From NCBI GenBank assembly GCA_021792365.1, contig JAJYUT010000002.1:702313-766312 (forward strand): a DNA stretch of 64,000 nt, written 5' to 3'. Both the position numbers and the translations under genes were made by a program. The notes under the pieces are model-generated. The model saw only the letters and a list, made by a program, of their open reading frames with translations, did not search any database and had not been told where the DNA came from. Of this stretch, positions 1-64,000 are shown one piece after another. Each line of letters opens with the position of its first letter. Position 1 is the stretch's first letter. The DNA comes from Pseudomonadota bacterium (GTDB lineage Bacteria > Pseudomonadota > Alphaproteobacteria > Dongiales > Dongiaceae).

Positions 1-1135
1 CGCGAACCGGCGTATCCAGGATCGGGCCGGCGAGTGCATGGCGCCACGCGCCCCTGTGCAGCCCCTGGAACATCTGCAACTGCATGGCCGCATAGCGGGG
101 ATTGTGCAGAGCCTGGATCGCCTCATGGCGGGCGGCCGCGCGCGCCTCCTCCGAGATCCGCAGGAAGCGCTGGAAGGGCTCGTCATTGGCCAAATGCGGA
201 GACATCTGCGATAGCGTCTCCAGCACCAGCACGTCCAAGTCCCGCGCGGGACCGCAGGCGCGCTGCGCCCAGCGCAGATCGATCGACCAGGCCGCGTGAA
301 CGGTATCGTCGATCAGTTCGCGATACGCGCCGACGATGGCCCGCATCCGCCGCAGTGCGACGCGGAACTGATGGATCGCCTCGACCGCGCCAGTCTCCAT
401 CATCGCGACTTCATTGGCCTGCATCTGGGCCATGCAACCGGCGATGATCTTCTCGAAGGCGGCGGCAACGGTGTCGTCATCACTCAGCTTGACCGGGATC
501 GCCTTCCGCGGCTGCGGCGTCGCGGCATCCGCCAGGGCATAGCCGCGCGCCGCCTTGGTCGCGTGCCCCAGGCGAAAGGGAACGAGTTCCAGCAAGTCCT
601 CCGCGGCGCCCCAAAGATCGGCTTGGTCACCGCCCATGAGCTCGATCTCCAGCTCATGGATCGGCTCTTCGCGATCACCCGCGCGAATGCTGCCGCGATC
701 CAGCGACACCTCGATCTCCGAGCTCCGATAGGGCAAGCGCCATGACGTGCGCTCGAAGGTGGTGTGGAACACCGGCTGCAGCCGCGGCCACACGCCTTCG
801 CGCAGCTCGCGCGCGAGCGTCCGGTCGCTCACCTTCGCCAGGCTCGGCACGTTGCTCGGGAGCTCCGCCTCCAGTTCGCGGAAGGTCTGCAATCCCAGCG
901 CGCCGCCATTCGGCACTTTCAGCGTCTGGATGCGCTTGCGGCCGATCTCACGCACGCGCAGGGCCATGCCGCGTTTCGCCAGATCGCGTTCCAAGGTGTC
1001 GAAATAGACGTTGCGAAGAACCTTCTTCGTTCCCTTGGGCCGTGAATCCGGTTTGAGGCGCGCCAGGAGTTGATGGGAATCGACGCGCTGGAGCGTTGCC
1101 GGCAATTGCAGCTTCAGCTCCGTCTCGGTCGGCAT
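1..1135 (-). CDS. CYTH and CHAD domain protein, C-terminus cut by window edge
   Basis: The minus strand reads open from an ATG at 1135 to the window edge (378 codons, no stop), so the 3' end lies outside. The N-terminus carries the ExExK signature of CYTH (triphosphate tunnel metalloenzyme) domains at residues 4-8 (TETELK). The CYTH part fills about residues 1-200 and includes a KVPNGG segment and several charged beta-strand motifs. From about residue 220 the protein becomes helical and rich in conserved His and Arg (AIHQFRVALRRMRA), as in CHAD domains. CYTH domains bind or hydrolyse inorganic triphosphate and CHAD domains bind polyphosphate, so a soluble protein of phosphate or polyphosphate metabolism is likely. 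The exact activity cannot be told. A PPK2 gene lies 7 kb away, which fits but proves nothing. Confidence 0.88.
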   Translation of the reverse strand, partial: MPTETELKLQLPATLQRVDSHQLLARLKPDSRPKGTKKVLRNVYFDTLERDLAKRGMALRVREIGRKRIQTLKVPNGGALGLQTFRELEAELPSNVPSLAKVSDRTLARELREGVWPRLQPVFHTTFERTSWRLPYRSSEIEVSLDRGSIRAGDREEPIHELEIELMGGDQADLWGAAEDLLELVPFRLGHATKAARGYALADAATPQPRKAIPVKLSDDDTVAAAFEKIIAGCMAQMQANEVAMMETGAVEAIHQFRVALRRMRAIVGAYRELIDDTVHAAWSIDLRWAQRACGPARDLDVLVLETLSQMSPHLANDEPFQRFLRISEEARAAARHEAIQALHNPRYAAMQLQMFQGLHRGAWRHALAGPILDTPVR

Positions 1136-1364
1136 GCCTTCCCCGTGCACTTTTCCTTTGTGGCGCGCACCATAATGTTTAGCCTCTGCGCAACAAAGTT
1201 ACAGAACGGCGTCAGTTTGATGACAGTGGACCGGGAAGGGTGTCGGGTCACAAACCCGTGAGCAGCGACATGACGGCCTGCCTCCCGGAGCGAGCGGCTG
1301 ATAATGTAACCCTGTCAGTCACTTATGAACCGAGCAATTCGGCAGGCAAAGGGGAGCATACCAG

Positions 1365-1832
1365 ATGAAGGGACGCATCGCGAAGCTGGGCGCCGTCGTC
1401 TTGACCGCAGCCATCGGTTTCACTACCGCCGTTAGCCTGGTGCAGGCAGCGGACCCGATCACCGAGCGCCGGGAGGCCATGAAGGGCAATGGCGCCGCGA
1501 TGAAGGCGATCAACGCCGCCCTGGAGAATGGGAGCGCGGCCGACCAACTGGTCAAGCATGCCGACCAGATCAACAGCACCGCGATGAAGTTGGAGGCCTT
1601 GTTCCCCGCCGGAACCGACCAGCCGCAAGGCAAGGATCCCGGCCACACAATGGCCAAGCCGGACATCTGGCAGGACCCGGAGAAATTCGCGGCCGAGGTC
1701 AAGAAGTTCCAGGACGAATCCGCGATGTTCAAAACCGCCGTGGCCGGCGGCGACATCGGCGTGATCAAGGCGGAGTTCGAGAATCTTGGCGGTACCTGCG
1801 GCAGTTGCCACAGAACCTTCCGCGCCAAATAG
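1365..1832 (+). CDS. Cytochrome c' (class II c-type cytochrome)
   Basis: A 155-residue protein with a Sec signal peptide ending near residue 28 (LVQA-ADP). It has a helical body and the haem c motif CGSCH at residues 145-149, ten residues before the C-terminus, which is the hallmark of cytochrome c'. The mature form should be a periplasmic four-helix bundle with one covalent haem. Family members bind NO or CO or act in electron transfer. The start is supported by an AGGGGAG-like ribosome site about 15 bases upstream. The gene faces the cytochrome b561 gene, with four bases between the stop codons. Cytochrome c' and b561 genes often sit side by side; here they converge rather than share an operon. 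I see no convincing promoter in the 229-base upstream gap. Confidence 0.9.
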   Translation: MKGRIAKLGAVVLTAAIGFTTAVSLVQAADPITERREAMKGNGAAMKAINAALENGSAADQLVKHADQINSTAMKLEALFPAGTDQPQGKDPGHTMAKPDIWQDPEKFAAEVKKFQDESAMFKTAVAGGDIGVIKAEFENLGGTCGSCHRTFRAK

Positions 1833-1836
1833 GCCC

Positions 1837-2538
1837 TTACGCCATCAAGGCCAGGTGGATCGTCGCTGGAACGGCGGCGGCGATCACGCCACAGGCGAGG
1901 GCGCGCCGGAGCGGCGCGCGCCTCGTGCTGCCGCTCTGCTCCGCCATGCGCGCGGTCGAGCGCGGCAGGCGCGCGCGGCCAACGATCATGGCCCGCACCA
2001 GGTTCTCGCGCTTCAACCATCGATAGAGCGCAATGACAAGGATGTGCAGCAGCGCGAGCGCCAGCAGCACATTGGCCAACGGCTCGTGGATGCTTTCCAG
2101 GATCGAGCCGAGCCAGTCCGGCCAGCGGCCATAGAGCGGACCTTCGAACAGGACATCGTCGGTCGAGCTCATGCCGGATATGGCCTGCACCCCGACCAGA
2201 AGAATCAAGGCGAGCACCATCAGGCCGCCCGCCGCGTTGTGACCAAAGCCGTAGGACGGCAGGCGCTCCCGGAAGGCGTGAGCGAGATAGCGGATCGCGG
2301 CGTGCGGCCAGCGCAGGAAACCGGCGAAGCGCGCAGTGGGACTGCCGACCAGGCCCCACAGCAGACGGAATACCACCAGGCCAAGCAGCACCAGCCCGCT
2401 CTGATAATGCAGGTCCAGCTCGCCCATCTGGCCCGAGATCCAGGAGGTGGCGAAGAAGACCACGAACGCCCAGTGGAACAGCCGCACCGGCAGGTCCCAT
2501 ACCGGCACATCGACCAGCGGCTCCGTTTCTTCGCTCAT
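1837..2538 (-). CDS. Cytochrome b561 family membrane protein
   Basis: A 233-residue polytopic protein with likely membrane helices at about 18-37, 44-63, 103-122, 150-173 and 212-230. Histidines inside or next to the helices (H22, H44, H151, H165) are the candidate haem b ligands, and the opening motif (VPVWDLPVRLFHW) is typical of the bacterial b561 family. It should pass electrons between quinol and a periplasmic partner; the adjacent convergent cytochrome c' is the obvious candidate. I chose the ATG at 2538 because the frame upstream of it overlaps the LysR coding sequence and looks like shadow sequence. This ATG overlaps the LysR stop in an ATGA tetranucleotide, so translation is probably coupled to the regulator. 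Confidence 0.88.
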   Translation of the reverse strand: MSEETEPLVDVPVWDLPVRLFHWAFVVFFATSWISGQMGELDLHYQSGLVLLGLVVFRLLWGLVGSPTARFAGFLRWPHAAIRYLAHAFRERLPSYGFGHNAAGGLMVLALILLVGVQAISGMSSTDDVLFEGPLYGRWPDWLGSILESIHEPLANVLLALALLHILVIALYRWLKRENLVRAMIVGRARLPRSTARMAEQSGSTRRAPLRRALACGVIAAAVPATIHLALMA

Positions 2539-3464
2539 CGCCTTTCCTTGCGGTGGTGGGAAGCGGCCCGGTCGCACTGCCCCGCCAGGTGCTCCGCAGC
2601 CATGTCCATGAACGCGCGCAATTTGGGAGATTGGTGCCGGTTGGCCGGATAGACAAGATAGAGGTCGTGCGGCTCCGTCCGATAGTTCTCCAGGATCCGT
2701 TTCAGCCGCCCGGCGCGGATAGCTTCTCCCACCGCGAAGTCGGGCAGGAATGCGATGCCCAGCCCGGCAAGCAGGAAGGACATCAGGAATTGCCCGTTGT
2801 TGGATTGGATGCCGCCATTCACTCGAACCGTCACGGGCTTGGCGCCGGAGAAGAACTTCCAATCATGCGGCGACGTTGACAAGGTATAGATCAGGCATGC
2901 GTGGTTCTTCAGTTCCTCCGGCGTCTTCGGCATTCCCATGCGTTTCACATAGCTGGGCGCGGCGCAGACGGAGCGCGTTATGCTGCCGATCCGGCGCGCG
3001 ATCAGGCTGGAATCGGGCAGGCTGGTGCGGATGCGCAGGGCGACGTCGAAGCCTTCTTCGATCAGATCGACGAAGCGATCATTGAGTTCCACCTGGATCT
3101 CGAGCTTCGGATAGCGCTGCGCGATCGCGCAGATCACCGGCGCCAGCACGGCGTTGCCGAAATTGATCGGCGCGCTGACGCGCAGGCGCCCGCTCGGCTC
3201 CGCCTGTGAATTGCGGACCTCCGCCTCCACCTCACCCAGCTCATCCAGCAGACGGACGCAATTCTCGAAGTAGCGGCGGCCCGCGTCGGTCGCATTGAGA
3301 CGCCGGGTGGTGCGATGGAGCAATGCGGTGCCGAAATGCGCTTCCAGCTCCGCAACCTGCTTGGAGACGGCAGCCTTGGACAGGCCGAGCCGCCGGGCCG
3401 CGGCCGAGAAGCCCCCGGTTTCCACGACGGTGCGGAAGGTACGCATGGCGCTCAGCCGATCCAT
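2535..3464 (-). CDS. LysR-family transcriptional regulator
   Basis: A 309-residue protein of standard LysR length. Residues 1-60 form the winged helix-turn-helix (MDRLSAMRTFRTVVE, then SAAARRLGLSKAAVSKQV), and residues 90-300 form the periplasmic-binding-protein-like effector domain. It belongs to the large branch that starts MDRLxAMxxF. It is divergent from wrbA across 115 bases and its stop overlaps the start of cytochrome b561, so both neighbours are plausible targets. LysR proteins often sit beside, and control, the divergent gene while repressing themselves. The effector is unknown; the flanking redox genes suggest a quinone or oxidative signal, which is inference. Confidence 0.92.
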   Translation of the reverse strand: MDRLSAMRTFRTVVETGGFSAAARRLGLSKAAVSKQVAELEAHFGTALLHRTTRRLNATDAGRRYFENCVRLLDELGEVEAEVRNSQAEPSGRLRVSAPINFGNAVLAPVICAIAQRYPKLEIQVELNDRFVDLIEEGFDVALRIRTSLPDSSLIARRIGSITRSVCAAPSYVKRMGMPKTPEELKNHACLIYTLSTSPHDWKFFSGAKPVTVRVNGGIQSNNGQFLMSFLLAGLGIAFLPDFAVGEAIRAGRLKRILENYRTEPHDLYLVYPANRHQSPKLRAFMDMAAEHLAGQCDRAASHHRKERR

Positions 3465-3579
3465 ACAGGTCCCATTGTCTACCAGCGGCGAACAATCCGA
3501 TCGCGAGGATGCGCATACTCAGATCGGCGTGCAAGCACCTATATCGCAGTGACTGAGTTCACTTCCAATGGGATGCACG

Positions 3580-4188
3580 ATGACAAGGATTCTGGTGCTG
3601 TACTATTCGAGCTACGGCCATCTCGAGACGATGGCGCAAGCGGTCGCCGAGGGTGTGAAATCGGTGCCCGGCACGGAAGTCGACATCAAACGCGTCCCGG
3701 AGCTGGTGCCGGACGACATCGCGAAGAAGTCCGGCATCAAGCTGGACCAGGCCGCACCGATCGCCACCGTCGACGAGCTTCCGAACTATGACGCGATCAT
3801 TTTCGGCGCGCCGACGCGCTTCGGCATGATGGCGGCGCAGATGCGCAACTTCCTCGACCAGACCGGCGGGTTGTGGGTCAAGGGCGCGCTGATCGGCAAG
3901 ATCGGCAGCGTCTTCACCGCCAGCGCCACCCAGCACGGCGGCCAGGAGAGCACCATCCTTTCTTTCCATACGACGCTGCTGCACCAGGGCATGGTCATCG
4001 TCGGGCTGCCCTATTCCTGCAAGACGCAGATGCGCCTGGACGAGATCACCGGCGGGTCGCCCTATGGCGCCAGCACCATCACCGGCGGCGATGGCAGCCG
4101 GCAACCCAGCGAGGGCGAACTGTCGATGGCCCGTTTTCAGGGCGAGCACGTGGCGAAGATCGCCGCCAAGCTGAGCGCTAACTCCTAG
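3580..4188 (+). CDS. wrbA: NAD(P)H:quinone oxidoreductase, WrbA type
   Basis: A flavodoxin-like protein of 202 residues from the ATG at 3580. The phosphate-binding loop reads [12 protein letters not shown] near residues 7-18, and the WrbA-specific stretches ([22 protein letters not shown], described here by its start and end; also TQHGGQE and GLPYS) are all present. WrbA tetramers bind FMN and reduce quinones by two electrons, avoiding semiquinone radicals. An in-frame ATG 12 bases upstream is possible, but family members normally begin just before the KILVLYYS-like strand. The last 11 bases overlap the end of the convergent dehydrogenase gene. Divergence from the LysR gene suggests control by it. 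Confidence 0.93.
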
Positions 4189-5284
4189 CTGCGGCCGCCT
4201 TCCTGAAGGCGGAGACCAGGAGTTCCACATCGCGGCGCGCCTGCTCGACGGGAGTCGAGACGGGCGCGTCGTTGCAGGCGGCGGCATGGAACGCGCGCAA
4301 TTGCTCGCGGAACGCTTCCTCGTAGCTCACGCGGAAATCGGTCGTCTCGAGCGCATGGCCAGCGCCCCCGCGCCGCAGCGTGAGGCGCGTCGGCTCGTGG
4401 CGCAGATAGGGCGCCGGAAAGGTGAGCTCAACGATGCGGTCGGCGCAATAGATGCTCACCCGCTCGGTATAATCGGGCACGCCGGGCAACGTCAGGTGAG
4501 TCATCGATACGCGCCCGCCGCCTGGAAGGCCGAACGCCAGTTGCACGCCGCGCCCCTCGTCGAACCAGGCGGCCTGGTCCGGCACACCCGGCATCGGGCA
4601 ACCCAGGTGAGCCAGCATGCCGTGCACCACGGCCACCTCATGCACCATGGCGGAGAGATAGCCGCTGGCCAACGCGCGGGCGCCCGCCTCGGTCGGATCC
4701 GCGCCGGTGGAGTCCCGCAGCTGCGCCGCGGTGGCCGCGCGTGCTTCCGCGCGCAGATCGGCCGGGATGTCGTTCGGCCAGACGATCGGCAGATGTGCCA
4801 CGAACGGCTCGAAATCCGGATCGTTGACCTCGACCGCGATCAGCTTCACGTCGGCGATATCCGTTGGCAGCAGTTCCAGCGCGCGTTTATAGGCGGGATC
4901 GTGCCGCTTCATGTATCCGACCTGCAGCACGCGGCCCGATTTGTCGCGCGCTGCCGCGATGCGGTCGCAGCCGGCGAGCGTCAGCGCCAGCGGTTTCTCG
5001 CACAGGACATGGAGGCCCGCTTCGAGCGCGGTGACCGCCAGGTCCGGATGCAGCGCATCGGGTGCCGCGATCACCACAGCATCCAGGTTGCAGGCGAGCA
5101 GGTCCTTGAGCTCGGCGTGCACGTGCTGGAGGCCATAGCGCTGCCGCAACGCCTCGCGCACCGTCGCCGACGGGTCGGCCAAGGCGACGAAGTCGAAGCG
5201 GTCACGCTCCTCCCACAGATAGAACGCATGCTCCGCCTGCCCCACCAGGCCGGCACCCACCAATCCGATACGCAGTCTTTTCAC
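4178..5284 (-). CDS. Gfo/Idh/MocA family oxidoreductase
   Basis: A 368-residue protein from a GTG start at 5284. The N-terminal Rossmann fold begins [15 protein letters not shown] with the GxGxxG loop, and the family signature EKP appears in [10 protein letters not shown], followed by the C-terminal alpha/beta sheet domain. These enzymes use NAD(P) to oxidise or reduce sugars, inositols and related polyols. The substrate cannot be read from the sequence. The open frame extends 29 codons upstream, but the Rossmann strand should be close to the N-terminus, so the GTG is preferred. The gene is divergent from serC and ends inside the last codons of wrbA on the other strand. Confidence 0.88.
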
Positions 5285-5380
5285 GGTCCATTGCCCCCAG
5301 GAACACGCGGATCGCATGAACGGCTGTCGATTGAACCGTGTCAAGCGAGGCAATTGACAGAAACCCGTCACTCATGCGAA

Positions 5381-5402
5381 GGGAGCCGTGGGCCACGCTC
5401 CC
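5381..5402 (+). promoter_or_regulatory. Hairpin in the serC leader, possible serC RNA motif
   Basis: GGGAGC at 5381-5386 pairs with GCTCCC at 5397-5402, and GTG/CAC pair inside it, giving a strong stem 35 bases before the serC start. A TTGACA box at 5354-5359 lies just upstream, without a convincing -10 element. A conserved leader structure upstream of serC-serA operons is known in alphaproteobacteria (the serC motif). The position fits, but I cannot confirm that the consensus matches. Confidence 0.45.
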
Positions 5403-5437
5403 CCACCGGAGCGCGACGTTCTGGAAGGGACGCGAAT

Positions 5438-6601
5438 ATGAACAAACCCGCTTTACGGCCGGCTCGGCCGTATTTTTCGTCCGGACCTTGCGCCAAGCGC
5501 CCCGGATGGACCCCCGAATTTCTTTCGCAGGCAGTGCTTGGTCGGTCGCATCGGTCGGCGGCCGGCAAGGCCAAGCTCGCCCAAGTCACTCAACTCAGCC
5601 GCGACGTGCTGGGCATTCCGGCGGACTACCGCCTCGGCATCGTCCCCGCCTCGGACACCGGCGCCGTGGAGATGGCGCTGTGGTCCCTGCTCGGCCCGCG
5701 CCGCATCACCGTCCTCGCCTGGGAAAGCTTCAGCAGCGAGTGGGCGAGCGACATCACGTATGAGCTGAAGCTGACCCCGCACGTGCTCAGGGCCAATTAC
5801 GGCGAGCTGCCAAACCTCGGCTCGATCGACTGGTCGCATGACGTGGTGTTCGCCTGGAACGGCACGACCTCCGGAATCTGTGTGCCCGACGGCGCCTGGA
5901 TCCCAGCCGACCGGCAAGGCCTCACGATCTGCGATGCCACCTCCGCCGTGTTCGCGATGGACATCGCCTGGAGCAAGCTCGACGTCGTCACCTGGTCCTG
6001 GCAGAAAGTGTTGGGCGGCGAAGCGGCGCACGGCATGATCGCGCTCTCCCCGCGGGCCGTTGAGCGCCTCGCCACATACCGCCCGACCTGGCCGATCCCC
6101 AAGATCTTCCGGTTGGCCAAGGACGGCAAGCTGATCGAAGGCATCTTCAAGGGCGACACCATCAACACGCCGTCACTGATGTGCGTGGAAGACCAGATCG
6201 ACGCCCTCAACTGGGCGCGGAAAATCGGCGGCCTCCCCGCCCTGATCGCGCGCGCGAGGGGCAATCTTGCGACGCTGGAAGACTGGGTCGCCAAGTCGGG
6301 TTGGGCCCGCTTCCTCGCCGAGGATCGCAAGGCGCGCTCCAATACCAGCGTCTGCCTGAAGATCGTCGACAAGGAGATCGCCGCGTCGCCGGCGGCGGAG
6401 CAGGCGAATTTCGCCGCCACCATCGCCGGTTTGCTGGAGCAGGAGGGCGTCGCCTACGACGTCGGCGCCTATCGCGACGCGCCACCCGGCCTGCGCATCT
6501 GGTGCGGTGCGACCGTGGACCAGGCCGATATCGAGACGCTGACGCTCTGGCTCGACTGGGCGTTTGCCGAAGCCAAGAGCCGGATCGCGAACAAGGGATG
6601 A
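5438..6601 (+). CDS. serC: Phosphoserine aminotransferase
   Basis: A 387-residue fold-type I PLP enzyme of the longer SerC subtype found in alphaproteobacteria and methanogens. The N-terminus reads [15 protein letters not shown], the binding region has [11 protein letters not shown], and the PLP lysine is in [14 protein letters not shown]. It converts 3-phosphohydroxypyruvate and glutamate to phosphoserine and 2-oxoglutarate, the second step of serine synthesis. A GGAAGGGA ribosome site at 5423-5430 supports the ATG at 5438; reading further upstream would run through the leader hairpin. The stop overlaps the serA start (ATGA), so the two enzymes are translated together. Confidence 0.95.
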
Positions 6602-8184
6602 CGGACATGCCAAAGGTTCTGATTGCGGATGAGCTTTCCCCCGCCGCGGTGCAGGTCTTTCGCCATCGCGGCGTCGAGGTCGACGAGAAGACCGGCCTCA
6701 AGCCCAAGGAGCTGCGCGAGATCATCGGCGCCTATGACGGCCTCGCCGTCCGCTCCGCGACCAAGGTGACGCCGGAAGTCATCGCCGTCGCGAAGAAGCT
6801 GAAGGTCGTGGGCCGCGCCGGCATCGGCATCGACAACATCGACCTCAAGGCCGCGACCGCCGCGGGCATCTGCGTGATGAACACGCCGTTCGGCAATTCC
6901 ATCACCACGGCCGAGCATGCGATCGCGATGATGATGGCCCTCGCCCGCCATATCCCGCAGGCCGACCGCTCCACCCAGGCCGGCAAATGGGAGAAGTCGA
7001 AATTCGTCGGCGTCGAGCTCTATGCCAAGACACTGGGCCTCATCGGCTGCGGCAATATCGGCTCGATCGTCGCCGACCGCGCGCAGGGACTGAAGATGAA
7101 GGTGATCGCCTATGATCCGTTCCTGTCGCCCGACCGCGCGGTCGACCTCGGCGTCGAGAAGGTGGAGCTGGAGGAACTGTTCCAGCGGGCCGATTTCATC
7201 TCGCTGCACACGCCGTTGACCGACCAGACCCGCGGCATGATCAACACGGACTCGCTCGCCAAGTGCCGGCCGGGCGTGCGGATCGTCAACTGCGCTCGCG
7301 GCGGCCTGGTCGTTGAGGATGACCTGCGGGCGGCCCTGGAGAGCGGCCAGGTGGGCGGCGCGGCCCTCGACGTCTTCTCCGAGGAGCCGGCCACCGCCAA
7401 CGTGCTGTTCAATCACCCGCATGTCGTCACGACACCGCATCTCGGCGCGTCCTCGACCGAGGCGCAGTTGAACGTGGCCCTGCAGGTGGCGGAGCAGATG
7501 TCCGACCTCCTGCTGCACGGCGCCGTTACCAACGCGCTCAACATGCCGTCCGTGACGGTGGAGGAGGCGCCGCGCCTTAGGCCGTATCTCAAGCTCGCGG
7601 AGCAGCTCGGCTCCTTCGCCGGCCAGGTGACGGAGGACCCGATCAAGCGCATCGTCGTCGAGTACGAAGGCCACGCCGCCGCGCTCAATATCAAGCCGCT
7701 GACCGGCACGATCCTGCAGGGCGTGCTGCGCGCGTCGCTCGACAACGTCAATATGGTGAACGCCGCCCACATCGCCCGCGAGCGCGACATCGAGGTCAGC
7801 GAGGTGCGGCACGAGCGCGAGGGCGATTACCACACCCTGATCCGCCTGACGGTGGAGACCGACCACTTCACCCGCGACCTTGCCGGTACCCTGTTCGCGG
7901 AGAAGCGCCCGCGCCTGGTGCAGATCAAGGGGATCAATGTGGACGCCGAGCTTGGGCCGCACATGCTTTACGTCACCAACGAGGACAAGCCGGGCATGAT
8001 CGGCAACCTCGGCAAGACCCTGGGCGACAATGGCATCAACATCGCGACCTTCGCGCTCGGCCGCTCGGCGCCGGGCAAGGACGCCATCGCCCTGATCGAG
8101 ATCGATGGTCCGATTCCGCCGCCCGTCCTGGAGCGGGTCCGCACGTTGCCCAACGTGCGCCAAGCGAAAACACTGGTATTCTAG
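6598..8184 (+). CDS. serA: D-3-phosphoglycerate dehydrogenase, long form with ACT domain
   Basis: 528 residues, the usual length for the long SerA form. In order: the substrate-binding start ([12 protein letters not shown]), the Rossmann domain with [16 protein letters not shown], the catalytic Arg in NCARGG, Glu in DVFSEEP and His in TPHLGASS, an intervening ASB domain, and a C-terminal ACT domain ([20 protein letters not shown]), which usually binds serine for feedback inhibition. It oxidises 3-phosphoglycerate with NAD, the first step of serine synthesis. The ATG at 6598 overlaps the serC stop; a second ATG nine bases later is also possible. Serine made here can feed CysE, which lies at the far end of the window. 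Confidence 0.96.
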
Positions 8185-8188
8185 GCCA

Positions 8189-8992
8189 ATGGCAAACCGG
8201 ATTCGGCTGAAATCGCTGCCTCCTCTGCCCGTGCGCAGCGAGGAAGAGAACCAGCGCCTGCTGAAGGAACACCAGGACAAGCTGGTGCGCATCCAGCAGG
8301 CCATGCTCTTCACCGGGCAGCGCGCCGTCGTGGTGTTCGAGGGCATGGACGCCGCCGGCAAGGGCGGCACCATCCGGCGCCTTGCCTGGGCGCTGGACCC
8401 GCGCTCCCTCAAGGTCTGGCCGATCGGGGCGCCGAACGAGATCGAGGCCAAGCAGCATTACCTGCAACGCTTCTGGACCCGGATGCCGGAGTACAGCCAG
8501 ATCGCCGTGTTCGACTGGTCCTGGTACGGGCGGGTGCTGGTCGAGCGGGTGGAGGACCTCACACCCAGCAAGGACTGGCGGCGCGCCTACGGGGAGATCA
8601 ACGCTTTCGAGCAGCAACTGGTCGATGCCGGGATCAAGGTGGTGAAGCTGTTCCTGCATGTCAGCAAGAACGAGCAGCGGCGGCGACTGATCGACCGGAT
8701 GCGCGATCCGCTGAAACGCTGGAAGCTGACCTACGAGGATTTCCGAAACCGCAGCCGCTGGGCCGACTATGTCAAGGCGACCGAGGACATGCTCGAGCGT
8801 ACCAGCACCAAGGCCGCGCCGTGGCACGTGGTGCCGTCGGACGACAAACCGGCGGCGCGGATCGCGGCGCTCGGCATCCTGGCCGAGCGGTTGAGCGCGG
8901 GGCTCGACTTGTCCCTGCCGCCCCTGGACCGCCGGATCGCCCAGATCGCGCTGAAGATGCTGGGCAAGGATACCGCGAAGCGGTCGCGCTGA
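8189..8992 (+). CDS. Polyphosphate kinase 2 family protein
   Basis: A 267-residue single-domain P-loop protein. The PPK2 Walker A loop is GMDAAGKGG at residues 52-60, and the Walker B/lid region reads AVFDWSWYGRVLVERVE, then DWRRAYGEINAFEQQL, LFLHVSKNEQ and KRWKLTYEDF, all diagnostic of the family. These enzymes move phosphate between polyphosphate and nucleoside di- or monophosphates. The lid has DWSWYGR where many characterised members have DRSWYNR, so substrate preference may differ. It starts four bases after the serA stop and is probably co-transcribed. Confidence 0.9.
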   Translation: MANRIRLKSLPPLPVRSEEENQRLLKEHQDKLVRIQQAMLFTGQRAVVVFEGMDAAGKGGTIRRLAWALDPRSLKVWPIGAPNEIEAKQHYLQRFWTRMPEYSQIAVFDWSWYGRVLVERVEDLTPSKDWRRAYGEINAFEQQLVDAGIKVVKLFLHVSKNEQRRRLIDRMRDPLKRWKLTYEDFRNRSRWADYVKATEDMLERTSTKAAPWHVVPSDDKPAARIAALGILAERLSAGLDLSLPPLDRRIAQIALKMLGKDTAKRSR

Positions 8993-9086
8993 AGCGGACC
9001 GGCCTTGACAAATTCCGGGCATGGCGTGGAATCCCTCCTGTTGCGCGTTCGCGCGGGTTCAGCCACCAAAAATTCAGGAGGGTGCT

Positions 9087-9404
9087 GTGCGTTTTCGATA
9101 TGTGGTTTCGCTGGCAGTTGCCGCGCTCGGCGCCGGGTGCGCTTCCGATGAGTCGCCCCAATTGGGAACCCATCGCTATTCATGCGACGACGGCCTCGCA
9201 TTCACTGCGACCTATTATCAGGCGGCGCAGACGGCCGCGATCCGGCTTTCGACCGGCGCCAACGACACTCTGAAGCAGGAGGTCTCCGCGTCGGGATCGC
9301 TCTATGCCTCGGAGCGCCATCGCCTGCACACCAAGGGCGACGAGGCGCTGCTCGATACGCGCGATGACGGCGTGACCCATCGCTGCGTGGCGGCGCGGCA
9401 GTGA
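9087..9404 (+). CDS. MliC-like lysozyme-inhibitor lipoprotein
   Basis: A 105-residue protein from a GTG start with a good CAGGAGGG ribosome site at 9075-9082. A short hydrophobic leader ends in LGAGC (C18), a slightly unusual lipobox, so a lipoprotein is likely. The mature part has the MliC pattern: HRYSCDDG near the start, small beta strands, and C33 and C100 positioned for the family disulfide. MliC proteins sit in the periplasm and inhibit C-type lysozyme. A TTGACA box at 9005-9010 may be part of its own promoter. The short length makes the family call moderate. Confidence 0.68.
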   Translation: MRFRYVVSLAVAALGAGCASDESPQLGTHRYSCDDGLAFTATYYQAAQTAAIRLSTGANDTLKQEVSASGSLYASERHRLHTKGDEALLDTRDDGVTHRCVAARQ

Positions 9405-9457
9405 GGCATAGCGCGCGGGAGGCCGGGTCGGGTGCCGGCCGCTGATCCCGTTACGGC

Positions 9458-10528
9458 ATGAGCGGGACGGGCCACGTCGTCGACGCGGAGCCGAGATGCG
9501 TGACCCTGCGCGATGCGATCGCAACGCCCTTCGCCTCGGTGGTGCCTGCCGAGGCGACGGAACAGCCGCCGCGCGACGAGCATGTCACAGCCTATACTCG
9601 CGGCTGCCTCTATGACGCGGATGGCGTCCGGGTCGACCTGTCGGTGCGGGCCGGCGGGATCGCGCGCGACCGGGCGGCTTCGAGCGATCCCGACATCCTG
9701 CCGAGGGAGCAGCGCGGCGGCACCTGGCTGACCGGCCGCACGCTCTATCTCGGCGCTTTCATGGGCAGCTACGGGCGCTTCATCACGGAAGGCCTCTCGC
9801 GCTACTGGCTGAAGGATGCCGGCACTTTCGACCATGTCGTCGCCTATCCGTTCCTGCGCGACAACGGGGACCTCGGGATTCAGGACTTCCACCGCTACTT
9901 CGCCGGGCTGCTGGGGGTGCCGATCGGCCGCTTGGCGATACTGCGCAGCCAGACCGTGTTCGACGAGATCGTGGTGCCGGAACAGCTCTGGGTCAGCGAC
10001 CTCCAGGTGAATGCCGGGATGCGCGATCTCTACGGACGCATCCGGGATCGCCACGCCGGCGGCAGACCGGCCGGCCGCATCTTCCTGTCGCGCGCCCCGT
10101 CGCCGCGGCTCGGCAACCCGGCGGCGGTCGAGGAGGCGTTCGCGGCCTTCGGCTTCCGGGTGCTGCATCCGGAGCGGCTGCCGATTGCCGACCAGCTTGC
10201 CCTCTATGCCAATTGCGAGATCCTGGCGGGGCTCTCCGGCGGCGGCATGCACAATTGCCTGTTCGCGCGGCCGGGCCTGCTGACCATCGAGGTCGGGGAT
10301 CGGCCTGCCCGGCGCCGGCCGGCTCCCGTGCAGCGCATCGCCAACGAGCTGGCGCAGGTCGAGGCGCGCTTCATCCGCTTCGGCGAAGGGACGGAAGCCG
10401 CCATCGACCCGAAGACCGTCCGGAAGAGGTTGCGCGACACGCTCGGCGAATTGCCGCGGCGCGGACCGGTGGTCTTGCTCCGCCTCGGCCGCATCATCAA
10501 GCGGCTGCGGAGCGGGACCGCGCCCTGA
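9458..10528 (+). CDS. Glycosyltransferase family 61 protein
   Basis: A 356-residue protein with the DUF563/GT61 core. YGRFITEGLSRYW is the early conserved segment, IFLSRAPSPRLGN matches the family's SR-rich strand, and ILAGLSGGGMHNCLFARPG matches the acceptor-side motif usually written GxHGxxxxN; here the segment reads GGGMHNCLF. GT61 enzymes transfer xylose, GlcNAc or unknown sugars, and bacterial members are often tied to surface polysaccharide. No other polysaccharide genes adjoin it, so the acceptor is unknown. It ends four bases before the stop of the convergent GcvT-like gene. Confidence 0.82.
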   Translation: MSGTGHVVDAEPRCVTLRDAIATPFASVVPAEATEQPPRDEHVTAYTRGCLYDADGVRVDLSVRAGGIARDRAASSDPDILPREQRGGTWLTGRTLYLGAFMGSYGRFITEGLSRYWLKDAGTFDHVVAYPFLRDNGDLGIQDFHRYFAGLLGVPIGRLAILRSQTVFDEIVVPEQLWVSDLQVNAGMRDLYGRIRDRHAGGRPAGRIFLSRAPSPRLGNPAAVEEAFAAFGFRVLHPERLPIADQLALYANCEILAGLSGGGMHNCLFARPGLLTIEVGDRPARRRPAPVQRIANELAQVEARFIRFGEGTEAAIDPKTVRKRLRDTLGELPRRGPVVLLRLGRIIKRLRSGTAP

Positions 10529-10531
10529 GGG

Positions 10532-11719
10532 TCAGGCGGATTTGCGCGGCGGGTCGTAGAACATCCGGTTGGCTGCCCAGCATCGCACCATGGAGCGTTC
10601 GATCTTGTGCTCCTTGTGGTACCAGATCTCGATCCACATCTCCGTGCCCGGCTTGGCATAGGCCGCGGGCAACCGCGCGTAAGCGATGTTCTTCTTCAGC
10701 GTCGGCGACCAGCAGGCCGAGGTGGTGAGGCCAAGCTCCCGCTTGCCGGCCCGATCCGCGTAGAGGAAGGAGCCTGGCGCCGGCTTGCGCCCTTCGATCT
10801 CGATGCCAGTCAGCACGTGGCGGCTGAGGCCCTGTTCCTTCTCGCGCTTCAGCGCGCGCTTTCCGACGAAATAGCCTGGCTTGTTGAGGTTGACAGTCCA
10901 GCCGATGCCGAGCTCGTAGGGCGACATGCGGTTGCTCGGCCGCAGCGCGTGCAGCGCGCTGGAATAATCGAGGTCGATCAGGATGAAGCCGGCCTCGATG
11001 CGCGCGATCTCCAGCGCCTGCGCGCCGATCGGCGCGATCTTATGGTCGCGTCCGACCTCGAACAGGCGATCCCACAGCCAGAGCGCGTCCGCAGGCCTCA
11101 CCCAGAGCTCGTAGCCGAGATCACCGGTGAAGCCGGCGCGATCGATGCGCAGCCATCGGCCGTTCAGCTCCAGCTCGATGATGCCGAAGCGCGGCAGATG
11201 TTCGATACCGTTGATTCCGAACGCGCGCAGCACGTCGCGCGACTGCGGCCCCTGCAGCGAGAGGCCGGCGAGATCGTTGGACGCTTCCTCGATCTGGACC
11301 TCGAAGCCGTAGGCAGCCTGCTCCAGCCAGTGGAGCTGGTCTTTCGCGGCGTTCAGCAGGAAGTCGTTCTCGCCGAAGCGGAAGATCGTGCCTTCTTCCA
11401 CCAGCATGCCGTCATCCTGGCACCAGGCGGTGTAGAAGGCCTGCATCGGCTTGATCTTGGAAAGATCGCGAGTGATCAGGTGATTGACGTACTCCGCAGC
11501 TTGCCGGCCGGCGATGCGGTATTTGATCAACGGCGAGATATCGTAGACCGACGCGCCATTGCGGATGGTGAAATATTCCGACTGCACGGATTCGAAGGCG
11601 GCCGGCGAATAATGGCCGGTCCAGCGCATCCAGTGATTGCCGTGCATGAGCGCTTCGATGCGCTCATGGAATGGCGTCCTGCGCAGAAACGGCTTCACAT
11701 GCTCGACATAGGCCGTCAT
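10532..11719 (-). CDS. GcvT-like aminomethyltransferase family protein
   Basis: A 395-residue protein with the folate-binding GcvT fold: an N-terminal domain (TPFHERIEAL, then GASVYDISPLIKYRI), a central part with LAGLSLQGPQSRDVL and DRAGFTGDLGYELWV, and a C-terminal barrel with GKRALKREKEQG. GcvT-type proteins accept a one-carbon unit from a methylamine group onto tetrahydrofolate. There are no gcvH or gcvP genes here, so it is not the glycine cleavage T protein. Family relatives work with FAD oxidoreductases in demethylation of sarcosine, dimethylglycine or lignin-type aryl ethers. It is the third gene of a minus-strand operon and overlaps the upstream FAD gene by four bases. Confidence 0.85.
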   Translation of the reverse strand: MTAYVEHVKPFLRRTPFHERIEALMHGNHWMRWTGHYSPAAFESVQSEYFTIRNGASVYDISPLIKYRIAGRQAAEYVNHLITRDLSKIKPMQAFYTAWCQDDGMLVEEGTIFRFGENDFLLNAAKDQLHWLEQAAYGFEVQIEEASNDLAGLSLQGPQSRDVLRAFGINGIEHLPRFGIIELELNGRWLRIDRAGFTGDLGYELWVRPADALWLWDRLFEVGRDHKIAPIGAQALEIARIEAGFILIDLDYSSALHALRPSNRMSPYELGIGWTVNLNKPGYFVGKRALKREKEQGLSRHVLTGIEIEGRKPAPGSFLYADRAGKRELGLTTSACWSPTLKKNIAYARLPAAYAKPGTEMWIEIWYHKEHKIERSMVRCWAANRMFYDPPRKSA

Positions 11720-13308
11720 GCCGCCCCCACGACGCGCTTTTGGGCGCGCACATCCTTCAGGATTTCGCGCGCGGCGTTGTAGCCAGGCGCGCCGGAGACG
11801 TTGCCGCCCGGATGCGCGCCGGCGCCGCACAAATAGACACCCGGCACCGGCATCCGATATTCCTGTGCCTGGCCGGCGGGGCGCAGAAACAGCACCTGGT
11901 CGAGCGTGATCTCGCCATGGTGCCACTGGCCCCCGGTCATGCCGAACTGCGCCTCGAGATCATGGGGCGTCAGCACCTCCATCGCGGTCACGCGCTGCCC
12001 CAGGCCGGGCGCGACCTCCTCCAGTACCGCCAAGCTGCGCGCGCCGATCTGCTGCCGCGCCTCGTTCACCGAACTCTCGCGCAGACGATAGGGGCAGTAT
12101 TGCGCGACGATCGAAGCCACGTGCTTGCCGGCGGGCGCGAGCGACGGATCGCCGAGGCTCGGTATCGTGACCTCCAGCGCCGGGCGGTCCGACACGCGGC
12201 CATATTTGGCGCAATCATAGGCGCGCTCTATGTCGTCCGGCTTCGGCGCCACGACGAGCCGCCCGCCCGCCTTGGCGAGCGCCTCCGGCAGACCGTCCAG
12301 CGCGAGATGGATCTTGGCGGCGGAGCCGTTCATGCGCAGATGACGCATGCGCGAGACGAACATCGTGTCGAGGTTGCGCGGCCCGATCAATTGCAAGGCG
12401 GTGCGCTGCGGATCGGCATTGGACGCGACGTGCGGCGCCCGCACCTCTTCCCCGGTCGACAGCACCACGCCGGCCGCCGCATCGCTCTCGATCAGGATGT
12501 GGTCGACGGCGGCGCCGGTGCGGATGGTCGCGCCGGCGGCAGTCGCCGCCTTCGCCAGCGCGTGGGTGACGCTGCCCATGCCGCCCTTGGGCAGCAGGAA
12601 GCCGCCCTGCCCGTTGGCCCCGAGGCTCGCCAGGCGATAGAGCAGATTGAACACGGTGCTCGGCGAACGCGGGCCGAGACAGAGGCCCAGCACGCCCTCG
12701 AAGCAGAGCAGCGCGCGCACCGGCTCGCTTTCGAGGTAGTCGTTTGCGAGGTCGTTGACGTTCATGGTGAGGATGCGCGTCAGCTCGAGCATGTCCTTGC
12801 GTCCGAGCCGGCGCATGGCCCAGGCGAACTTGCCGAGGCTGAGCTTGCCCTCCCAGCCCATCCGGGCGATGTCCGGGCGCGGCGGCGTGCTGAGGGCATA
12901 GGCAGCGAGCGCACCCGCCATCCGCGTGAGCCGTGCCATCGCCGCGGGATAGGCCTCCGCATCGGCGCGGCTGATGGCGGCGATCGAGGCGGCATCGCCC
13001 GCATCGAAGCTGGATCCGCCGGGCAGCAGGCACCGCGTCGCGACCCGCTGTGCCCTCAGGTCGAGGCCATGCCGCGCGAGGCCGAGATCGCGCGCGATGG
13101 TGGGGTGCAGCGCGTGCAGCAGATGCGCAACGCCGGAGACCTTGTAGCCCGGCACGAACTCGCGGGTGACGGCCGCGCCGCCGACCTGTGGCGCCGCTTC
13201 CAGCACCGTGACCTTGAGTCCGGCCTTCGCCAAATAGGCCGCCGCGACGAGCCCGTTATGCCCAGCGCCGATGATGACGACGTCAGGTTGAGTCCGAGGG
13301 GCGCTCAT
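11716..13308 (-). CDS. FAD-dependent oxidoreductase, phytoene desaturase/PYROXD2-like (paralogue 2)
   Basis: A 530-residue flavoprotein. The N-terminal dinucleotide loop is VVIIGAGHNGLVAAAYLAK, followed by the GGAAVTREF segment. The C-terminal FAD motif (GVYLCGAGAHPGG, then GAPGYNAAREILKD) is typical of the NAD(P)/FAD oxidoreductases usually annotated as phytoene dehydrogenase-like or PYROXD2. No carotenoid genes are nearby, so a role in amine or amino acid oxidation is more likely than pigment synthesis. It overlaps both neighbours by four bases (ATGA), giving a strictly coupled three-gene operon. The gene upstream is a clear paralogue with the same C-terminal block. Confidence 0.86.
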   Translation of the reverse strand: MSAPRTQPDVVIIGAGHNGLVAAAYLAKAGLKVTVLEAAPQVGGAAVTREFVPGYKVSGVAHLLHALHPTIARDLGLARHGLDLRAQRVATRCLLPGGSSFDAGDAASIAAISRADAEAYPAAMARLTRMAGALAAYALSTPPRPDIARMGWEGKLSLGKFAWAMRRLGRKDMLELTRILTMNVNDLANDYLESEPVRALLCFEGVLGLCLGPRSPSTVFNLLYRLASLGANGQGGFLLPKGGMGSVTHALAKAATAAGATIRTGAAVDHILIESDAAAGVVLSTGEEVRAPHVASNADPQRTALQLIGPRNLDTMFVSRMRHLRMNGSAAKIHLALDGLPEALAKAGGRLVVAPKPDDIERAYDCAKYGRVSDRPALEVTIPSLGDPSLAPAGKHVASIVAQYCPYRLRESSVNEARQQIGARSLAVLEEVAPGLGQRVTAMEVLTPHDLEAQFGMTGGQWHHGEITLDQVLFLRPAGQAQEYRMPVPGVYLCGAGAHPGGNVSGAPGYNAAREILKDVRAQKRVVGAA

Positions 13309-14963
13309 TGCACGACCCCGCGCTTGAAGTCCTTCAGCATCTCGCGCGCGGCATTGGCCCCCGGCGCGCCCATGACGCCGCCGCCGGGATGGGTGCCCGA
13401 GCCGCACATGTAGAAATTGTCGAACGGTCCGCGATATTGCCCCATCCCGGGGAATGGCCGGTTGAACAGAAGCTGATCCAGCGTCAGCTCGCCATGGAAG
13501 ATGTTGCCTTCCGTCATGCCGACTTCGTTCTCGATGTCCCAGGGCGTGCGGCATTGCACATGCAGGACAAGCTTCTTGAAGCCCGGTGCATGGAGCTCGA
13601 TGGTGTCGAGCACGTCCTTCTCGTATTGCGCCTTCATCTCCGGAGTCCACGGCCCCTCCGCGAGCTGGTACGGGACGTATTGCACGAACACCGACATGAA
13701 ATGCTTGCCCGGCGGGGCCATGGTGGGATCGACCGTGGTCGGGATCACGCAATCGAGGAAGGGCTGCTTCGACCAGCTTCCGTATTTGTAATCGTCGAAG
13801 GCGCGCTCGATGTAGTCGAAATCCCCGCCGATATCGATCGTGCCATAGGCCGCTTCCTTGCCAAGGCCGGCAAATTCCGGCAGCCCGTCCAGCGCGATGT
13901 TCAGCTTCCCCGAGGAGCCGCGGATCTTGTAGTTCCGGGCATAGCGATGGATGTCGGGATCGATGGAATCCAGGTCGCCCTTGTCGACCAGCTTGAGATA
14001 GGTGCGCTTGGGGTCGGCGTTGCTCACGATCGCTTTGGCATAGACCTCCTCGCCGGATTTCAGCGCAACGCCGACGGCCTTGCCACCCTTGACGATGACC
14101 TTCTCGACCTCGGCATTGACCCGGATCTCGACGCCGGCCTCCTCCGCCGCGGCGGCGATCGCCTTGCTGACCGAGCCCATGCCGCCGCGCGCAAAGCCCC
14201 AGGCGCCGATCTGCCCGTCCACCTCGCCCATGTAGTGGTGCAGCAGCACATAGGCCGTGCCGGGCGAATAGGGGCCGAGGGCGGTGCCGATGATCGAGGA
14301 CGCGGCGGCCAATCCCTTCCAGCGCGGCGTCTCGAAATACTGGTCCAGGAAATCGGCGACCGACATGGACCAGAAGCGGATCATGTCGTACATGTGCCGC
14401 TCGCCCAATCGTCCGAACTCCCGCCCGATGCGCAGCAGGCCATCGAGGTCTTCCCGATGGCCCCAGGGGTTGATCCGGTTCTGCACGAAGGGATTGATCT
14501 GTGTCGGGTCGGGCGGCGTCATCAGCAGCGTACGCTTGATGAAGCGGCAGTGGCGGCTGATTTCCATCGCGTATTCGTCGTAGGCCTCCGCGTCGCGGAT
14601 CGAGTGGCGGCGCAGCGACTCCCGCGTGCGGTCATGGTCGTTGTAGTAGATGATCCCCTCGCCCTCCGGATTGGGCGCGGAATTGATGTCATACGGGATG
14701 ACCTGCAATCCGTGCCGCGGCAGATCGAGGAAGCGGAATATCTCCGGCCGCAGCAGGGAGCAGACATAGGAGCAGGTCGAATAGATGAAGCCGGGAAACT
14801 TCTCCTCCGACATCGCGGCGCCGCCGACCTTCTCGCGCCGTTCCAGCACCAGGACCTTCAGTTTGCTCTTGCCGTTCTTCTCGCCGCCCTTGGCGAGATA
14901 GGCCGCGCAGGTGAGGCCGTTATGGCCGCCGCCGATGATTATTGCGTCGTAGCTCTGCTGCAT
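13305..14963 (-). CDS. FAD-dependent oxidoreductase, phytoene desaturase/PYROXD2-like (paralogue 1)
   Basis: 552 residues from the ATG at 14963. The FAD-binding loop is IIIGGGHNGLTCAAYLAK, and the C-terminus has FYMCGSGTHPGGGVMGAPG. It resembles the next gene throughout but has a short insertion (GEKNGKSK) in the first Rossmann unit. Tandem, coupled genes suggest either a heteromeric enzyme or two sequential oxidations. The open frame continues 43 codons upstream, but that part does not look like protein and lies in the promoter region, so the start just before the Rossmann strand is chosen. It is the first gene of the operon and is divergent from the dipeptidase gene. Confidence 0.86.
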   Translation of the reverse strand: MQQSYDAIIIGGGHNGLTCAAYLAKGGEKNGKSKLKVLVLERREKVGGAAMSEEKFPGFIYSTCSYVCSLLRPEIFRFLDLPRHGLQVIPYDINSAPNPEGEGIIYYNDHDRTRESLRRHSIRDAEAYDEYAMEISRHCRFIKRTLLMTPPDPTQINPFVQNRINPWGHREDLDGLLRIGREFGRLGERHMYDMIRFWSMSVADFLDQYFETPRWKGLAAASSIIGTALGPYSPGTAYVLLHHYMGEVDGQIGAWGFARGGMGSVSKAIAAAAEEAGVEIRVNAEVEKVIVKGGKAVGVALKSGEEVYAKAIVSNADPKRTYLKLVDKGDLDSIDPDIHRYARNYKIRGSSGKLNIALDGLPEFAGLGKEAAYGTIDIGGDFDYIERAFDDYKYGSWSKQPFLDCVIPTTVDPTMAPPGKHFMSVFVQYVPYQLAEGPWTPEMKAQYEKDVLDTIELHAPGFKKLVLHVQCRTPWDIENEVGMTEGNIFHGELTLDQLLFNRPFPGMGQYRGPFDNFYMCGSGTHPGGGVMGAPGANAAREMLKDFKRGVVQ

Positions 14964-15059
14964 GGCCAAGCCCGTATGGAAAGACGAGAACGATCGCGGC
15001 GCGCCTGCCGCAGCAATCGTCACCATCCTGCCGAAGCGCTCCCGATCCGTCAATGAATA

Positions 15060-15117
15060 ATGTACAGTCATACATCGAATGTGCACCAACACGCTGATTT
15101 TTGGTCATACTTGACCA
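15060..15117. promoter_or_regulatory. Operator-like inverted repeats in the FAD operon/dipeptidase divergent region
   Basis: Two inverted repeats lie in the 236-base gap between divergent genes. TGGTCA-TACT-TGACCA at 15102-15117 is a perfect six-base repeat and resembles GntR/FCD-type operators (TGGTC-N-GACCA). ATGTA-CAGTCA-TACAT at 15060-15075 is a five-base repeat. Either could control both directions. No GntR gene is in the window; the nearest regulator is the BetI-like gene at 18753. Confidence 0.45.
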
Positions 15118-15199
15118 TCTTGAAATGCTCTTGCGCAGCCTCGGGACGAATCGTCAAATAGGCTTTCGGTCCGAGTCATCTGGCGGCGTTCGGGGGACC

Positions 15200-16198
15200 A
15201 TGAACAAGGTTGAATTGCGCAAGCACGCAGCGCGGCTCTATCGCGAGGCGCTGGTCTGGGACGATCATTCCGGCTTCGATCCGCATGGCGGGGCCGATCT
15301 CAACAATCTGGATATCTGGCGAAAGGCGGGCGTGCACTACCTGTCGGTTAATGTCGGCTACGACGTGTTCGACTGGCAAGCGACGATCAGCACGTTGGCG
15401 CGCTTTCGCGCCTGGCTGCAGACGCATTCGAAGAGATACGCGCTGGTGAGGACCACGGCGGACATCAAGCGCGCCCGCAAGGACGGCAGGCTCGCCATCG
15501 CCTTCGATCTCGAGGGCATGAACGCGCTCAACAGCGATCTCAACATGGTGCGCCTCTATTACGACCTCGGCGTCCGGCAGATGCTGTTCGCCTACAACCT
15601 CAACAATCTCGCCGGCGGCGGCTGCCATGACGGCAATGCCGGCCTCACCGCCTTCGGCCGCGACGTGGTCCGCGAGATGAACCGGGTCGGCATGCTGGTG
15701 GACTGCTCGCACTCCGCCTATCGCACGACGATGGAAGCGATGGAGGTGTCGGAGGCGCCCGTCATCTTCTCCCATTCCTGCGCCAAGGCGCTGCGCAATC
15801 ACGGCCGCAACATCGTGGACGAGCAGATCAAGGCCTGCGCCAGCACCGGCGGCGTAGTGGGCGTCACCGGCGTCAGCCTGTTTCTGGGGGAGAACGACAC
15901 GCGCAGCGAGACCTTCGTCAATCACATCGCGCATATGGCGGACTTGGTGGGCGCGGAGCATGTCGGGATCGCGCTCGACTACGCGTTCGATGCCGACAAA
16001 GTCGACGATCTCCTGGACGGCAACCAGGCTTACTGGCCGCCGCACGAGGATTACGGCCGGTGGCCCACCGCCTATGTGCCGCCCAGGCAGTTGCTCGAGA
16101 TCACCGAAGCCATGGTCAAGCGCGGCTTCCGCGACCGCGAGATCCTGGGCGTGCTCGGCGGCAATTTCATGCGCGTGGCGAGCCGGGTATGGAAGTAG
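15200..16198 (+). CDS. Membrane dipeptidase family protein (peptidase M19)
   Basis: A 332-residue TIM-barrel metallopeptidase. Visible metal-site motifs are DDH near residue 23, FDLEG with E105, DCSH with H171 and FSHS with H192, as in renal-dipeptidase relatives. The first motif reads H-S-G where classical members have H-x-D, a variant of this subgroup that could change metal binding. There is no signal peptide, so it is cytoplasmic despite the family name. Related genes sit next to dimethylglycine/betaine catabolic genes in pseudomonads. With the divergent FAD/GcvT-like operon this suggests hydrolysis of a small N-substituted amino acid derivative; the substrate is unknown. Confidence 0.87.
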   Translation: MNKVELRKHAARLYREALVWDDHSGFDPHGGADLNNLDIWRKAGVHYLSVNVGYDVFDWQATISTLARFRAWLQTHSKRYALVRTTADIKRARKDGRLAIAFDLEGMNALNSDLNMVRLYYDLGVRQMLFAYNLNNLAGGGCHDGNAGLTAFGRDVVREMNRVGMLVDCSHSAYRTTMEAMEVSEAPVIFSHSCAKALRNHGRNIVDEQIKACASTGGVVGVTGVSLFLGENDTRSETFVNHIAHMADLVGAEHVGIALDYAFDADKVDDLLDGNQAYWPPHEDYGRWPTAYVPPRQLLEITEAMVKRGFRDREILGVLGGNFMRVASRVWK

Positions 16199-16270
16199 CC
16201 CGGGAACTCAGCGACGATTGCCTCATTCGGTCTTGCGAGAGCAGGATGCGCCGCTCTAGAGAGGTTCAGA

Positions 16271-16293
16271 CGCGCGGCTTCGAAAGCCGCGCG
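16271..16293. other. Perfect 10-bp hairpin between dipeptidase and aldolase-like genes
   Basis: CGCGCGGCTT pairs with AAGCCGCGCG around a three-base CGA loop. No T tract follows on either side, so it is more likely a transcript-stabilising or attenuating stem than a simple terminator. It lies 28 bases before the next start codon. Confidence 0.5.
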
Positions 16294-16320
16294 CCTCGTC
16301 ATTCGTAAGGAGCACGTGGA

Positions 16321-17343
16321 ATGAAGCGTCTGGATGCCAAGCTCGCCCGCATCAGGTCCGGTCATTACACACGGACCGACTTCATCGTTGCGGACGCCAA
16401 GGACGGCGATATGGGGCCGAGCCTGACCTCGAGCGGGCCGCATCGCCAGCCCGACGGCACCTGGACACGCTACCGCACGCGCGCGGAGTTCCTGGACCAG
16501 ATCGCCGCCATCGTGCGGCAGGACGTCGTCGACATCATGCTGCTATCGGCATCGAACCTCGAGCTGCTGAACGAGCGCGAGCTGTTCCGCAACAGCGCGG
16601 TCAAGCCGGCGATCCGCGCCAATGACACGACCGACATCTGGCGCTGCCGCGGCGCGGCCTATCACAACAGCCCGTCCCACCCTTTCCGATCGGCCTCGCT
16701 GCCGCAGGTCATGTACGGCGCGGCCCTGCCGACGCCCGACCGGCACGTCGTCGGCACCGATCTCGGCCTGTATTCCATCACCTTCAACAACGACATCGAG
16801 GCGGACCTGCGCTCGCTGGAAGCCTTTCGCGATTTTCGCGCGGACGCCGTCGCGCACGGCTTCAGGTATTTCCTGGAGGTGTTCAATCCCAACGTCGACA
16901 CCGGGATCGATCCCAAGGTCCTGCCGCACTACGTCAATGACGTGATCCTGCGCTGCCTCGCCGGCCTCACCAAGGCGGAGCGGCCGCAGTTCCTGAAGAT
17001 CGCCTATAACGGCCCGAAGGCGCTGGAGGAGCTGGCCTCGTTCGATCCCAGCCTTATTGTCGGCGTGCTAGGCGGCGGCGCCGGCACGACGCGCGATTGC
17101 TTTGAGCTGCTCTACCAGGCGGAGCGCTACGGCGCGCGCGTCGCCCTGTTCGGGCGCAAGATCAATTTGGCGGAGGACCCGCTGGCCATGGTCGCCATGA
17201 TGCGCCAAGTCGCGGACGGCGCGATTGCACCGGCCGACGCCGTAAAGGCATACCACGGCGAGCTGCAGAAGCAGAACATCACGCCCGCGCGAACGCTCGA
17301 CGACGATATCGTCGTCACCGAAGCACCGCTGAAGGCCGGCTAA
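16321..17343 (+). CDS. TIM-barrel aldolase-like protein (class I, unassigned)
   Basis: A 340-residue soluble protein preceded by a good AAGGAG site. The body looks like an (alpha/beta)8 barrel: DIMLLSASN, TDLGLYSITFNND, FRYFLEVFNPNV, QFLKIAYNG and LIVGVLGGGAGT follow one another as strand-loop units. K226 in FLKIAYNG sits where DeoC/LacD-type aldolases keep the Schiff-base lysine, and GGGAGT is a good phosphate-binding loop. I therefore infer a class I aldolase for a phosphorylated sugar or sugar acid. The adjacent PfkB kinase, 9 bases downstream, would make that substrate. I do not recognise a named family. Confidence 0.62.
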   Translation: MKRLDAKLARIRSGHYTRTDFIVADAKDGDMGPSLTSSGPHRQPDGTWTRYRTRAEFLDQIAAIVRQDVVDIMLLSASNLELLNERELFRNSAVKPAIRANDTTDIWRCRGAAYHNSPSHPFRSASLPQVMYGAALPTPDRHVVGTDLGLYSITFNNDIEADLRSLEAFRDFRADAVAHGFRYFLEVFNPNVDTGIDPKVLPHYVNDVILRCLAGLTKAERPQFLKIAYNGPKALEELASFDPSLIVGVLGGGAGTTRDCFELLYQAERYGARVALFGRKINLAEDPLAMVAMMRQVADGAIAPADAVKAYHGELQKQNITPARTLDDDIVVTEAPLKAG

Positions 17344-17352
17344 GGGGGCGCC

Positions 17353-18378
17353 ATGACCGGCACCCGGCGCGGCTTCGTCACCGGCGGGACCTGGTGCGCC
17401 GATCTCAACAAGATCGTCGAGTTCTGGCCGCCGGAGGATTCGATCGCGGAGATCCATCAGGTCGACCTGCGCGGCGGGGGCTCGGCCTCCAACCTCGCCA
17501 TCGACATGAAGAAGCTCGATTCCGCGATGCCGGTGGAAACCATCGGCATCGTGGGCGATGACGAGAATGGCCGCTTCCTGCTGAGCCACGCCGATGGCTT
17601 CGGGATCGACCGGCGGCAGATCGCCGTCACGAGCGAGTTGCCGACACAATTCACCGATTGCTTCGGGTCGAAGCGCACCGGCCGGCGCACGCATATCTAC
17701 TACGCCGGCTGCGCCGCCTTGCTGACGCCCGATCATTTCGACTTCTCCAGGACCAGCGGGCGCATCTTCCATCTCGGCCTTCCCGGCATTCATCGAGGAC
17801 TGGACTCGCCCTGGCAAGGCGATGCGAATGGCTGGGTGACCGTTCTCAAAAACGCCAAGGCCGCCGGCCTCACCACCAATTTCGAACTGGTCATGATCGA
17901 GCCGAAGCGCCTCGCCGGCATCATCCGGCCGTGCCTGCCGCATCTCGACTATCTGATCGTCAACGACTGGGAGATCGGCGCCCTGGCTGACGAGCGGACC
18001 TACAACGAGGGCGTGACGGATATCGATGCCTGCCTCCGGGCGGCGCGCCACGTACTCACGCAGGGCAGCGTCGGCCTGGCGGTTGTCCATTTCCCGAGGG
18101 GCGCGATCGCGGTTTCACGGGACGGCGTCGTGACCCGGCAGCCCTCGGTCAAGGTGCCGCAATCCGCCATCGTGAGCGCCAACGGCGCCGGCGACGCCTT
18201 CGCCGCCGGGATGCTCTACGGCCTGCACGAGCGCTGGGAGGTGGGGCGATGTCTCGCGCTTGCCCACGCCACCGCGGCGGCGTCCCTGCGCGGCGCATCG
18301 ACGACGGATACGGTCGAGAAGTGGCAGAACTGTATGCAGCTGGCCGAACGTTGGGGCTGGAACGAGTGGCCCGCATGA
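17353..18378 (+). CDS. PfkB-family carbohydrate kinase
   Basis: A 341-residue ribokinase-like protein. An N-terminal GGGSASNLAIDMKKL (PfkB signature 1 region), GIVGDDENGRFL and the C-terminal signature SANGAGDAFAAGM with catalytic base D281 are all present. These kinases phosphorylate sugars, sugar acids or nucleosides at a primary hydroxyl. It follows the aldolase-like gene closely and almost certainly shares its transcript. The pair resembles kinase-then-aldolase pathways for deoxysugars or ulosonates. The substrate is not predictable. Confidence 0.88.
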   Translation: MTGTRRGFVTGGTWCADLNKIVEFWPPEDSIAEIHQVDLRGGGSASNLAIDMKKLDSAMPVETIGIVGDDENGRFLLSHADGFGIDRRQIAVTSELPTQFTDCFGSKRTGRRTHIYYAGCAALLTPDHFDFSRTSGRIFHLGLPGIHRGLDSPWQGDANGWVTVLKNAKAAGLTTNFELVMIEPKRLAGIIRPCLPHLDYLIVNDWEIGALADERTYNEGVTDIDACLRAARHVLTQGSVGLAVVHFPRGAIAVSRDGVVTRQPSVKVPQSAIVSANGAGDAFAAGMLYGLHERWEVGRCLALAHATAAASLRGASTTDTVEKWQNCMQLAERWGWNEWPA

Positions 18379-18412
18379 GTCGCATCGGCCCGTACATGCA
18401 ATAGGTTTCGAC

Positions 18413-18744
18413 TTATCGCTGCCGGCCCGATCGTTCGCTCAGCCAGGTAGGTATCTGCTCGGACGAGGACCAGCCCCAGTCCGCAAGCATGTCGATCAGC
18501 GACTCAATGTCTGATCCGATCTTAACGGCTGAGAAGCCGTAGCCATTGGCCTGGAGGCCCCTGGCGTGAGGCCCAATGACGCTCCAATCCGGATCTGCAA
18601 TCATCCCGTTCCTGTCACCGAACTGTTTGACGTGCGCCGTCGCTCTGACGCATGTGCCGTCCGAGAGCTGACTTCGCAGGGAGCATCGACGCTGATGCCC
18701 AACTTCATCCCAACGTCCTTCCACGCCCTCACTTGATCCAGCAT
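18413..18744 (-). pseudogene. Small hypothetical gene interrupted by a one-base frameshift
   Basis: Two frames on the minus strand join into one plausible protein of about 110 residues. The first frame starts at an ATG at 18744 and reads MLDQVRAWKDVGMKLG to about APCEV. The second continues as QLSDGTCVRATAHVK, then FGDRNGMIADPDW, to the stop at 18413. The switch lies near 18668-18673 and looks like the loss of one base (GAAGT directly followed by CAGCTC). The start is only eight bases after the TetR stop, so it was probably part of that transcript. Alternatively, an ATG at 18724 gives an uninterrupted 103-residue frame, but its first 25 residues look like shadow sequence. I recognise no family. 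Confidence 0.5.
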
Positions 18745-18752
18745 CTTGGCTC

Positions 18753-19403
18753 TCAATAGTGTTTCGGAAACACGCTCTTCAGATGCGCGCGCATCAGGTC
18801 GACCGCACGCTCGCGGGTGACAAGGCCGAGCATGATGTTGATCCAGAGCCCGTCGCCCGCGGCCAGCAGGAACTGCCCGGCCTTCTCCGCATCGAGGTTC
18901 TTGTAGCGTCCTGACAGCGCGAGGGCGCGGCAGGCGCGCATCAGCGCCTCACCGTATTCCGCGTCGCTCTCGGTGCAGGCTTCCATGTATTTGGGGCGGA
19001 ACCGCGTCTCGCTCCAATAGGCGACCCACACCGAGATCCGCTCGTGGCGGCATACCTTCGGGTGGAACTGCGCCATGGTCACGGCTTCCAGCACGGCGGC
19101 GGGATCCTCCCCCGCCTTGTCGCGCGCCTCGTGCCAGACGTCCCGGAACTCGCCCGTCACCGCCCGCAGGGCCTCCAGCAGGAGCGTGTCCTTGCTGGCG
19201 AAATATTGGTTGACCGCGCCATTGGCCATGCCGGCCTCTTTCACCACGTCGGCAATGGTGGTCTCGCCGATGCCGTGCTGGCTGATGGCACGGATCGCGG
19301 CCTCGATAAGCTGCTCGCGCCGGATGTCGCGCACCGCCTTGCGGGCGACTTTCAAAGTATTGCGCTGTTTGCGGGGCTTCGACGAACGGTCTGGTTTCGG
19401 CAC
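18753..19403 (-). CDS. TetR-family regulator, BetI-like
   Basis: 216 residues: a basic N-terminal tail (about residues 1-25), then a TetR helix-turn-helix (REQLIEAAIRAISQHGIGETTIADVVKEAGMANGAVNQYFASKD region, residues about 29-75) and a helical ligand domain with HPKVCRHERISVWVAYWSE, a stretch characteristic of BetI relatives. BetI represses choline-to-betaine genes and responds to choline, but many BetI-like proteins control other amine pathways. No bet genes are here. The nearest candidates are the PfkB/aldolase and FAD/GcvT-like operons. Divergent from it lies a 430-base gap before the phasin gene. Confidence 0.85.
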   Translation of the reverse strand: MPKPDRSSKPRKQRNTLKVARKAVRDIRREQLIEAAIRAISQHGIGETTIADVVKEAGMANGAVNQYFASKDTLLLEALRAVTGEFRDVWHEARDKAGEDPAAVLEAVTMAQFHPKVCRHERISVWVAYWSETRFRPKYMEACTESDAEYGEALMRACRALALSGRYKNLDAEKAGQFLLAAGDGLWINIMLGLVTRERAVDLMRAHLKSVFPKHY

Positions 19404-19832
19404 GGGCGAGGCGACTCAAATTTCGGTCGCACACCATAACGATTCCATTTGCCCCAGGCCAGGGACGGAATCTTCATGCGGTCTCGGATCAACCGCGCAG
19501 AACGGATTGAAGCGGCTCGAATCCCTCATCCCCAGCAGCGTGTCATCGCGCGCTCGACCGCGCTGTCATCACGGATTCACAGGGGATGCGCAAATTTGGA
19601 CTCGCGCGATCCATTATGGTTCGGATAGCATGAGTTGGTTCCGCACGACGAGACGAGCAATATATTCGGCGCTTCGCGTCTTTGGCCGCGACATACTTTC
19701 GCGACGGCCGGGGCGGACGGCAGCACGCAACGACGTGCCAAAGCTGACAGATGATGCCGCGCGGTCGGAGAGCGGGCCAAGCGACGGTGCAGTTGACCGG
19801 ACACGGTCGGGATGTTTTCTGTTTGGGAGGTA
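19404..19832. other. Gap upstream of the phasin gene
   Basis: A 429-base stretch between the divergent TetR and phasin genes. I see no recognised gene apart from a weak 67-codon frame at 19630-19833 listed separately. It presumably holds promoters for both flanking genes. A TTGACC-N17-TTTCTG arrangement close to the phasin start (about 19793-19821) is possible but weak. Confidence 0.5.
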
Positions 19833-19833
19833 A
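19630..19833 (+). CDS. Possible 67-residue basic small protein coupled to the phasin gene
   Basis: An ATG at 19630 opens a 67-codon frame beginning MSWFRTTRRAIYSALRVFGR, a basic and amphipathic start. Its TAA stop overlaps the first ATG of the phasin gene (TAATG), and the phasin ribosome site GGGAGG lies inside its last codons. The coupling geometry is the main support; codon use is not distinctive and I recognise no family. It may equally be untranslated leader. Confidence 0.25.
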   Translation: MSWFRTTRRAIYSALRVFGRDILSRRPGRTAARNDVPKLTDDAARSESGPSDGAVDRTRSGCFLFGR

Positions 19834-19835
19834 TG

Positions 19836-20252
19836 ATGCGGAAAGCCGAGAGAGCAGCGGCGCGCGGCGCTGACGACATTCAGGCGCAATTGAGTGAGGC
19901 ATGGTCGCAACAATTCAGCCGCTCGGGCGAGACATATGGCCGCCTGTTCGCTGCGATGCGCGATGAATTCGCGAGCTTCGTGCAGCGCCGGCTGGACGCC
20001 AACCTGACGACCATGCGCGAGTGGTCAGAGTGCCGCAGCTTCAACGATGCCTTCGCCTTGCAGCAGCGCTGGGTCGAGCGTGCCGTCGAGCAGTATATCG
20101 ACCAGGGCAACCGCGTCATGGAGACCTGCCGCCTCGCGGCCGGCGACATGACGGAGACGACAGCGCCTAAGGCCGAAAGCGAGCGGCCGACACCGGAGCG
20201 CAGGACCGCCGCCCACCGGCATGCCGAGCCGGATATCAAGCAGGCGGCCTAG
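19836..20252 (+). CDS. Phasin-family protein
   Basis: A 138-residue, strongly helical, Cys-poor protein. The central QQFSRSGETYGRLFAAMRDEF and RWVERAVEQYIDQGNRVME segments resemble phasins, which coat polyhydroxyalkanoate granules through amphipathic helices. The C-terminal 30 residues are hydrophilic and probably disordered. Two ATGs are adjacent (19833 and 19836). The second is preferred because GGGAGG at 19825-19830 is then five bases away rather than two. A strong bidirectional terminator follows. Confidence 0.62.
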   Translation: MRKAERAAARGADDIQAQLSEAWSQQFSRSGETYGRLFAAMRDEFASFVQRRLDANLTTMREWSECRSFNDAFALQQRWVERAVEQYIDQGNRVMETCRLAAGDMTETTAPKAESERPTPERRTAAHRHAEPDIKQAA

Positions 20253-20272
20253 CCCAATCCTGCATCGAGGCG

Positions 20273-20299
20273 CCCCTCCTCCGGCCTCCGGAGGAGGGG
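20273..20299. terminator. Bidirectional hairpin terminator between phasin and cupin genes
   Basis: CCCCTCCTCCGG pairs perfectly with CCGGAGGAGGGG around a CCT loop, a 12-base stem midway between two convergent genes (stops at 20252 and 20307). It is followed by TTGCTTCT on the plus strand, a modest T-rich tail. Confidence 0.75.
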
Positions 20300-20306
20300 T
20301 TGCTTC

Positions 20307-20642
20307 TCAGTCCTTCGGGCGCCACTCGAACACGGCCAGCAAGCAGCCGGTTTCCGTGCGCGAGGAATGGTGGGTGCCGGGCACGAACGAGACGAAGTCG
20401 CCCGTCTTGAACACCGTGCCGTCGGAGTCGATCAACTCGCCTTCCAGGATCAGGAACTCCTCGTAGCCCGGGTGATCGTGCGCGATGGTCTGCGCGCCCG
20501 GCTGCATGCGCATGAAGTAGCTGCCGACCCCCGTCTCCTTGCGGTAGCTGATCGGCAGCCAGGACATTTCGGGCTGCAATGGCCCATCGAGGTCATAGGG
20601 CTTAAAGGGTGTGCTAGCGATCGCGGTGATGCTGCGGCTCAT
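20307..20642 (-). CDS. Cupin-domain protein (ChrR-like)
   Basis: A 111-residue single cupin barrel. Motif 1 is near PGAQTIAHDHPGYEEFLILEGE (two His, then Glu) and motif 2 is GDFVSFVPGTHHSSRTETG, so the metal-site residues are present. The opening sequence (SWLPISYRKETGVGSYFMRMQPG) resembles ChrR/anti-sigma-type cupins that bind zinc or sense stress, but there is no sigma factor gene. Its start lies 29 bases inside the 3' end of the histidine kinase gene on the same strand, so the two are translated from one transcript. Confidence 0.8.
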   Translation of the reverse strand: MSRSITAIASTPFKPYDLDGPLQPEMSWLPISYRKETGVGSYFMRMQPGAQTIAHDHPGYEEFLILEGELIDSDGTVFKTGDFVSFVPGTHHSSRTETGCLLAVFEWRPKD

Positions 20643-21894
20643 CTTCGCTGTCCCCGTTGATGGCCCGCGCGGCGGGCAAGGTCACGGTGACAGTAGTGCC
20701 GATTCCGGGCGTCGAGTCGATCCTCAAGTCGCCGCCATGCAACTCCGCCAGGTGCTTGCTGATGGGCAGGCCGAGGCCGGTTCCGCCCTTGGCGCGGGTG
20801 GAGCTGTGGTCGATCTGGAAAAACGGCTGGAACACCTTGGTCATGGCCGATGGGTGAATGCCGACGCCGGTATCGGCGACGATCAGCTCGATATCTCCGC
20901 GTAACGTCCGGCCAGCCGCGATCGAGACCCTGCCGCCGGCCGGAGTGAATTTGACGGCGTTGGAGAGGAGGTTCAGCAGGATCTGCTTGAGGGCGCGCTG
21001 GTCTCCGCGCAGCTTGACCGGTCGCGCCAGTTGGCTGGTCAGGACAATCCCGCCGTGTTCCGCGCGCCCTGCCACCATGGTGCGGCAGCTTTCAACCACC
21101 CGGCCCACATCGACGATCTCCTCCGCCAGCTTCAGCTTGCCCGCCTCCAGCTTCGACATCTCGAGGATGTCGGTGATGATGGCCAGCAGCATCTCGCCGC
21201 TGTCGTAGATGTTGGCGGCGTATTCGCTATAGCGCGCGCTGTCCTCCCCGAAGTGGCGGTCGCGGATCACCTGCGAGAAGCCGAGGATCGCGTTCAGCGG
21301 CGTGCGCAGTTCGTGGCTCATATTGGCGAGGAACTCGGACTTCGCGCGGCTGGCCTGCTCCGCCTCGTTCTTCGCCTTGGTCAGGGTCATCTCCAACTGG
21401 TGCTGGTCGGTGATGTCGAATCCGATGCAGACGATCAGCGCGAGGCCGCCTTCTGGGTCCGGCAGCGCCACGTTCGACCAGCGCAGCAGGCGTCGGGTGC
21501 CGTCCTTGTGCACCCACGGATTGACGTTGATCAGGGGAAAGTTCTCGAGGCGGCTGTTGGCGAGGATGCTCATGACACGCCGGTAGTCGTCGCCCGGAAT
21601 GACGTGGCGCCAGGTCTCCGGGTCCAGCATCTCCTCGTACGAGAAGCCGCTGATGCGCTCCGCGCCTTTGTTGGCGCGGATGAGCTTGCCGTCCGCGTCA
21701 TACACGGTGATCGCCGCGTCGACATGATCGATGATGAGGTTGACCAGGGCGTCCTGGCTCACGCTCCGGCCGCGTGCCTTGGCCGGAATCGCCACGGCCT
21801 GGTGTTCGCGCGGCGAGAAGAGCTGAAGGCCCGTCGCGCGGACCCTCTGCCACAGGTTCATCCTGCGTTCGATGTGCGATAGTTCGATTGCCAC
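20614..21894 (-). CDS. PAS-domain sensor histidine kinase
   Basis: 426 residues, no clear membrane helix, hence cytoplasmic. A PAS domain (about 48-165: HVDAAITVYDADGKLIRANKGAERISGFS) and a short coil precede HisKA with the phosphoacceptor H194 (NMSHELRTPLNAILGF). The HATPase domain follows, with N, G1 (DTGVGI) and G2 (KGGTGLGLPISKHLAE) boxes. It should autophosphorylate in response to a small ligand, redox state or light read by PAS, but no response regulator is adjacent, so it is an orphan. A ChrR-like cupin gene overlaps its end and may be part of the same signalling unit. Confidence 0.92.
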   Translation of the reverse strand: MAIELSHIERRMNLWQRVRATGLQLFSPREHQAVAIPAKARGRSVSQDALVNLIIDHVDAAITVYDADGKLIRANKGAERISGFSYEEMLDPETWRHVIPGDDYRRVMSILANSRLENFPLINVNPWVHKDGTRRLLRWSNVALPDPEGGLALIVCIGFDITDQHQLEMTLTKAKNEAEQASRAKSEFLANMSHELRTPLNAILGFSQVIRDRHFGEDSARYSEYAANIYDSGEMLLAIITDILEMSKLEAGKLKLAEEIVDVGRVVESCRTMVAGRAEHGGIVLTSQLARPVKLRGDQRALKQILLNLLSNAVKFTPAGGRVSIAAGRTLRGDIELIVADTGVGIHPSAMTKVFQPFFQIDHSSTRAKGGTGLGLPISKHLAELHGGDLRIDSTPGIGTTVTVTLPAARAINGDSEDEPQHHRDR

Positions 21895-21966
21895 AGCCCG
21901 CCTCGGTCCGCGCCGGCGCTTTACCCCCGAAGACAGCCGGCGATCAGCACCAAGTTGAGCATTGCA

Positions 21967-21988
21967 GCGGTTAAGAAAGCATAACCGC
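21967..21988. promoter_or_regulatory. Inverted repeat upstream of the PAS kinase
   Basis: GCGGTTA at 21967-21973 and TAACCGC at 21982-21988 form a perfect seven-base repeat with an eight-base spacer, about 75 bases upstream of the kinase start. It could be a regulator site or a transcript stem; nothing in the sequence decides. Confidence 0.35.
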
Positions 21989-22043
21989 GGCAGGACGTTA
22001 CACCTAATGATGTGATGAAGGACCGCCTGGCGGTTGGCAGATC

Positions 22044-22085
22044 ACGCGTGCTGTGCCTCGCCGTCCGGCAAGACACAGCACGCGT
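22044..22085. terminator. Long stem-loop downstream of the binding-protein gene
   Basis: ACGCGTGCTGTG at 22044-22055 pairs perfectly with CACAGCACGCGT at 22074-22085, with a partly paired 18-base interior. It starts 23 bases after the stop of the ABC binding-protein gene on the minus strand. No T tract follows, so it may end or stabilise that transcript. Confidence 0.5.
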
Positions 22086-22107
22086 CGGCAACGGCCGGGA
22101 ACGCGCG

Positions 22108-23211
22108 CTACAGCGCTTTGCATTCCTCCCAGAGCTTCACGTATTTGCCTTCACGCTCGGCCTCGACCGGCTGGAAGAAGATGCCGTTCGCCAGGTGCTT
22201 GACCGGGTCGGTCACGCCCAGGGCCGCCACATGCTCCGGAGCCGCGATCTCGAACGCCTTGCGGTTGCTGTGGCCGTAGCCGGTGGTCTCGATCAGGTAC
22301 TTCCCGGTCTCCGGCGATATCCACGCATCGATGAAGTCGTACGCGGCCGCCTGGTCGCCCTTGCCGACGTTGAGCAGGGTGAGACCGCAGAGCCAGGTGA
22401 AGATGCCTTCCTTCGGCACCGCATATTTCACCGGCACGCCTTCGGCGCCCAGGGTCTTGACCGTCTCGTTCCAGGCATAGCCGGCGACGATCTCGCCGGA
22501 GGCGAGCGCCTGGTTGAGCTCGGTCGGATCGCTCCATATGAATCGGCAGTTCTTCACCAGCTTCTGCACCAGCGGCTTGGTGGCGGCGATCTCCTCGTCG
22601 GACATTTCCCAGATCTTTTGCGCCGAGTAGCCGAGCATTCGGCCTGCGATCGAAACCGCCACTTCGCTGTCGGTGAAGGCGAGCTTGCCGGAATATTTGT
22701 CTCCAAAGAAGATGCCCCAGGATTCGCCATCCTCTCCTTCGACCAAGTCGCTGCGATAGGCGATGCTGGAATTGCCCCAGTCCGCCGGCGCCATGACAAC
22801 GTTCCCATCGACGACCACGCCCTGCGCAGTCTGCAGCGCGGGGATCACATCCGGCCAATTGCTGAGGCGCGATGTGTCGATCGGCGTGGTCAGCTTCGCC
22901 TCGGTGAAGCGCACCACCGAATAGGTGCAGGGATGCATGATGTCGGCATTGAATCCTGCGCGGACCTTCTGCACCGCTTCCGTTTCGTTGGCGAAGATCG
23001 AGAAGCTGGGCGGGCTGCCATGCTTAGCGACATAGGAGCCGAAGTGATCCGGCGTGTCGTAGCCGGCCCATTCCAGGCAAACCAGCGGATCCGCCTTGGC
23101 GACGCGCGACATCACCGTCAGGCCGACGCCGAAGGCGCCGGCGCCTGCCATCATCTGGCGCCGGGTCAGCTTGCCTTGCGCCATGCGGTCGACGAACTTG
23201 ATCCGATTCAT
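22108..23211 (-). CDS. ABC transporter binding protein, spermidine/putrescine (PotD/PotF) type
   Basis: A 367-residue protein with a twin-arginine-like signal (KLTRRQMMAGAGAFGVG) ending near the AKA site at residues 38-40, so it is exported, possibly folded. The mature part begins LVCLEWAGYDTP and has NETEAVQKVRAGFNADIMHPCTY, then WGNSSIAYRSDLV, as in polyamine/opine binding proteins. It should bind a small cationic or amine-containing solute. It is divergent from the genes for its presumed permeases and ATPase across 196 bases, an unusual split that allows separate control of the abundant binding protein. Confidence 0.9.
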   Translation of the reverse strand: MNRIKFVDRMAQGKLTRRQMMAGAGAFGVGLTVMSRVAKADPLVCLEWAGYDTPDHFGSYVAKHGSPPSFSIFANETEAVQKVRAGFNADIMHPCTYSVVRFTEAKLTTPIDTSRLSNWPDVIPALQTAQGVVVDGNVVMAPADWGNSSIAYRSDLVEGEDGESWGIFFGDKYSGKLAFTDSEVAVSIAGRMLGYSAQKIWEMSDEEIAATKPLVQKLVKNCRFIWSDPTELNQALASGEIVAGYAWNETVKTLGAEGVPVKYAVPKEGIFTWLCGLTLLNVGKGDQAAAYDFIDAWISPETGKYLIETTGYGHSNRKAFEIAAPEHVAALGVTDPVKHLANGIFFQPVEAEREGKYVKLWEECKAL

Positions 23212-23316
23212 GGTGTCTCTCCCTGTCCCGTTGTGTTTTATTTGGATCGCATCCCGCGAGAATTGGGCGCCAGATTCTGTGCGAATGTCAATGCCATGAA
23301 CTCTCGTTCACGAAAG

Positions 23317-23345
23317 TTGACAGCATGGAACGCCACGTATCTATT
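23317..23345 (+). promoter_or_regulatory. Possible sigma-70 promoter of the permease operon
   Basis: A perfect TTGACA at 23317-23322 is followed after 17 bases by TCTATT at 23340-23345, a weak -10. It lies about 60 bases upstream of the first permease start. Confidence 0.3.
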
Positions 23346-23407
23346 TCTCGCACCGGGATCGGACGCTGGCCGACAGAAAGCCGGCGCCGCACACAGGGGG
23401 CGTGAGA

Positions 23408-24394
23408 ATGGCAGTTGCCGAGCCCGGCCAAAAGCTGGGATGGACGGCGCCAGGTGGCCAGTGGACGCGATGGCTGCGCCAGCATGAATGGGCGCGCGGC
23501 TATCTGCTGATGTCGCCCACCATTCTTGTCATGCTGGCAATGATGATCGCGCCGATGGTGGCGCTGGTCGTGATGAGCTTCTGGACTCAGCACATACTGG
23601 AGATCGACCGCACCCCCACTCTCACCAATTACTGGCACCTGATCGAGCCGGTCGCGGCGGACGAGGAGGTCGCCCATTGGCTGGGCATTCCGTTCCCGTT
23701 CAAGCGCGCCGTCTACATCATCCTGCTGATCAAATCGATCCTGATGTCGCTGACGGCCACGATCGCGGTCATCCTGCTCGCCTATCCGATGGCGTACTTC
23801 CTCGCCTTCCGCGTCAAGCGGCACAAGATGATCTGGCTGATGGCGATCACCCTGCCCTTCTGGACCAGCTACCTGCTGCGAGTGTTCGCCTGGAAGCTGA
23901 TGCTCGGCTTCGGCGGCGTCATCAATTCCGGCTTGATGAAGCTGGGCCTGATCGAGGAGCCGCTCGCGTTCCTGCTGTACAATCCCGTAGCCGTGGTCAT
24001 CACGCTCGCCCATGCCTGGGTCGCCTTCGCCATCCTGCCGATCTACGTTTCCCTGGAGAAGATCGACCGGTCGCTGCTGGAGGCCGCCAGCGACCTGGGT
24101 GATCGGCCGATGGCGCGATTCCTCCGCGTGACCCTGCCGCTCTCGGCGCCGGGGGTGATCGCGTCCTCGCTCCTGGTCTTCATCCCCACTGTCGGCGACT
24201 ATGTCACGCCGACGCTCGTCGGCGGCCCCACCGGCATCATGATCGGCAATTCGATCCAGTCGCTGTTCGGGAAGGTGAACGACATCCCGCTCGGCTCGGC
24301 CTTGTCTCTGGTGACGATGCTCACGGTTACGCTGCTGGTGTGCCTGTTCCTATGGGCCGTGGGATACCGCAAGATGCAGCGGAGGGCCGCCTGA
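23408..24394 (+). CDS. ABC transporter permease, PotB-like
   Basis: A 328-residue inner-membrane protein with about six helices (LLMSPTILVMLAMMIAPMVALVVM is within the first). The cytoplasmic EAA loop reads LLEAASDLGDRPMARFLRVTLPLSAPG and contacts the ATPase. It belongs to the PotB/PotH class. An in-frame GTG six bases upstream is possible; the ATG at 23408 follows a G-rich site at about 23395. The next permease start overlaps its stop by one base (TGATG). Confidence 0.92.
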   Translation: MAVAEPGQKLGWTAPGGQWTRWLRQHEWARGYLLMSPTILVMLAMMIAPMVALVVMSFWTQHILEIDRTPTLTNYWHLIEPVAADEEVAHWLGIPFPFKRAVYIILLIKSILMSLTATIAVILLAYPMAYFLAFRVKRHKMIWLMAITLPFWTSYLLRVFAWKLMLGFGGVINSGLMKLGLIEEPLAFLLYNPVAVVITLAHAWVAFAILPIYVSLEKIDRSLLEAASDLGDRPMARFLRVTLPLSAPGVIASSLLVFIPTVGDYVTPTLVGGPTGIMIGNSIQSLFGKVNDIPLGSALSLVTMLTVTLLVCLFLWAVGYRKMQRRAA

Positions 24395-25200
24395 TGATGC
24401 GGCTCCGGATCGATCCGTCGACGGCCTATGCGGTGTTCTTCATTGTCTTCCTCTATTTCCCGGTCCTGCTGATCCCGCTGTTCTCCTTCAACGACAGCAC
24501 GGTCGCCACCTTTCCGATGAAGGGCTTCACGCTCGAGGGCTATCGCCGGATGGCCGCCGACGCCTCGCTGATCAACGCGCTCAAGAACAGCTTCATGGTC
24601 GGCATCGGCGTATCGGTCGTCAGCACGGCGCTCGGCCTCCTGGCGGCGATGGGCGCGACGCGCTATGCGCTTCCGGGCAAGGGGCCGGTGATGGGCACCG
24701 TCATGCTTCCGCTGGTGGTGCCGAGCCTCATCCTCGCCATCGCGCTGCTGGTCATCATGCGCCAGGTGTTCGACATCCCGCTGACCTTGTGGACGGTCGC
24801 GGCCGGGCACGTCCTGGTCTGCGTGCCGTTCTCGATGCTGGTGCTGATCTCGCGCCTCGAGGGTTTCGACAAGGGACTGGAGGAGGCGTCGAACGATCTT
24901 GGCGAGAATGCATGGATGACGTTCTGGCGCGTGACCTTTCCGATCGCCTTGCCCGGCATCGTCGCCAGCCTGCTGATGTGCTTCACCATCTCGTTCGACG
25001 AGTTCGTGATGGCGTTCTTCCTGAGCGGCACCGACCAGACGCTGCCGGTATTCCTCTACAGCCAATTGCGGTTTCCGCAGCGGCTGCCGCCGACCCTGGC
25101 GCTCGGCACCTCCATCCTCGCCGTGTCGATCGTCATCGTGCTGGTGTCGGAGTGGCTGCGCCGCTTCGGCGTCCAAAGCAACAAGCCGGGAGCTTTCTGA
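24394..25200 (+). CDS. ABC transporter permease, PotC-like
   Basis: 268 residues, six predicted helices, with the EAA loop GLEEASNDLGENAWMTFWRVTFPIALPG. It is of the PotC/PotI class, so with PotB-like it forms a heterodimeric channel. The start is fixed by coupling (TGATG at 24392-24396). An alternative ATG three bases later is equivalent. It ends four bases before the ATPase gene. Confidence 0.93.
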   Translation: MMRLRIDPSTAYAVFFIVFLYFPVLLIPLFSFNDSTVATFPMKGFTLEGYRRMAADASLINALKNSFMVGIGVSVVSTALGLLAAMGATRYALPGKGPVMGTVMLPLVVPSLILAIALLVIMRQVFDIPLTLWTVAAGHVLVCVPFSMLVLISRLEGFDKGLEEASNDLGENAWMTFWRVTFPIALPGIVASLLMCFTISFDEFVMAFFLSGTDQTLPVFLYSQLRFPQRLPPTLALGTSILAVSIVIVLVSEWLRRFGVQSNKPGAF

Positions 25201-25204
25201 GCCC

Positions 25205-26305
25205 ATGACGCAGGCCGACAGCATCATCTCGATTCAGAGCGTCTCGAAGCATTTCGGGCCGGTGAAGGCGGTCGACGAGGTGTCGTTCGACATCCGGCGC
25301 GGCGAGTTCTTCTCCCTGCTGGGTCCGTCCGGCTGCGGCAAGACCACGCTGCTGCGCATCCTGGCCGGCTTCGAACTGCCGAGTTCGGGCGAGGTGGAGA
25401 TCGACGGCCAGCCGATGTCGCCGGTGCCGCCGCATGCCCGGCCGACGAACATGGTGTTCCAGAACTATGCCATCTTCCCGCACCTCAACGTCGGCGAGAA
25501 CATCGCCTATGGCCTGCGCAAGCGGAAGCTTGGCAGGGCGGAGACCGCGCACACCGTCGAGCAGGCGCTGGACCTCATCAAGATGCCCGGCTATGGGGAG
25601 CGGCGGTCCGATCAGCTTTCCGGCGGCCAGCGGCAGCGCGTGGCGCTCGCCCGCGCGCTGGTCTGCCAACCCAAGGTGCTGCTGCTCGATGAGCCGCTGG
25701 GCGCGCTCGACAAGAAGCTGCGGGAGGAGATGCAGATCGAACTACGCCAGATCCAGCGCACCGTCGGGATCACCTTCGTGTTCGTCACGCACGACCAGGA
25801 GGAGGCGCTGACCCTCTCCGACCGCATCGCGGTCATGTCGCGCGGCAAGGTGCTGCAGATCGACCATTCGACCCGGCTGTACGAAGCGCCGAACTGCCGC
25901 GAGGTCGCGGAATTCATCGGCACCATGAATATCCTGCCCGGCACCGTCCGCGACATCGCGCAGGGCCGGGCAAATGTCGCGGCCGGCGCGCATGGCGCGT
26001 TCGAGGCGCGCGTCGAAGGCAACATACCGCATGCCGGCGCGCCGGTGCTGATCGCCATCCGGCCCGAGAAGCTGCAGATCTCGTGGGAGCGGCCGGCCCT
26101 CAGCGTCAACACCCTGGCCGGACAGGTGGGCGCCGTCGCGTATTTCGGCGACCGCAGCCATTTCTACGTGAACGTCGAAGGCTGCGAGAAGCCGCTGGCG
26201 GTCGCGCTGCAGAACGGCGAGCGCCGGATCGACGGAGGCGACCCGGTCGGTAAGCCGGTCTGGCTGAGCTGGGAGCCGGATGCGGCCGTCCTGCTGCCGG
26301 CCTAG
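25205..26305 (+). CDS. ABC transporter ATP-binding protein, PotA-like
   Basis: 366 residues. The nucleotide-binding domain has Walker A GPSGCGKTT, Q-loop VFQNYAIFPHL, signature LSGGQRQRVALARAL, Walker B VLLLDEPLGALD and the switch His in FVTHDQEEAL. A C-terminal TOBE-type regulatory domain (about residues 245-360) completes the PotA/FbpC class. It powers uptake through the two permeases upstream. Its TAG stop shares the CTAG at 26302-26305 with the stop of the convergent aminotransferase gene. Confidence 0.95.
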   Translation: MTQADSIISIQSVSKHFGPVKAVDEVSFDIRRGEFFSLLGPSGCGKTTLLRILAGFELPSSGEVEIDGQPMSPVPPHARPTNMVFQNYAIFPHLNVGENIAYGLRKRKLGRAETAHTVEQALDLIKMPGYGERRSDQLSGGQRQRVALARALVCQPKVLLLDEPLGALDKKLREEMQIELRQIQRTVGITFVFVTHDQEEALTLSDRIAVMSRGKVLQIDHSTRLYEAPNCREVAEFIGTMNILPGTVRDIAQGRANVAAGAHGAFEARVEGNIPHAGAPVLIAIRPEKLQISWERPALSVNTLAGQVGAVAYFGDRSHFYVNVEGCEKPLAVALQNGERRIDGGDPVGKPVWLSWEPDAAVLLPA

Positions 26306-27405
26306 CGCGCGGCTTCAAGCGCCTGAGGCAGCATCTCCTCGAACACGTCGAGATCGGCCTCGGTGCCCGCGCTGACGCGGATGCAGCGGTCCAGTGGCGC
26401 GACGCCGGGCATGCGGACGAAAACATCGCGCTCGATCAGCGCCGCCAGGACGCGCCGGGCATAAGCGCCGTCGCGACCGCAATCCATCGTGACGAAGTTG
26501 GTGGCGGAGGGCAGCGGCGCGAGGCCATTGGCGCGGGCGATCGCGGCGATGCGGTCGCGTGCGGCGGTTACCTGATCCAGCACCCATTGCAGATGGATTT
26601 CGTCCTCGAGTGCGGCCAGCGCGCCGATCTGGGCGATGCGGTTGACGCCGAAATGGTTGCGGATCTTGTCGAAACTCCTGATCACCCTCTCTTCGCCAAT
26701 CGCATAGCCGATGCGTGCACCGGCCATGCCATAGGCCTTGGAAAAGGTGCGGAAGCGGATGACCTGCGGGTTCGAGACGTCGAGCGGCGGCATGGTGCCG
26801 GCCGGCGCGAACTCGCAATAGGCTTCATCCAGGCAGAGCAGGCAGTCCGCGGGCAGCCGCGCGATCATGCCCTGCACGGTCGCGCTGTCCCACCACGAAC
26901 CCATCGGATTGTCCGGATTGGCGAGGAACAGCAGGCGCGCGTTCTCCTGCCTCGCGAGCGCCAGGAGCGATTCCGGGTCCTCCCGGTCGTTCACATAAGG
27001 CGCCGTGACCAGCCGTCCACCGAAGCCTGCGACATGGAAGTTGAAGGTCGGATAGGCGCCGAGCGAGGTGCCGACCGTTACACCGGGCTCGACGAACAGG
27101 CGGACAATGTATCCGAACAATCCGTCGATCCCCTCGCCCAGCACGATATTCTCCGGCTTGACGCCGTGCCTCGCGGCGAGCGCCTGCTTCAGATCGTGGT
27201 TCTCCGGGTCGCAGTATTTCCATGTCTCGGCCGCCGCCTGTCTCATGGCGTCGATCGCGCGCGGCGAGGGCCCGAACACGCTTTCATTGGCGCCGATGCG
27301 CGCGCGGAACAGCCGGCCGCGCTTGCGCTCCTGCGTTTCCGGCCCGACGAAGGGGACAGTCGCGGGCAGGCCCTGAACGATGGTGGCATGAGGCGGGAGA
27401 GACAT
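26302..27405 (-). CDS. Histidinol-phosphate aminotransferase-like enzyme
   Basis: 367 residues, fold-type I PLP enzyme of the HisC subgroup. N163 (ANPDNPMG), D193 (CLDEAYCEF) and the PLP lysine K223 in RTFSKAYGMAGARIGY are all in place. HisC-like enzymes act on histidinol phosphate, aromatic amino acids or other amino donors. With no his genes nearby and a polyamine-type transporter convergent with it, a catabolic amino-group transfer is more likely. It is divergent from the SDR gene. Confidence 0.87.
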   Translation of the reverse strand: MSLPPHATIVQGLPATVPFVGPETQERKRGRLFRARIGANESVFGPSPRAIDAMRQAAAETWKYCDPENHDLKQALAARHGVKPENIVLGEGIDGLFGYIVRLFVEPGVTVGTSLGAYPTFNFHVAGFGGRLVTAPYVNDREDPESLLALARQENARLLFLANPDNPMGSWWDSATVQGMIARLPADCLLCLDEAYCEFAPAGTMPPLDVSNPQVIRFRTFSKAYGMAGARIGYAIGEERVIRSFDKIRNHFGVNRIAQIGALAALEDEIHLQWVLDQVTAARDRIAAIARANGLAPLPSATNFVTMDCGRDGAYARRVLAALIERDVFVRMPGVAPLDRCIRVSAGTEADLDVFEEMLPQALEAAR

Positions 27406-27533
27406 GATCCGAGTCCTGATCCTGAATAGCTCGATTCATCATCGCGCGGGCGCCGCCGTCAACGGACATGCGCTTGCCGGATGTCCGCTGCGATGCTAGC
27501 CGTGACGGCGGGCAATGCAGAGAGGGATGGAGT

Positions 27534-28280
27534 ATGGCCAGAACGATTCTGGTGACCGGCGGGTCGCGCGGCATCGGCGCGGCGGTGTGCAGGCTGGCGG
27601 CGCGCGACGGCTATGACGTGGCGTTCAGCTATGCCGGCCGCGCGGATGCCGCCAAGGCGGTCGTTGCGGAGATCCAGGGCTTCGGCCGCAAGGCTTTCGC
27701 CATCCAGTCGGATATCGGCGACCCCGCGCAGGTCGTCTCGCTGTTCGATCAGGCGGCGCGGGAGATCGGCTATATCGAGGCTTTCGTCAGCAATGCCGGC
27801 ATCATCCACCCGGCCTCGCCCCTTGCCGATATGCCGGTCGAGGAGATCAAGCGCATCGTCGATGTCGACCTGACGGCGCATCTCGTCTGCCTGCGGGAGG
27901 CGGTGCGGCGCATGGCCAGATCACGCGGTGGCAAGGGCGGCGCGATCGTTACCATGTCCTCCATGGCCTCGACGCTCGCCGGCGTCGGCGGCTTCGTCGC
28001 CTATGCCGCGGCCAAGGGCGGCATCGACGTGCTGACCACGGGCCTTGGCAGGGAGGTGGCGGGCGACGGCATCCGCGTGAACGGCCTTCGCCCCGGCCTC
28101 ATCGACACCGAGATGCAGGACGATACCGGTGTCGAGAACCGCATCGCGAAGCTGGCGCCCGCCATCCCCATGGGCCGCGGCGGCACCGTTGACGAAGTGG
28201 CCGAAGCGGTGCTGTGGCTTCTCTCCGACAAGGCGAGCTATGTCACCGGGATCTTGTTCAACGTGTCGGGCGGGCGCTAG
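27534..28280 (+). CDS. SDR-family NAD(P)-dependent oxidoreductase
   Basis: A classical short-chain dehydrogenase of 248 residues. The coenzyme loop TGGSRGIG is at residues 8-15, NAG at 87-89, a catalytic Ser in MSSMAS (about 142-143), and the Y157-x3-K161 pair in YAAAK. The basic residue pattern after strand 2 (YAGRADAAK) suggests NADP use. The substrate is unknown. The ATG at 27534 follows an AGAGGGATGG site. The membrane protein gene starts six bases after its stop. Confidence 0.92.
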   Translation: MARTILVTGGSRGIGAAVCRLAARDGYDVAFSYAGRADAAKAVVAEIQGFGRKAFAIQSDIGDPAQVVSLFDQAAREIGYIEAFVSNAGIIHPASPLADMPVEEIKRIVDVDLTAHLVCLREAVRRMARSRGGKGGAIVTMSSMASTLAGVGGFVAYAAAKGGIDVLTTGLGREVAGDGIRVNGLRPGLIDTEMQDDTGVENRIAKLAPAIPMGRGGTVDEVAEAVLWLLSDKASYVTGILFNVSGGR

Positions 28281-28286
28281 CCGTCG

Positions 28287-29720
28287 ATGAAGATCGCGGT
28301 GGGGGAAAGGGCAATCATCCGCGCCGTTTGCGTGCTTTCCTTGATCGCTGTGTCGGCGCACCCAGCCCTCGCCCACACGACGGAGCGCGCCTTCATCCTG
28401 CTGCTGCCGACCGGCTACTATCTTCTCGGCGGCGCGCTGGCGGTCGCGGCGTCATTCCTGATCCTGCTCGCCGTGCCCGCAGCGCCGCTCAAGCGCGCGG
28501 CAGGTGCGCGGCTGGTGTTGGCGCAACTCCGCGTGCCGGATGAAACCTGGGTCAGCCTGGCCGCTTTCGCCGTGCTCCTGGCGCTGGTCCTGGCCGGCTA
28601 TCTGGGCAGCCGCGATCCGCTGGCCAATCCGCTGCCGCTCGCGGTGTGGACCGTCTGGTGGATCGGCCTCACGATCACCCATGCCGTCTTCGGGAATCTC
28701 TGGCGCTCTCTCAATCCCTGGGTCGGCCCGTTCCGGCTGCTGCGCGCCCTCGCCGGATCGCCGAAGGCACCTCTGTCCTATCGCCTGGGCTACTGGCCGG
28801 CACTGGCGGGCCTGCTCGCCTTCGCATGGTTCGAGCTGGTCTCTCTGGCGCCCGACGACCCCGCCATCCTGGCCCGCGCAATCATCCTCTACAGCATCGT
28901 CACCTGGATCGGCATGGCGCTGTTCGGCGAGGAAGCATGGCTGTCGCGCGCCGAAGCATTCTCGGTGTTCTTCGCCTTGATCGCGCGCGTCGCGCCGCTG
29001 CGATCCGAGCCTGCGGCGAACGGGAACGGGCGGCGGCGTTTTGAACTCGTCGTGCCGGGCCGCGCGCTTGCCGACCTGCCGCCTCTGCCGCCGAGCGGGA
29101 CGCTGTTCGTGCTGCTGACCCTCGCGACCGTGTCGTTCGACGGACTCAACAAGACTTTCTGGTGGCTGGGGGTCAATGGCATCAACCCGCTCGAATTCCC
29201 GGGGCGCAGCGCCGTCACGGCCGTCAACAGCCTCGGCCTCGTCGCCATCTGGCTTGCCCTCAGCGCGGCCTTCCTGGGCAGCATCGGGATCGGCCGCGCG
29301 CTGGCGGGCGAGCGCGCGCCGTTCTGGCGGACGGCGGGCGCCATTGCCGCCTCCATCCTGCCGATCTCCATCGGCTACCAGTTCGCACATTACCTGACCG
29401 CCTTCCTGGTGAACGGGCAGTATGCGTCGATCGCGCTGACCGATCCCTTCGCGCTCGGCTGGTTCGCCTCCGACGACCGGATGCACCGCGTCACGACCTC
29501 GTTCCTGACCCATCATGCCGGCGTGACGATGATCTGGAACCTGCAGGCCGCCGGCATCGTGGTCGGCCATGTCGTCGCGGTGCTGGTCGCCCATCTCATC
29601 ACGCTACGGAAAGAGGCGGATCGCCGCTCCGTGCTGCTTGCTCAGGCGCCGCTGGCGGTCCTGATGGTGGCCTACACCTTGTTCGGCCTCTGGCTGCTCT
29701 CGACGCCGGCAGCCGGTTGA
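28287..29720 (+). CDS. Polytopic membrane protein of unknown function
   Basis: 477 residues with a cleavable-looking leader (to about residue 29, ALA-HTTERAF) and roughly ten membrane helices. Conserved-looking segments are LLPTGYYLLGG, GNLWRSLNPWVGP, FDGLNKTFWW and SIGYQFAHYLTAFLVNGQY. His and Trp residues sit at helix ends, hinting at a metal or cofactor site. I do not recognise a characterised family; similar proteins are sometimes labelled fenitrothion hydrolase in databases, which I cannot verify here. It follows the SDR gene by six bases and is probably co-transcribed. Confidence 0.6.
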   Translation: MKIAVGERAIIRAVCVLSLIAVSAHPALAHTTERAFILLLPTGYYLLGGALAVAASFLILLAVPAAPLKRAAGARLVLAQLRVPDETWVSLAAFAVLLALVLAGYLGSRDPLANPLPLAVWTVWWIGLTITHAVFGNLWRSLNPWVGPFRLLRALAGSPKAPLSYRLGYWPALAGLLAFAWFELVSLAPDDPAILARAIILYSIVTWIGMALFGEEAWLSRAEAFSVFFALIARVAPLRSEPAANGNGRRRFELVVPGRALADLPPLPPSGTLFVLLTLATVSFDGLNKTFWWLGVNGINPLEFPGRSAVTAVNSLGLVAIWLALSAAFLGSIGIGRALAGERAPFWRTAGAIAASILPISIGYQFAHYLTAFLVNGQYASIALTDPFALGWFASDDRMHRVTTSFLTHHAGVTMIWNLQAAGIVVGHVVAVLVAHLITLRKEADRRSVLLAQAPLAVLMVAYTLFGLWLLSTPAAG

Positions 29721-29723
29721 GTT

Positions 29724-29756
29724 TTGGCCGCCCCGTGATAAAGTTTGTATACGAAC
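29724..29756 (+). promoter_or_regulatory. Promoter with overlapping palindrome upstream of the Liv-type operon
   Basis: TTGGCC at 29724-29729, a 17-base spacer and GTATAC at 29747-29752 could be -35 and -10 elements. The -10 lies inside GTTTGTATACGAAC (29743-29756), an inverted repeat with six of seven pairs. A repressor there would block transcription. GntR/FCD regulators use similar TTGTATACAA-like sites. Confidence 0.4.
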
Positions 29757-29827
29757 GATCTAGAAGACGCCGAGCTGGCGCGGCACCGCCCTGAACAGGG
29801 ATCCACTCAGACTGGGGGAGCTTTGCA

Positions 29828-31153
29828 ATGACTCGTTCCAAGACTCCGAAACCGGACAAACGGAATGGCTCGATATCCCGTCGCGCCGCCCTGAAGGGCC
29901 TCGGCGCCGTCGCGGGCGGCACGGCGGCCTTGGGCCTTGCGCCCGGCTTCGTGCGCTACATCCAGGTCAGCGCCGCCGAACCCATCAAGATCGGTTTCCA
30001 GGCGCATCGCACCGGCATCGGCGCCGCCTATGGCCGCTGGTACGAGCGCACGACCAATGCGGCGGTGAAGCTGATCAACGAGGCGGGCGGCATAGCCGGC
30101 CGCCCGATCGAGCTGATCACGGAGGATGACGGCACCGATCCCAAGCGCGGCGCGGAGGTGGTCGAGAAGTTCGCCTCCCAGCACCAGGTCGACATCACTT
30201 TCGGCACATTGTTCTCGCATGTGGTGATGGGATCGGCGCCGCGCGCGGGCGAGCTGAAGATGCCCTATTACGTGGTGAGCGAGGGGCACCATGTCGCCTC
30301 CGGCGCCCTGAACCGGTACACCTTCCAGCCGGGCATCACCGACGTGAAGGCGCAGGTCAGCTCCATGGCGCCGTGGGTCGCGAAAAATCTGGGCAAGAAG
30401 GTCACCATGATCTTCCCCGATTATGCTTTCGGCTACGACCATCGCGACTATTTCAGTGCCGCGATCGAGAAGCAGGGCGGCGAGGTCGTGAAGCTTCTGC
30501 CGATCCCGGCGACCGAGACCTCCTACACCAAATATTTCCCGCAAATTCCGAGCGATACCGAGGTGCTCTACCACGTCATGGTAGGACCGGGCGTGCTCAC
30601 CTTCGTCAAGGAGATGGGCGAGTTCTACGGCTCCAACCGGCCGCAGATCTTCGGCTTCATCGACTCGCTGGAGGCGGTCGATATGGCGAGCCCGGGCCTC
30701 GAGTTCCTCGACGGCACCTATTTCTGGGAAGCCTATCCGCGCTATGCCCAAGCCAACCAGAGCGGGGCGGACAAGTTCTATCGCGCCGCGGTCGGGGTCG
30801 ATGCCAATGGCGCGAGCCTGGAGGATGCCAAGGACGTCTCCACCTATTCCCACATGTTCGGCTGCTGGGAGACGCTCTACATCATCAAGGAAGCGGTCGA
30901 GGCCAGCGGCTATCAATCCGCGACCGACGCCGACAAGAAGAAGCTGATCGAGGCCACGGAAGCCATGAGCGGCTGGAAGGAAGGCAACGAGCACCCGCAG
31001 GGCGACAAGACCTTCTCCGGCCAGCTCCACCAATGCTTCGGCCACCAGTTCATTTCCAAGGTAGCCGGCGGCAAGCTCGAGGTCGTGCACCGGACCGAGA
31101 TCGCCGACGGCACCTACGAGCCGGAAACCGACTACACGAAGATGGCGCTGTAA
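29828..31153 (+). CDS. ABC transporter binding protein, branched-chain amino acid (LivJ) type
   Basis: A 441-residue periplasmic protein. A long leader with SISRRAALKGLGAVAGG looks like a twin-arginine signal and ends near residue 45. The mature protein begins PIKIGFQAHRTG and has INEAGGIAGRPIELITEDDGTDP, the opening of type I receptor-like binding proteins. It should bind an amino acid, amide or peptide-like solute. A repeat element separates it by 240 bases from the permease genes. The NylB-like hydrolase and cyclotransferase at the end of the operon hint at an amide ligand. Confidence 0.9.
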   Translation: MTRSKTPKPDKRNGSISRRAALKGLGAVAGGTAALGLAPGFVRYIQVSAAEPIKIGFQAHRTGIGAAYGRWYERTTNAAVKLINEAGGIAGRPIELITEDDGTDPKRGAEVVEKFASQHQVDITFGTLFSHVVMGSAPRAGELKMPYYVVSEGHHVASGALNRYTFQPGITDVKAQVSSMAPWVAKNLGKKVTMIFPDYAFGYDHRDYFSAAIEKQGGEVVKLLPIPATETSYTKYFPQIPSDTEVLYHVMVGPGVLTFVKEMGEFYGSNRPQIFGFIDSLEAVDMASPGLEFLDGTYFWEAYPRYAQANQSGADKFYRAAVGVDANGASLEDAKDVSTYSHMFGCWETLYIIKEAVEASGYQSATDADKKKLIEATEAMSGWKEGNEHPQGDKTFSGQLHQCFGHQFISKVAGGKLEVVHRTEIADGTYEPETDYTKMAL

Positions 31154-31179
31154 GAGCCACATGCCCCCGCAACGTGAAT

Positions 31180-31356
31180 CCCCTTCCCCCCTTGCGGGGG
31201 AAGGATGCGGAGGCTTAGCGAGCAAAGCGAGCTTAGCCGGAGTTGGATGGGGGATGGCGCGCCCCGAGGCGCGCGCGCGCCCAAGAGCGCAAGTCTTCAG
31301 GACCGCAGCGCTGCATCACCCCTTATCCCGGCCTTCCCGCGCAAGGGGGAAAGGGG
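31180..31356. repeat. Pair of inverted GC-rich repeat units in the binding-protein/permease gap
   Basis: Two 25-base units, 31180-31204 and 31332-31356, are inverted copies of each other matching at about 23 of 25 positions, and each is itself a hairpin around TTGCG/CGCAA. Between them lie shorter palindromic stretches (AGCGAGCAAAGCGAGCTTAGC; GGCGCGCGCGCGCC-like). This is the look of the small intergenic palindromic repeats common in alphaproteobacterial genomes. The permease start at 31394 lies 38 bases downstream. Confidence 0.65.
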
Positions 31357-31393
31357 ATCGTGCGCTGGGGGGACGGACTTCAGCTGTCCCCTC

Positions 31394-32275
31394 ATGAGCC
31401 TCGGCCCTCATCTCCTCCTTGCCCTCATGGAAGGCACAGTCGCGGCGTTCGTGCTGGCGCTGACGGCGTTGGGGCTGGCGCTGGTGTTCGGCGTCATGCG
31501 CATCGTGAACGTGGCGCATGGCGAGTTCTTCATGCTGGGCGCGGTGTTCGCCTGGACCTTTGCGCATCTGGTTGGCAACCCCGCGCTCGGGTTCCTGGTG
31601 GCAATCGTCGCGAGCCCGATCCTGGTGGGCGGAGCGGCCCTGGTGATCGACCGCGCAATCCTGCGGCGTTTCAACTACCAGCCCGAGGCGACCATCGTCG
31701 CGACCATCGGTCTCCTCTACATCATTCAGCAATTGGCTCTTGAGTTCTATGGGCCGGATGCGCGCTCGGTCGAGGCGCCGATCAATTTCCGCCTGCAGCT
31801 GCCCTGGTTCGGCTATTCCGGCTACAAGCTGGTGGTCGCCGGCATTTCGGCGCTGCTCCTGCTTGCGACCTGGTACGGCATCACCAGGACGAAGCTCGGC
31901 CTCGTCATGCGCGCGACGCAGTTCGACAGCGAGACGGCGCAGGCTTTCGGCATTCCCGTCGACCGCGTCTACGCCGCCGTATTCGCGCTCGGCGCCATGC
32001 TGGCCGCGATCGCCGGCGTCCTCATCGTCCCGATCAAGCAGGCCTATTACATGATGGGCCTCGAGCCGCTGCTGCTGTCCTTCATCGTCGTCATCATCGG
32101 CGGGCTGGGCAGCCTGCGCGGGGCGATCATCGCGGCCTTCGTGATCGGCATCAGCGACGGGGTGATCTCGGTTTTCTTCTCGCCCAACCTCTCGAAGATT
32201 CTGGCGACGCTGCTGGTGGCGCTGGTGCTGGTCTTCCGGCCGGAAGGCCTGTTCGGCGGCAAGGCGGCGCGGTGA
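31394..32275 (+). CDS. ABC transporter permease, LivH type
   Basis: 293 residues, about eight membrane helices. LivH hallmarks are ALTALGLALVFGVMRIVNVAHGEFFMLGA near the N-terminus and IIGGLGSLRGAIIAAFVIG near the C-terminus. Together with LivM it forms the membrane channel. The open frame runs 63 codons upstream through the repeat element; the ATG at 31394, just before the first hydrophobic segment, is the sensible start. Its stop overlaps the LivM start by one base. Confidence 0.92.
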   Translation: MSLGPHLLLALMEGTVAAFVLALTALGLALVFGVMRIVNVAHGEFFMLGAVFAWTFAHLVGNPALGFLVAIVASPILVGGAALVIDRAILRRFNYQPEATIVATIGLLYIIQQLALEFYGPDARSVEAPINFRLQLPWFGYSGYKLVVAGISALLLLATWYGITRTKLGLVMRATQFDSETAQAFGIPVDRVYAAVFALGAMLAAIAGVLIVPIKQAYYMMGLEPLLLSFIVVIIGGLGSLRGAIIAAFVIGISDGVISVFFSPNLSKILATLLVALVLVFRPEGLFGGKAAR

Positions 32276-33216
32276 TGGAGCGGAACCGTTCGCTTGCGCT
32301 CCACGGCGGCGCGCTCCTCATCCTGTTCCTGCTGCAGTTCGTGCTGCCGCCTTATCACTACACCAACTTCACCAGGATCATGGTGCTGGCGGTCTATGGC
32401 ATCGGCTACAACATCCTGATCGGCTATACCGGCCTGCTCAGCCTCGGCCATGCCATGTTCCTCGCTTCCGGCATGTACGCCGCGGGCCTGGCCGTGCACT
32501 ACATCGGTGTCGATCCGGTCAGCGCCTTCGTGCTCGGCAGCGTCGCCGCACTCGCCTTTGCGACGGCGGTCGGTCTGGTCGCGCTCCGCACCACGGGCGT
32601 CTCCTTCATGATCGTGACCATGATGTTCTCGCAGGCCTGCTATCTGCTCATCCTCTATTTCAACGAGGTGACGCGCGGCGACGAAGGCATCGCGATCAGC
32701 GAAGCCGCGCGGCAGATCGCCGGATTCAGCCTCACCAATCCGATTCTGCGCTACAACCTGGCGCTGGCCTTGTTCGCCGGCGCGCTTATCCTGTGCTACG
32801 CCCTGATCCGTTCGCGGGTGGGTCGCGTCCTTATCGCGATCCGCGAGAACGAGGAGCGGGTGAAGATGCTGGGCTATCACACCTTCCGGTACAAGCTGCT
32901 GGCGCTCGCCCTTTCCGGCCTGCTTTCCGGCGCCGCGGGGGCATCCTACGCCCTCATGTTCGGCTATGTCGGTGCGACCTTTGCCGCGATCGAATACTCG
33001 ATCTTCGCCCTGCTCTGGGTTCTGCTCGGCGGCGCCGGAACCGTCCTCGGCCCGATCATCGGGGCGCTGCTGATGTTCTACCTGGTCGAATGGACCAGCG
33101 ACGTGACGGAGAGCTATCGCATCGTGGTTGGCGCGGCCCTCGTGCTGCTGACCCTGTTCTTCCCCAAGGGCATCCTCGGCACCCTGCGCGAGAAGCGGCT
33201 GCGATGGCTGCCGTGA
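32275..33216 (+). CDS. ABC transporter permease, LivM type
   Basis: 313 residues, about nine membrane helices. NILIGYTGLLSLGHAMFLASGMYAAG is the LivM core motif, and IRENEERVKMLGYHTFRYKLLALALS is the cytoplasmic coupling loop. The ATG at 32275 shares a base with the LivH stop (TGATG); a GTG three bases upstream is also in frame. The LivG start lies 13 bases inside its 3' end. Confidence 0.93.
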   Translation: MERNRSLALHGGALLILFLLQFVLPPYHYTNFTRIMVLAVYGIGYNILIGYTGLLSLGHAMFLASGMYAAGLAVHYIGVDPVSAFVLGSVAALAFATAVGLVALRTTGVSFMIVTMMFSQACYLLILYFNEVTRGDEGIAISEAARQIAGFSLTNPILRYNLALALFAGALILCYALIRSRVGRVLIAIRENEERVKMLGYHTFRYKLLALALSGLLSGAAGASYALMFGYVGATFAAIEYSIFALLWVLLGGAGTVLGPIIGALLMFYLVEWTSDVTESYRIVVGAALVLLTLFFPKGILGTLREKRLRWLP

Positions 33217-33947
33217 GCTTTCTCGAGACCAAGGCCCTGAGCCGGCGCTTCGGCGGGCTGACCGCCGTCGATGGCGTCGACTTCTCCTTGCGGGCGGGCG
33301 AGATCCGCGCAATCATCGGGCCCAACGGCGCCGGCAAGACGACCCTGGTCAGCATGATCAGCGGCCGCCTGGCGCCGAGCGATGGCGCCATCCGGTTCGA
33401 GGGAACCGATATCACGCGCCTGCCCCCATGGGCCCGCGTGGCGCGCGGCATCGTCTACACGTTCCAGATCACCAGCGTGTTCCGCAATCTCTCCTGCTTC
33501 GAGAACGTGGCGCTGGCGGCCCAGCGCGCGCTCACCCTCGGCAAGGCGCCGTGGCACGCCATCGACCAGGCGGCGCTCGCGTCCTCGGTGACCGGCGCGC
33601 TGGAGCGCGTGCAGCTTCACGAGCGCAGCGACACGCCGGCAGCCAACCTGCCCTACGGCCACCAGCGCCTGCTGGAACTCGCCATGAGCCTGGCGCTGAA
33701 GCCGAAGCTGCTGGTGCTCGACGAGCCGACGCAAGGACTCTCCGAAGCGGAGATCACCCATTTCTGCGAGCTGGTGCGAGAGATCGCGGACGACGCCACC
33801 ATCCTGCTCATCGAGCACAACATGGACGTGGTGATGGAACTGGCCGAGCGCATCACGGTGATGAGCAATGGCGCGATCCTGGCGGAAGGCACGCCGGCGG
33901 AGATCACCGCCGACGCCGCCGTGCAGCAAGCCTATCTGGGGGCATGA
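33204..33947 (+). CDS. ABC transporter ATP-binding protein, LivG type
   Basis: 247 residues. Walker A is GPNGAGKTT, the Q-loop region has YTFQITSVFRNLSCFENVALA, Walker B is LLVLDEPTQGLS and the switch His is in LLIEHNMDVVMEL. The signature segment is LPYGHQRLLELAMSLAL, in which the usual LSYGxQR is replaced by LPYGHQR. It pairs with LivF to drive transport. It overlaps LivM by 13 bases and LivF by four. Confidence 0.93.
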   Translation: MAAVSFLETKALSRRFGGLTAVDGVDFSLRAGEIRAIIGPNGAGKTTLVSMISGRLAPSDGAIRFEGTDITRLPPWARVARGIVYTFQITSVFRNLSCFENVALAAQRALTLGKAPWHAIDQAALASSVTGALERVQLHERSDTPAANLPYGHQRLLELAMSLALKPKLLVLDEPTQGLSEAEITHFCELVREIADDATILLIEHNMDVVMELAERITVMSNGAILAEGTPAEITADAAVQQAYLGA

Positions 33948-34678
33948 TGCTGCGGGTCGAAGGCCTCGATTGCTTCTACGGCAACGTGCAGGTGCTGCGC
34001 GGCTTCGCGCTCGAGCTCAAGGCGGGCGAGATCCTGTGCCTGCTGGGCCGCAATGGCGCCGGCAAGACCACCCTGCTCAAGGCGATCATGGGCCTGGTGC
34101 GGCCGCGTGCCGGTCGCGTCCTGCTCGACGGCGCCGATCTCACCGCCCTGCCCGCGCATGCCGTTCCGAAGCAGGGCATCGGTTATTGCCCGCAGGGGCG
34201 GCGCCTGTTCTCCGATCTTACGGTCGAGGAGAACCTGCAGATCGGCCTGATGGCACGCGACCGCGGCGCGGCAGTTCTGGAGCGCGTACTCGGCCTGTTC
34301 CCAGTGCTGCGCGAACGCATGCGCCAGCGCGCCGGCACCCTGAGCGGCGGCGAGCAGCAGATGCTGGCGACCGCGCGCGCGCTGTGCCTCGAGCCCAAGG
34401 CGCTGCTGCTGGACGAGCCGACCGAGGGCTTGATGCCCAGCGCCATCGCCACGATCCTGAATACGATCAGCCAACTGAAGTCCGAGGGTGTGGCGACCAT
34501 CCTGGTCGAACAGAGAGTCGAGGCGGCGCTGAAGGTCGCGGATCGCATCCTGTTCGTGGAGAACGGCCGCAGTTGCGAGAGCGTGGCGGCAGACATACTG
34601 CGCGACGATCCGCGGCTGCTGCATCACTACGTCGGGGTCGGGCTAAAGCGTGAAAGTATGGGAGTGCGGAAATCTTGA
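33944..34678 (+). CDS. ABC transporter ATP-binding protein, LivF type
   Basis: 244 residues. Walker A is GRNGAGKTT, followed by YCPQGRRLFSDLTVEENL, the signature LSGGEQQMLATARAL and Walker B ALLLDEPTEGLMP. The D-loop and switch region carry ATILVEQRVEAAL, the LivF form of the switch. The start is fixed by ATGATG overlapping the LivG stop. The stop overlaps the TTG start of the hydrolase gene, so transporter and hydrolase are translationally coupled. Confidence 0.93.
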   Translation: MMLRVEGLDCFYGNVQVLRGFALELKAGEILCLLGRNGAGKTTLLKAIMGLVRPRAGRVLLDGADLTALPAHAVPKQGIGYCPQGRRLFSDLTVEENLQIGLMARDRGAAVLERVLGLFPVLRERMRQRAGTLSGGEQQMLATARALCLEPKALLLDEPTEGLMPSAIATILNTISQLKSEGVATILVEQRVEAALKVADRILFVENGRSCESVAADILRDDPRLLHHYVGVGLKRESMGVRKS

Positions 34679-35850
34679 ACAGCGTGCATCAGGGCGAGGG
34701 CGTTTCGCTCGCCAATTGGCGCCAGGCGCCGTGGAACGTCTGGGCGTTCCGCCATGTATCCGCGCTCATCCCGGTCATGCAGATCGCCCATGACCCGGCG
34801 CGCATCTCCGCCTTGCCGGAAGCGGCGCGGCCTCTGGGCGACCTCTCTTTCACGGGACCGGACGGCGCAGGCCGGACCATAGCCCGCCTGCTGCCCGAGA
34901 CGGCGACGGACGGGTTCCTGGTCCTGCACCAGGGGCGCATTGCCTTTGAATGGTACGGCAATGGCCTCGGCCACGGCGATCCGCACATCGTCTTCTCCGT
35001 GAGCAAATCCATCACCGGCATCCTCGCGGGCATCCTCGTAGAACGCGGGCAGCTCGACCCGGAGGCGCCGGTCACGCGCTATGTGCCGGAGGCGGCCGGC
35101 TCGGCCTATGGCGATTGCACCGTGCGCCATGTGCTCGACATGACCGTGGGCATCGACTTCGCGGAGGACTATCTCAATGCCTCCGGCGCGTTCGCGCGCT
35201 ATCGCGTGGCGACCGGCTGGAACCCCGCCGATACTCCCGCGCTCGCCACCGACCTGCACAGCTTCCTGGTGACCTTGCCGCGCGATGCCAGTCCGCATGG
35301 CGCCCGGTTCCACTATGTCTCGCCGAACTCGGACATGCTGGGCTGGATCCTGGAGCGCGCCGGCGGCCAGCCCTATGCGCGGCTGCTGAGCGAGCTGATC
35401 TGGAGCAGGTTCGGCGCCGAGGCCGGCGCGTATGTCACTGTTGACCGTGCCGGCGCCGCGCGCTCGGCCGGCGGCATCTGCGTGACCTTGCGCGACCTCG
35501 CACGCTTCGGCGAGATGGTGCGCAATCTCGGCCGCGTGGGCGATCGACAGATCGTGCCGCGCTGGTGGATCGAGGACATCCTGCTCAACGCCGACCGGCG
35601 CGCCTGGCTGGCGGAGCCGAGTGCGGCGAAGTTCCTCCCCGCCGGCCGCTATCGCAGCCAGTGGTACATGATCGGCAATGCCGGCGGCGCCTATTGCGCC
35701 GTCGGCATCCACGGCCAGTGGATCTACATCGATCCCGCGGCGGAAATGGTGATCGCCAAGCTGTCGTCTCAGAAGCTGCCGGTCGACGAGGCCATGGACC
35801 ACCTGCTGCTGGCGGCGTTCGATGCGATCGCCAACGCGCTCCGGCAATAG
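34675..35850 (+). CDS. Serine hydrolase of the beta-lactamase/NylB (6-aminohexanoate dimer hydrolase) class
   Basis: 391 residues from a TTG overlapping the LivF stop (TTGA); a GTG nine bases later is an alternative. The nucleophile motif is S108-V-S-K111, the tyrosine motif is Y214-V-S-P-N218, and the C-terminal strand has VGIHGQWIYIDP. Lengths between the motifs match NylB, whose residues are S112, K115 and Y215. There is no signal peptide, so it acts in the cytoplasm. The family splits amide bonds in linear omega-amino acid oligomers, esters and lactam-like compounds. Placed directly after a solute importer it probably processes the imported compound. Confidence 0.85.
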   Translation: MNSVHQGEGVSLANWRQAPWNVWAFRHVSALIPVMQIAHDPARISALPEAARPLGDLSFTGPDGAGRTIARLLPETATDGFLVLHQGRIAFEWYGNGLGHGDPHIVFSVSKSITGILAGILVERGQLDPEAPVTRYVPEAAGSAYGDCTVRHVLDMTVGIDFAEDYLNASGAFARYRVATGWNPADTPALATDLHSFLVTLPRDASPHGARFHYVSPNSDMLGWILERAGGQPYARLLSELIWSRFGAEAGAYVTVDRAGAARSAGGICVTLRDLARFGEMVRNLGRVGDRQIVPRWWIEDILLNADRRAWLAEPSAAKFLPAGRYRSQWYMIGNAGGAYCAVGIHGQWIYIDPAAEMVIAKLSSQKLPVDEAMDHLLLAAFDAIANALRQ

Positions 35851-35876
35851 CGGTTCGTGCGGCGAGGAGGTCCCCT

Positions 35877-36587
35877 GTGCGGATGCAGAAAAGGCCGATG
35901 GCCCTGACCGCGGAGCTGGTGGCGCGGGTCGAGCGGATGGAGCGCGACACCAGCCCGGAGCCGGGGCGCACGCCGCTGGTCGAGGCGGACTACGACGGGA
36001 TCGTGGAAGGCCTGCTCACGCAGCACAGCCCCGACCCGCTCTGGCTGTTCGCCTATGGCTCGCTGATCTGGAAGCCGGAATTCACCGCGCTCGAGCATAG
36101 GCGCGCAATTGCCTATGGCTGGCATCGCTCCTTCTGCCTGGAGCTCAAGTCCTGGCGCGGCACCCCGGAGCTTCCCGGCCTGATGCTGGCGCTGGATCGC
36201 GGCGGATGCTGCGAAGGCGTGGCGTATCGCCTGCCCGACAACGACCATCACGACCAGTTGCGCCGCCTGGTGCGGCGGGAAATCGCCTATCGCGAAGACG
36301 CGGCATCGACCCGCTGGATCACATTGTGGACGGATGGCGGGACCGTGCGCGCCCTGGTCTTCTATGCCGGCCCTCGCGGCAGCGACTACGCCGGCAAGCG
36401 ATCGCCGGACGAGGTCGCGCGCATCCTGGCGCGCGCGGCCGGCCACATGGGCTCATGCGCCATGTATCTCTACCAGACAGTCGTGAAGCTGGAGGAGCAT
36501 GGCATCCATGATCGCCGCCTGTGGCACCTGCAGGAGCTGGTGGCGCGGAACATCGCCGCCATGGCGGAAGCCGGCGCGGGCCGTTAA
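35877..36587 (+). CDS. Gamma-glutamylcyclotransferase, ChaC-like
   Basis: 236 residues from a GTG six bases after a GGAGG site at 35866-35870. The family loop YGSLIWKPEF is at residues 60-69, then RAIAYGWHRSFCL, CCEGVAYRLP and YLYQTVVKLEEHGI, as in bacterial ChaC proteins. These cytoplasmic enzymes release 5-oxoproline from gamma-glutamyl peptides such as glutathione. It closes the Liv-type operon, 26 bases after the hydrolase stop, so the imported solute may be a gamma-glutamyl conjugate. That link is inference. Confidence 0.86.
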   Translation: MRMQKRPMALTAELVARVERMERDTSPEPGRTPLVEADYDGIVEGLLTQHSPDPLWLFAYGSLIWKPEFTALEHRRAIAYGWHRSFCLELKSWRGTPELPGLMLALDRGGCCEGVAYRLPDNDHHDQLRRLVRREIAYREDAASTRWITLWTDGGTVRALVFYAGPRGSDYAGKRSPDEVARILARAAGHMGSCAMYLYQTVVKLEEHGIHDRRLWHLQELVARNIAAMAEAGAGR

Positions 36588-36652
36588 TCCTCTGGAGAGT
36601 ATTCCCTGGTACCCATGAATCGAGCCAATCCTCCGAAGGGCGGCGCGCACGC

Positions 36653-37624
36653 ATGACCTTGGCCCCAATCCCCGCGCTTGCCGCAATCCTGTTCTGCGCC
36701 GCGCTGTTCGTCCTGCTGTTCCAGTACGTCTTCCCGCGGCCGGCGCCGTGGAGACTGGCCTGCGCGGCGCTGCTTGCCGGCATCGTCTGCACCTTCGCGC
36801 TCGGCATGATCCTGCGCCGCCTGGTCGCAACCGGCCTTGCGAGCTTCGATGGATTGACGACGATCTCCGATGCCCTGCCCTTCGCCATTTTCCGCGTGGG
36901 CCTGCCCGAGGAGGGGACGAAGGCGGTGGCCGCGATGCTGGCGCTGGTGCCGTTCTGGCGGCGCGCGACGCCGGCCCAGGCTTTCCAGGCGTGCCTGTTC
37001 GTCGCCGTCGGATTCGCGATCGTCGAGAACCAGGGCTATGCGTCGGCATTCGGCCAGCACGCCATGCTGATGGCCTTCGGCCGCGGCTTTCTGGCGACGC
37101 TCACGCACAGCCTGCTCGCGATGATCTTCGGCCTGTTCCTCATGGGTTTCGTGGCGCGCGGCTGGCGCCACTGGCACCTGCCGGTCATCGGATACCTGGT
37201 GACCGCCGGTGCGCATGCGCTGTACGACGCCGGCATGCTGCCGATCCTGAGCGAATTCCTGAGGACGAGGGACGTCAGCGTGCCGACCATGGTCGCCGCT
37301 CTGCCAATGGTGATCGGCGGCATACTCCTGGTGCTGATCGCGGGGCTCTGGTCCCTGCGCCACGCGATCCGCCGCGCCGCCTGCGACGACCTCATCGTCA
37401 CCGAGGCGCGGCACCAAGCAGCCGTGCGACGCTGTCGCCGGAGCGGAAACATCGTGCTGCTGCTCGGCATACTCGGTCTTCTCGCCGCGATCGCATGGGG
37501 CATGCTGGCCGAGCCGCCGCAGACGGCAACACCGGATCTCGGCGCCGCCCTGCTGACCGCCATCGGCTTCGGCGGCGCGATTCTCGCCATCATCCTTGGC
37601 TGGGTGCTGCGGCAGAAGCGCTAG
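36653..37624 (+). CDS. PrsW-like intramembrane metalloprotease family protein
   Basis: 323 residues with about nine membrane helices. The family's active-site motifs are present: E86-E87-x-x-K90 (LPEEGTK), E125-N126 (FAIVENQGYA), H152 (LTHSLLA) and H188-x3-D192 (AHALYDAG). PrsW proteases cut anti-sigma factors within or near the membrane. No sigma or anti-sigma gene is nearby, so the target is unknown. The ATG at 36653 has no strong ribosome site; the preceding 65 bases are short and empty. It converges with the BKACE gene with a 30-base gap. Confidence 0.82.
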   Translation: MTLAPIPALAAILFCAALFVLLFQYVFPRPAPWRLACAALLAGIVCTFALGMILRRLVATGLASFDGLTTISDALPFAIFRVGLPEEGTKAVAAMLALVPFWRRATPAQAFQACLFVAVGFAIVENQGYASAFGQHAMLMAFGRGFLATLTHSLLAMIFGLFLMGFVARGWRHWHLPVIGYLVTAGAHALYDAGMLPILSEFLRTRDVSVPTMVAALPMVIGGILLVLIAGLWSLRHAIRRAACDDLIVTEARHQAAVRRCRRSGNIVLLLGILGLLAAIAWGMLAEPPQTATPDLGAALLTAIGFGGAILAIILGWVLRQKR

Positions 37625-37654
37625 CTGGCGATCAAAACGCCGCAGCCGGCAGCG

Positions 37655-38509
37655 TCAGATGACGTTGCGCCAGGCCCGGCGCAACTCGTCGGCTGCTGCA
37701 GCTCGCAAGCCGCATGCCTCGACAGCACCGCGCGCGCCGGCGACAAGGGCGGCGTTGTCGGGTGCGACCGAGCCGTCGGGCTGCCAGAGATTGTTCTCGA
37801 ATCCCACCCGCATGTGACCGCCCAGCAACGCGGCGGCGGTGACACACGCGTTCTCCCGCGCTCCGAAGGCGCACACGGTCCAGTGCGCGAAGCGCGGCAT
37901 GTCCGGGGCCAGGAACGGCAGCAGATCCGAAGGCGACGACTTCTGGCCCGGGGCATAGCGCCCGAGCACATAGAGCACCGGCACGTCCTGGAACGGCACC
38001 AGGCCGCGCGCCTTGAGGCCCGCAAGCCTCACGGCTTCCTCGGGCGAATAGAGGATGATCTGCGGAATCACATCCTCCGTTCTCAGCCAGGAGAGGAAGT
38101 CGGCGAAAGCGGGCTCATGGCCCGCATCCGGCACGAGTTCCCGCAGTGCCAGCGACACCGCCTCGGGCCGCACCGCGCGCACGACCGCCATCTGCTCCTG
38201 CGCGCGATAGATGCCGAGCGCCTCGCTGGTGATCTGGATCACGACGCGCTCGCCGATGGCGGCCCGAATCCGAGCGATCGCCGTCCGATAGGCATCCGCA
38301 TCCAGCAGATGCCTGCCATCCCGATCGCGGACGTGGACATGGATCATGCACGCCCCGGCATCGAGACACGCAGCCGCCGTCGCCGCGATCTCCGCCGCGG
38401 ACAGCGGCAGCGCCGGATGGTCGGCCTTGGTGCGCCGGCCGCCATTCGGCGCGACGGCAATGGCAACCGGCGTGGCCTCGGAGCGTTCCGTTGCAGCAGG
38501 AAAAGCCAT
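37655..38509 (-). CDS. Beta-keto acid cleavage enzyme family protein (BKACE, DUF849)
   Basis: 284 residues from the ATG at 38509; an in-frame ATG at 38542 is an alternative. The TIM-barrel starts VAIAVAPNGGRRTKADHPALP, and the zinc pair H57-V-H59 lies in MIHVHVRDRDG, the BKACE signature. Characterised members condense a beta-keto acid with acetyl-CoA, giving acetoacetate and a CoA ester, for example in lysine fermentation and carnitine breakdown. Which beta-keto acid is used depends on pocket residues I cannot assign. It is divergent from the aminotransferase gene across a 107-base gap holding a predicted regulator site. Confidence 0.88.
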   Translation of the reverse strand: MAFPAATERSEATPVAIAVAPNGGRRTKADHPALPLSAAEIAATAAACLDAGACMIHVHVRDRDGRHLLDADAYRTAIARIRAAIGERVVIQITSEALGIYRAQEQMAVVRAVRPEAVSLALRELVPDAGHEPAFADFLSWLRTEDVIPQIILYSPEEAVRLAGLKARGLVPFQDVPVLYVLGRYAPGQKSSPSDLLPFLAPDMPRFAHWTVCAFGARENACVTAAALLGGHMRVGFENNLWQPDGSVAPDNAALVAGARGAVEACGLRAAAADELRRAWRNVI

Positions 38510-38542
38510 CTTTAACTCATTTGTTTCGTATGCCGTCGGCAT

Positions 38543-38558
38543 TGTAACACATGTTGCA
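38543..38558. promoter_or_regulatory. Predicted RpiR operator, site 1
   Basis: TGTAACACATGTTGCA is an inverted repeat with 12 of 16 symmetric positions, in the gap between the divergent BKACE and aminotransferase genes. It shares TGTAACA and a TT-CA right half with site 2 in front of the RpiR gene, which is why I assign it to that regulator. Confidence 0.5.
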
Positions 38559-38616
38559 TGGCCGGAGTGAAGCCTCTATCGTGCCGTTTTCCAGCGCGTT
38601 TCCGCCGAGGTGATCC

Positions 38617-39939
38617 ATGACGCGTATCCTGCACCGCCGGATCGGCGTGAGCCTGCCGACCGCCGTGGGGGGCAAGGGCATCTACCTGTTCGATCGGGAC
38701 GGCCGCTCCTACATCGATGCCTCCGGCGGTGCGGCGGTGTCCTGCCTCGGCCATGGTCATCCCGACGTCACCGCGGCGATTCACGCCCAGGCCGACCGGC
38801 TGGCCTATGCCCATACCAGTTTCTTCACCAACGAGCCGGCGGAGGCGCTGGCGGAGCGGCTGATCGCAGGCGCGCCGCAAGGGATCAGCCATGCCTATTT
38901 CGTCTCGGGCGGGTCGGAGGCGATCGAAGCGGCGCTCAAGATGGCGCGGCAGTACTTCGTCGAAATCGACCAGCCGCAGCGGCGCCACATCATCGCGCGC
39001 CGGCAGAGCTACCATGGTAACACGCTGGGCGCTCTTGCGGCCGGCGGCAACGAAATGCGCCGTGCCCAGTTTCGTCCGCTTCTGATCGAGACCCATCACA
39101 TCGCGCCCTGCTTCGCCTATCACTACCAGGAGCCCCGGGAAAGCGCGGAAGCCTATGCGGCCCGCGCCGCGCAGGCCTTGGAGGATAAGATCCTGGAGCT
39201 CGGCCCCGAGACTGTCCTTGCGTTCGTGGCCGAGCCGGTGGTGGGCGCAACGGCCGGCGCGGTGCCGCCGGTCACGGATTATTTCAAGCGCGTCCGCGCG
39301 ATCTGCGACCGCTACGGCATTCTCCTCATCCTCGATGAGGTGATGTGCGGGATGGGCCGGACCGGCACGTTGCACGCCTGCGAGCAGGACGGCATCGCTC
39401 CCGACCTGATGACGATCGCCAAGGGGCTTGGCGGGGGCTACCAGCCGATCGGCGCCGTCCTGCTCAGCGAACGGATATTCAACGCCTTCGCCCAGGGTTC
39501 CGGCGCCTTCCAGCACGGCCACACCTATATCTGCCACCCCATGGCGTGCGCGGCCGCGCTGGCCGTGCAGGAGGTCATGGCGCGGGACAACCTGCTCGCC
39601 AACGTCGTCGCCATGGGCGCTCATCTGGCGCGGCGGCTGAGCGACCGCTTCGGCAACCATCCCAATGTCGGCGACATCCGCGGCCGAGGGTTGTTGATGG
39701 GCGTCGAGCTGGTCGAGGACCGCTCGACGAAGGCACCCTTCGATCCGAAACGCAAGGTCAATGCCCGGATTAAACACGAAGCGATGGCGCGCGGTCTGCT
39801 GGTCTATCCCGGCGCGGGGACGATGGATGGCGTGCGCGGGGATCACGTGCTGCTCGCGCCGCCTTTCATCATCGATCAGGCGGCAATCGACCAGGTGGTG
39901 GAACGGCTGGGCGATGCCATCGACGCGGCCACCGCGTGA
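38617..39939 (+). CDS. Class III (omega-) aminotransferase
   Basis: 440 residues, fold-type I PLP enzyme. GGSEAIEAALKMARQ, D240 in LILDEVMCGMGRTG and the PLP lysine K269 in TIAKGLGGGYQPIGA define the class III family (omega-amino acid, beta-alanine, taurine and diamine transaminases). It moves an amino group to pyruvate or 2-oxoglutarate, leaving a keto acid or semialdehyde. With BKACE divergent from it, the product may be the beta-keto acid that BKACE cleaves. It converges with the RpiR gene, seven bases between stops. Confidence 0.9.
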   Translation: MTRILHRRIGVSLPTAVGGKGIYLFDRDGRSYIDASGGAAVSCLGHGHPDVTAAIHAQADRLAYAHTSFFTNEPAEALAERLIAGAPQGISHAYFVSGGSEAIEAALKMARQYFVEIDQPQRRHIIARRQSYHGNTLGALAAGGNEMRRAQFRPLLIETHHIAPCFAYHYQEPRESAEAYAARAAQALEDKILELGPETVLAFVAEPVVGATAGAVPPVTDYFKRVRAICDRYGILLILDEVMCGMGRTGTLHACEQDGIAPDLMTIAKGLGGGYQPIGAVLLSERIFNAFAQGSGAFQHGHTYICHPMACAAALAVQEVMARDNLLANVVAMGAHLARRLSDRFGNHPNVGDIRGRGLLMGVELVEDRSTKAPFDPKRKVNARIKHEAMARGLLVYPGAGTMDGVRGDHVLLAPPFIIDQAAIDQVVERLGDAIDAATA

Positions 39940-39946
39940 GGAGCGG

Positions 39947-40798
39947 TCAATCCGGCAGATAGGCGCCGAGGGCCCGCAGATCCGCCTCGATCTGGCGGAT
40001 GCGGGCCGCCGCGGCTGCACCTTGGCGCGCCAGCATCGTGGCTGCCAGGGCCTCCACGACCGCCACCGCTGCCGCGATCGAGGGGAAAAACGAGGGGCTT
40101 TCCGTCGAGAAGCGCAGGGTGACGGCGGCGTGACGGGAGATCGGAGCAGCCAGGCTGTCGGCCAGCACGACGATCGGAGCGCGATGCCGGCGCGCGGCCT
40201 GCGATACCTGCTCAAGTTCGCGCGAATAAGGCGCGAAGCCGATCATCACCACCGCATCCTTCTTGCCGATGGTGGCAAGCTCCGCCTCGAGCGCGCCACC
40301 GTCACCCCCCAGCAACGCGACATCGCGGCAGAACATACGGCAGAGATAGACCAGGGTGTGGGCGGGGGCGCGGCAGCTTCGGAACCCGGCGACCCGTATC
40401 CGCTGCGCCCGCTCCAGGATCGAGCAGGCCTTGGCAACTTCCCGGCTCTCGTTGCCGGCAGCCGTCAGGTTGGCTGCCGCCGCCTTCAGCGATTCCACGA
40501 ACACGGCCTGGGGCCCCCGCTGTACCAGCGCGTCGGCCCTGACGCCAAAGGGCGTGCCGCCGCCGCGCAGGCGGTTCTCGAATGGCCGCCGCAGGGCGGC
40601 CCAGTCATCGAAGCCAAGGCGCCGCGCGAGCCTCACGAAGGTAGTCGGCGTGACATCCGAGCGGGATGCCAGCACGCGCATCGAGACGAGCGCCACGTCG
40701 TCCGGATGGTCGACCAGGAATCGCGCCGCCTTGCGCAGTTCCGCGCTCAGCTCCGGAAGCTGCTCCACGACGTGCGCCTGAAGAGAGTCGTAGTTCAT
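39947..40798 (-). CDS. RpiR/MurR-family transcriptional regulator
   Basis: 283 residues. An N-terminal HTH_6 domain (LSAELRKAARFLVDHPDDVALVSM, then LASRSDVTPTTFVRLARRLGF) is followed by a C-terminal SIS domain (about 125-265: RIRVAGFRSCRAPAHTLVYL; VMIGFAPYSRELEQVSQAARR). RpiR regulators bind sugar phosphates or related metabolites with the SIS domain. The start at 40798 (MNYDSLQ) is preferred over an upstream ATG at 40828 because a predicted operator occupies the bases between. It lies between the aminotransferase and transporter genes and is probably their local regulator. Confidence 0.9.
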   Translation of the reverse strand: MNYDSLQAHVVEQLPELSAELRKAARFLVDHPDDVALVSMRVLASRSDVTPTTFVRLARRLGFDDWAALRRPFENRLRGGGTPFGVRADALVQRGPQAVFVESLKAAAANLTAAGNESREVAKACSILERAQRIRVAGFRSCRAPAHTLVYLCRMFCRDVALLGGDGGALEAELATIGKKDAVVMIGFAPYSRELEQVSQAARRHRAPIVVLADSLAAPISRHAAVTLRFSTESPSFFPSIAAAVAVVEALAATMLARQGAAAAARIRQIEADLRALGAYLPD

Positions 40799-40811
40799 GG
40801 TTCCACTCGCA

Positions 40812-40827
40812 TGTAACAAGTATTCCA
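40812..40827. promoter_or_regulatory. Predicted RpiR operator, site 2
   Basis: TGTAACAAGTATTCCA lies 14 bases upstream of the RpiR start and about 100 bases upstream of the divergent TAXI gene. It matches 13 of 16 positions of the degenerate pattern TGyAACAyrTGTTrCA derived from site 1. A TTGACT at 40833-40838 on the plus strand, possibly the -35 of the transporter operon, is only six bases away. Confidence 0.45.
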
Positions 40828-40930
40828 TCAGGTTGACTTTTTGCAACGATCGCATCATAGCTGGGAAAGTATTGACAGTAGGATAGTGAGCCGGCCCAAT
40901 CGGCTCTCGAGAGCACCAAGGGAGGATCAG

Positions 40931-41914
40931 ATGAAGCACAACCGAACGATCGCTCGGGGCGCGCAAGCCGCCGCCCTCTCCGCCGCGCTTCTGCTTGCGG
41001 ACGGCGCCGTCGCGCAGGAGCAGCAATTCGTCACGATCGGAACCGGCGGCGTCACCGGCGTCTATTACGCGGCGGGCGGCGCGATCTGTCGGCTGCTCAA
41101 CAAGGACCGCAAGACGCACGGGATCCGGTGCTCGGTGGAATCGACCGGCGGATCGTCCTTCAACGTCAATACCATCAAGGAAGGCGAGCTCGATTTCGGC
41201 ATGGCCCAGTCGGACGTGCAGTACAACGCCTTCAAGGGCGAGGAGAGCTTCAAGGAAGGCGGCGCCCACGCCGATCTGCGCGCGGTATTCTCCATCCACC
41301 CGGAGCCCTTCACGGTCCTGGCTCACCCCGATGCCGGCGTGACAACCTTCGAGGACCTGAAAGGCAAGCGGTTCAATGTGGGCAACCCCGGCTCCGGCAC
41401 GCGCGCGTCCATGGAGCGCCTGCTGGCGGCCATGGGCTGGTCGCTGCGCGATTTCTCGCTCGCCTCCGAGCTGAAGGCCGACGAGCATGGCCCCGCGCTC
41501 TGCGACCGCAAGATCGACGGCTTTTTCTATGGCGTCGGCCACCCCTCCGCCAATATCCAGGACCCGACAACCACCTGCGGCGCCAAGCTCGTTCCGCTGA
41601 CCGGCCCGGTCGTCGACAAGCTGGTGGCCGAGAACCCGTACTATGCCAAGGCGACGATCCCGGGCGGCCTGTACAACAATAATCCCGACGACACCGAGAC
41701 CTTCGGCGTGCTGGCGACCCTGGTCACCTCGGCCGACACCTCGGAAGAATCGGTCTATCAACTCGTGAAATCGGTGTTCGAGAACTTCGACGAGTTCAAG
41801 TCGCTGCACCCCGCCTTCGCCAATCTCGACCCGGCAAAGATGGTCAAGGATGGCCTCTCGGCCCCGCTCCATCCCGGCGCCGAGAAGTATTACAAGGAGA
41901 AGGGTTGGCTGTAA
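40931..41914 (+). CDS. TAXI-family TRAP transporter binding protein
   Basis: 327 residues with a Sec signal peptide (cleavage after DGAVA-Q, about residue 28). The mature part reads [25 protein letters not shown], the TAXI opening, followed by [29 protein letters not shown] proteins capture small carboxylates (glutamate and unknown acids) for TRAP permeases. A GGGAGGATCAG site precedes the ATG. It is 67 bases upstream of the fused permease gene and divergent from the RpiR gene. Confidence 0.92.
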
Positions 41915-41981
41915 GCTAGGCGATCCGACCAGGACCGGCAGGTTCGTGAACCGCCGGTCCCGTCCGGCTTCCGGAGGCGTC

Positions 41982-44573
41982 ATGAGCGGATCGAAGCAGC
42001 AGCCGGCCGACGTGAATCTCGAGCAGCTGGTCGCGGACACCGACACCGGGGGCCGCGCGCTCAAGGGGCCTGTCGGGACTTTTGTGCTCTGCATCGCGGT
42101 CGCCTGGGCGCTGTTCCAGCTCTGGTACGCGTCGCCCCTGCCCTTCATCATCGGCTTCGGGATTCTCAACGACACGGAAGCGCGCGCCATCCATCTCGGC
42201 TTCGCGCTGTTCCTGGCCTATGTCGCCTACCCGGCGTTCAAATCCTCGGCGCGCCACCGGGTGCCGGTGCTCGATTGGATTCTGGCGGCTCTGGGCGCAT
42301 TCGCCGGCGCCTACCTGTTCCTGTTCTACACGGAACTCTCCACCCGCCCCGGCCAGCCGACCACCCTCGATCTGCTGGCGGGCGGCGCGGGTATCCTCCT
42401 GCTGCTGGAAGCAACGCGGCGCGCGCTCGGCCTGCCGATGGTGGTCGTCGCGACCGTCTTCATCTTCTTCACCTTCGCCGGACCGTGGATGCCCGACGTT
42501 ATCCAGCACAAGGGCGCCTCGATCACCAAGTTCCTCAATCACCAATGGCTGACCACGGAAGGCGTGTTCGGCATCGCGCTCGGCGTCTCGACCAGCTTCG
42601 TCTTCCTGTTCGTGCTGTTCGGCACGCTGCTGGAGAAGGCAGGCGGCGGGAACTGGATGATGCAGATTTCCATCGCGCTGCTCGGCCATCTGCGCGGCGG
42701 TCCGGCCAAGGTTGCGGTCGTGTCCTCGGCGCTGAACGGCGTCGTGTCGGGCTCCTCGGTCTCGAACGTCGTATCGGGCGGCATCTTCACGATCCCGCTC
42801 ATGAAGCGCACCGGGCTTTCGGGCGTGAAGGCCGGCGCGATCGAAGCGTCGGCCTCGATCAACGGCCAGATCATGCCGCCGGTGATGGGAGCGGCCGCCT
42901 TCCTGATGGTCGAGTATGTCGGCATTCCCTACGCGGAGATCGTGAAGCACGCCGTGCTGCCTGCGGTCTTCTCCTACCTGGCGCTGCTCTACATGGTCCA
43001 TCTCGAAGCGCTCAAGATGGACTTGAAGCCGATCCCGCAGCCGGTCGTGCCGTGGAAAGAGCGGCTGCTGCGCATAGGGCTGGGGCTCTCCGGCACGATC
43101 GCCACGATCTGCATGCTCTATTACGGCATCCTGGCGATCGAAGCCGCCTTCGGGTTCGCCGCGCCCTGGCTGCTCGCCGCGCTCGGCCTCGGCCTCTACC
43201 TTGCGACGATCTGGTATGCGTCGCGATTTGCGGATCTCGCACTCGATGATCCAAACACGCCGATCCTGCATCTGCCGCGGGCCTGGGACGTCACGCGCAC
43301 GGGGCTCGACTTCCTGATCCCAATCGTGGTGCTGCTCTGGTGCCTGATGGTGGCGCAATTGTCGCCGGGGCTCTCCGCCTTCTGGGCGACCGCAACGATC
43401 ATCGGCATTCTCGTAACGCGCAAGCCGCTCATCGCGCTGTTCCGCAGGCAGTCACTGGCTCCGGCGATGCGGGGCGCGGCCTCCGATCTCATCGATGGCC
43501 TTGCCCTCGGCTCCCGCAACATGATCGGCATCGCGATCGCGACGGCGACCGCCGGCATCGTCGTCGGCACCATTACGCTGACCGGGCTCGGCCTGATGAT
43601 GACGGAGCTCGTCGAGTTCATCTCAGGCGGAAACGTCATCTTGATGCTGATCCTGATTGCCGCGATCAGCCTGGTGCTCGGGATGGGGATTCCCACCACC
43701 GCCAACTACATCCTGGTGGCGACGCTGATGGCGCCGGTCGTGGTCGATCTCGGGGCGCAGGCGGGGTTAGCCATTCCGCTGATCGCTGTCCATCTGTTCG
43801 TGTTCTACTTCGGGATCATGGCGGATATCACGCCGCCGGTCGGCCTTGCCAGCTTCGCCGCCGCCGCGATCTCAAAGGAGGATCCGATCGCCACCGGGTT
43901 CCAAGGTGCCATCTATTCGCTGCGCACCGCGATCCTGCCGTTCGTCTTCATCTTCAACCCGGCGATGCTGTTGATCGATACCCAGGGCTGGGGCCATACC
44001 ATCCTCGTGGCTACCGCATCGCTGATCGCGATCCTGCTGTTCTCCGCCGCCCTCATGAACTGGTTCGTCACGCGATCGCGGTTGTGGGAAAGCGCGGTCC
44101 TGCTGGTGGTCTGCTTCACGCTGTTCCGTCCGGATTGGTGGCTCAACCAAGTCTCGCCGCCCTCCGAAGAGGTCCCCGCCACCGAGTTCCTTGCAGCGGT
44201 CGAGCAGGCGCCGCCCGACGGGCGGGTGAATTTCGTCGTCGAGGGCATCGACCTCATGGGCGAGGATGTGCGCAAGACCGTCAGCCTCCGGCTCGGCGAG
44301 CCCGGCGATCCGATGCAGCGGCTGCGGGAAGCCGGCCTCACCATCATGCCGTCCGGCGACCGGCTGATGATCATGAACGTCGCCTTCGGCTCCTACGCCA
44401 AGCGCATCGGCCTCGACATGGGATACGATATTGTGGCGCTCGTGCGGAAGACGGACCAGCCATCGAGCGCGATCCCCATCGGCATCGCCCTCGCCGTGAC
44501 GGCCGGGATCGCCGCCCTGCAGTTCACCAGGCGGCGGAGTGCGGCAGGAGAACCGGCACGCGCCGGGAATTGA
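41982..44573 (+). CDS. Fused TRAP transporter permease with C-terminal DUF3394 domain
   Basis: 863 residues. The small (DctQ-like) and large (DctM-like) membrane parts are fused, as usual for TAXI systems: helices from about residue 30, then the DctM core (VLFGTLLEKAGGGNWMM, SGSSVSNVVSGG, GMGIPTTANYILVATLMAPVV, FYFGIMADITPPVGLASFAAAA). From about residue 700 comes a soluble-looking tail (EFLAAVEQAPPDGRVNFVVEGIDLMG region) and a last helix, recognisable as DUF3394, whose role is unknown. It imports the TAXI ligand using a sodium or proton gradient. The ATG at 41982 follows a CCGGAGGCG site. Confidence 0.92.
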   Translation: MSGSKQQPADVNLEQLVADTDTGGRALKGPVGTFVLCIAVAWALFQLWYASPLPFIIGFGILNDTEARAIHLGFALFLAYVAYPAFKSSARHRVPVLDWILAALGAFAGAYLFLFYTELSTRPGQPTTLDLLAGGAGILLLLEATRRALGLPMVVVATVFIFFTFAGPWMPDVIQHKGASITKFLNHQWLTTEGVFGIALGVSTSFVFLFVLFGTLLEKAGGGNWMMQISIALLGHLRGGPAKVAVVSSALNGVVSGSSVSNVVSGGIFTIPLMKRTGLSGVKAGAIEASASINGQIMPPVMGAAAFLMVEYVGIPYAEIVKHAVLPAVFSYLALLYMVHLEALKMDLKPIPQPVVPWKERLLRIGLGLSGTIATICMLYYGILAIEAAFGFAAPWLLAALGLGLYLATIWYASRFADLALDDPNTPILHLPRAWDVTRTGLDFLIPIVVLLWCLMVAQLSPGLSAFWATATIIGILVTRKPLIALFRRQSLAPAMRGAASDLIDGLALGSRNMIGIAIATATAGIVVGTITLTGLGLMMTELVEFISGGNVILMLILIAAISLVLGMGIPTTANYILVATLMAPVVVDLGAQAGLAIPLIAVHLFVFYFGIMADITPPVGLASFAAAAISKEDPIATGFQGAIYSLRTAILPFVFIFNPAMLLIDTQGWGHTILVATASLIAILLFSAALMNWFVTRSRLWESAVLLVVCFTLFRPDWWLNQVSPPSEEVPATEFLAAVEQAPPDGRVNFVVEGIDLMGEDVRKTVSLRLGEPGDPMQRLREAGLTIMPSGDRLMIMNVAFGSYAKRIGLDMGYDIVALVRKTDQPSSAIPIGIALAVTAGIAALQFTRRRSAAGEPARAGN

Positions 44574-44779
44574 GCGAGCGCGCAGCTTCGCAGATCGACG
44601 CACTCTTCACCGCCCCCGCAGCGAGCGGCCAGCTTGGAACCTGAGCCGGAAATAAGAGTTTCTTGGACGTTGCTCGAAGTGCAATCCGAAGAATGACCGT
44701 ATGACTCGGCGCATCCCGCGCACATGGCAGGGTGCGGGGCGCTCCTCGGCTAGTTGGAGCACAGCGAACGGAGACGTCG

Positions 44780-45556
44780 ATGGAAGACTTCATTCTGTTT
44801 CTGCTCGTCGGCTTCCTGGCCCAGATGATCGACGGTGCTCTTGGGATGGCTTATGGCGTCATTTCCTCTACCACGCTGCTCGCCTTCGGCGTGTCGCCGG
44901 CTCATGCATCTGCGGCGGTGCACGCAGCCGAAGTTTTCACGAGCGCAGCCGCCGGCTCCTCGCATCTCTATCATCGCAACATCGATTGGAAGCTGTTCTG
45001 GCGCCTGGCGCCCTTTGGCGTCCTGGGCGGTTGCACCGGAGCCTACGTGCTGACCGGCATTGATGCCGGTACCATCAAGCCGATCGTGACCGCCTATCTC
45101 GCGCTTGTCGGCGTATGGCTCGTCTTCCGGTCATTTCGAAAGATCCCCAGCAAGCCGGTGGCCCCTACCATTGTCGCGCCGCTCGGTGCCGCAGGCGGCT
45201 TTCTCGATGCCGCGGGCGGCGGTGGCTGGGGCCCGATCGTCACGACCGGTCTGCTTGGATTTGGCGGGACACCGCGTTACGTCATCGGCACAGTCAGCGC
45301 CAGCGAGTTCCTCATCACGCTTTCGGTATCAATTACATTCGCCGTGGCACTCGTCACCGGGCACTGGGCCGATGCCGGCGAGCCGACGCAGCACCTTGCT
45401 GCGGTCGCCGGCCTGGTCGTCGGAGGCATATTCGCAGCCCCGCTCGCCGGCTTCGTTGTCAAGACCCTGAAGGAGAAGCTGCTGCTCCGCCTCGTGGGCG
45501 CGCTGATTGTGCTTCTGGCAGGCTGGCAGACCGCACAGCAGTTGGCGCTGGTCTGA
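44780..45556 (+). CDS. TauE/SafE-family anion exporter-like protein
   Basis: 258 residues with about eight membrane helices and the two pseudo-repeat motifs of the family: FLAQMIDGALGMAYG near residue 14 and GGFLDAAGGGGWGPI near residue 137, plus GTVSASEFLIT. TauE/SafE proteins are linked to export of sulfite or uptake/export of sulfur-containing organic acids. It follows the TRAP permease by 206 bases, so it may be a separate unit. If it works with that locus, the imported compound could be a sulfonate. Confidence 0.88.
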   Translation: MEDFILFLLVGFLAQMIDGALGMAYGVISSTTLLAFGVSPAHASAAVHAAEVFTSAAAGSSHLYHRNIDWKLFWRLAPFGVLGGCTGAYVLTGIDAGTIKPIVTAYLALVGVWLVFRSFRKIPSKPVAPTIVAPLGAAGGFLDAAGGGGWGPIVTTGLLGFGGTPRYVIGTVSASEFLITLSVSITFAVALVTGHWADAGEPTQHLAAVAGLVVGGIFAAPLAGFVVKTLKEKLLLRLVGALIVLLAGWQTAQQLALV

Positions 45557-46075
45557 GTCGTAGCGCAGGGCGGGTGAAACTAGGCCCCTTTCGTCAACTG
45601 CTGGGCGTTTGGCGACGGTCGGTATCTGGCGACACGGAGCAACTTTCCTTGAAACCTCCTGCTCGTCCCTCTCGGGCTCTTGCGGCGACGTCCGGCGGAT
45701 GGCCACTCGCTCGCGTGCCACGGCTCAAGCGCTCGCATGCCATGCGTCGGGCTACTCGATAAAGGTGAGATAAACTCACTGCTGCCCGGATCGGAATCCC
45801 ATCGGGTAACCTGCGGAGTTGCGTTTTCTGCGACTCCTTAACGGCTAAGATCATACCTGGCCGAATGGCTGGCCCCCAGGGCGACAGACACCACGCGCCG
45901 CACGCCGCCGCTCCATTTGACAGCTCAAAAGCACATGCGGGCCTGCTTCAAGGTATAGCTGCCTCTGCCGTCCTTGTCGTATAGTGTGCAGGATTCCACC
46001 AGCGCCCTTTATTAACGCAGCGTCAGAAAGCGACGCAGGCGCCAGGTGTCGTCTCAGGACAGGGAGGCTTCGGAC
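45557..46075. other. Gap between the TauE-like gene and the signalling cluster
   Basis: 519 bases without a gene I can support. Short open frames exist on both strands but none has a ribosome site or a recognisable protein. A short inverted repeat (GCGTC-N7-GACGC, 46020-46036) lies 40 bases before the next start. A TATAGT at 45980-45985 and a TTGACA at 45917-45922 are present but not correctly spaced for one promoter. Confidence 0.6.
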
Positions 46076-46894
46076 ATGAACATCCGAGAGCCGGAGACTG
46101 GATCGCGGGTTCTACGCGGGCAGAGCGTTCGGCTGGGCGTTTGCTTGCACGCCATCGCCTGCGCGGTGATCATCTTCTCGTCGCTGAATCTCGCGACGCT
46201 GACTCGCGCCGACGAGTCTGACGAAGTGGCAATCGCCCTCAGCTTGGCGAAGATGCTTCAGGCCGGCAGACAGGTGATCTCTAGCAAACAGGCGCTTATT
46301 AACGATCCCGATCGGGGAGACAAGGGACTGACCGGCGATGTCGTCCTTGCCGCCGCCATAGAAAATTACAAGAAGGCGACCGGTATAGATCCGCGGTCCA
46401 TATCGGCGAGTTCGCGACGAGGCCGCCTGCTGCAATCGGAGATGGCCGCAATCAAGGAGGTCGTCGACGAGAATCAAAGGTTCATCAACGAGAAAGGAGT
46501 GGCGTTCAAGGGGTTCATCCCGGCAATTTTCGCGCGATTGGTAACGGAGCGCTTGGACGAGAAGATCGGCACCGACGTGTTGATCAAGGTAACAGCTCCT
46601 CCTCAGTTGGTTAGAAATCGCAAGTCCAGGCCTGATAAGTGGGAGCGAACAGTCATCGAGGAAAAGTTTCTGGCTCCAGACTGGACGCGCGGCAGAATTT
46701 TCTACCAGGTCGAGCCAAATCAGGGGCGTGATGCGCTCAGGGTAATGGTGCCAGAGTACTACACGGCTTCATGCCTCTCCTGCCATGGAGAGAAGACGGG
46801 CGAAGTCGATATCACAGGCTATCCGAAAGAAGGGGCGAGCGAAGGCGACCTCGGCGGAGTCATCAGCATCACGCTGTTCCGCCAGCAGCAATGA
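46076..46894 (+). CDS. DUF3365 (Tll0287-like) sensor protein with haem c motif
   Basis: 272 residues. A signal anchor or signal peptide spans about residues 19-45, so the rest is periplasmic. The body is a DUF3365 domain, seen in gas- and redox-sensing proteins, with CLSCH at residues 233-237 as the covalent haem attachment site and GDLGGVISI at its end. An AGGGAGG site eight bases upstream fixes the ATG at 46076. It lies ten bases before the hybrid kinase gene. The arrangement suggests it senses oxygen, NO or redox state for that kinase. Base composition appears lower in GC than in flanking genes. Confidence 0.85.
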   Translation: MNIREPETGSRVLRGQSVRLGVCLHAIACAVIIFSSLNLATLTRADESDEVAIALSLAKMLQAGRQVISSKQALINDPDRGDKGLTGDVVLAAAIENYKKATGIDPRSISASSRRGRLLQSEMAAIKEVVDENQRFINEKGVAFKGFIPAIFARLVTERLDEKIGTDVLIKVTAPPQLVRNRKSRPDKWERTVIEEKFLAPDWTRGRIFYQVEPNQGRDALRVMVPEYYTASCLSCHGEKTGEVDITGYPKEGASEGDLGGVISITLFRQQQ

Positions 46895-46904
46895 CAACGC
46901 TTGA

Positions 46905-49900
46905 ATGACCGGCGGTTTCGGCATGTCGAGACTCTCCATTCCCGCCCGTCTGATGCTGCTCTCGGCAGCCTTGATTGTCATACTCGTCGCCACCAGCATC
47001 TATCTGAACAGGGGAATCAAGCAAGGCGCGGACGCGCTCGTCGCCGAGGCCCGCTACGTCGAGATTCTACATACCGCGAGCGCCGCCGAGAAATCGTTCG
47101 GTGACCTGAAATACTGGCTCACCGATCTGGCAGTGAGCCTGCTCAACCTGTCTGAGCAGAAAGCGCGGGATGCACGGCGTCAATTCGATGCCCACCTGAC
47201 TACATTGGAGCCGTACGACCCCGCCGCCGTCGCAGCCATTCGCCGCGAAGTGGACGCCCTGATGACGCGCGCGTTCGAAGCAGTCGATTCCTACACCGAT
47301 GATCGCCGGGTGATCGGCAACATGCTCATGGCGGATGCGCGCGTGCATGTCACGGCGGTGGATGAGCAGTTGGCGCGAATGGTTGCCCGGCTGCGCGCCG
47401 ACGCGGCACAGGCCAGCGAGGCGGCTCAATCGCGGTCAGCCCAGGCCGTTCGAGTGTCGTGGGCGATCGTCATTGCAGCCGGTCTTTTCGCGATTGGTCT
47501 GACGGCCCTCATCCTGCGTTCCATCGTGCTGCCCCTTGGAAAAATCGGACAAGCGATGGCAGCCCTTACGAAGGGGCGGACGGATGTCGAGATATCGCTG
47601 TCCGGCCGTGACGAGTTGGCGGCGATGGCTCGCACCCTGGCGCTTTTCCGCGAGAGCCTGGTCGAACGCAATCGCCTGGCCGATGAGCGCGAACAGGCAT
47701 TGAGGCGCCTTGAGGCGGCCCGGGATGAAGTGACTGCCGCAAATCAGATCCTGCAAGTGACGTTCAATCACATGGCCCAGGGCGTCTCGATGTTTGACGG
47801 CGAGGGCAAGCTGGTGGCGTGGAACCAGCAATTCAGAGAGCTCCTCAGCCTCCCGGACTCACTGCTCGCCAAGACAACGACCTTCGCCGACTTCATCCGT
47901 TATCTTGCTGCGCGGGGAGATTTTGGGCCTCGCGATCCGGAAGACCAGGTGGGCAGGCGGCTCGCGAGCCTGGACGAGCCCTATGTAGGCGCCCGCACCT
48001 TGCCTGACGGGCGGGTGCTGGAGGTCCGCCGGAATCCCGTTCCCGGGGGCGGCTTCGTCTCGATGTACACGGACGTCACCGAGCAAAGACAGGCGCAGGC
48101 GCAGGTCGAGTTGGCGCGCAACCGGTTGAGCGACGCGATCCAGAGCATCTCCGACGGATTTGCCCTGTGGGACCGGGACGACCGACTCATCATGTTCAAT
48201 GACCGCTTTCGGCAGCTCCTGAAGCTCGAAGACCAGCTCGCGGTGGGCGTGACATTCGAGACATTGACCGGGGCGCTGGCAGGCCGGCGCGCGCATGCGT
48301 CTGACGGAGAGAGCGATGACCTCAACACGTGGATCGCGCATCGCCTCGCCTCCCATCGGAGCGCGGCCGCCGATGAGGATCTGCAACTGGACGACGGCAC
48401 CTGGTTGCGAGTCGGGTCACACGGCACGCGGGAGGGAGGCATCGTCACGACCTGGACGGACATCAGCGCTCTGAAGCATCGCGAGCTGGAGCTCGCTGAC
48501 CTTGTGGCGAGGCTTGAGGTTGCCCGGGACCAGGCGACCGAGGCCAGCCGCATCAAGAGCACGTTCCTGGCGAATATGAGCCACGAGCTCAGAACGCCTC
48601 TCAATGCGATCATTGGCTACAGCGAAATTCTGGAGGAAGAGGCCAGGGACAAAGGCCTGCTGGATCTGCTGCCGGATGTCGACAGGATCGAGACCGCCGG
48701 CCGGCATCTGCTCGGGGTCATCAACGACATACTCGATCTGTCGAAGATCGAGGCCGGGCGGATGGACATCTATATAGAAGATTTCGATGTGTCGGCCCTG
48801 ATTGGCGAGATCCAGTCGATGATCGTGCCGCTCGCGGCCAGGAACGGAAACGCACTCGAGGTGATTTGCCCAGCAGACATCGGCCGGATGCGATCGGATC
48901 TGACCAAGGTCAAGCAGAGCATCTTGAACCTGCTTGGCAACAGCAGCAAGTTTACGACTGATGGCCGGATTAGCCTGGTGGTCTCGCGGCATCCGACCGC
49001 AACGGGCGCGGACATCAGCTTCCGTGTGTCGGATACAGGCATCGGCATGAGTGCCTCGGAAATGGCCAAGCTGTTCCAGGCTTTCACCCAGGCAGATACC
49101 ACGACCACCAAGAGGTTCGGCGGCACCGGCCTGGGCCTCGCCATCACGAAGCATTTCTGCGACATGCTTGGCGGAAGCATTGCCGTCGAAAGCGAGCCGG
49201 GCAAAGGTTCGACATTCACGATCACCCTGCCTGATCGCGGAATCGCCGAGAGCGCGGTAGCGGCCGAACCGCGAGTCGCACCGGGCACAGATGGCGCAGC
49301 CACTGTGCTCGTAGTCGATGACGATCCGGTGTGCCTCGACCTCTTGAGTGTAACTCTCGGGCGAGAGGGTTACCGAGTGATCCATGCCCGCAGCGGCGAG
49401 GAAGCGCTGCAACAGGCGCGCGCGCATCATCCCCAGGCGATCACGCTGGACGTGCTGATGCCCAGAATGGATGGCTGGTCGACGCTCGTGGCTCTCAAAG
49501 CCGATCCTGTGCTGCGCGAGATTCCCGTCATCATGCTGACCGTCCTCAAGGACCGCGGCCTGGCATTCTCTCTCGGTGCCTCGGATTTCATGACCAAGCC
49601 GGTTGACCGCGTCGCCCTGACTTCGATGCTCCGCCAGTACAGGGCAAGCAACGCCGACCTTGTCTTCATTGTCGAAGATGACCCCGCGACCCGGGATGCC
49701 ACACGCCGGCTGCTGGAGAAACTCGGCCTCAGGGTCGCAGAGGCAAGCAATGGACGCGAAGGATTGCGATGGCTCGACGGCCATCTTGCTCCGACGCTGA
49801 TCCTGCTCGACCTCATGATGCCGGTCATGGATGGATTCGAGTTCCTCGAAGAACTGCAGCGCAGACCAAACCTCGGCCACGTACCGGTAGTCGTTTTGAC

Positions 49901-50090
49901 TGCCAAGCAGCTGTCGCAGGAGGAGATTGCAGTCCTGACCGGCCGGACGAAGCGGATCATGACGAAACAGGCAACGTCGAACGAGGATCTCGTGGCCGCC
50001 ATCCGTAAGTGCGTACAGCGCCATTTGGATGAACAGACGACGTCGCGCGCGCAGGATCAAATGACACCAGGCGGGCGCCAAGCAGGGTAA
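46905..50090 (+). CDS. Hybrid sensor histidine kinase with two receiver domains
   Basis: 1061 residues. In order: membrane helix 1 (about 14-35), a periplasmic helical sensor (about 36-183), membrane helix 2 (184-208), HAMP (205-257), two PAS-type domains (about 280-395 and 405-522), HisKA with H560, HATPase with N679, DTGIG at 710-714 and GGTGLGL at 739-745, receiver 1 (about 800-915, D849, K898) and receiver 2 (about 919-1040, D969, K1021). It can autophosphorylate and run an internal relay. The ATG at 46905 or the in-frame ATG at 46923 may start it. The stand-alone receiver gene begins seven bases after its stop. Confidence 0.93.
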   Translation: MTGGFGMSRLSIPARLMLLSAALIVILVATSIYLNRGIKQGADALVAEARYVEILHTASAAEKSFGDLKYWLTDLAVSLLNLSEQKARDARRQFDAHLTTLEPYDPAAVAAIRREVDALMTRAFEAVDSYTDDRRVIGNMLMADARVHVTAVDEQLARMVARLRADAAQASEAAQSRSAQAVRVSWAIVIAAGLFAIGLTALILRSIVLPLGKIGQAMAALTKGRTDVEISLSGRDELAAMARTLALFRESLVERNRLADEREQALRRLEAARDEVTAANQILQVTFNHMAQGVSMFDGEGKLVAWNQQFRELLSLPDSLLAKTTTFADFIRYLAARGDFGPRDPEDQVGRRLASLDEPYVGARTLPDGRVLEVRRNPVPGGGFVSMYTDVTEQRQAQAQVELARNRLSDAIQSISDGFALWDRDDRLIMFNDRFRQLLKLEDQLAVGVTFETLTGALAGRRAHASDGESDDLNTWIAHRLASHRSAAADEDLQLDDGTWLRVGSHGTREGGIVTTWTDISALKHRELELADLVARLEVARDQATEASRIKSTFLANMSHELRTPLNAIIGYSEILEEEARDKGLLDLLPDVDRIETAGRHLLGVINDILDLSKIEAGRMDIYIEDFDVSALIGEIQSMIVPLAARNGNALEVICPADIGRMRSDLTKVKQSILNLLGNSSKFTTDGRISLVVSRHPTATGADISFRVSDTGIGMSASEMAKLFQAFTQADTTTTKRFGGTGLGLAITKHFCDMLGGSIAVESEPGKGSTFTITLPDRGIAESAVAAEPRVAPGTDGAATVLVVDDDPVCLDLLSVTLGREGYRVIHARSGEEALQQARAHHPQAITLDVLMPRMDGWSTLVALKADPVLREIPVIMLTVLKDRGLAFSLGASDFMTKPVDRVALTSMLRQYRASNADLVFIVEDDPATRDATRRLLEKLGLRVAEASNGREGLRWLDGHLAPTLILLDLMMPVMDGFEFLEELQRRPNLGHVPVVVLTAKQLSQEEIAVLTGRTKRIMTKQATSNEDLVAAIRKCVQRHLDEQTTSRAQDQMTPGGRQAG

Positions 50091-50097
50091 GATAGTT

Positions 50098-50472
50098 ATG
50101 ACGAAGATTCTTTTGGTTGAAGACAACGAGATGAATCGGGACATGCTCTCCCGGCGCCTCATCCGCAATGGCTACGAAGTCGTCATGGCGCTCGACGGCC
50201 GCCAGGCCGTTGAGATGGCCTCCGGAGAGAATCCCGATCTGATAATCATGGACATGAGCCTTCCGGTCATCGACGGTTGGGAGGCGACCCGGCAGGTCAA
50301 GGCGGCGCCTGAAACCCGAGCGATCCCGGTCATCGCGCTGACCGCCCACGCGATGGCGGGCGATCGCGAAAAGGCGATCGAAGCCGGATGTGACGACTAC
50401 GACACCAAGCCTATCGAACTTCCACGCCTGCTCGGGAAGATCGCAACGTTGCTGCGGCCAAAGCAACCGTAG
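50098..50472 (+). CDS. Single-domain response regulator (CheY/DivK-like)
   Basis: 124 residues, one receiver domain and nothing else. The acidic pair E-D is at residues 8-9 (LLVEDNEMNRDML), the phosphorylation site D51 or D53 is in IIMDMSLPVIDGW, and the conserved Lys is in DTKPIEL. It looks like DivK: no output domain, so it works by protein contact or as a phosphate shuttle. It sits between the hybrid kinase and cyclase genes and could carry phosphate between them. Confidence 0.93.
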   Translation: MTKILLVEDNEMNRDMLSRRLIRNGYEVVMALDGRQAVEMASGENPDLIIMDMSLPVIDGWEATRQVKAAPETRAIPVIALTAHAMAGDREKAIEAGCDDYDTKPIELPRLLGKIATLLRPKQP

Positions 50473-50507
50473 CAGCACGGGCGGAACTGGCGAGGCACGA
50501 ACGCACG

Positions 50508-52136
50508 ATGGTCAATGCATCCGGCCGACCCTCCGAAGACTTCCTGAAATGTGCGCTCCTGGCGCATGTCCGTCAGGACTTCAACGCTCCGGTCAGCGCA
50601 ATCTTGGGGTATGCGGAGATCCTGATCGAGGATGCGCCCAAGCTTGGCCTGGAGCACTGTGCAGCCGATCTCGGAAAAATGTACCAGGCCGGTCTCGATC
50701 TTCAGAGGCTCGTCCACGACCTGCTCGATCCACATGCGCTGGCCAAATGGGGCGGAGAATCCGCCTACGACGATTTCAAGAGCAAGCTCCGCCACGATCT
50801 GCGGACTCCCCTCACCGCCCTCAAGGGCTATGGCGAAATGCTGCTGGAAGACGCCCAGGAGGCCTCGGCTGACACGTTCGTGGACGACCTCCAGAAATTG
50901 CTGAATGCAGCGAAGCGGCTACTGGCCCGCCTCGATGGCCTTGTCGAATTCGCCAGCGGAGCGAGCACAGAGCTCCCGATCGCCGGATCTGGCCAGTCAC
51001 TGCTGCCAGCACTGGAGCGGATCGCCCGCCCGCGTAGGGATGGGATCACCGCGAACAAGGCCGACGCCTATCGAATCCTGGTGGTCGACGATCATGAATC
51101 GAACCGCGACCTGCTCTCACGGCGGTTGACGCGCGACGCACATCATGTCGTCACGGCGGAAAGCGGAGAGGACGCGATTGATATGGTCGAGCGGGAGCCG
51201 TTCGATCTCATTCTCCTGGATCTCCTGATGCCCGGCATGAGTGGCTACGAGGTGCTCGAGCGTCTCAAATGCGATCCGCGCCACAGCGAGATCCCCGTGC
51301 TGATGATCTCCGCTCTCAACGAAATCGAGAGCGTCGTCCGGTGCATTGAGGCTGGCGCGGAGGACTATCTGGCCAAGCCATTCGATCCCGTTTTATTGCG
51401 CGCGCGCGTCAATGCGTGTCTCGAAAGGAAGTGGCTCCGCGACAGAGAGAAGGTCATCCTGCATCAGCTTCGGTTGGAAAAGGATCGATCCGATGCGCTG
51501 CTTCTCAACATCTTGCCGGAGCCGATCATCGCCCGCCTCAATCTTGGCGAAAGCACGATCGCCGACCATGTCGCGGACGCCACGATCCTGTTTGCCGACC
51601 TCGTTGGCTTCACCAGCCTCTCCGCGCGGCTCCCCGCGAACAGGCTCGTGCACCTCCTGAACATGCTGTTCTCCGATTTTGATCGATTGTCTGTCCGGTT
51701 CGGATTGGAGAAGATCAAGACGATCGGTGACGCCTATATGCTGGCCGGAGGCCTGCTCGCTCCATGTTCCGATCACGCCGAAGCGGTCGCGGACATGGCT
51801 CTGGCCATGCGTGATACCTCTCAGGAGGTGAGCCATCGGATCGGCGAACCGCTCCAGCTGCGCATCGGCATTCACACCGGCTCGGTCGTATCCGGTATCA
51901 TCGGCACACACAAATTCATCTTCGATGTCTGGGGCGACACCGTGAACACGGCGAGCCGGATGGAATCCCATGGCGCACCCAATGAGATCAACGTCTCCGC
52001 AGCCGCCTACATGAGATTGTGCGAGAAGTTCACTTTCGAATCTTGCGGCACGCTCGATTTGAAAGGCAAGGGACCAACGGAGGCATATTTCCTCCGGGGG
52101 CGCCGCAGCTCGCACGGCCGGCAGCTCGAATTGTGA
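50508..52136 (+). CDS. Two HisKA-like segments, receiver and adenylate cyclase domain in one protein
   Basis: 542 residues, cytoplasmic. Segment 1 (about 14-75) has H20 in LLAHVRQDFNAPVSAILGY; segment 2 (about 88-148) has H96 in LRHDLRTPLTALKGYGEML. Both resemble dimerisation/phosphoacceptor helices, but no HATPase domain follows either. A receiver domain (about 188-310) has D238 and K290. The class III cyclase domain (about 335-530) keeps metal-binding D364 and D408, adenine-selecting K404 and D473, and transition-state N480 and R484, so the product should be cAMP. The receiver probably gates the cyclase. It is the last gene of the cluster, 35 bases after the receiver gene. Confidence 0.9.
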   Translation: MVNASGRPSEDFLKCALLAHVRQDFNAPVSAILGYAEILIEDAPKLGLEHCAADLGKMYQAGLDLQRLVHDLLDPHALAKWGGESAYDDFKSKLRHDLRTPLTALKGYGEMLLEDAQEASADTFVDDLQKLLNAAKRLLARLDGLVEFASGASTELPIAGSGQSLLPALERIARPRRDGITANKADAYRILVVDDHESNRDLLSRRLTRDAHHVVTAESGEDAIDMVEREPFDLILLDLLMPGMSGYEVLERLKCDPRHSEIPVLMISALNEIESVVRCIEAGAEDYLAKPFDPVLLRARVNACLERKWLRDREKVILHQLRLEKDRSDALLLNILPEPIIARLNLGESTIADHVADATILFADLVGFTSLSARLPANRLVHLLNMLFSDFDRLSVRFGLEKIKTIGDAYMLAGGLLAPCSDHAEAVADMALAMRDTSQEVSHRIGEPLQLRIGIHTGSVVSGIIGTHKFIFDVWGDTVNTASRMESHGAPNEINVSAAAYMRLCEKFTFESCGTLDLKGKGPTEAYFLRGRRSSHGRQLEL

Positions 52137-52230
52137 TGCGTTGGAACGAGGATGCTTCGGGTTCTCAATGTGACCCGCACAAGAGGCATCGTGCTTGGAT
52201 GCTGATTCAGGATGAAGGACAAGTTCAGCA

Positions 52231-52761
52231 ATGATCAGAACGGACCTGACGGCTTTGACTCTCGGCTTTCTCTGCGCCTCTGCTGCGGCTTTGGCCCAGA
52301 CGCCACAACAAGATGCAGTGGCGACTTTCTTCAACCCGCAGGGTCAAGAGATCGGCAAGGCGATGCTCACACAGACAACGAGCGGTGTCTTGATCGAGAT
52401 CGATGTATCCAACATTGCCAATGGGGAGCATGGGTTCCATATCCATGAAACCGGCATCTGCGATGGCTCCGATGGTTTCAAGTCCGCTGGCGGCCATTTC
52501 GAGCCGGGCCAGCGTCAACACGGCTACCTGGCTGGACACGGCTCGCACGCTGGGGACATGCCCAACCAGTTTGCCGCTGCCGACGATAAGCTCCAGGCCC
52601 AGGTCCTGAACCCGAATGTCACGTTGGCTGATGGCCCGACGAGCGTATTGGATGCGGATGGTTCAGCCTTGGTTATTCATGCCGACCCGGACGATTACCG
52701 CAGCCAGCCGGCCGGCAATGCCGGCGACCGTATCGCTTGCGCCGTCATCGAGAAGCGGTAG
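52231..52761 (+). CDS. sodC: Periplasmic Cu/Zn superoxide dismutase
   Basis: 176 residues with a Sec signal (cleavage after ALA, about residue 22). All ligands are present: copper H70, H72, H89, H150; zinc H89, H97, H106, D109; and the disulfide pair C77-C170. It turns periplasmic superoxide into peroxide and oxygen. It follows the signalling cluster by 94 bases on the same strand and could be an output of it or merely a neighbour. Confidence 0.95.
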   Translation: MIRTDLTALTLGFLCASAAALAQTPQQDAVATFFNPQGQEIGKAMLTQTTSGVLIEIDVSNIANGEHGFHIHETGICDGSDGFKSAGGHFEPGQRQHGYLAGHGSHAGDMPNQFAAADDKLQAQVLNPNVTLADGPTSVLDADGSALVIHADPDDYRSQPAGNAGDRIACAVIEKR

Positions 52762-52895
52762 GGGACTCAGCAGCGACACGGCGATGGATAGCCTGGCGCT
52801 CGCGATCAAAGACGGCCGCAATGTGCGAGGCGGCAAGCGCGTCAGGCAGATGGGACGACCGGTCGGCATCGCGCCTGAGGATCGCGTCGCGAAGT

Positions 52896-52970
52896 TGGTA
52901 GCGCCGGGCGGATTTGAACCACCGACCAAGGGATTATGATTCCCCTGCTCTACCGCTGAGCTACGGCGCC
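52896..52970 (-). tRNA. tRNA-Met (CAU), elongator type
   Basis: The minus strand folds into a full cloverleaf: acceptor GGCGCCG/CGGCGCT with a G-U end pair, D arm GCTCAGCGGTAGAGC, anticodon loop ATCATAA with CAU at its centre, and T arm with GGTTCAAATCC. CCA is encoded. The acceptor start GGCGCCG differs from the C-A mismatch of initiator tRNAs, so it is the elongator Met type; an Ile2 tRNA with modified CAU is less likely. Confidence 0.92.
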
Positions 52971-52977
52971 ACCGGAA

Positions 52978-53000
52978 TGGCCGGCCTGGAGGGCCGGCCA
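52978..53000 (-). other. Perfect 9-bp hairpin in the tRNA leader
   Basis: TGGCCGGCC pairs with GGCCGGCCA around a five-base loop. It lies between the predicted tRNA promoter and the mature 5' end, so it would form in the precursor, eight bases before the acceptor stem. It could also serve as a terminator for the SCP2/mnmA unit upstream, although no T tract follows. Confidence 0.5.
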
Positions 53001-53015
53001 CAATGCGGAGGCAAG

Positions 53016-53044
53016 CATATAAAGGCAGCGAACCACCCCGTCAA
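53016..53044 (-). promoter_or_regulatory. Sigma-70 promoter of tRNA-Met
   Basis: On the minus strand TTGACG (53044-53039), 17 bases and TATATG (53021-53016) form a near-consensus promoter pointing at the tRNA. Transcription should begin near 53009, giving a leader of about 40 bases. Confidence 0.7.
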
Positions 53045-53072
53045 GGATAGTGCAAACCCTTGAATTACAGAC

Positions 53073-53381
53073 TTAATCCGCGAACATGGAGGTCAGCTTC
53101 AGGGCCACGCCCATGCTGCCCTCGACCTTGAGCTTGCCGGTCATGTAGGCGAGGGTCGGATCGAGGGCCCCGTCCACCAGCTTCCTGAGGTTCTCGGCCG
53201 AGATCCGGATCGTGGTGGTGGCGTCGGGCCGGTCCTCGTTGTCGATCGCCGGCGGGTGCTCCGTCCCGTCCCAGAAGATGACGCCCTCATCGTCCTCCAG
53301 CACGAACTTCACCTTGTAGCCGAGCTTCACGTTCTGCCCGGCGCGCCTTCGGATATCGTCGGTCAGCCCAGCCAGTTCCAT
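53073..53381 (-). CDS. SCP2 sterol-binding domain protein
   Basis: A 102-residue stand-alone SCP2 domain. The pattern YKVKFVLEDDEGVIFWDG, then ATTTIRISAENLRKLVDGALDPTLAYMTGKLKVEGSMGVALKL is typical, with the hydrophobic tunnel formed by the C-terminal helices. It probably carries fatty acyl chains or other lipids in the cytoplasm. It starts 12 bases after the mnmA stop and is likely co-transcribed. Confidence 0.9.
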   Translation of the reverse strand: MELAGLTDDIRRRAGQNVKLGYKVKFVLEDDEGVIFWDGTEHPPAIDNEDRPDATTTIRISAENLRKLVDGALDPTLAYMTGKLKVEGSMGVALKLTSMFAD

Positions 53382-53393
53382 GGCCCTCTCCCT

Positions 53394-54527
53394 TCAGGCG
53401 GCCCGGGCCGCCTGCTCGCGTTCGATCCAGCCGCCCCCGAGAACGCGGCTGCCCTGATAGAAGACGCAGGCCTGGCCCGGCGCGACGCCCAGTTGCGGCA
53501 CCAGCAGTTCGACCCGGGCGTGGCCGCCGGGCAGCAGCGAGACGATCGCCGGCCTGGGCTCGCTCATCGAGCGCAGCTTCACCTCGACCTCAACGTGCTC
53601 GGTCGGCTCGCCGGCGCCGCCCAGCCAGTTCACCTCGCGCAACGTGACGCTCGACTTCGCCAGCGCCGCCTTCGGCCCGACGAAGACGCGCCGAGTCTCC
53701 GGCTCAAGGCGCACGACATAGAGCGGCTCGCCGTTCTCGTTGAGATCGCCGAGGCCGAGGCCCTTGCGCTGCCCCACGGTGAAATGGATCAGGCCCTCGT
53801 GCCGGCCAAGTACGCGGCCGTCGAGATGCACCAGTTCGCCCGGCTCCGCCGCGCCGGGGCGCAAGCGCTCCACCACCTTGGCATAGCCTCCCGTCGGCAC
53901 GAAGCAGATGTCCTGGCTGTCCGGCTTGTCCGCCACCGCCAGCCCGAACTCCGCCGCGATGGCGCGCGTCTCGGTCTTCGGCAGATCGCCCAAGGGAAAG
54001 CGCAGGAAATCGAGCTGCTCCGGCGTGGTCGCGAACAGGAAATAGCTCTGGTCGCGCCTGGGATCGGCGCCGCGATGCAGCTCCGCACCGCGCGCGCCCG
54101 TCGCGCGCTTCACGTAATGGCCGGTCGCCAGCGCCTCCGCGCCGAGCTCGCGCGACTGCGCCAGCAGGTCGTGGAACTTGACCCGCTGGTTGCAGCGCAC
54201 GCAGGGGATCGGCGTCTCGCCCGCCAGATACGAATCCGCGAAATCCTGCATCACCGCGTCGGAGAAACGGCTCTCGTAATCGAGCACGTAATGCGGGATG
54301 CCGATCTTGTCCGCCGCCATGCGCGCGTCATAGATGTCCTGTCCCGCGCAGCATGCGCCCTTCTTCCCCACCGTCAGCCCGTGATCATAGAGCTGCAACG
54401 TGATGCCGACCACATCATAGCCCTCGCGCTTCAGCAGGGCGGCCGTGACCGAGCTGTCGACGCCGCCCGACATGGCGACGACGATTCGGGTATCCTCCGG
54501 CCGCTTGCTGAAACCGAGAGAGTTCAT
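53394..54527 (-). CDS. mnmA: tRNA-specific 2-thiouridylase MnmA
   Basis: 377 residues. The PP-loop SGGVDSS at 20-26 binds ATP, C109-x-x-C112 (IPCVRCNQ) holds the first catalytic cysteine, and the second is in [10 protein letters not shown]. The C-terminal barrel ([13 protein letters not shown] onwards) completes the family length. It thiolates U34 of Lys, Glu and Gln tRNAs using sulfur that starts at a cysteine desulfurase. Its position 107 bases downstream of the isc operon fits this sulfur link. A hairpin lies in that gap, so it may have partly independent expression. Confidence 0.95.
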
Positions 54528-54555
54528 GGATTGTCGTCACACCTTCCAATTCGTC

Positions 54556-54581
54556 ATGGCAAGGTTCATGGACCTTGCCAT
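54556..54581 (-). terminator. Perfect 10-bp hairpin between the hydrolase and mnmA genes
   Basis: ATGGCAAGGT pairs with ACCTTGCCAT around a six-base loop, 54 bases after the hydrolase stop and 29 bases before the mnmA start. There is no T tract. It may attenuate or stabilise the end of the isc transcript. Confidence 0.5.
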
Positions 54582-54618
54582 CCTACCCCGCCCCGCTATC
54601 TGGGCCAACTCGGTCCCA

Positions 54619-54642
54619 AGTTCAACGGCCTAGTTCAACGGC
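54619..54642. repeat. Tandem 13-base duplication at the end of the hydrolase gene
   Basis: AGTTCAACGGC occurs at 54619-54629 and again at 54632-54642, a 13-base period. The second copy contains the stop codon of the hydrolase gene. It looks like a small slippage duplication. Confidence 0.6.
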
Positions 54643-56074
54643 TTAGGATGTGGAACATCCGGGCATAGGGTGCCGGATCGACGCCCAGGCCGATCGCCGC
54701 CGAGAAATGGCCACGGTCCCGCACGAACAGGTTCTCCGGCGGTACGCGCCAACGCTCCGCCAGCATATGGCCGCCCACGGCCGGCGTGACATCGTCGCGC
54801 TGGCCAACCATGAGCACGATATTGGCGGGATCGATCGGCGGCTGCGGGCTGGCGTCGGTGATCGGCTCCAGGGCCGCGAAGTGCTCCGGCAGCCAGCCGT
54901 GCCGGCGCACCTCGTTGTCAATGTCCGCCATCTGGCCCAGCGAGGATTCGAGCGGCAGGGCGCTGACGCGCGCCGTCGAGGTTATCAGGAACAGGGCGTC
55001 CGGCCGGCATTCCCCCGGCCAGTCGCGCCAACGGCTGGCGGCGACCTGTGCGCTCAGGGCGCCGAGCGAGATGCCGCCGAGGGAGATCCTCCCCGGACCT
55101 TGCGCCCGGCACCAGGCGATCATCGCCGCATAGTCGCGCGCCGCGCGCACGAAATGCTGGATGCCGGAAACCGGCGGCTCGGCCAGGAAGCTCTCGCCGC
55201 CATAGAACCCGGCCTTGCAGCGCCGGTTGTGCCCCGGCCCGTCCGGCAGCACGATGCGCATGCCGAGCCGCGCCATGCTGAGGAAGCTGCGCGGCCCCTC
55301 CACCATCATCTCCGTCTCCATGGCGAGGCCATGGGCGAAGAAGAAAGTCGGCATTTCGGCCGGTCGCTGTTTGGGCTCGTAGATGTGGGCGTAGCAGGTG
55401 TCGGCGGGCTCATCGCCCACGCCCGGGCTCTCAAAGCGCAGCCAGTACTCGACCGCGTCGCCGTGATCAACCGCGCGGCTGCGCTCAAGCTGCGGCAGCG
55501 GATCAGGCACCGCGAACAAGGCATCGGCATCGGCCAGAACCTGTTTCAGCGCCTCGATCACGAGTTCCGGCTTGGGCGTGCGGTAGCGCACCGCCGGGAC
55601 GCGATGCTTCCTGGCGAAGGCGAGATAGCGGAAGCGGTTGGCAAGATAGGATTGCGCCGTCGACCGCCGCTCCTGCTCCGCCGCGCCCGGATCGCCGGCG
55701 GCGCCTTCAAACGCGATCGCGGCCCAGCGGGTCTCCGCCGCTTTCGAAGCGAGGTGCAGGCGATGGGTGGTGTTGAGCTTGCTCGTCAGCCGCGGCGGCA
55801 GGCCGGACAGCCCAAGCTGCCGCGCGAACTCCTCCACGGATGCGCCGCTGGCGGCCGCGGCGGCCCAGGCGCGCGAGGCCGGCAGCACGTGCCGGAAGCC
55901 CCAGAGGCAGACGGGATCGACCCATGGCCGTGCCAGCAGGGCGTGGAACCAGGAGCCGGTGCGCGGGAACTGGACCGTCTTGCGCAGGCCGGCCTCGAGC
56001 GCTTCGCCCGCGACCCTGTCGGCGAGCGGCGCCTTCACCCGCTCGGTGAGGGAGGTCTCGCTGGCGGGGCTCAC
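54635..56074 (-). CDS. Alpha/beta hydrolase coupled to iscX
   Basis: 479 residues from a GTG whose bases overlap the iscX stop (GTGA). The N-terminal 230 residues are a helical cap region of unknown role. The C-terminal hydrolase fold has FFFAHGLAMETEMM (oxyanion strand), the nucleophile elbow GGISLGALSA, VLMVGQRDDVTP (acid region) and a late His in RDRGHFSAAIG. The fold resembles ABHD18-like hydrolases, though I am not certain of the subfamily. Nothing in known iron-sulfur assembly calls for such an enzyme, so its coupling to iscX is notable. Confidence 0.82.
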   Translation of the reverse strand: MSPASETSLTERVKAPLADRVAGEALEAGLRKTVQFPRTGSWFHALLARPWVDPVCLWGFRHVLPASRAWAAAAASGASVEEFARQLGLSGLPPRLTSKLNTTHRLHLASKAAETRWAAIAFEGAAGDPGAAEQERRSTAQSYLANRFRYLAFARKHRVPAVRYRTPKPELVIEALKQVLADADALFAVPDPLPQLERSRAVDHGDAVEYWLRFESPGVGDEPADTCYAHIYEPKQRPAEMPTFFFAHGLAMETEMMVEGPRSFLSMARLGMRIVLPDGPGHNRRCKAGFYGGESFLAEPPVSGIQHFVRAARDYAAMIAWCRAQGPGRISLGGISLGALSAQVAASRWRDWPGECRPDALFLITSTARVSALPLESSLGQMADIDNEVRRHGWLPEHFAALEPITDASPQPPIDPANIVLMVGQRDDVTPAVGGHMLAERWRVPPENLFVRDRGHFSAAIGLGVDPAPYARMFHILSR

Positions 56075-56277
56075 CCGCGCTCCTCGATCCACGCGGCCTG
56101 GATGGCCTCGAGAATCTTCTCGTTCGACTTGTTCGGATCGTCTTGGAAATCCGGCAGCTCCTGGACCCACTTCCACAAGTCGGTGAACCGCAGGTTGATG
56201 ATGTCGACGTCCGGGTGCGCCTCCTCAAGCTCGATCGCGATGTCGTGGACGTCGGTCCAGCGCAGTTTCTTCGCCAT
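56071..56277 (-). CDS. iscX: Iron-sulfur assembly protein IscX
   Basis: 68 residues, the standard IscX size. The sequence LRWTDVHDIAIELEEAHPDVD, then LRFTDLWKWVQELPDFQDDP is diagnostic, with acidic patches that bind iron and IscS. IscX tunes desulfurase activity. It lies 35 bases after fdx and its stop overlaps the GTG of the hydrolase gene. Confidence 0.95.
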   Translation of the reverse strand: MAKKLRWTDVHDIAIELEEAHPDVDIINLRFTDLWKWVQELPDFQDDPNKSNEKILEAIQAAWIEERG

Positions 56278-56312
56278 GTCGTCGTCCAGCTCCGATACTT
56301 GTTCGGCGGCCG

Positions 56313-56648
56313 CTACTTGTCGACCATCATGTTGCGGGTGGCGGCCGGCAGGCTGACCGTCAAGCCATCCAGTTCTTCCGTCATCTTGATCTGGCAGCCG
56401 AGGCGCGACGTGTGCGTGAGGCCGAATGCGAGATCGAGCATGTCCTCCTCATCCTCGCTTGCGGTCTGCAGCACGTCGTACCATTCCGGATCGACGATCA
56501 CATGGCAGGTCGAGCAGGCCAGCGAGCCCTCGCACGCGCCTTCGAGATTGATGTTGTTGCGATGCGCGATTTCCAGCACCGAAAGCCCGACCGGCGCGTC
56601 GACCTCGACGCGGGCGCCATCGGGATTGATGAAGGTCATCTTAGGCAT
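56313..56648 (-). CDS. fdx: ISC-type [2Fe-2S] ferredoxin
   Basis: 111 residues, adrenodoxin-like. The cluster cysteines are C39, C45, C48 ([10 protein letters not shown]) and C85 (RLGC). It supplies electrons for cluster assembly on IscU. It lies 50 bases downstream of hscA. Confidence 0.95.
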
Positions 56649-56698
56649 CTACTTGACTCCGTTCGGAATTCCGCAATTCACTGGGCCGCGCCAGTATT

Positions 56699-58620
<1,922 letters not shown>

Positions 58621-58624
<4 letters not shown>

Positions 58625-59271
58625 GCCGTACCCTGCTCCTGCTCAAGCGCAATACGGCGGGTGCGCGTCTCGTCGAGATACTTGCGCAAATACTTGAGGC
58701 GCGTCGTCAGGCGATTCGCCGCATCCAGATCGTCGCTTGCGAAGGCCTTGGATATCCCGGACAGGACGGCGATCGCATCGGCGCCGGCCTTGGCCTGCAG
58801 CTTCTCCACCTTCTCGATACTGGTCGCTTCCATCAGGGCTTCGCGGGCCTCCATCACTTCCATCAACAGTTCGGGATCACGCACCGTTTCTTCCTTGGAG
58901 ACGGACGCATCGACGCCCTTCAGGCTCAGCAGATAGGCCGCACGCCGCAGCGGGTCCTTGAGCGTTTCATAGGCCTGGTTGAGCGCGACCGCCTGCGCCT
59001 CGGCGAAGGCACGCTCCTTCGCGGGTCTGGTGGCGAAGCGGTCGGGATGGATGGCGCGCTGGAAACCGAGATAGCGCTTCTCGACCATGTCGACATCGGT
59101 GTCGAAATCCGGCTCGAGGCCGAGCCGGCGGAAATGGTCAAGCTGGGCCGGCTGCTGGATCGCCCCGCAGGTGTGGCAGAACAGGGCCTGCGCCGCCACC
59201 GGTCCCTTGCAGGACCAGCACGAAACAAAGGCAGCGCGCGCGGCGCGCGTATCGTCCGCTTGGGTCGGCAT
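58621..59271 (-). CDS. hscB: J-protein co-chaperone HscB with N-terminal Cys4 knuckle
   Basis: 216 residues. An N-terminal C18-x2-C21 and C32-x2-C35 pair forms a likely zinc knuckle, as in mitochondrial HSC20 and absent from the Escherichia coli protein. The J-domain follows with HPD at 75-77, then the three-helix C-terminal domain that holds IscU. The start is clear because the cysteine knuckle begins 17 residues in. It is part of the coupled run iscA-hscB-hscA. Confidence 0.95.
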
Positions 59272-59283
59272 CGTTATGCGACA

Positions 59284-59697
59284 TCAGACGTGGAAGGATT
59301 CGCCACAGCCGCAGCGGCCCTTCTCGTTGGGATTCCTGAAGACGAAGCCGGATTGCAGCTTCTCCTCGACGTAATCCATCTCGGTGCCCAGGATGAACAG
59401 GGTGGCCTTCGGATCGATCAGGACCGTCACGCCGTCCTGCTGCACCACCTCGTCCATCGGCCCCTTCTGGTCCGCGAACTCCAGCGTGTAGCTGAGCCCG
59501 GAGCAGCCCTTGGTCTTGACGCCGATGCGGATGCCGGCGGACGGCTTGCCCCGCTTGTCGAGCAGCGCCTGCACGCGCGCGACGGCAGCCGGCGTCAGGT
59601 TGATCGCCGCCGGCCGCGGGCGCGGGGCGCGCTTCGGCTTGACGTCGGGCGCGGCCGCCGCAGGCGTACCGTCCGGGATATTGGTGCCGGTGTCCAT
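59284..59697 (-). CDS. iscA: A-type iron-sulfur carrier IscA, with extended N-terminus
   Basis: 137 residues. The cluster cysteines are C65, C129 and C131 (KGCSGLSY and GRCGCGES), with the usual 63-residue spacing. The first 30 residues are rich in Ala, Pro and Lys and absent from the typical 107-residue IscA; they are probably disordered. The ATG at 59697 is chosen because the gene begins ten bases after iscU. IscA delivers clusters, mainly for [4Fe-4S] assembly. Confidence 0.93.
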   Translation of the reverse strand: MDTGTNIPDGTPAAAAPDVKPKRAPRPRPAAINLTPAAVARVQALLDKRGKPSAGIRIGVKTKGCSGLSYTLEFADQKGPMDEVVQQDGVTVLIDPKATLFILGTEMDYVEEKLQSGFVFRNPNEKGRCGCGESFHV

Positions 59698-59707
59698 GAT
59701 CCTGATG

Positions 59708-60115
59708 CTACTCCGCAGCCTGCTCGGCCGGCCTGTTGCCATGCTTCTCACGATAATCGCGGATCGCGGCCTTGATCGCGTCCTCGGCCAGGACCGAGCA
59801 ATGGATCTTCACCGGCGGCAGCGACAGGTGCTGCGCGATCATGGTGTTCTTGATCTGCTCGGCCTCGTCGAGGGTCTTGCCCTTCACCCACTCGGTCGCG
59901 AGCGAGGACGACGCGATCGCCGAGCCGCAGCCGAAGGTCTTGAACTTCGCGTCCTCGATCCGGCCATCGGGGCCGACCTTGATCTGCAGCTTCATCACGT
60001 CGCCGCAGGCCGGCGCGCCGACCAGGCCGGTGCCGACGCTCGTGTCACCCTTGTCCAGCGTGCCGACATTGCGCGGGTTCTCGTAGTGCTCGATCAGTTT
60101 TTCGCTATAGGCCAT
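59708..60115 (-). CDS. iscU: Iron-sulfur cluster scaffold IscU
   Basis: 135 residues. All functional residues are visible: C37, D39 (APACGDVM), C63 (FGCGSA), H105 and C106, with the HscA recognition loop LPPVK at 99-103. It builds [2Fe-2S] clusters with sulfur from IscS. The C-terminal eight residues (RPAEQAAE) are a short tail. It lies 36 bases after iscS. Confidence 0.96.
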   Translation of the reverse strand: MAYSEKLIEHYENPRNVGTLDKGDTSVGTGLVGAPACGDVMKLQIKVGPDGRIEDAKFKTFGCGSAIASSSLATEWVKGKTLDEAEQIKNTMIAQHLSLPPVKIHCSVLAEDAIKAAIRDYREKHGNRPAEQAAE

Positions 60116-60151
60116 GTGTGCTCTCCTGAATGCGATCGGTCCTGGGCTTCA

Positions 60152-61411
60152 TCAATGCTCGGCCCACTGGATCGATTTGATATCGATACCTTCCTGCGCC
60201 ATCTCCCACAGCGGGCTCATGGAACGCAAACGCTGCACCGACTGCACGATATGCTCGACGGCGTAGTCGACATCCTGCTCGGTGGTGAAGCGCCCCAGCC
60301 CGATGCGCAGGGACGTATGCGCCAGTTCCTCTTCAACGCCCAGAGCGCGCAGCACGTAGGACGGCTCCAGCGACGCGGACGTGCAGGCCGACCCCGACGA
60401 GACCGCCAGGTCCTTGATGCCCATCATCAGCCCCTCGCCTTCCACATAGGCGAAGGACAGGTTGAGGTTGCCCGGGATGCGGCTCTCGAGATCCCCGTTG
60501 AGATAGACCTCCGGCAGCTGCTCCCTGATCTTGTCGTAGAAGCGATCGCGCAGCGCCTTCAGCCGCTCCGCCTCCGCGCCCATCTCGCGCTGCGCGATGG
60601 CGCAGGCCTCGCCCAGCCCGACGCAGAGCGGCGTCGGCAGGGTGCCGGACCGCATACCGCGCTCCTGGCCGCCGCCATGGATCAACGCCTCCAGGCGCAC
60701 GCGCGGCTTGCGCCGAACATAGAGCGCGCCGACGCCCTTGGGCCCGTAGAGCTTGTGGCCGGAGATCGACATCATGTCGATGTTCATCTCCTCGACATTC
60801 AGCGGGATCTTGCCCACGGCCTGGGCCGCGTCGGTATGGAAATAGACCTTGGCCGCGCGGCAGATCTTGCCGATCTCGGCCAGCGGCTGGATCACGCCGA
60901 TCTCGTTGTTCACTGCCATCACCGAGACGATGCAGGTGTCCGGACGGATCGCCGCCTTCAGCTTCTCGAGATCGATGAGTCCGTTCTGCTGCACCGGGAG
61001 GTAGGTGACCTCGAACCCTTCCAGCTCCAGATGGCGGCAGGAATCCAGCACGCATTTGTGCTCGGTCACCACGGTGATGACGTGGTTCTTCTTGCCCTTG
61101 TAGAAATGCGCGACGCCCTTGATCGCGAGGTTGTTCGATTCGGTCGCGCCGGAGGTGAAGATGATCTCCTTCTCGTCCGCGCCGATGATCGAAGCAACCT
61201 GCGCACGCGCCTTCTCGACCCCCTGCTCGGCTTCCCAGCCAAAGCTGTGGTTGCGCGAATGCGGGTTGCCGAAATGGGTGGTGAAATAAGGCAGCATCGC
61301 CTCCACCACGCGCGGATCGGTCGGCGTCGTCGCCTGATAGTCGAGATAGATCGGAGTCTTCGGGCGGTTCTGGCCGTCAGCTGCGATCTTCATTTCCTGC
61401 AATGAACTCAT
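60152..61411 (-). CDS. iscS: Cysteine desulfurase IscS
   Basis: 419 residues from the ATG at 61411; an ATG at 61429 that shares a base with the upstream stop (TGATG) is an alternative start. The PLP lysine is K220 ([10 protein letters not shown]), and the persulfide cysteine C343 lies in the flexible loop [13 protein letters not shown]. The C-terminus ends SIQWAEH, the usual IscU-binding tail. It takes sulfur from cysteine for IscU and for MnmA further down the operon. Confidence 0.95.
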
Positions 61412-61428
61412 CTCATACACACCCTTCA

Positions 61429-62556
61429 TCAGGCTGCCGGCTGCATGTCCGGCAAAATATGAACCCTGCGACCGGCCAGATCGGCCAGCCGCGCCGCAAG
61501 CAGGTCGATTTCCGACTCGCTGTTCCACCAGCCGAGGCTGATGCGGATCGCGGAGCGTGCGACCTCTTCGTCGTAGCCCATAGCCAGCACCACATGGCTC
61601 GGCCGCGCCTTGCCGGAGGAGCAGGCGGAGCCCGCGCTCACGGCAAATCCCGCCAGATCGAGCGCCATCACCAGTGTCTCGCTGGACTTGCCGGCCACAG
61701 CGACGCATGCGGTGTTCGGCAGGCGCGGCGCCCCGCCGCCGATGATTGCGATATCGAGATCGGCAAGGCGCGCTTCAAGCCGATCGCGCAGGGCAGACAG
61801 CCGCTCTGCGTGGCCGTTCGTCCGCGCCTCTTCCGCAGCAGCGCCGAAAGCTGCGATGGCGGGCGCATTCTCCGTCCCGGCGCGCCGGAACTTCTCCTGG
61901 CCGCCGCCGATCAACATCGGGTCGATCGCGATTTCGTTCTTCAGCACCAGCGCGCCGGCGCCGAGCACGCCACCCATCTTGTGCGCCGATAGACTCAAGA
62001 GATCAGCGCCGAGCTCGCCGATATCAAGAGCAATTCGGCCCGGCGCTTGCGATGCATCACAATGCAGCAGGCCACCATTCTCATGCACAAGGTCGGCGGC
62101 TTCGCGCACCGGCTGGATCACGCCGGTCTCGTTGTTCGCCAGCATGATGGAGACAAAAGCCGGCCGTCCCGTTTCGCGCAGTGCAATAGCCAGATCGTCG
62201 ACATCGACCTGCCCATTGCGCTGCACGCGCAGGACGCGCGCACCTGCGAGCTGCGCCGGCTTCAGCACTGAATCGTGCTCTATGCCGGAGACGATCAGCG
62301 GACGCTCGCCGCGGCCGGCCAAGGCCAGATTGTTGGCCTCGGTCCCGCCCGAGACGAAAATCACATTCTCCGGCGTGGCGCCCGCAAGCCGGGCGACCTG
62401 GACACGGGCGCGGTCCACCAGCGCCCGCGCGGCGCGGCCGAAGCGATGGACCGACGATGGATTGCCGGCCATGCGCAAAGCCGCGTCCAGCGCCGCCTGT
62501 GCCGCAGCACAGGACAGCGTGGTCGCGTTGGCATCCATGTAGATCGCGTTCGTCAT
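61429..62556 (-). CDS. Second cysteine desulfurase (NifS-like)
   Basis: 375 residues, clearly related to IscS but shorter and diverged. The PLP lysine is K193 ([10 protein letters not shown]) and the active cysteine C312 is in [14 protein letters not shown]. Tandem desulfurases between iscR and iscS are usual in several alphaproteobacteria, where the role of the first is not well settled; it lacks the IscS tail that docks IscU. It begins 21 bases after iscR, and its stop overlaps a possible iscS start. Confidence 0.92.
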
Positions 62557-62577
62557 CGCCCTCGGCTCAAATGTGGC

Positions 62578-63105
62578 TCATTCCGCTGCGACGGTCGTGC
62601 GAACCGGCTCGTTGCCGGAGTCGTTGACGGGGGACGGCGGTGCGGCGCCATCGCCCTCCAGCGGCTCGCCGAGCTGCGACTTGCCAAGGACGCGCCGGTT
62701 GACGACATCCGCCAGCGAAACCGAGCTCAGGAACAGGTGAATCTGGTGCGTCAGCTCCTCCCACAGATCGTGGGTGAGGCAACGGCTCTTGTCGCTCTGG
62801 CAGCCCGATCCCGTATTCGGCTTGCAGCGCGTGGCGCGGATCGGCTCGTCCACTGCCATGATGGCGTCGGAGATCCGCGTATCCTCCGCGCTGCGGGCCA
62901 GCAGGTAGCCGCCACCGGGGCCCCGCACGCTCTTCACCAGGCCATTGCGCCGCAGCTTGGCGAACAGCTGCTCCAGGTAAGAGAGCGAGATTTCCTGCCG
63001 CTGCGAAATATCCGCCAGGGCTACCGGGCGGCCATTGCTGTGCGACGCCAGATCAACCAGGGCCATCACCGCATATCGTCCTTTGGTGCTCAATCTCACG
63101 ACCAA
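62578..63105 (-). CDS. iscR: Rrf2-family regulator IscR
   Basis: 175 residues. A winged helix at about 1-80 (RLSTKGRYAVMALVDLA; SYLEQLFAKLRRNGLVKSVRG) precedes the cluster ligands C94, C102, C109 and H112. Holo-IscR normally represses isc genes. The spacing C-x7-C-x6-C differs slightly from the Escherichia coli C-x5-C-x5-C. It lies second in the operon, 30 bases after cysE. Confidence 0.94.
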   Translation of the reverse strand: MVVRLSTKGRYAVMALVDLASHSNGRPVALADISQRQEISLSYLEQLFAKLRRNGLVKSVRGPGGGYLLARSAEDTRISDAIMAVDEPIRATRCKPNTGSGCQSDKSRCLTHDLWEELTHQIHLFLSSVSLADVVNRRVLGKSQLGEPLEGDGAAPPSPVNDSGNEPVRTTVAAE

Positions 63106-63135
63106 CCTCCATCACATTCCGGCTGAGCCCGGCGC

Positions 63136-63930
63136 CTATTCCGCCGCGAAATCAGACCGTCTCGCTTCATTGCTTTCCGCCCCTAGTCTCGTGTCGGCGC
63201 GGTTGTCGGCGCCGTTATCCGCATTTGGCCGGACCGCCTTGCCGTTCAGCTCGCCCTCCAGGAGAGCGACGCGTCCCTGCAACCGGTTGACCTGATCGAT
63301 GAGGCTCTCGATGGCGCGCGCGACCGGGTCGGGCAGAACCCCGTTCGGCAGGCCATAGGCCGCGAAATCGCCGGCATCGGCTCCGCGCGGCGCGGCGATC
63401 TTGGCCGGAATGCCGACCACCAGAGCGCCCGCGGGTACGTCGCTCACCACCACGGCGTTGGCGCCGACCTTGGCGCCCGCACCTACAGTGATGGCGCCCA
63501 GCACCTGCGCGCCCGCCCCCACGATCACGCGATCGCACAAGGTCGGGTGGCGCTTCGTGTTCTTCTGGGCTGCCGAATTGACCGAGGGCGAAGTCCCGCC
63601 CAGGGTGATGTCCTGATACATGGTGACGTCGTCGCCGATCTCGGCTGTCTCGCCAATCACCACCCCCATGCCGTGATCGATGAACAGCCGGCGGCCAATG
63701 GTCGCGCCCGGGTGGATCTCGATACCCGTGACCCAACGCGCGGCCTGGGAAACGAAGCGCCCCAGGACGCGCCAGCCCCGCAGCCACAGCCAATGGGACA
63801 GGCGGTGGGCCAGGACGGCGTGGAACCCGGGATAGGTCAGCACCACTTCCAGCCGCGAGCGAGCGGCGGGATCGCGGGCGATGATCGAATCGATGTCCTC
63901 AGCGAAATGCTTGAAATTCATGGCGGCCAT
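63136..63930 (-). CDS. cysE: Serine O-acetyltransferase CysE
   Basis: 264 residues. The N-terminal helical part ([14 protein letters not shown]) and the left-handed beta-helix with hexapeptide repeats ([28 protein letters not shown] region) are standard, including the DHG triad element. The last 50 residues (after about 215) are a coiled, polar tail. It makes O-acetylserine for cysteine synthesis, the sulfur donor for the two desulfurases downstream. ATGs at 63930 and 63921 are both possible. It is the first gene of the isc operon. Confidence 0.94.
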
Positions 63931-63959
63931 CGTGTTTACTACCGCGCCGCCGCCCTTAA

Positions 63960-63976
63960 TTGACTGGGTTAGTCAA
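63960..63976. promoter_or_regulatory. Palindromic regulator site upstream of the cysE-isc operon
   Basis: TTGACTGGGTTAGTCAA is a perfect six-base inverted repeat with a five-base spacer, ending 30 bases before the cysE start. On the minus strand GTCAAT-N17-TAGTAA downstream of it could be promoter elements. IscR, encoded one gene later, is the most likely binder; I recall that IscR-type operators in related bacteria are also TTGACT palindromes but cannot check this here. Confidence 0.6.
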
Positions 63977-64000
63977 CTTTCGCGGCGCAAGTCGCGGTAA

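Follow-up and report, generated by a model that had tools for sequence, protein, structure and literature searches.

We identified a conserved gene module in the stretch of DNA analysed here (the window, 64,000 nucleotides of a Dongiaceae alphaproteobacterium) and propose, at close to even probability, that it is a substrate-induced catabolic route for a glutamate-like amino acid, in which a zinc enzyme of the BKACE fold with an altered active site, called BKL here, would act independently of CoA. BKL is encoded at 37655-38509 on the minus strand (PF05853, Pfam E 5.4e-66); a longer open reading frame extends to 38542, and the start is probably at 38509 because Met12 is common to the window protein and three relatives. 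A class III aminotransferase follows at 38617-39939 on the plus strand (PF00202, E 2.1e-97) and belongs to the PRK07483 family (NCBIfam NF005685, 786.3 bits against a cut-off of 485). An RpiR-type regulator occupies 39947-40798 on the minus strand; its SIS domain scores over the cut-off, HTH_6 reaches 21.8 bits against a cut-off of 28.3 when scanned within a longer 747-aa frame, and the NCBIfam HexR/RpiR models match far under their cut-offs. Downstream on the plus strand are a TAXI solute receptor with a glutamate-type site (40931-41914; TIGR02122, 352.6 bits) and a fused TRAP permease (41982-44573; TIGR02123, 689.6 bits) with DctM and C-terminal DUF3394 domains. Pfam and NCBIfam matches and the coordinates thus agree with the preliminary description on the presence of a BKACE-family gene, the aminotransferase, RpiR and the TAXI-TRAP system. 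The assignment of the BKACE gene, given there as firm, holds for the fold and not for BKACE activity, as residues assigned to catalysis are replaced.

The module recurs in Dongia, Mesorhizobium, Microvirga, Sinorhizobium and other genera. Among 80 BKL loci, the aminotransferase was found at 63, an RpiR-type gene at 59 and a TAXI receptor at 38, as counted by tblastn or HMM searches and not from the gene models of a simple codon-score caller, which missed some genes. In Thalassospira the order RpiR-AT-BKL-TAXI-TRAP-Usp is colinear, and S. meliloti retains RpiR-AT-BKL while its TAXI (89% identical) and TRAP (78% identical) genes end about 14 kb off. An alternative importer, annotated as GlnHPQ, is present in Shinella, Paracoccus, R. 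leguminosarum and Pantoea. The aminotransferase occurs without TAXI at 26 of the 80 loci, 18 of which carry a C45-family gene; not one of the 80 holds both C45 and TAXI. Around the aminotransferase itself, an RpiR-type gene was located near 30 of 100 loci; this sample shares one locus with the BKL sample (L135, listed there as L080), and S. meliloti is in both.

To quantify the pairing of the two enzymes, we used a class-wide sample of 385 alphaproteobacterial genomes, 103 of which carry the aminotransferase and 56 BKL. Both were present in 49 genomes, where 15.0 would be expected by chance (hypergeometric p 1.5e-25, taking the genomes as independent). BKL lies within 3 kb of the aminotransferase in 42 of the 56, window included; 7 of the BKL genomes have no aminotransferase at the threshold used and 7 more have it elsewhere. 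In the opposite direction, 58 of the 100 aminotransferase loci lacked a BKL gene within 6.5 kb; 14 of these 100 stretches were shorter than 10 kb (100 of 107 loci were taken, leaving out the window's own and the six lowest-scoring). At some loci the aminotransferase also adjoins Mla-type transport genes. In an alignment of 116 aminotransferases, at least 97% have K269, which we take to be the PLP lysine. A carboxymuconolactone-decarboxylase-type protein was considered as a partner interchangeable with BKL, an idea that came from three of ten annotated plasmid regions (Pantoea, Acinetobacter and R. indigoferae); it was found at 0 of the 100 alphaproteobacterial loci, and the Pantoea protein scored under the Pfam cut-off, so the idea stays a lead.

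The co-occurrence in 385 genomes, the recurrence in several genera and a conserved palindrome described below bear out the earlier proposal that these genes form one module. Soil and marine bacteria share this conserved and apparently undescribed gene set; among the papers listed by our searches of open-licence literature, none described it, in line with the preliminary description, which had not recognised it as a described pathway.

We then compared the active site of BKL with canonical BKACE sequences, using 31 rows that came from the genome holding the window and from its family, outside the 72 other BKL loci, with one gene counted twice (L005 and L024). In the alignment, the zinc ligands H68, H70 and E249 are present in 73 of 73 members of the BKL cluster, a set built on the gene models of the codon-score caller, which missed some genes; Arg245 is also kept. 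Where each of the 31 canonical rows has the catalytic Glu, 73 of 73 BKL members have Ile163, and the Asp that follows the zinc Glu, again found in 31 of 31 canonical rows, is Asn250 in all 73. Ile163 was also present in all 47 clade members of a second sample in which the position was aligned (49 matches, with L181 being a canonical BKACE and L233 misaligned). All 73 members have Glu107 and Glu135 in place of a canonical Gly and a canonical Ser/Thr, respectively, Arg36 is present in 67 of the 73 and in 47 of 49 rows of the second sample, and most rows have Glu230 instead of the canonical Gln, as does one canonical row. The BKL clade is monophyletic (support 0.88; 66 versus 12 sequences). The closest fold to the BKL AlphaFold model, which has a mean pLDDT of 89.5, is Kce (2y7e); pLDDT falls below 50 at residues 34-44, the loop that holds Arg36.

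BKL represents a distinct clade whose chemistry is probably unusual for the family. Acetyl-CoA-dependent cleavage, the step that had been assigned to the BKACE gene on a beta-keto acid, appears doubtful because the clade has lost both the catalytic Glu and the Asp that follows the zinc-binding Glu. With this pair lost, and Glu107, Glu135 and mostly Arg36 gained, a CoA-independent step seems likelier than a retro-Claisen reaction. The catalytic base may have relocated to Glu107 or Glu135, and Arg36 suggests that the substrate carries an extra anion.

In lysine fermentation, Kce works together with an acyl-CoA beta-transaminase. This pathway resembles the module in combining an aminotransferase with a BKACE-fold enzyme, whereas its BKACE belongs to another clade, and the importer and RpiR control are features of the window module. 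Kce and BKACE15 (PF05853; 2Y7D-G, 8RIP, 9HNF) share with BKL the TIM barrel, the His-x-His and Glu zinc ligands and the conserved Arg. Ile163 of BKL takes the position of E171 in Paracoccus BKACE15, and a Leu mutant of this catalytic Glu is inactive (PMC11961710). Groups G6 and G7 of Bastard et al. are family members reported without cleavage activity, G6 decarboxylating beta-ketoglutarate and G7 showing no activity on the panel, as summarised in PMC4922564. BsfD of flavophos biosynthesis (PMC12871164) also departs from BKACE chemistry. It carries Phe in place of a Tyr found in Kce and BKACE15, while BKL keeps this residue (Tyr165) and has lost the Glu/Asp pair. The Tyr165 position is a poor marker, since Phe is found there in 24 of the 31 canonical rows.

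The TAXI receptor scored 402 bits against VcGluP (8s4j) and 532 bits against 9oz4, a closely related TAXI protein of solved structure, and was 59% identical to VcGluP in the Foldseek alignment; 9oz4 was absent from the 50 fold matches listed. Residues V44, Y45, Y46, S75, Q93, H123, E125, G156, Y200 and G203 were invariant in 21 aligned TAXI receptors picked by length, and the key VcGluP residues Y45 and Q93 were found in 56 and 53, respectively, of 59 TAXI matches (104 loci, controls included). The VcGluP contacts Y45, S75, Q93, H123, E125 and Y200 (8S4J, 9IBO; PMC11574862) are kept in the window receptor, whereas S40G, D157T and M201G leave the VcGluP pocket incomplete. The features of a glutamate-type TAXI-TRAP system, a TAXI receptor and a fused permease with a C-terminal domain, are both present. 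A glutamate-like amino acid is the best reading of the ligand from receptor sequence; given the three differences from VcGluP, it may be a compound other than L-glutamate itself.

A 16-base palindrome, TGTAACACATGTTGCA, lies between BKL and the aminotransferase (38543-38558) and is a candidate RpiR operator. Nowhere else in the 5.43 Mb genome is the degenerate palindrome matched exactly. The identical 16 bases occur in a Dongia locus (L037), equivalent sites occur in L051 and L057, and sites with at most one mismatch are found near the BKL start at 25 of the 72 other BKL loci, where 0.11 sites were expected in the 290 bases tested, with the rest of the loci themselves as background and gene starts taken from the codon-score caller. 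A weaker copy with two mismatches lies between RpiR and TAXI (40812-40827), and a related sequence with two to three mismatches is present in the four loci compared; two-mismatch matches showed no excess over the control genome-wide. Ahead of other genes, counted on the gene models of the codon-score caller, the palindrome was found at 1 of 40 TAXI, 0 of 16 glnH, 0 of 20 C45 and 0 of 11 second RpiR genes, and it was not found ahead of the separate S. meliloti TAXI. We infer that the palindrome separating BKL from the aminotransferase is probably a binding site of RpiR, which would control both genes.

The gene for a TauE/SafE-family membrane protein (44780-45556, plus strand; PF01925, E 9.8e-35) adjoins the module 0.2 kb downstream of TRAP and probably lies outside it. 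Its membership had been considered earlier, together with an aminated alkyl sulfonate as substrate, and neither idea fared well: a two-sequence profile matched in 3 of 195 related stretches, all from S. meliloti, and in 0 of the 192 others, the Dongia locus included. A tblastn search with the window protein (E 1e-4) gave no match in 194 related stretches and missed the S. meliloti TauE-family gene as well, and the TRAP-TauE gap, which had no terminator or promoter by consensus scan and no unusual RNA fold, is uninformative. A sulfonate pathway with TauE exporting sulfite could draw on a few observations. In S. meliloti, the module-type TAXI-TRAP is followed 4 kb downstream by a TauE-family gene (PF01925, 101 bits). 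In L039, a molybdopterin oxidoreductase with a Mo-co dimerisation domain, a sulfite-oxidase-like architecture, is encoded upstream of BKL at a distance of about 3 kb. Limimaricola carries, 7-8 kb from its aminotransferase gene, a gene for phosphate acetyltransferase and one annotated as a sulfate exporter, and the TAXI receptor has a weak SsuA-like score (22.3 bits, cut-off 163.5). Such sulfur-type neighbours are few, however, the receptor is of the glutamate type, and no desulfonating enzyme was found among the module genes (Pfam) or the part of the neighbour proteins scanned. The sulfonate substrate is thus weakly supported at best; we regard it as very improbable, and less likely than a glutamate-like amino acid.

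Other readings keep the module and change its chemistry. BKL could be a true BKACE that cleaves the beta-keto acid from the aminotransferase with acetyl-CoA into acetoacetate and an acyl-CoA, as its fold, zinc ligands and Arg245 would allow. A 3-hydroxybutyrate-dehydrogenase-like SDR, which could handle acetoacetate, adjoins BKL in L106 and the aminotransferase in L133, genes annotated as acetyl-CoA acetyltransferase and acyl-CoA synthetase lie about 6-9 kb from the aminotransferase in Paracoccus pantotrophus, and a route of beta-alanine transaminase and BKACE functions in engineered E. coli (PMC11961710). We nevertheless consider this reading unlikely, given the clade-wide Ile and Asn at the catalytic positions; moreover, no acetoacetate-activating family was found among the recurrent neighbour clusters (10 of 32 non-core clusters scanned). 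It is improbable, in our estimate, that the module degrades beta-alanine or its N-methylated forms, with the aminotransferase yielding malonate semialdehyde and BKL removing it. Malonate semialdehyde is a substrate for more than 20 of 124 BKACEs (PMC11961710), a sarcosine/dimethylglycine-dehydrogenase-like gene is near the aminotransferase and BKL at 5 of 100 loci, with a sixth such gene (43% identity) lying about 4 kb off in L136, and a DMSP-lyase-family cupin lies upstream of BKL in L039 (the same locus as L118), but both the glutamate-type receptor site and the extra substrate anion suggested by Arg36 speak against this. The many aminotransferase loci without BKL, and those beside Mla-type genes, would suit mere co-regulation of separate routes, e.g., glutamate uptake for osmoadaptation and an unrelated aminotransferase; colinearity repeated in distant genera and the strong co-occurrence make this quite improbable. 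Carnitine, ectoine and hydroxyproline, raised as substrates by neighbours or family, found no direct support and were set aside.

In the favoured catabolic route for a glutamate-like amino acid, TAXI-TRAP would import the substrate, as receptor similarity suggests, and the PRK07483 aminotransferase, going by its family, would turn it into a keto acid by removing its amino group. Gene pairing points to BKL as acting on this product, perhaps by decarboxylation or by retro-aldol or hydrolytic cleavage of a dicarboxylic keto acid without CoA, and RpiR on the palindrome would govern BKL and the aminotransferase. Of the path outlined in the preliminary description, this keeps importer, aminotransferase, BKACE-fold enzyme and RpiR in one catabolic module and gives up acetyl-CoA cleavage and the sulfonate. 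It is tempting to speculate, although we think it rather unlikely in this specific form, that the substrate is beta-glutamate (3-aminoglutarate), taken up by TAXI or GlnHPQ and converted by the aminotransferase to 3-oxoglutarate, which BKL would decarboxylate or split with Arg36 holding the second carboxylate. In the ABC variants, the C45-family hydrolase could free beta-glutamate from its amide. In the marine ammonia-oxidising archaeon Nitrosopumilus maritimus, no identified metabolite is more abundant than beta-glutamate, at 730 mM (PMC8269262). Among the papers listed by a literature search, none described a catabolic pathway for it, which is weak evidence.

These findings cast doubt on '3-keto-5-aminohexanoate cleavage protein', the automatic name under which BKL genes appear in public records. 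If the substrate is beta-glutamate, the module would identify consumers of an osmolyte found in both methanogens and ammonia-oxidising archaea, and would itself be a sink for this major archaeal osmolyte.

The candidate catabolic locus lies within a 5.43 Mb genome (window G000:C21:702313-766312) and comprises genes for BKL (37655-38509, minus strand), a BKACE-fold protein with an altered active site, a class III aminotransferase of the PRK07483 family (38617-39939, plus), a putative RpiR regulator (39947-40798, minus), a TAXI solute receptor (40931-41914, plus), a fused TRAP permease (41982-44573, plus) and a TauE-like protein (44780-45556, plus). From these strands, BKL and the aminotransferase form a divergent pair, as do RpiR and TAXI. 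The window also carries a serC leader RNA at 5386-5437 (plus strand; RF00517, 54.4 bits, gathering threshold 35) and a tRNA-Met at 52896-52970 (minus).

The genome encodes six PF05853 proteins, among which the window copy has the lowest score (223 bits versus 327-364 bits). The AlphaFold model of BKL (mean pLDDT 89.5, with residues 34-44 below 50) gave as its best structural match Kce, a known beta-keto acid cleavage enzyme. We compared 73 members of the BKL clade with 31 canonical rows, taken from the genome that carries the window and from its family. The zinc ligands H68, H70 and E249 are common to both, as is R245, whereas position 163 is Ile in 73/73 clade members and Glu in 31/31 canonical rows; further exchanges between clade and canonical rows occur at positions 161 (Gln/Glu), 250 (Asn/Asp), 107 (Glu/Gly) and 135 (Glu versus Ser/Thr). 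A second sample covered six annotated plasmid regions as well as aminotransferase loci. It contained one canonical BKACE and 48 members of the clade, of which all 47 in which the position aligned have Ile163, 48 have Glu107 and 47 have Arg36. The clade is monophyletic with a support of 0.88 (FastTree; 66 clade and 12 canonical sequences). Position 36 aligns with Glu14 of Kce, which we take to be a contact for the amino group of the substrate; an Arg here would suit an anion, although in the model it falls in the low-confidence loop. Aligned through Kce, position 163 corresponds to E171 of BKACE15; PMC11961710 describes this enzyme as inactive when Leu replaces the Glu, and relates that earlier work credited the Arg equivalent to R245, retained in BKL, as the base. 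The fold and zinc ligands bear out the BKACE family assignment of the preliminary description, but its acetyl-CoA-dependent cleavage becomes doubtful with Ile in place of the catalytic Glu. PF05853 groups that are not BKACEs are on record, one of which decarboxylates beta-ketoglutarate (PMC4922564), as is a family member with divergent chemistry (PMC12871164).

Whether these genes form a module or meet by chance was assessed by searching separately for each protein across 385 alphaproteobacterial genomes, so that loci were not chosen through BKL alone. Matches were found in 103 genomes for the aminotransferase (E 1e-120), 56 for BKL (E 1e-35) and 86 for TAXI (E 1e-90). BKL and the aminotransferase share 49 genomes against 15.0 expected (p 1.5e-25, a statistic that ignores relatedness), and, counting the window, BKL lies within 3 kb of the aminotransferase in 42/56 and within 8 kb of TAXI in 28/56, which supports the earlier view that the aminotransferase and the BKACE-family gene belong together. 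Counting against a module, 100 aminotransferase loci divide into 32 with BKL and TAXI, 10 with BKL alone, 17 with TAXI alone and 41 with neither, and an RpiR match is close to 30 of them. Among the best 80 of 429 confirmed BKL stretches, the aminotransferase is present at 63, an RpiR gene at 59, and TAXI and TRAP at 38 each. A C45-family gene, accompanied by a GlnHPQ-type ABC importer, occurs in 18 of the 26 loci in this sample with the aminotransferase and without TAXI; none of its 19 C45 loci also has TAXI. In Thalassospira marina, RpiR, aminotransferase, BKL, TAXI, TRAP and a universal stress protein follow in a single line. In Sinorhizobium (S.) meliloti the RpiR-aminotransferase-BKL trio is close to hydroxyproline genes, and TAXI (89% identical) and TRAP (78% identical) end approximately 14 kb from it. 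A second aminotransferase of the family in the window's genome (L225, G000:C21:989274-1004578; 55% identity) adjoins a gene that resembles those for Mla-type ABC ATPases, and Mla-type genes repeatedly adjoin PRK07483-type aminotransferases in other Alphaproteobacteria. On the E. coli plasmid pBH100alpha (L125), insertion sequences flank a module-related RpiR-aminotransferase pair, with genes for tetracycline and aminoglycoside resistance close by.

Between BKL and the aminotransferase sits a palindrome, TGTAACACATGTTGCA (38543-38558), which is the single exact match of TGYAACANNTGTTRCA in the whole genome; allowing up to two mismatches gave no more hits than the control (20 versus 33 for the backward-read pattern). 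The identical 16 bases occur in Dongia (L037), and two Mesorhizobium loci carry TGTAACATATGTTGCA. Within 290 bases around the BKL start, 25/72 other BKL loci carry a site that departs from the pattern at no more than one position (0.11 sites expected) and 40/72 one that departs at no more than two (0.20 expected). Sites upstream of other genes are fewer (TAXI 1/40, aminotransferase 3/56, glnH 0/16, C45 0/20, second RpiR 0/11), and the stretch carrying the separate S. meliloti TAXI has none. The window and three relatives also have a weaker copy, with two to three mismatches, in the gap that separates RpiR from TAXI. We infer that RpiR binds the candidate site at 38543-38558. On a Rhizobium indigoferae plasmid (L128), one-mismatch palindromes upstream of an RpiR-linked aminotransferase, an ABC importer and a CocE-type hydrolase suggest a wider regulon.

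The TAXI receptor aligns structurally with the glutamate receptor VcGluP (8s4j, 9ibo) at 59% identity, and scores 402 bits against 8s4j. With the glutamate contacts of VcGluP set out in PMC11574862 as reference, S40, D157 and M201 are changed in module receptors; across 21 of these, selected by their length, V44, Y45, Y46, S75, Q93, H123, E125, G156, Y200 and G203 never vary. Of 59 receptor matches at 104 loci (the 100 aminotransferase loci plus four added), 56 retain Y45, 53 Q93, 58 E125 and 27 Y200. Y45 and Q93 are by themselves no proof, since 78% and 54% of the TAXI sequences in PMC11574862 have them, and 2-oxoglutarate and phthalate are also described as TAXI ligands (PMC12344293). Another TAXI of the genome (L238) is without Q93, H123 and E125, and a third (L240) was missed by the receptor profile. 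A very close relative of the window TAXI has a structure in the PDB (9OZ4).

In the proposed pathway, a glutamate-like amino acid would enter the cell and be transaminated to a keto acid, which would be processed by BKL, a zinc enzyme probably no longer using acetyl-CoA. Beta-glutamate, which is abundant in Nitrosopumilus (PMC8269262), is an unlikely substrate in our estimate, even though it would fit all three parts: the receptor, because it has two carboxylates and one amino group; the BKACE-fold enzyme, because its beta-amino group would yield a beta-keto dicarboxylate; and Arg36. Against it, the aminotransferase has different neighbours at other loci. A sarcosine/dimethylglycine-dehydrogenase-like gene lies near the aminotransferase and BKL at five loci (L173, L178, L199, L201, L203), and at L039, which is one locus with L118 and lacks the aminotransferase, a DMSP-lyase-family cupin is directly upstream of BKL and TAXI-TRAP and a molybdopterin oxidoreductase is close to BKL. 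In Limimaricola, a phosphate acetyltransferase and an annotated sulfate exporter lie 7-8 kb from the aminotransferase. Such dehydrogenase, cupin and sulfur-type genes hint at other substrates.

The TauE-like protein, if it belonged to the locus, had been taken to make a sulfonate a candidate substrate. Its sequence had no tblastn match at E 1e-4 among 194 stretches, in a search too narrow to detect every member of the family, as it missed a gene assigned to TauE by Pfam that lies 4 kb past the S. meliloti TAXI-TRAP on its downstream side. A two-sequence profile (window and S. meliloti) found among 195 stretches only the S. meliloti gene, in three overlapping or same-species stretches. TauE is probably, though not certainly, outside the module. 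The S. meliloti gene (L235, 15014-15721; L123, 5014-5721) is accompanied by an amidohydrolase gene.

Every protein family in the module is already known. The gene combination, the non-canonical clade and the palindrome had no description among the matches listed for the open-licence papers searched.
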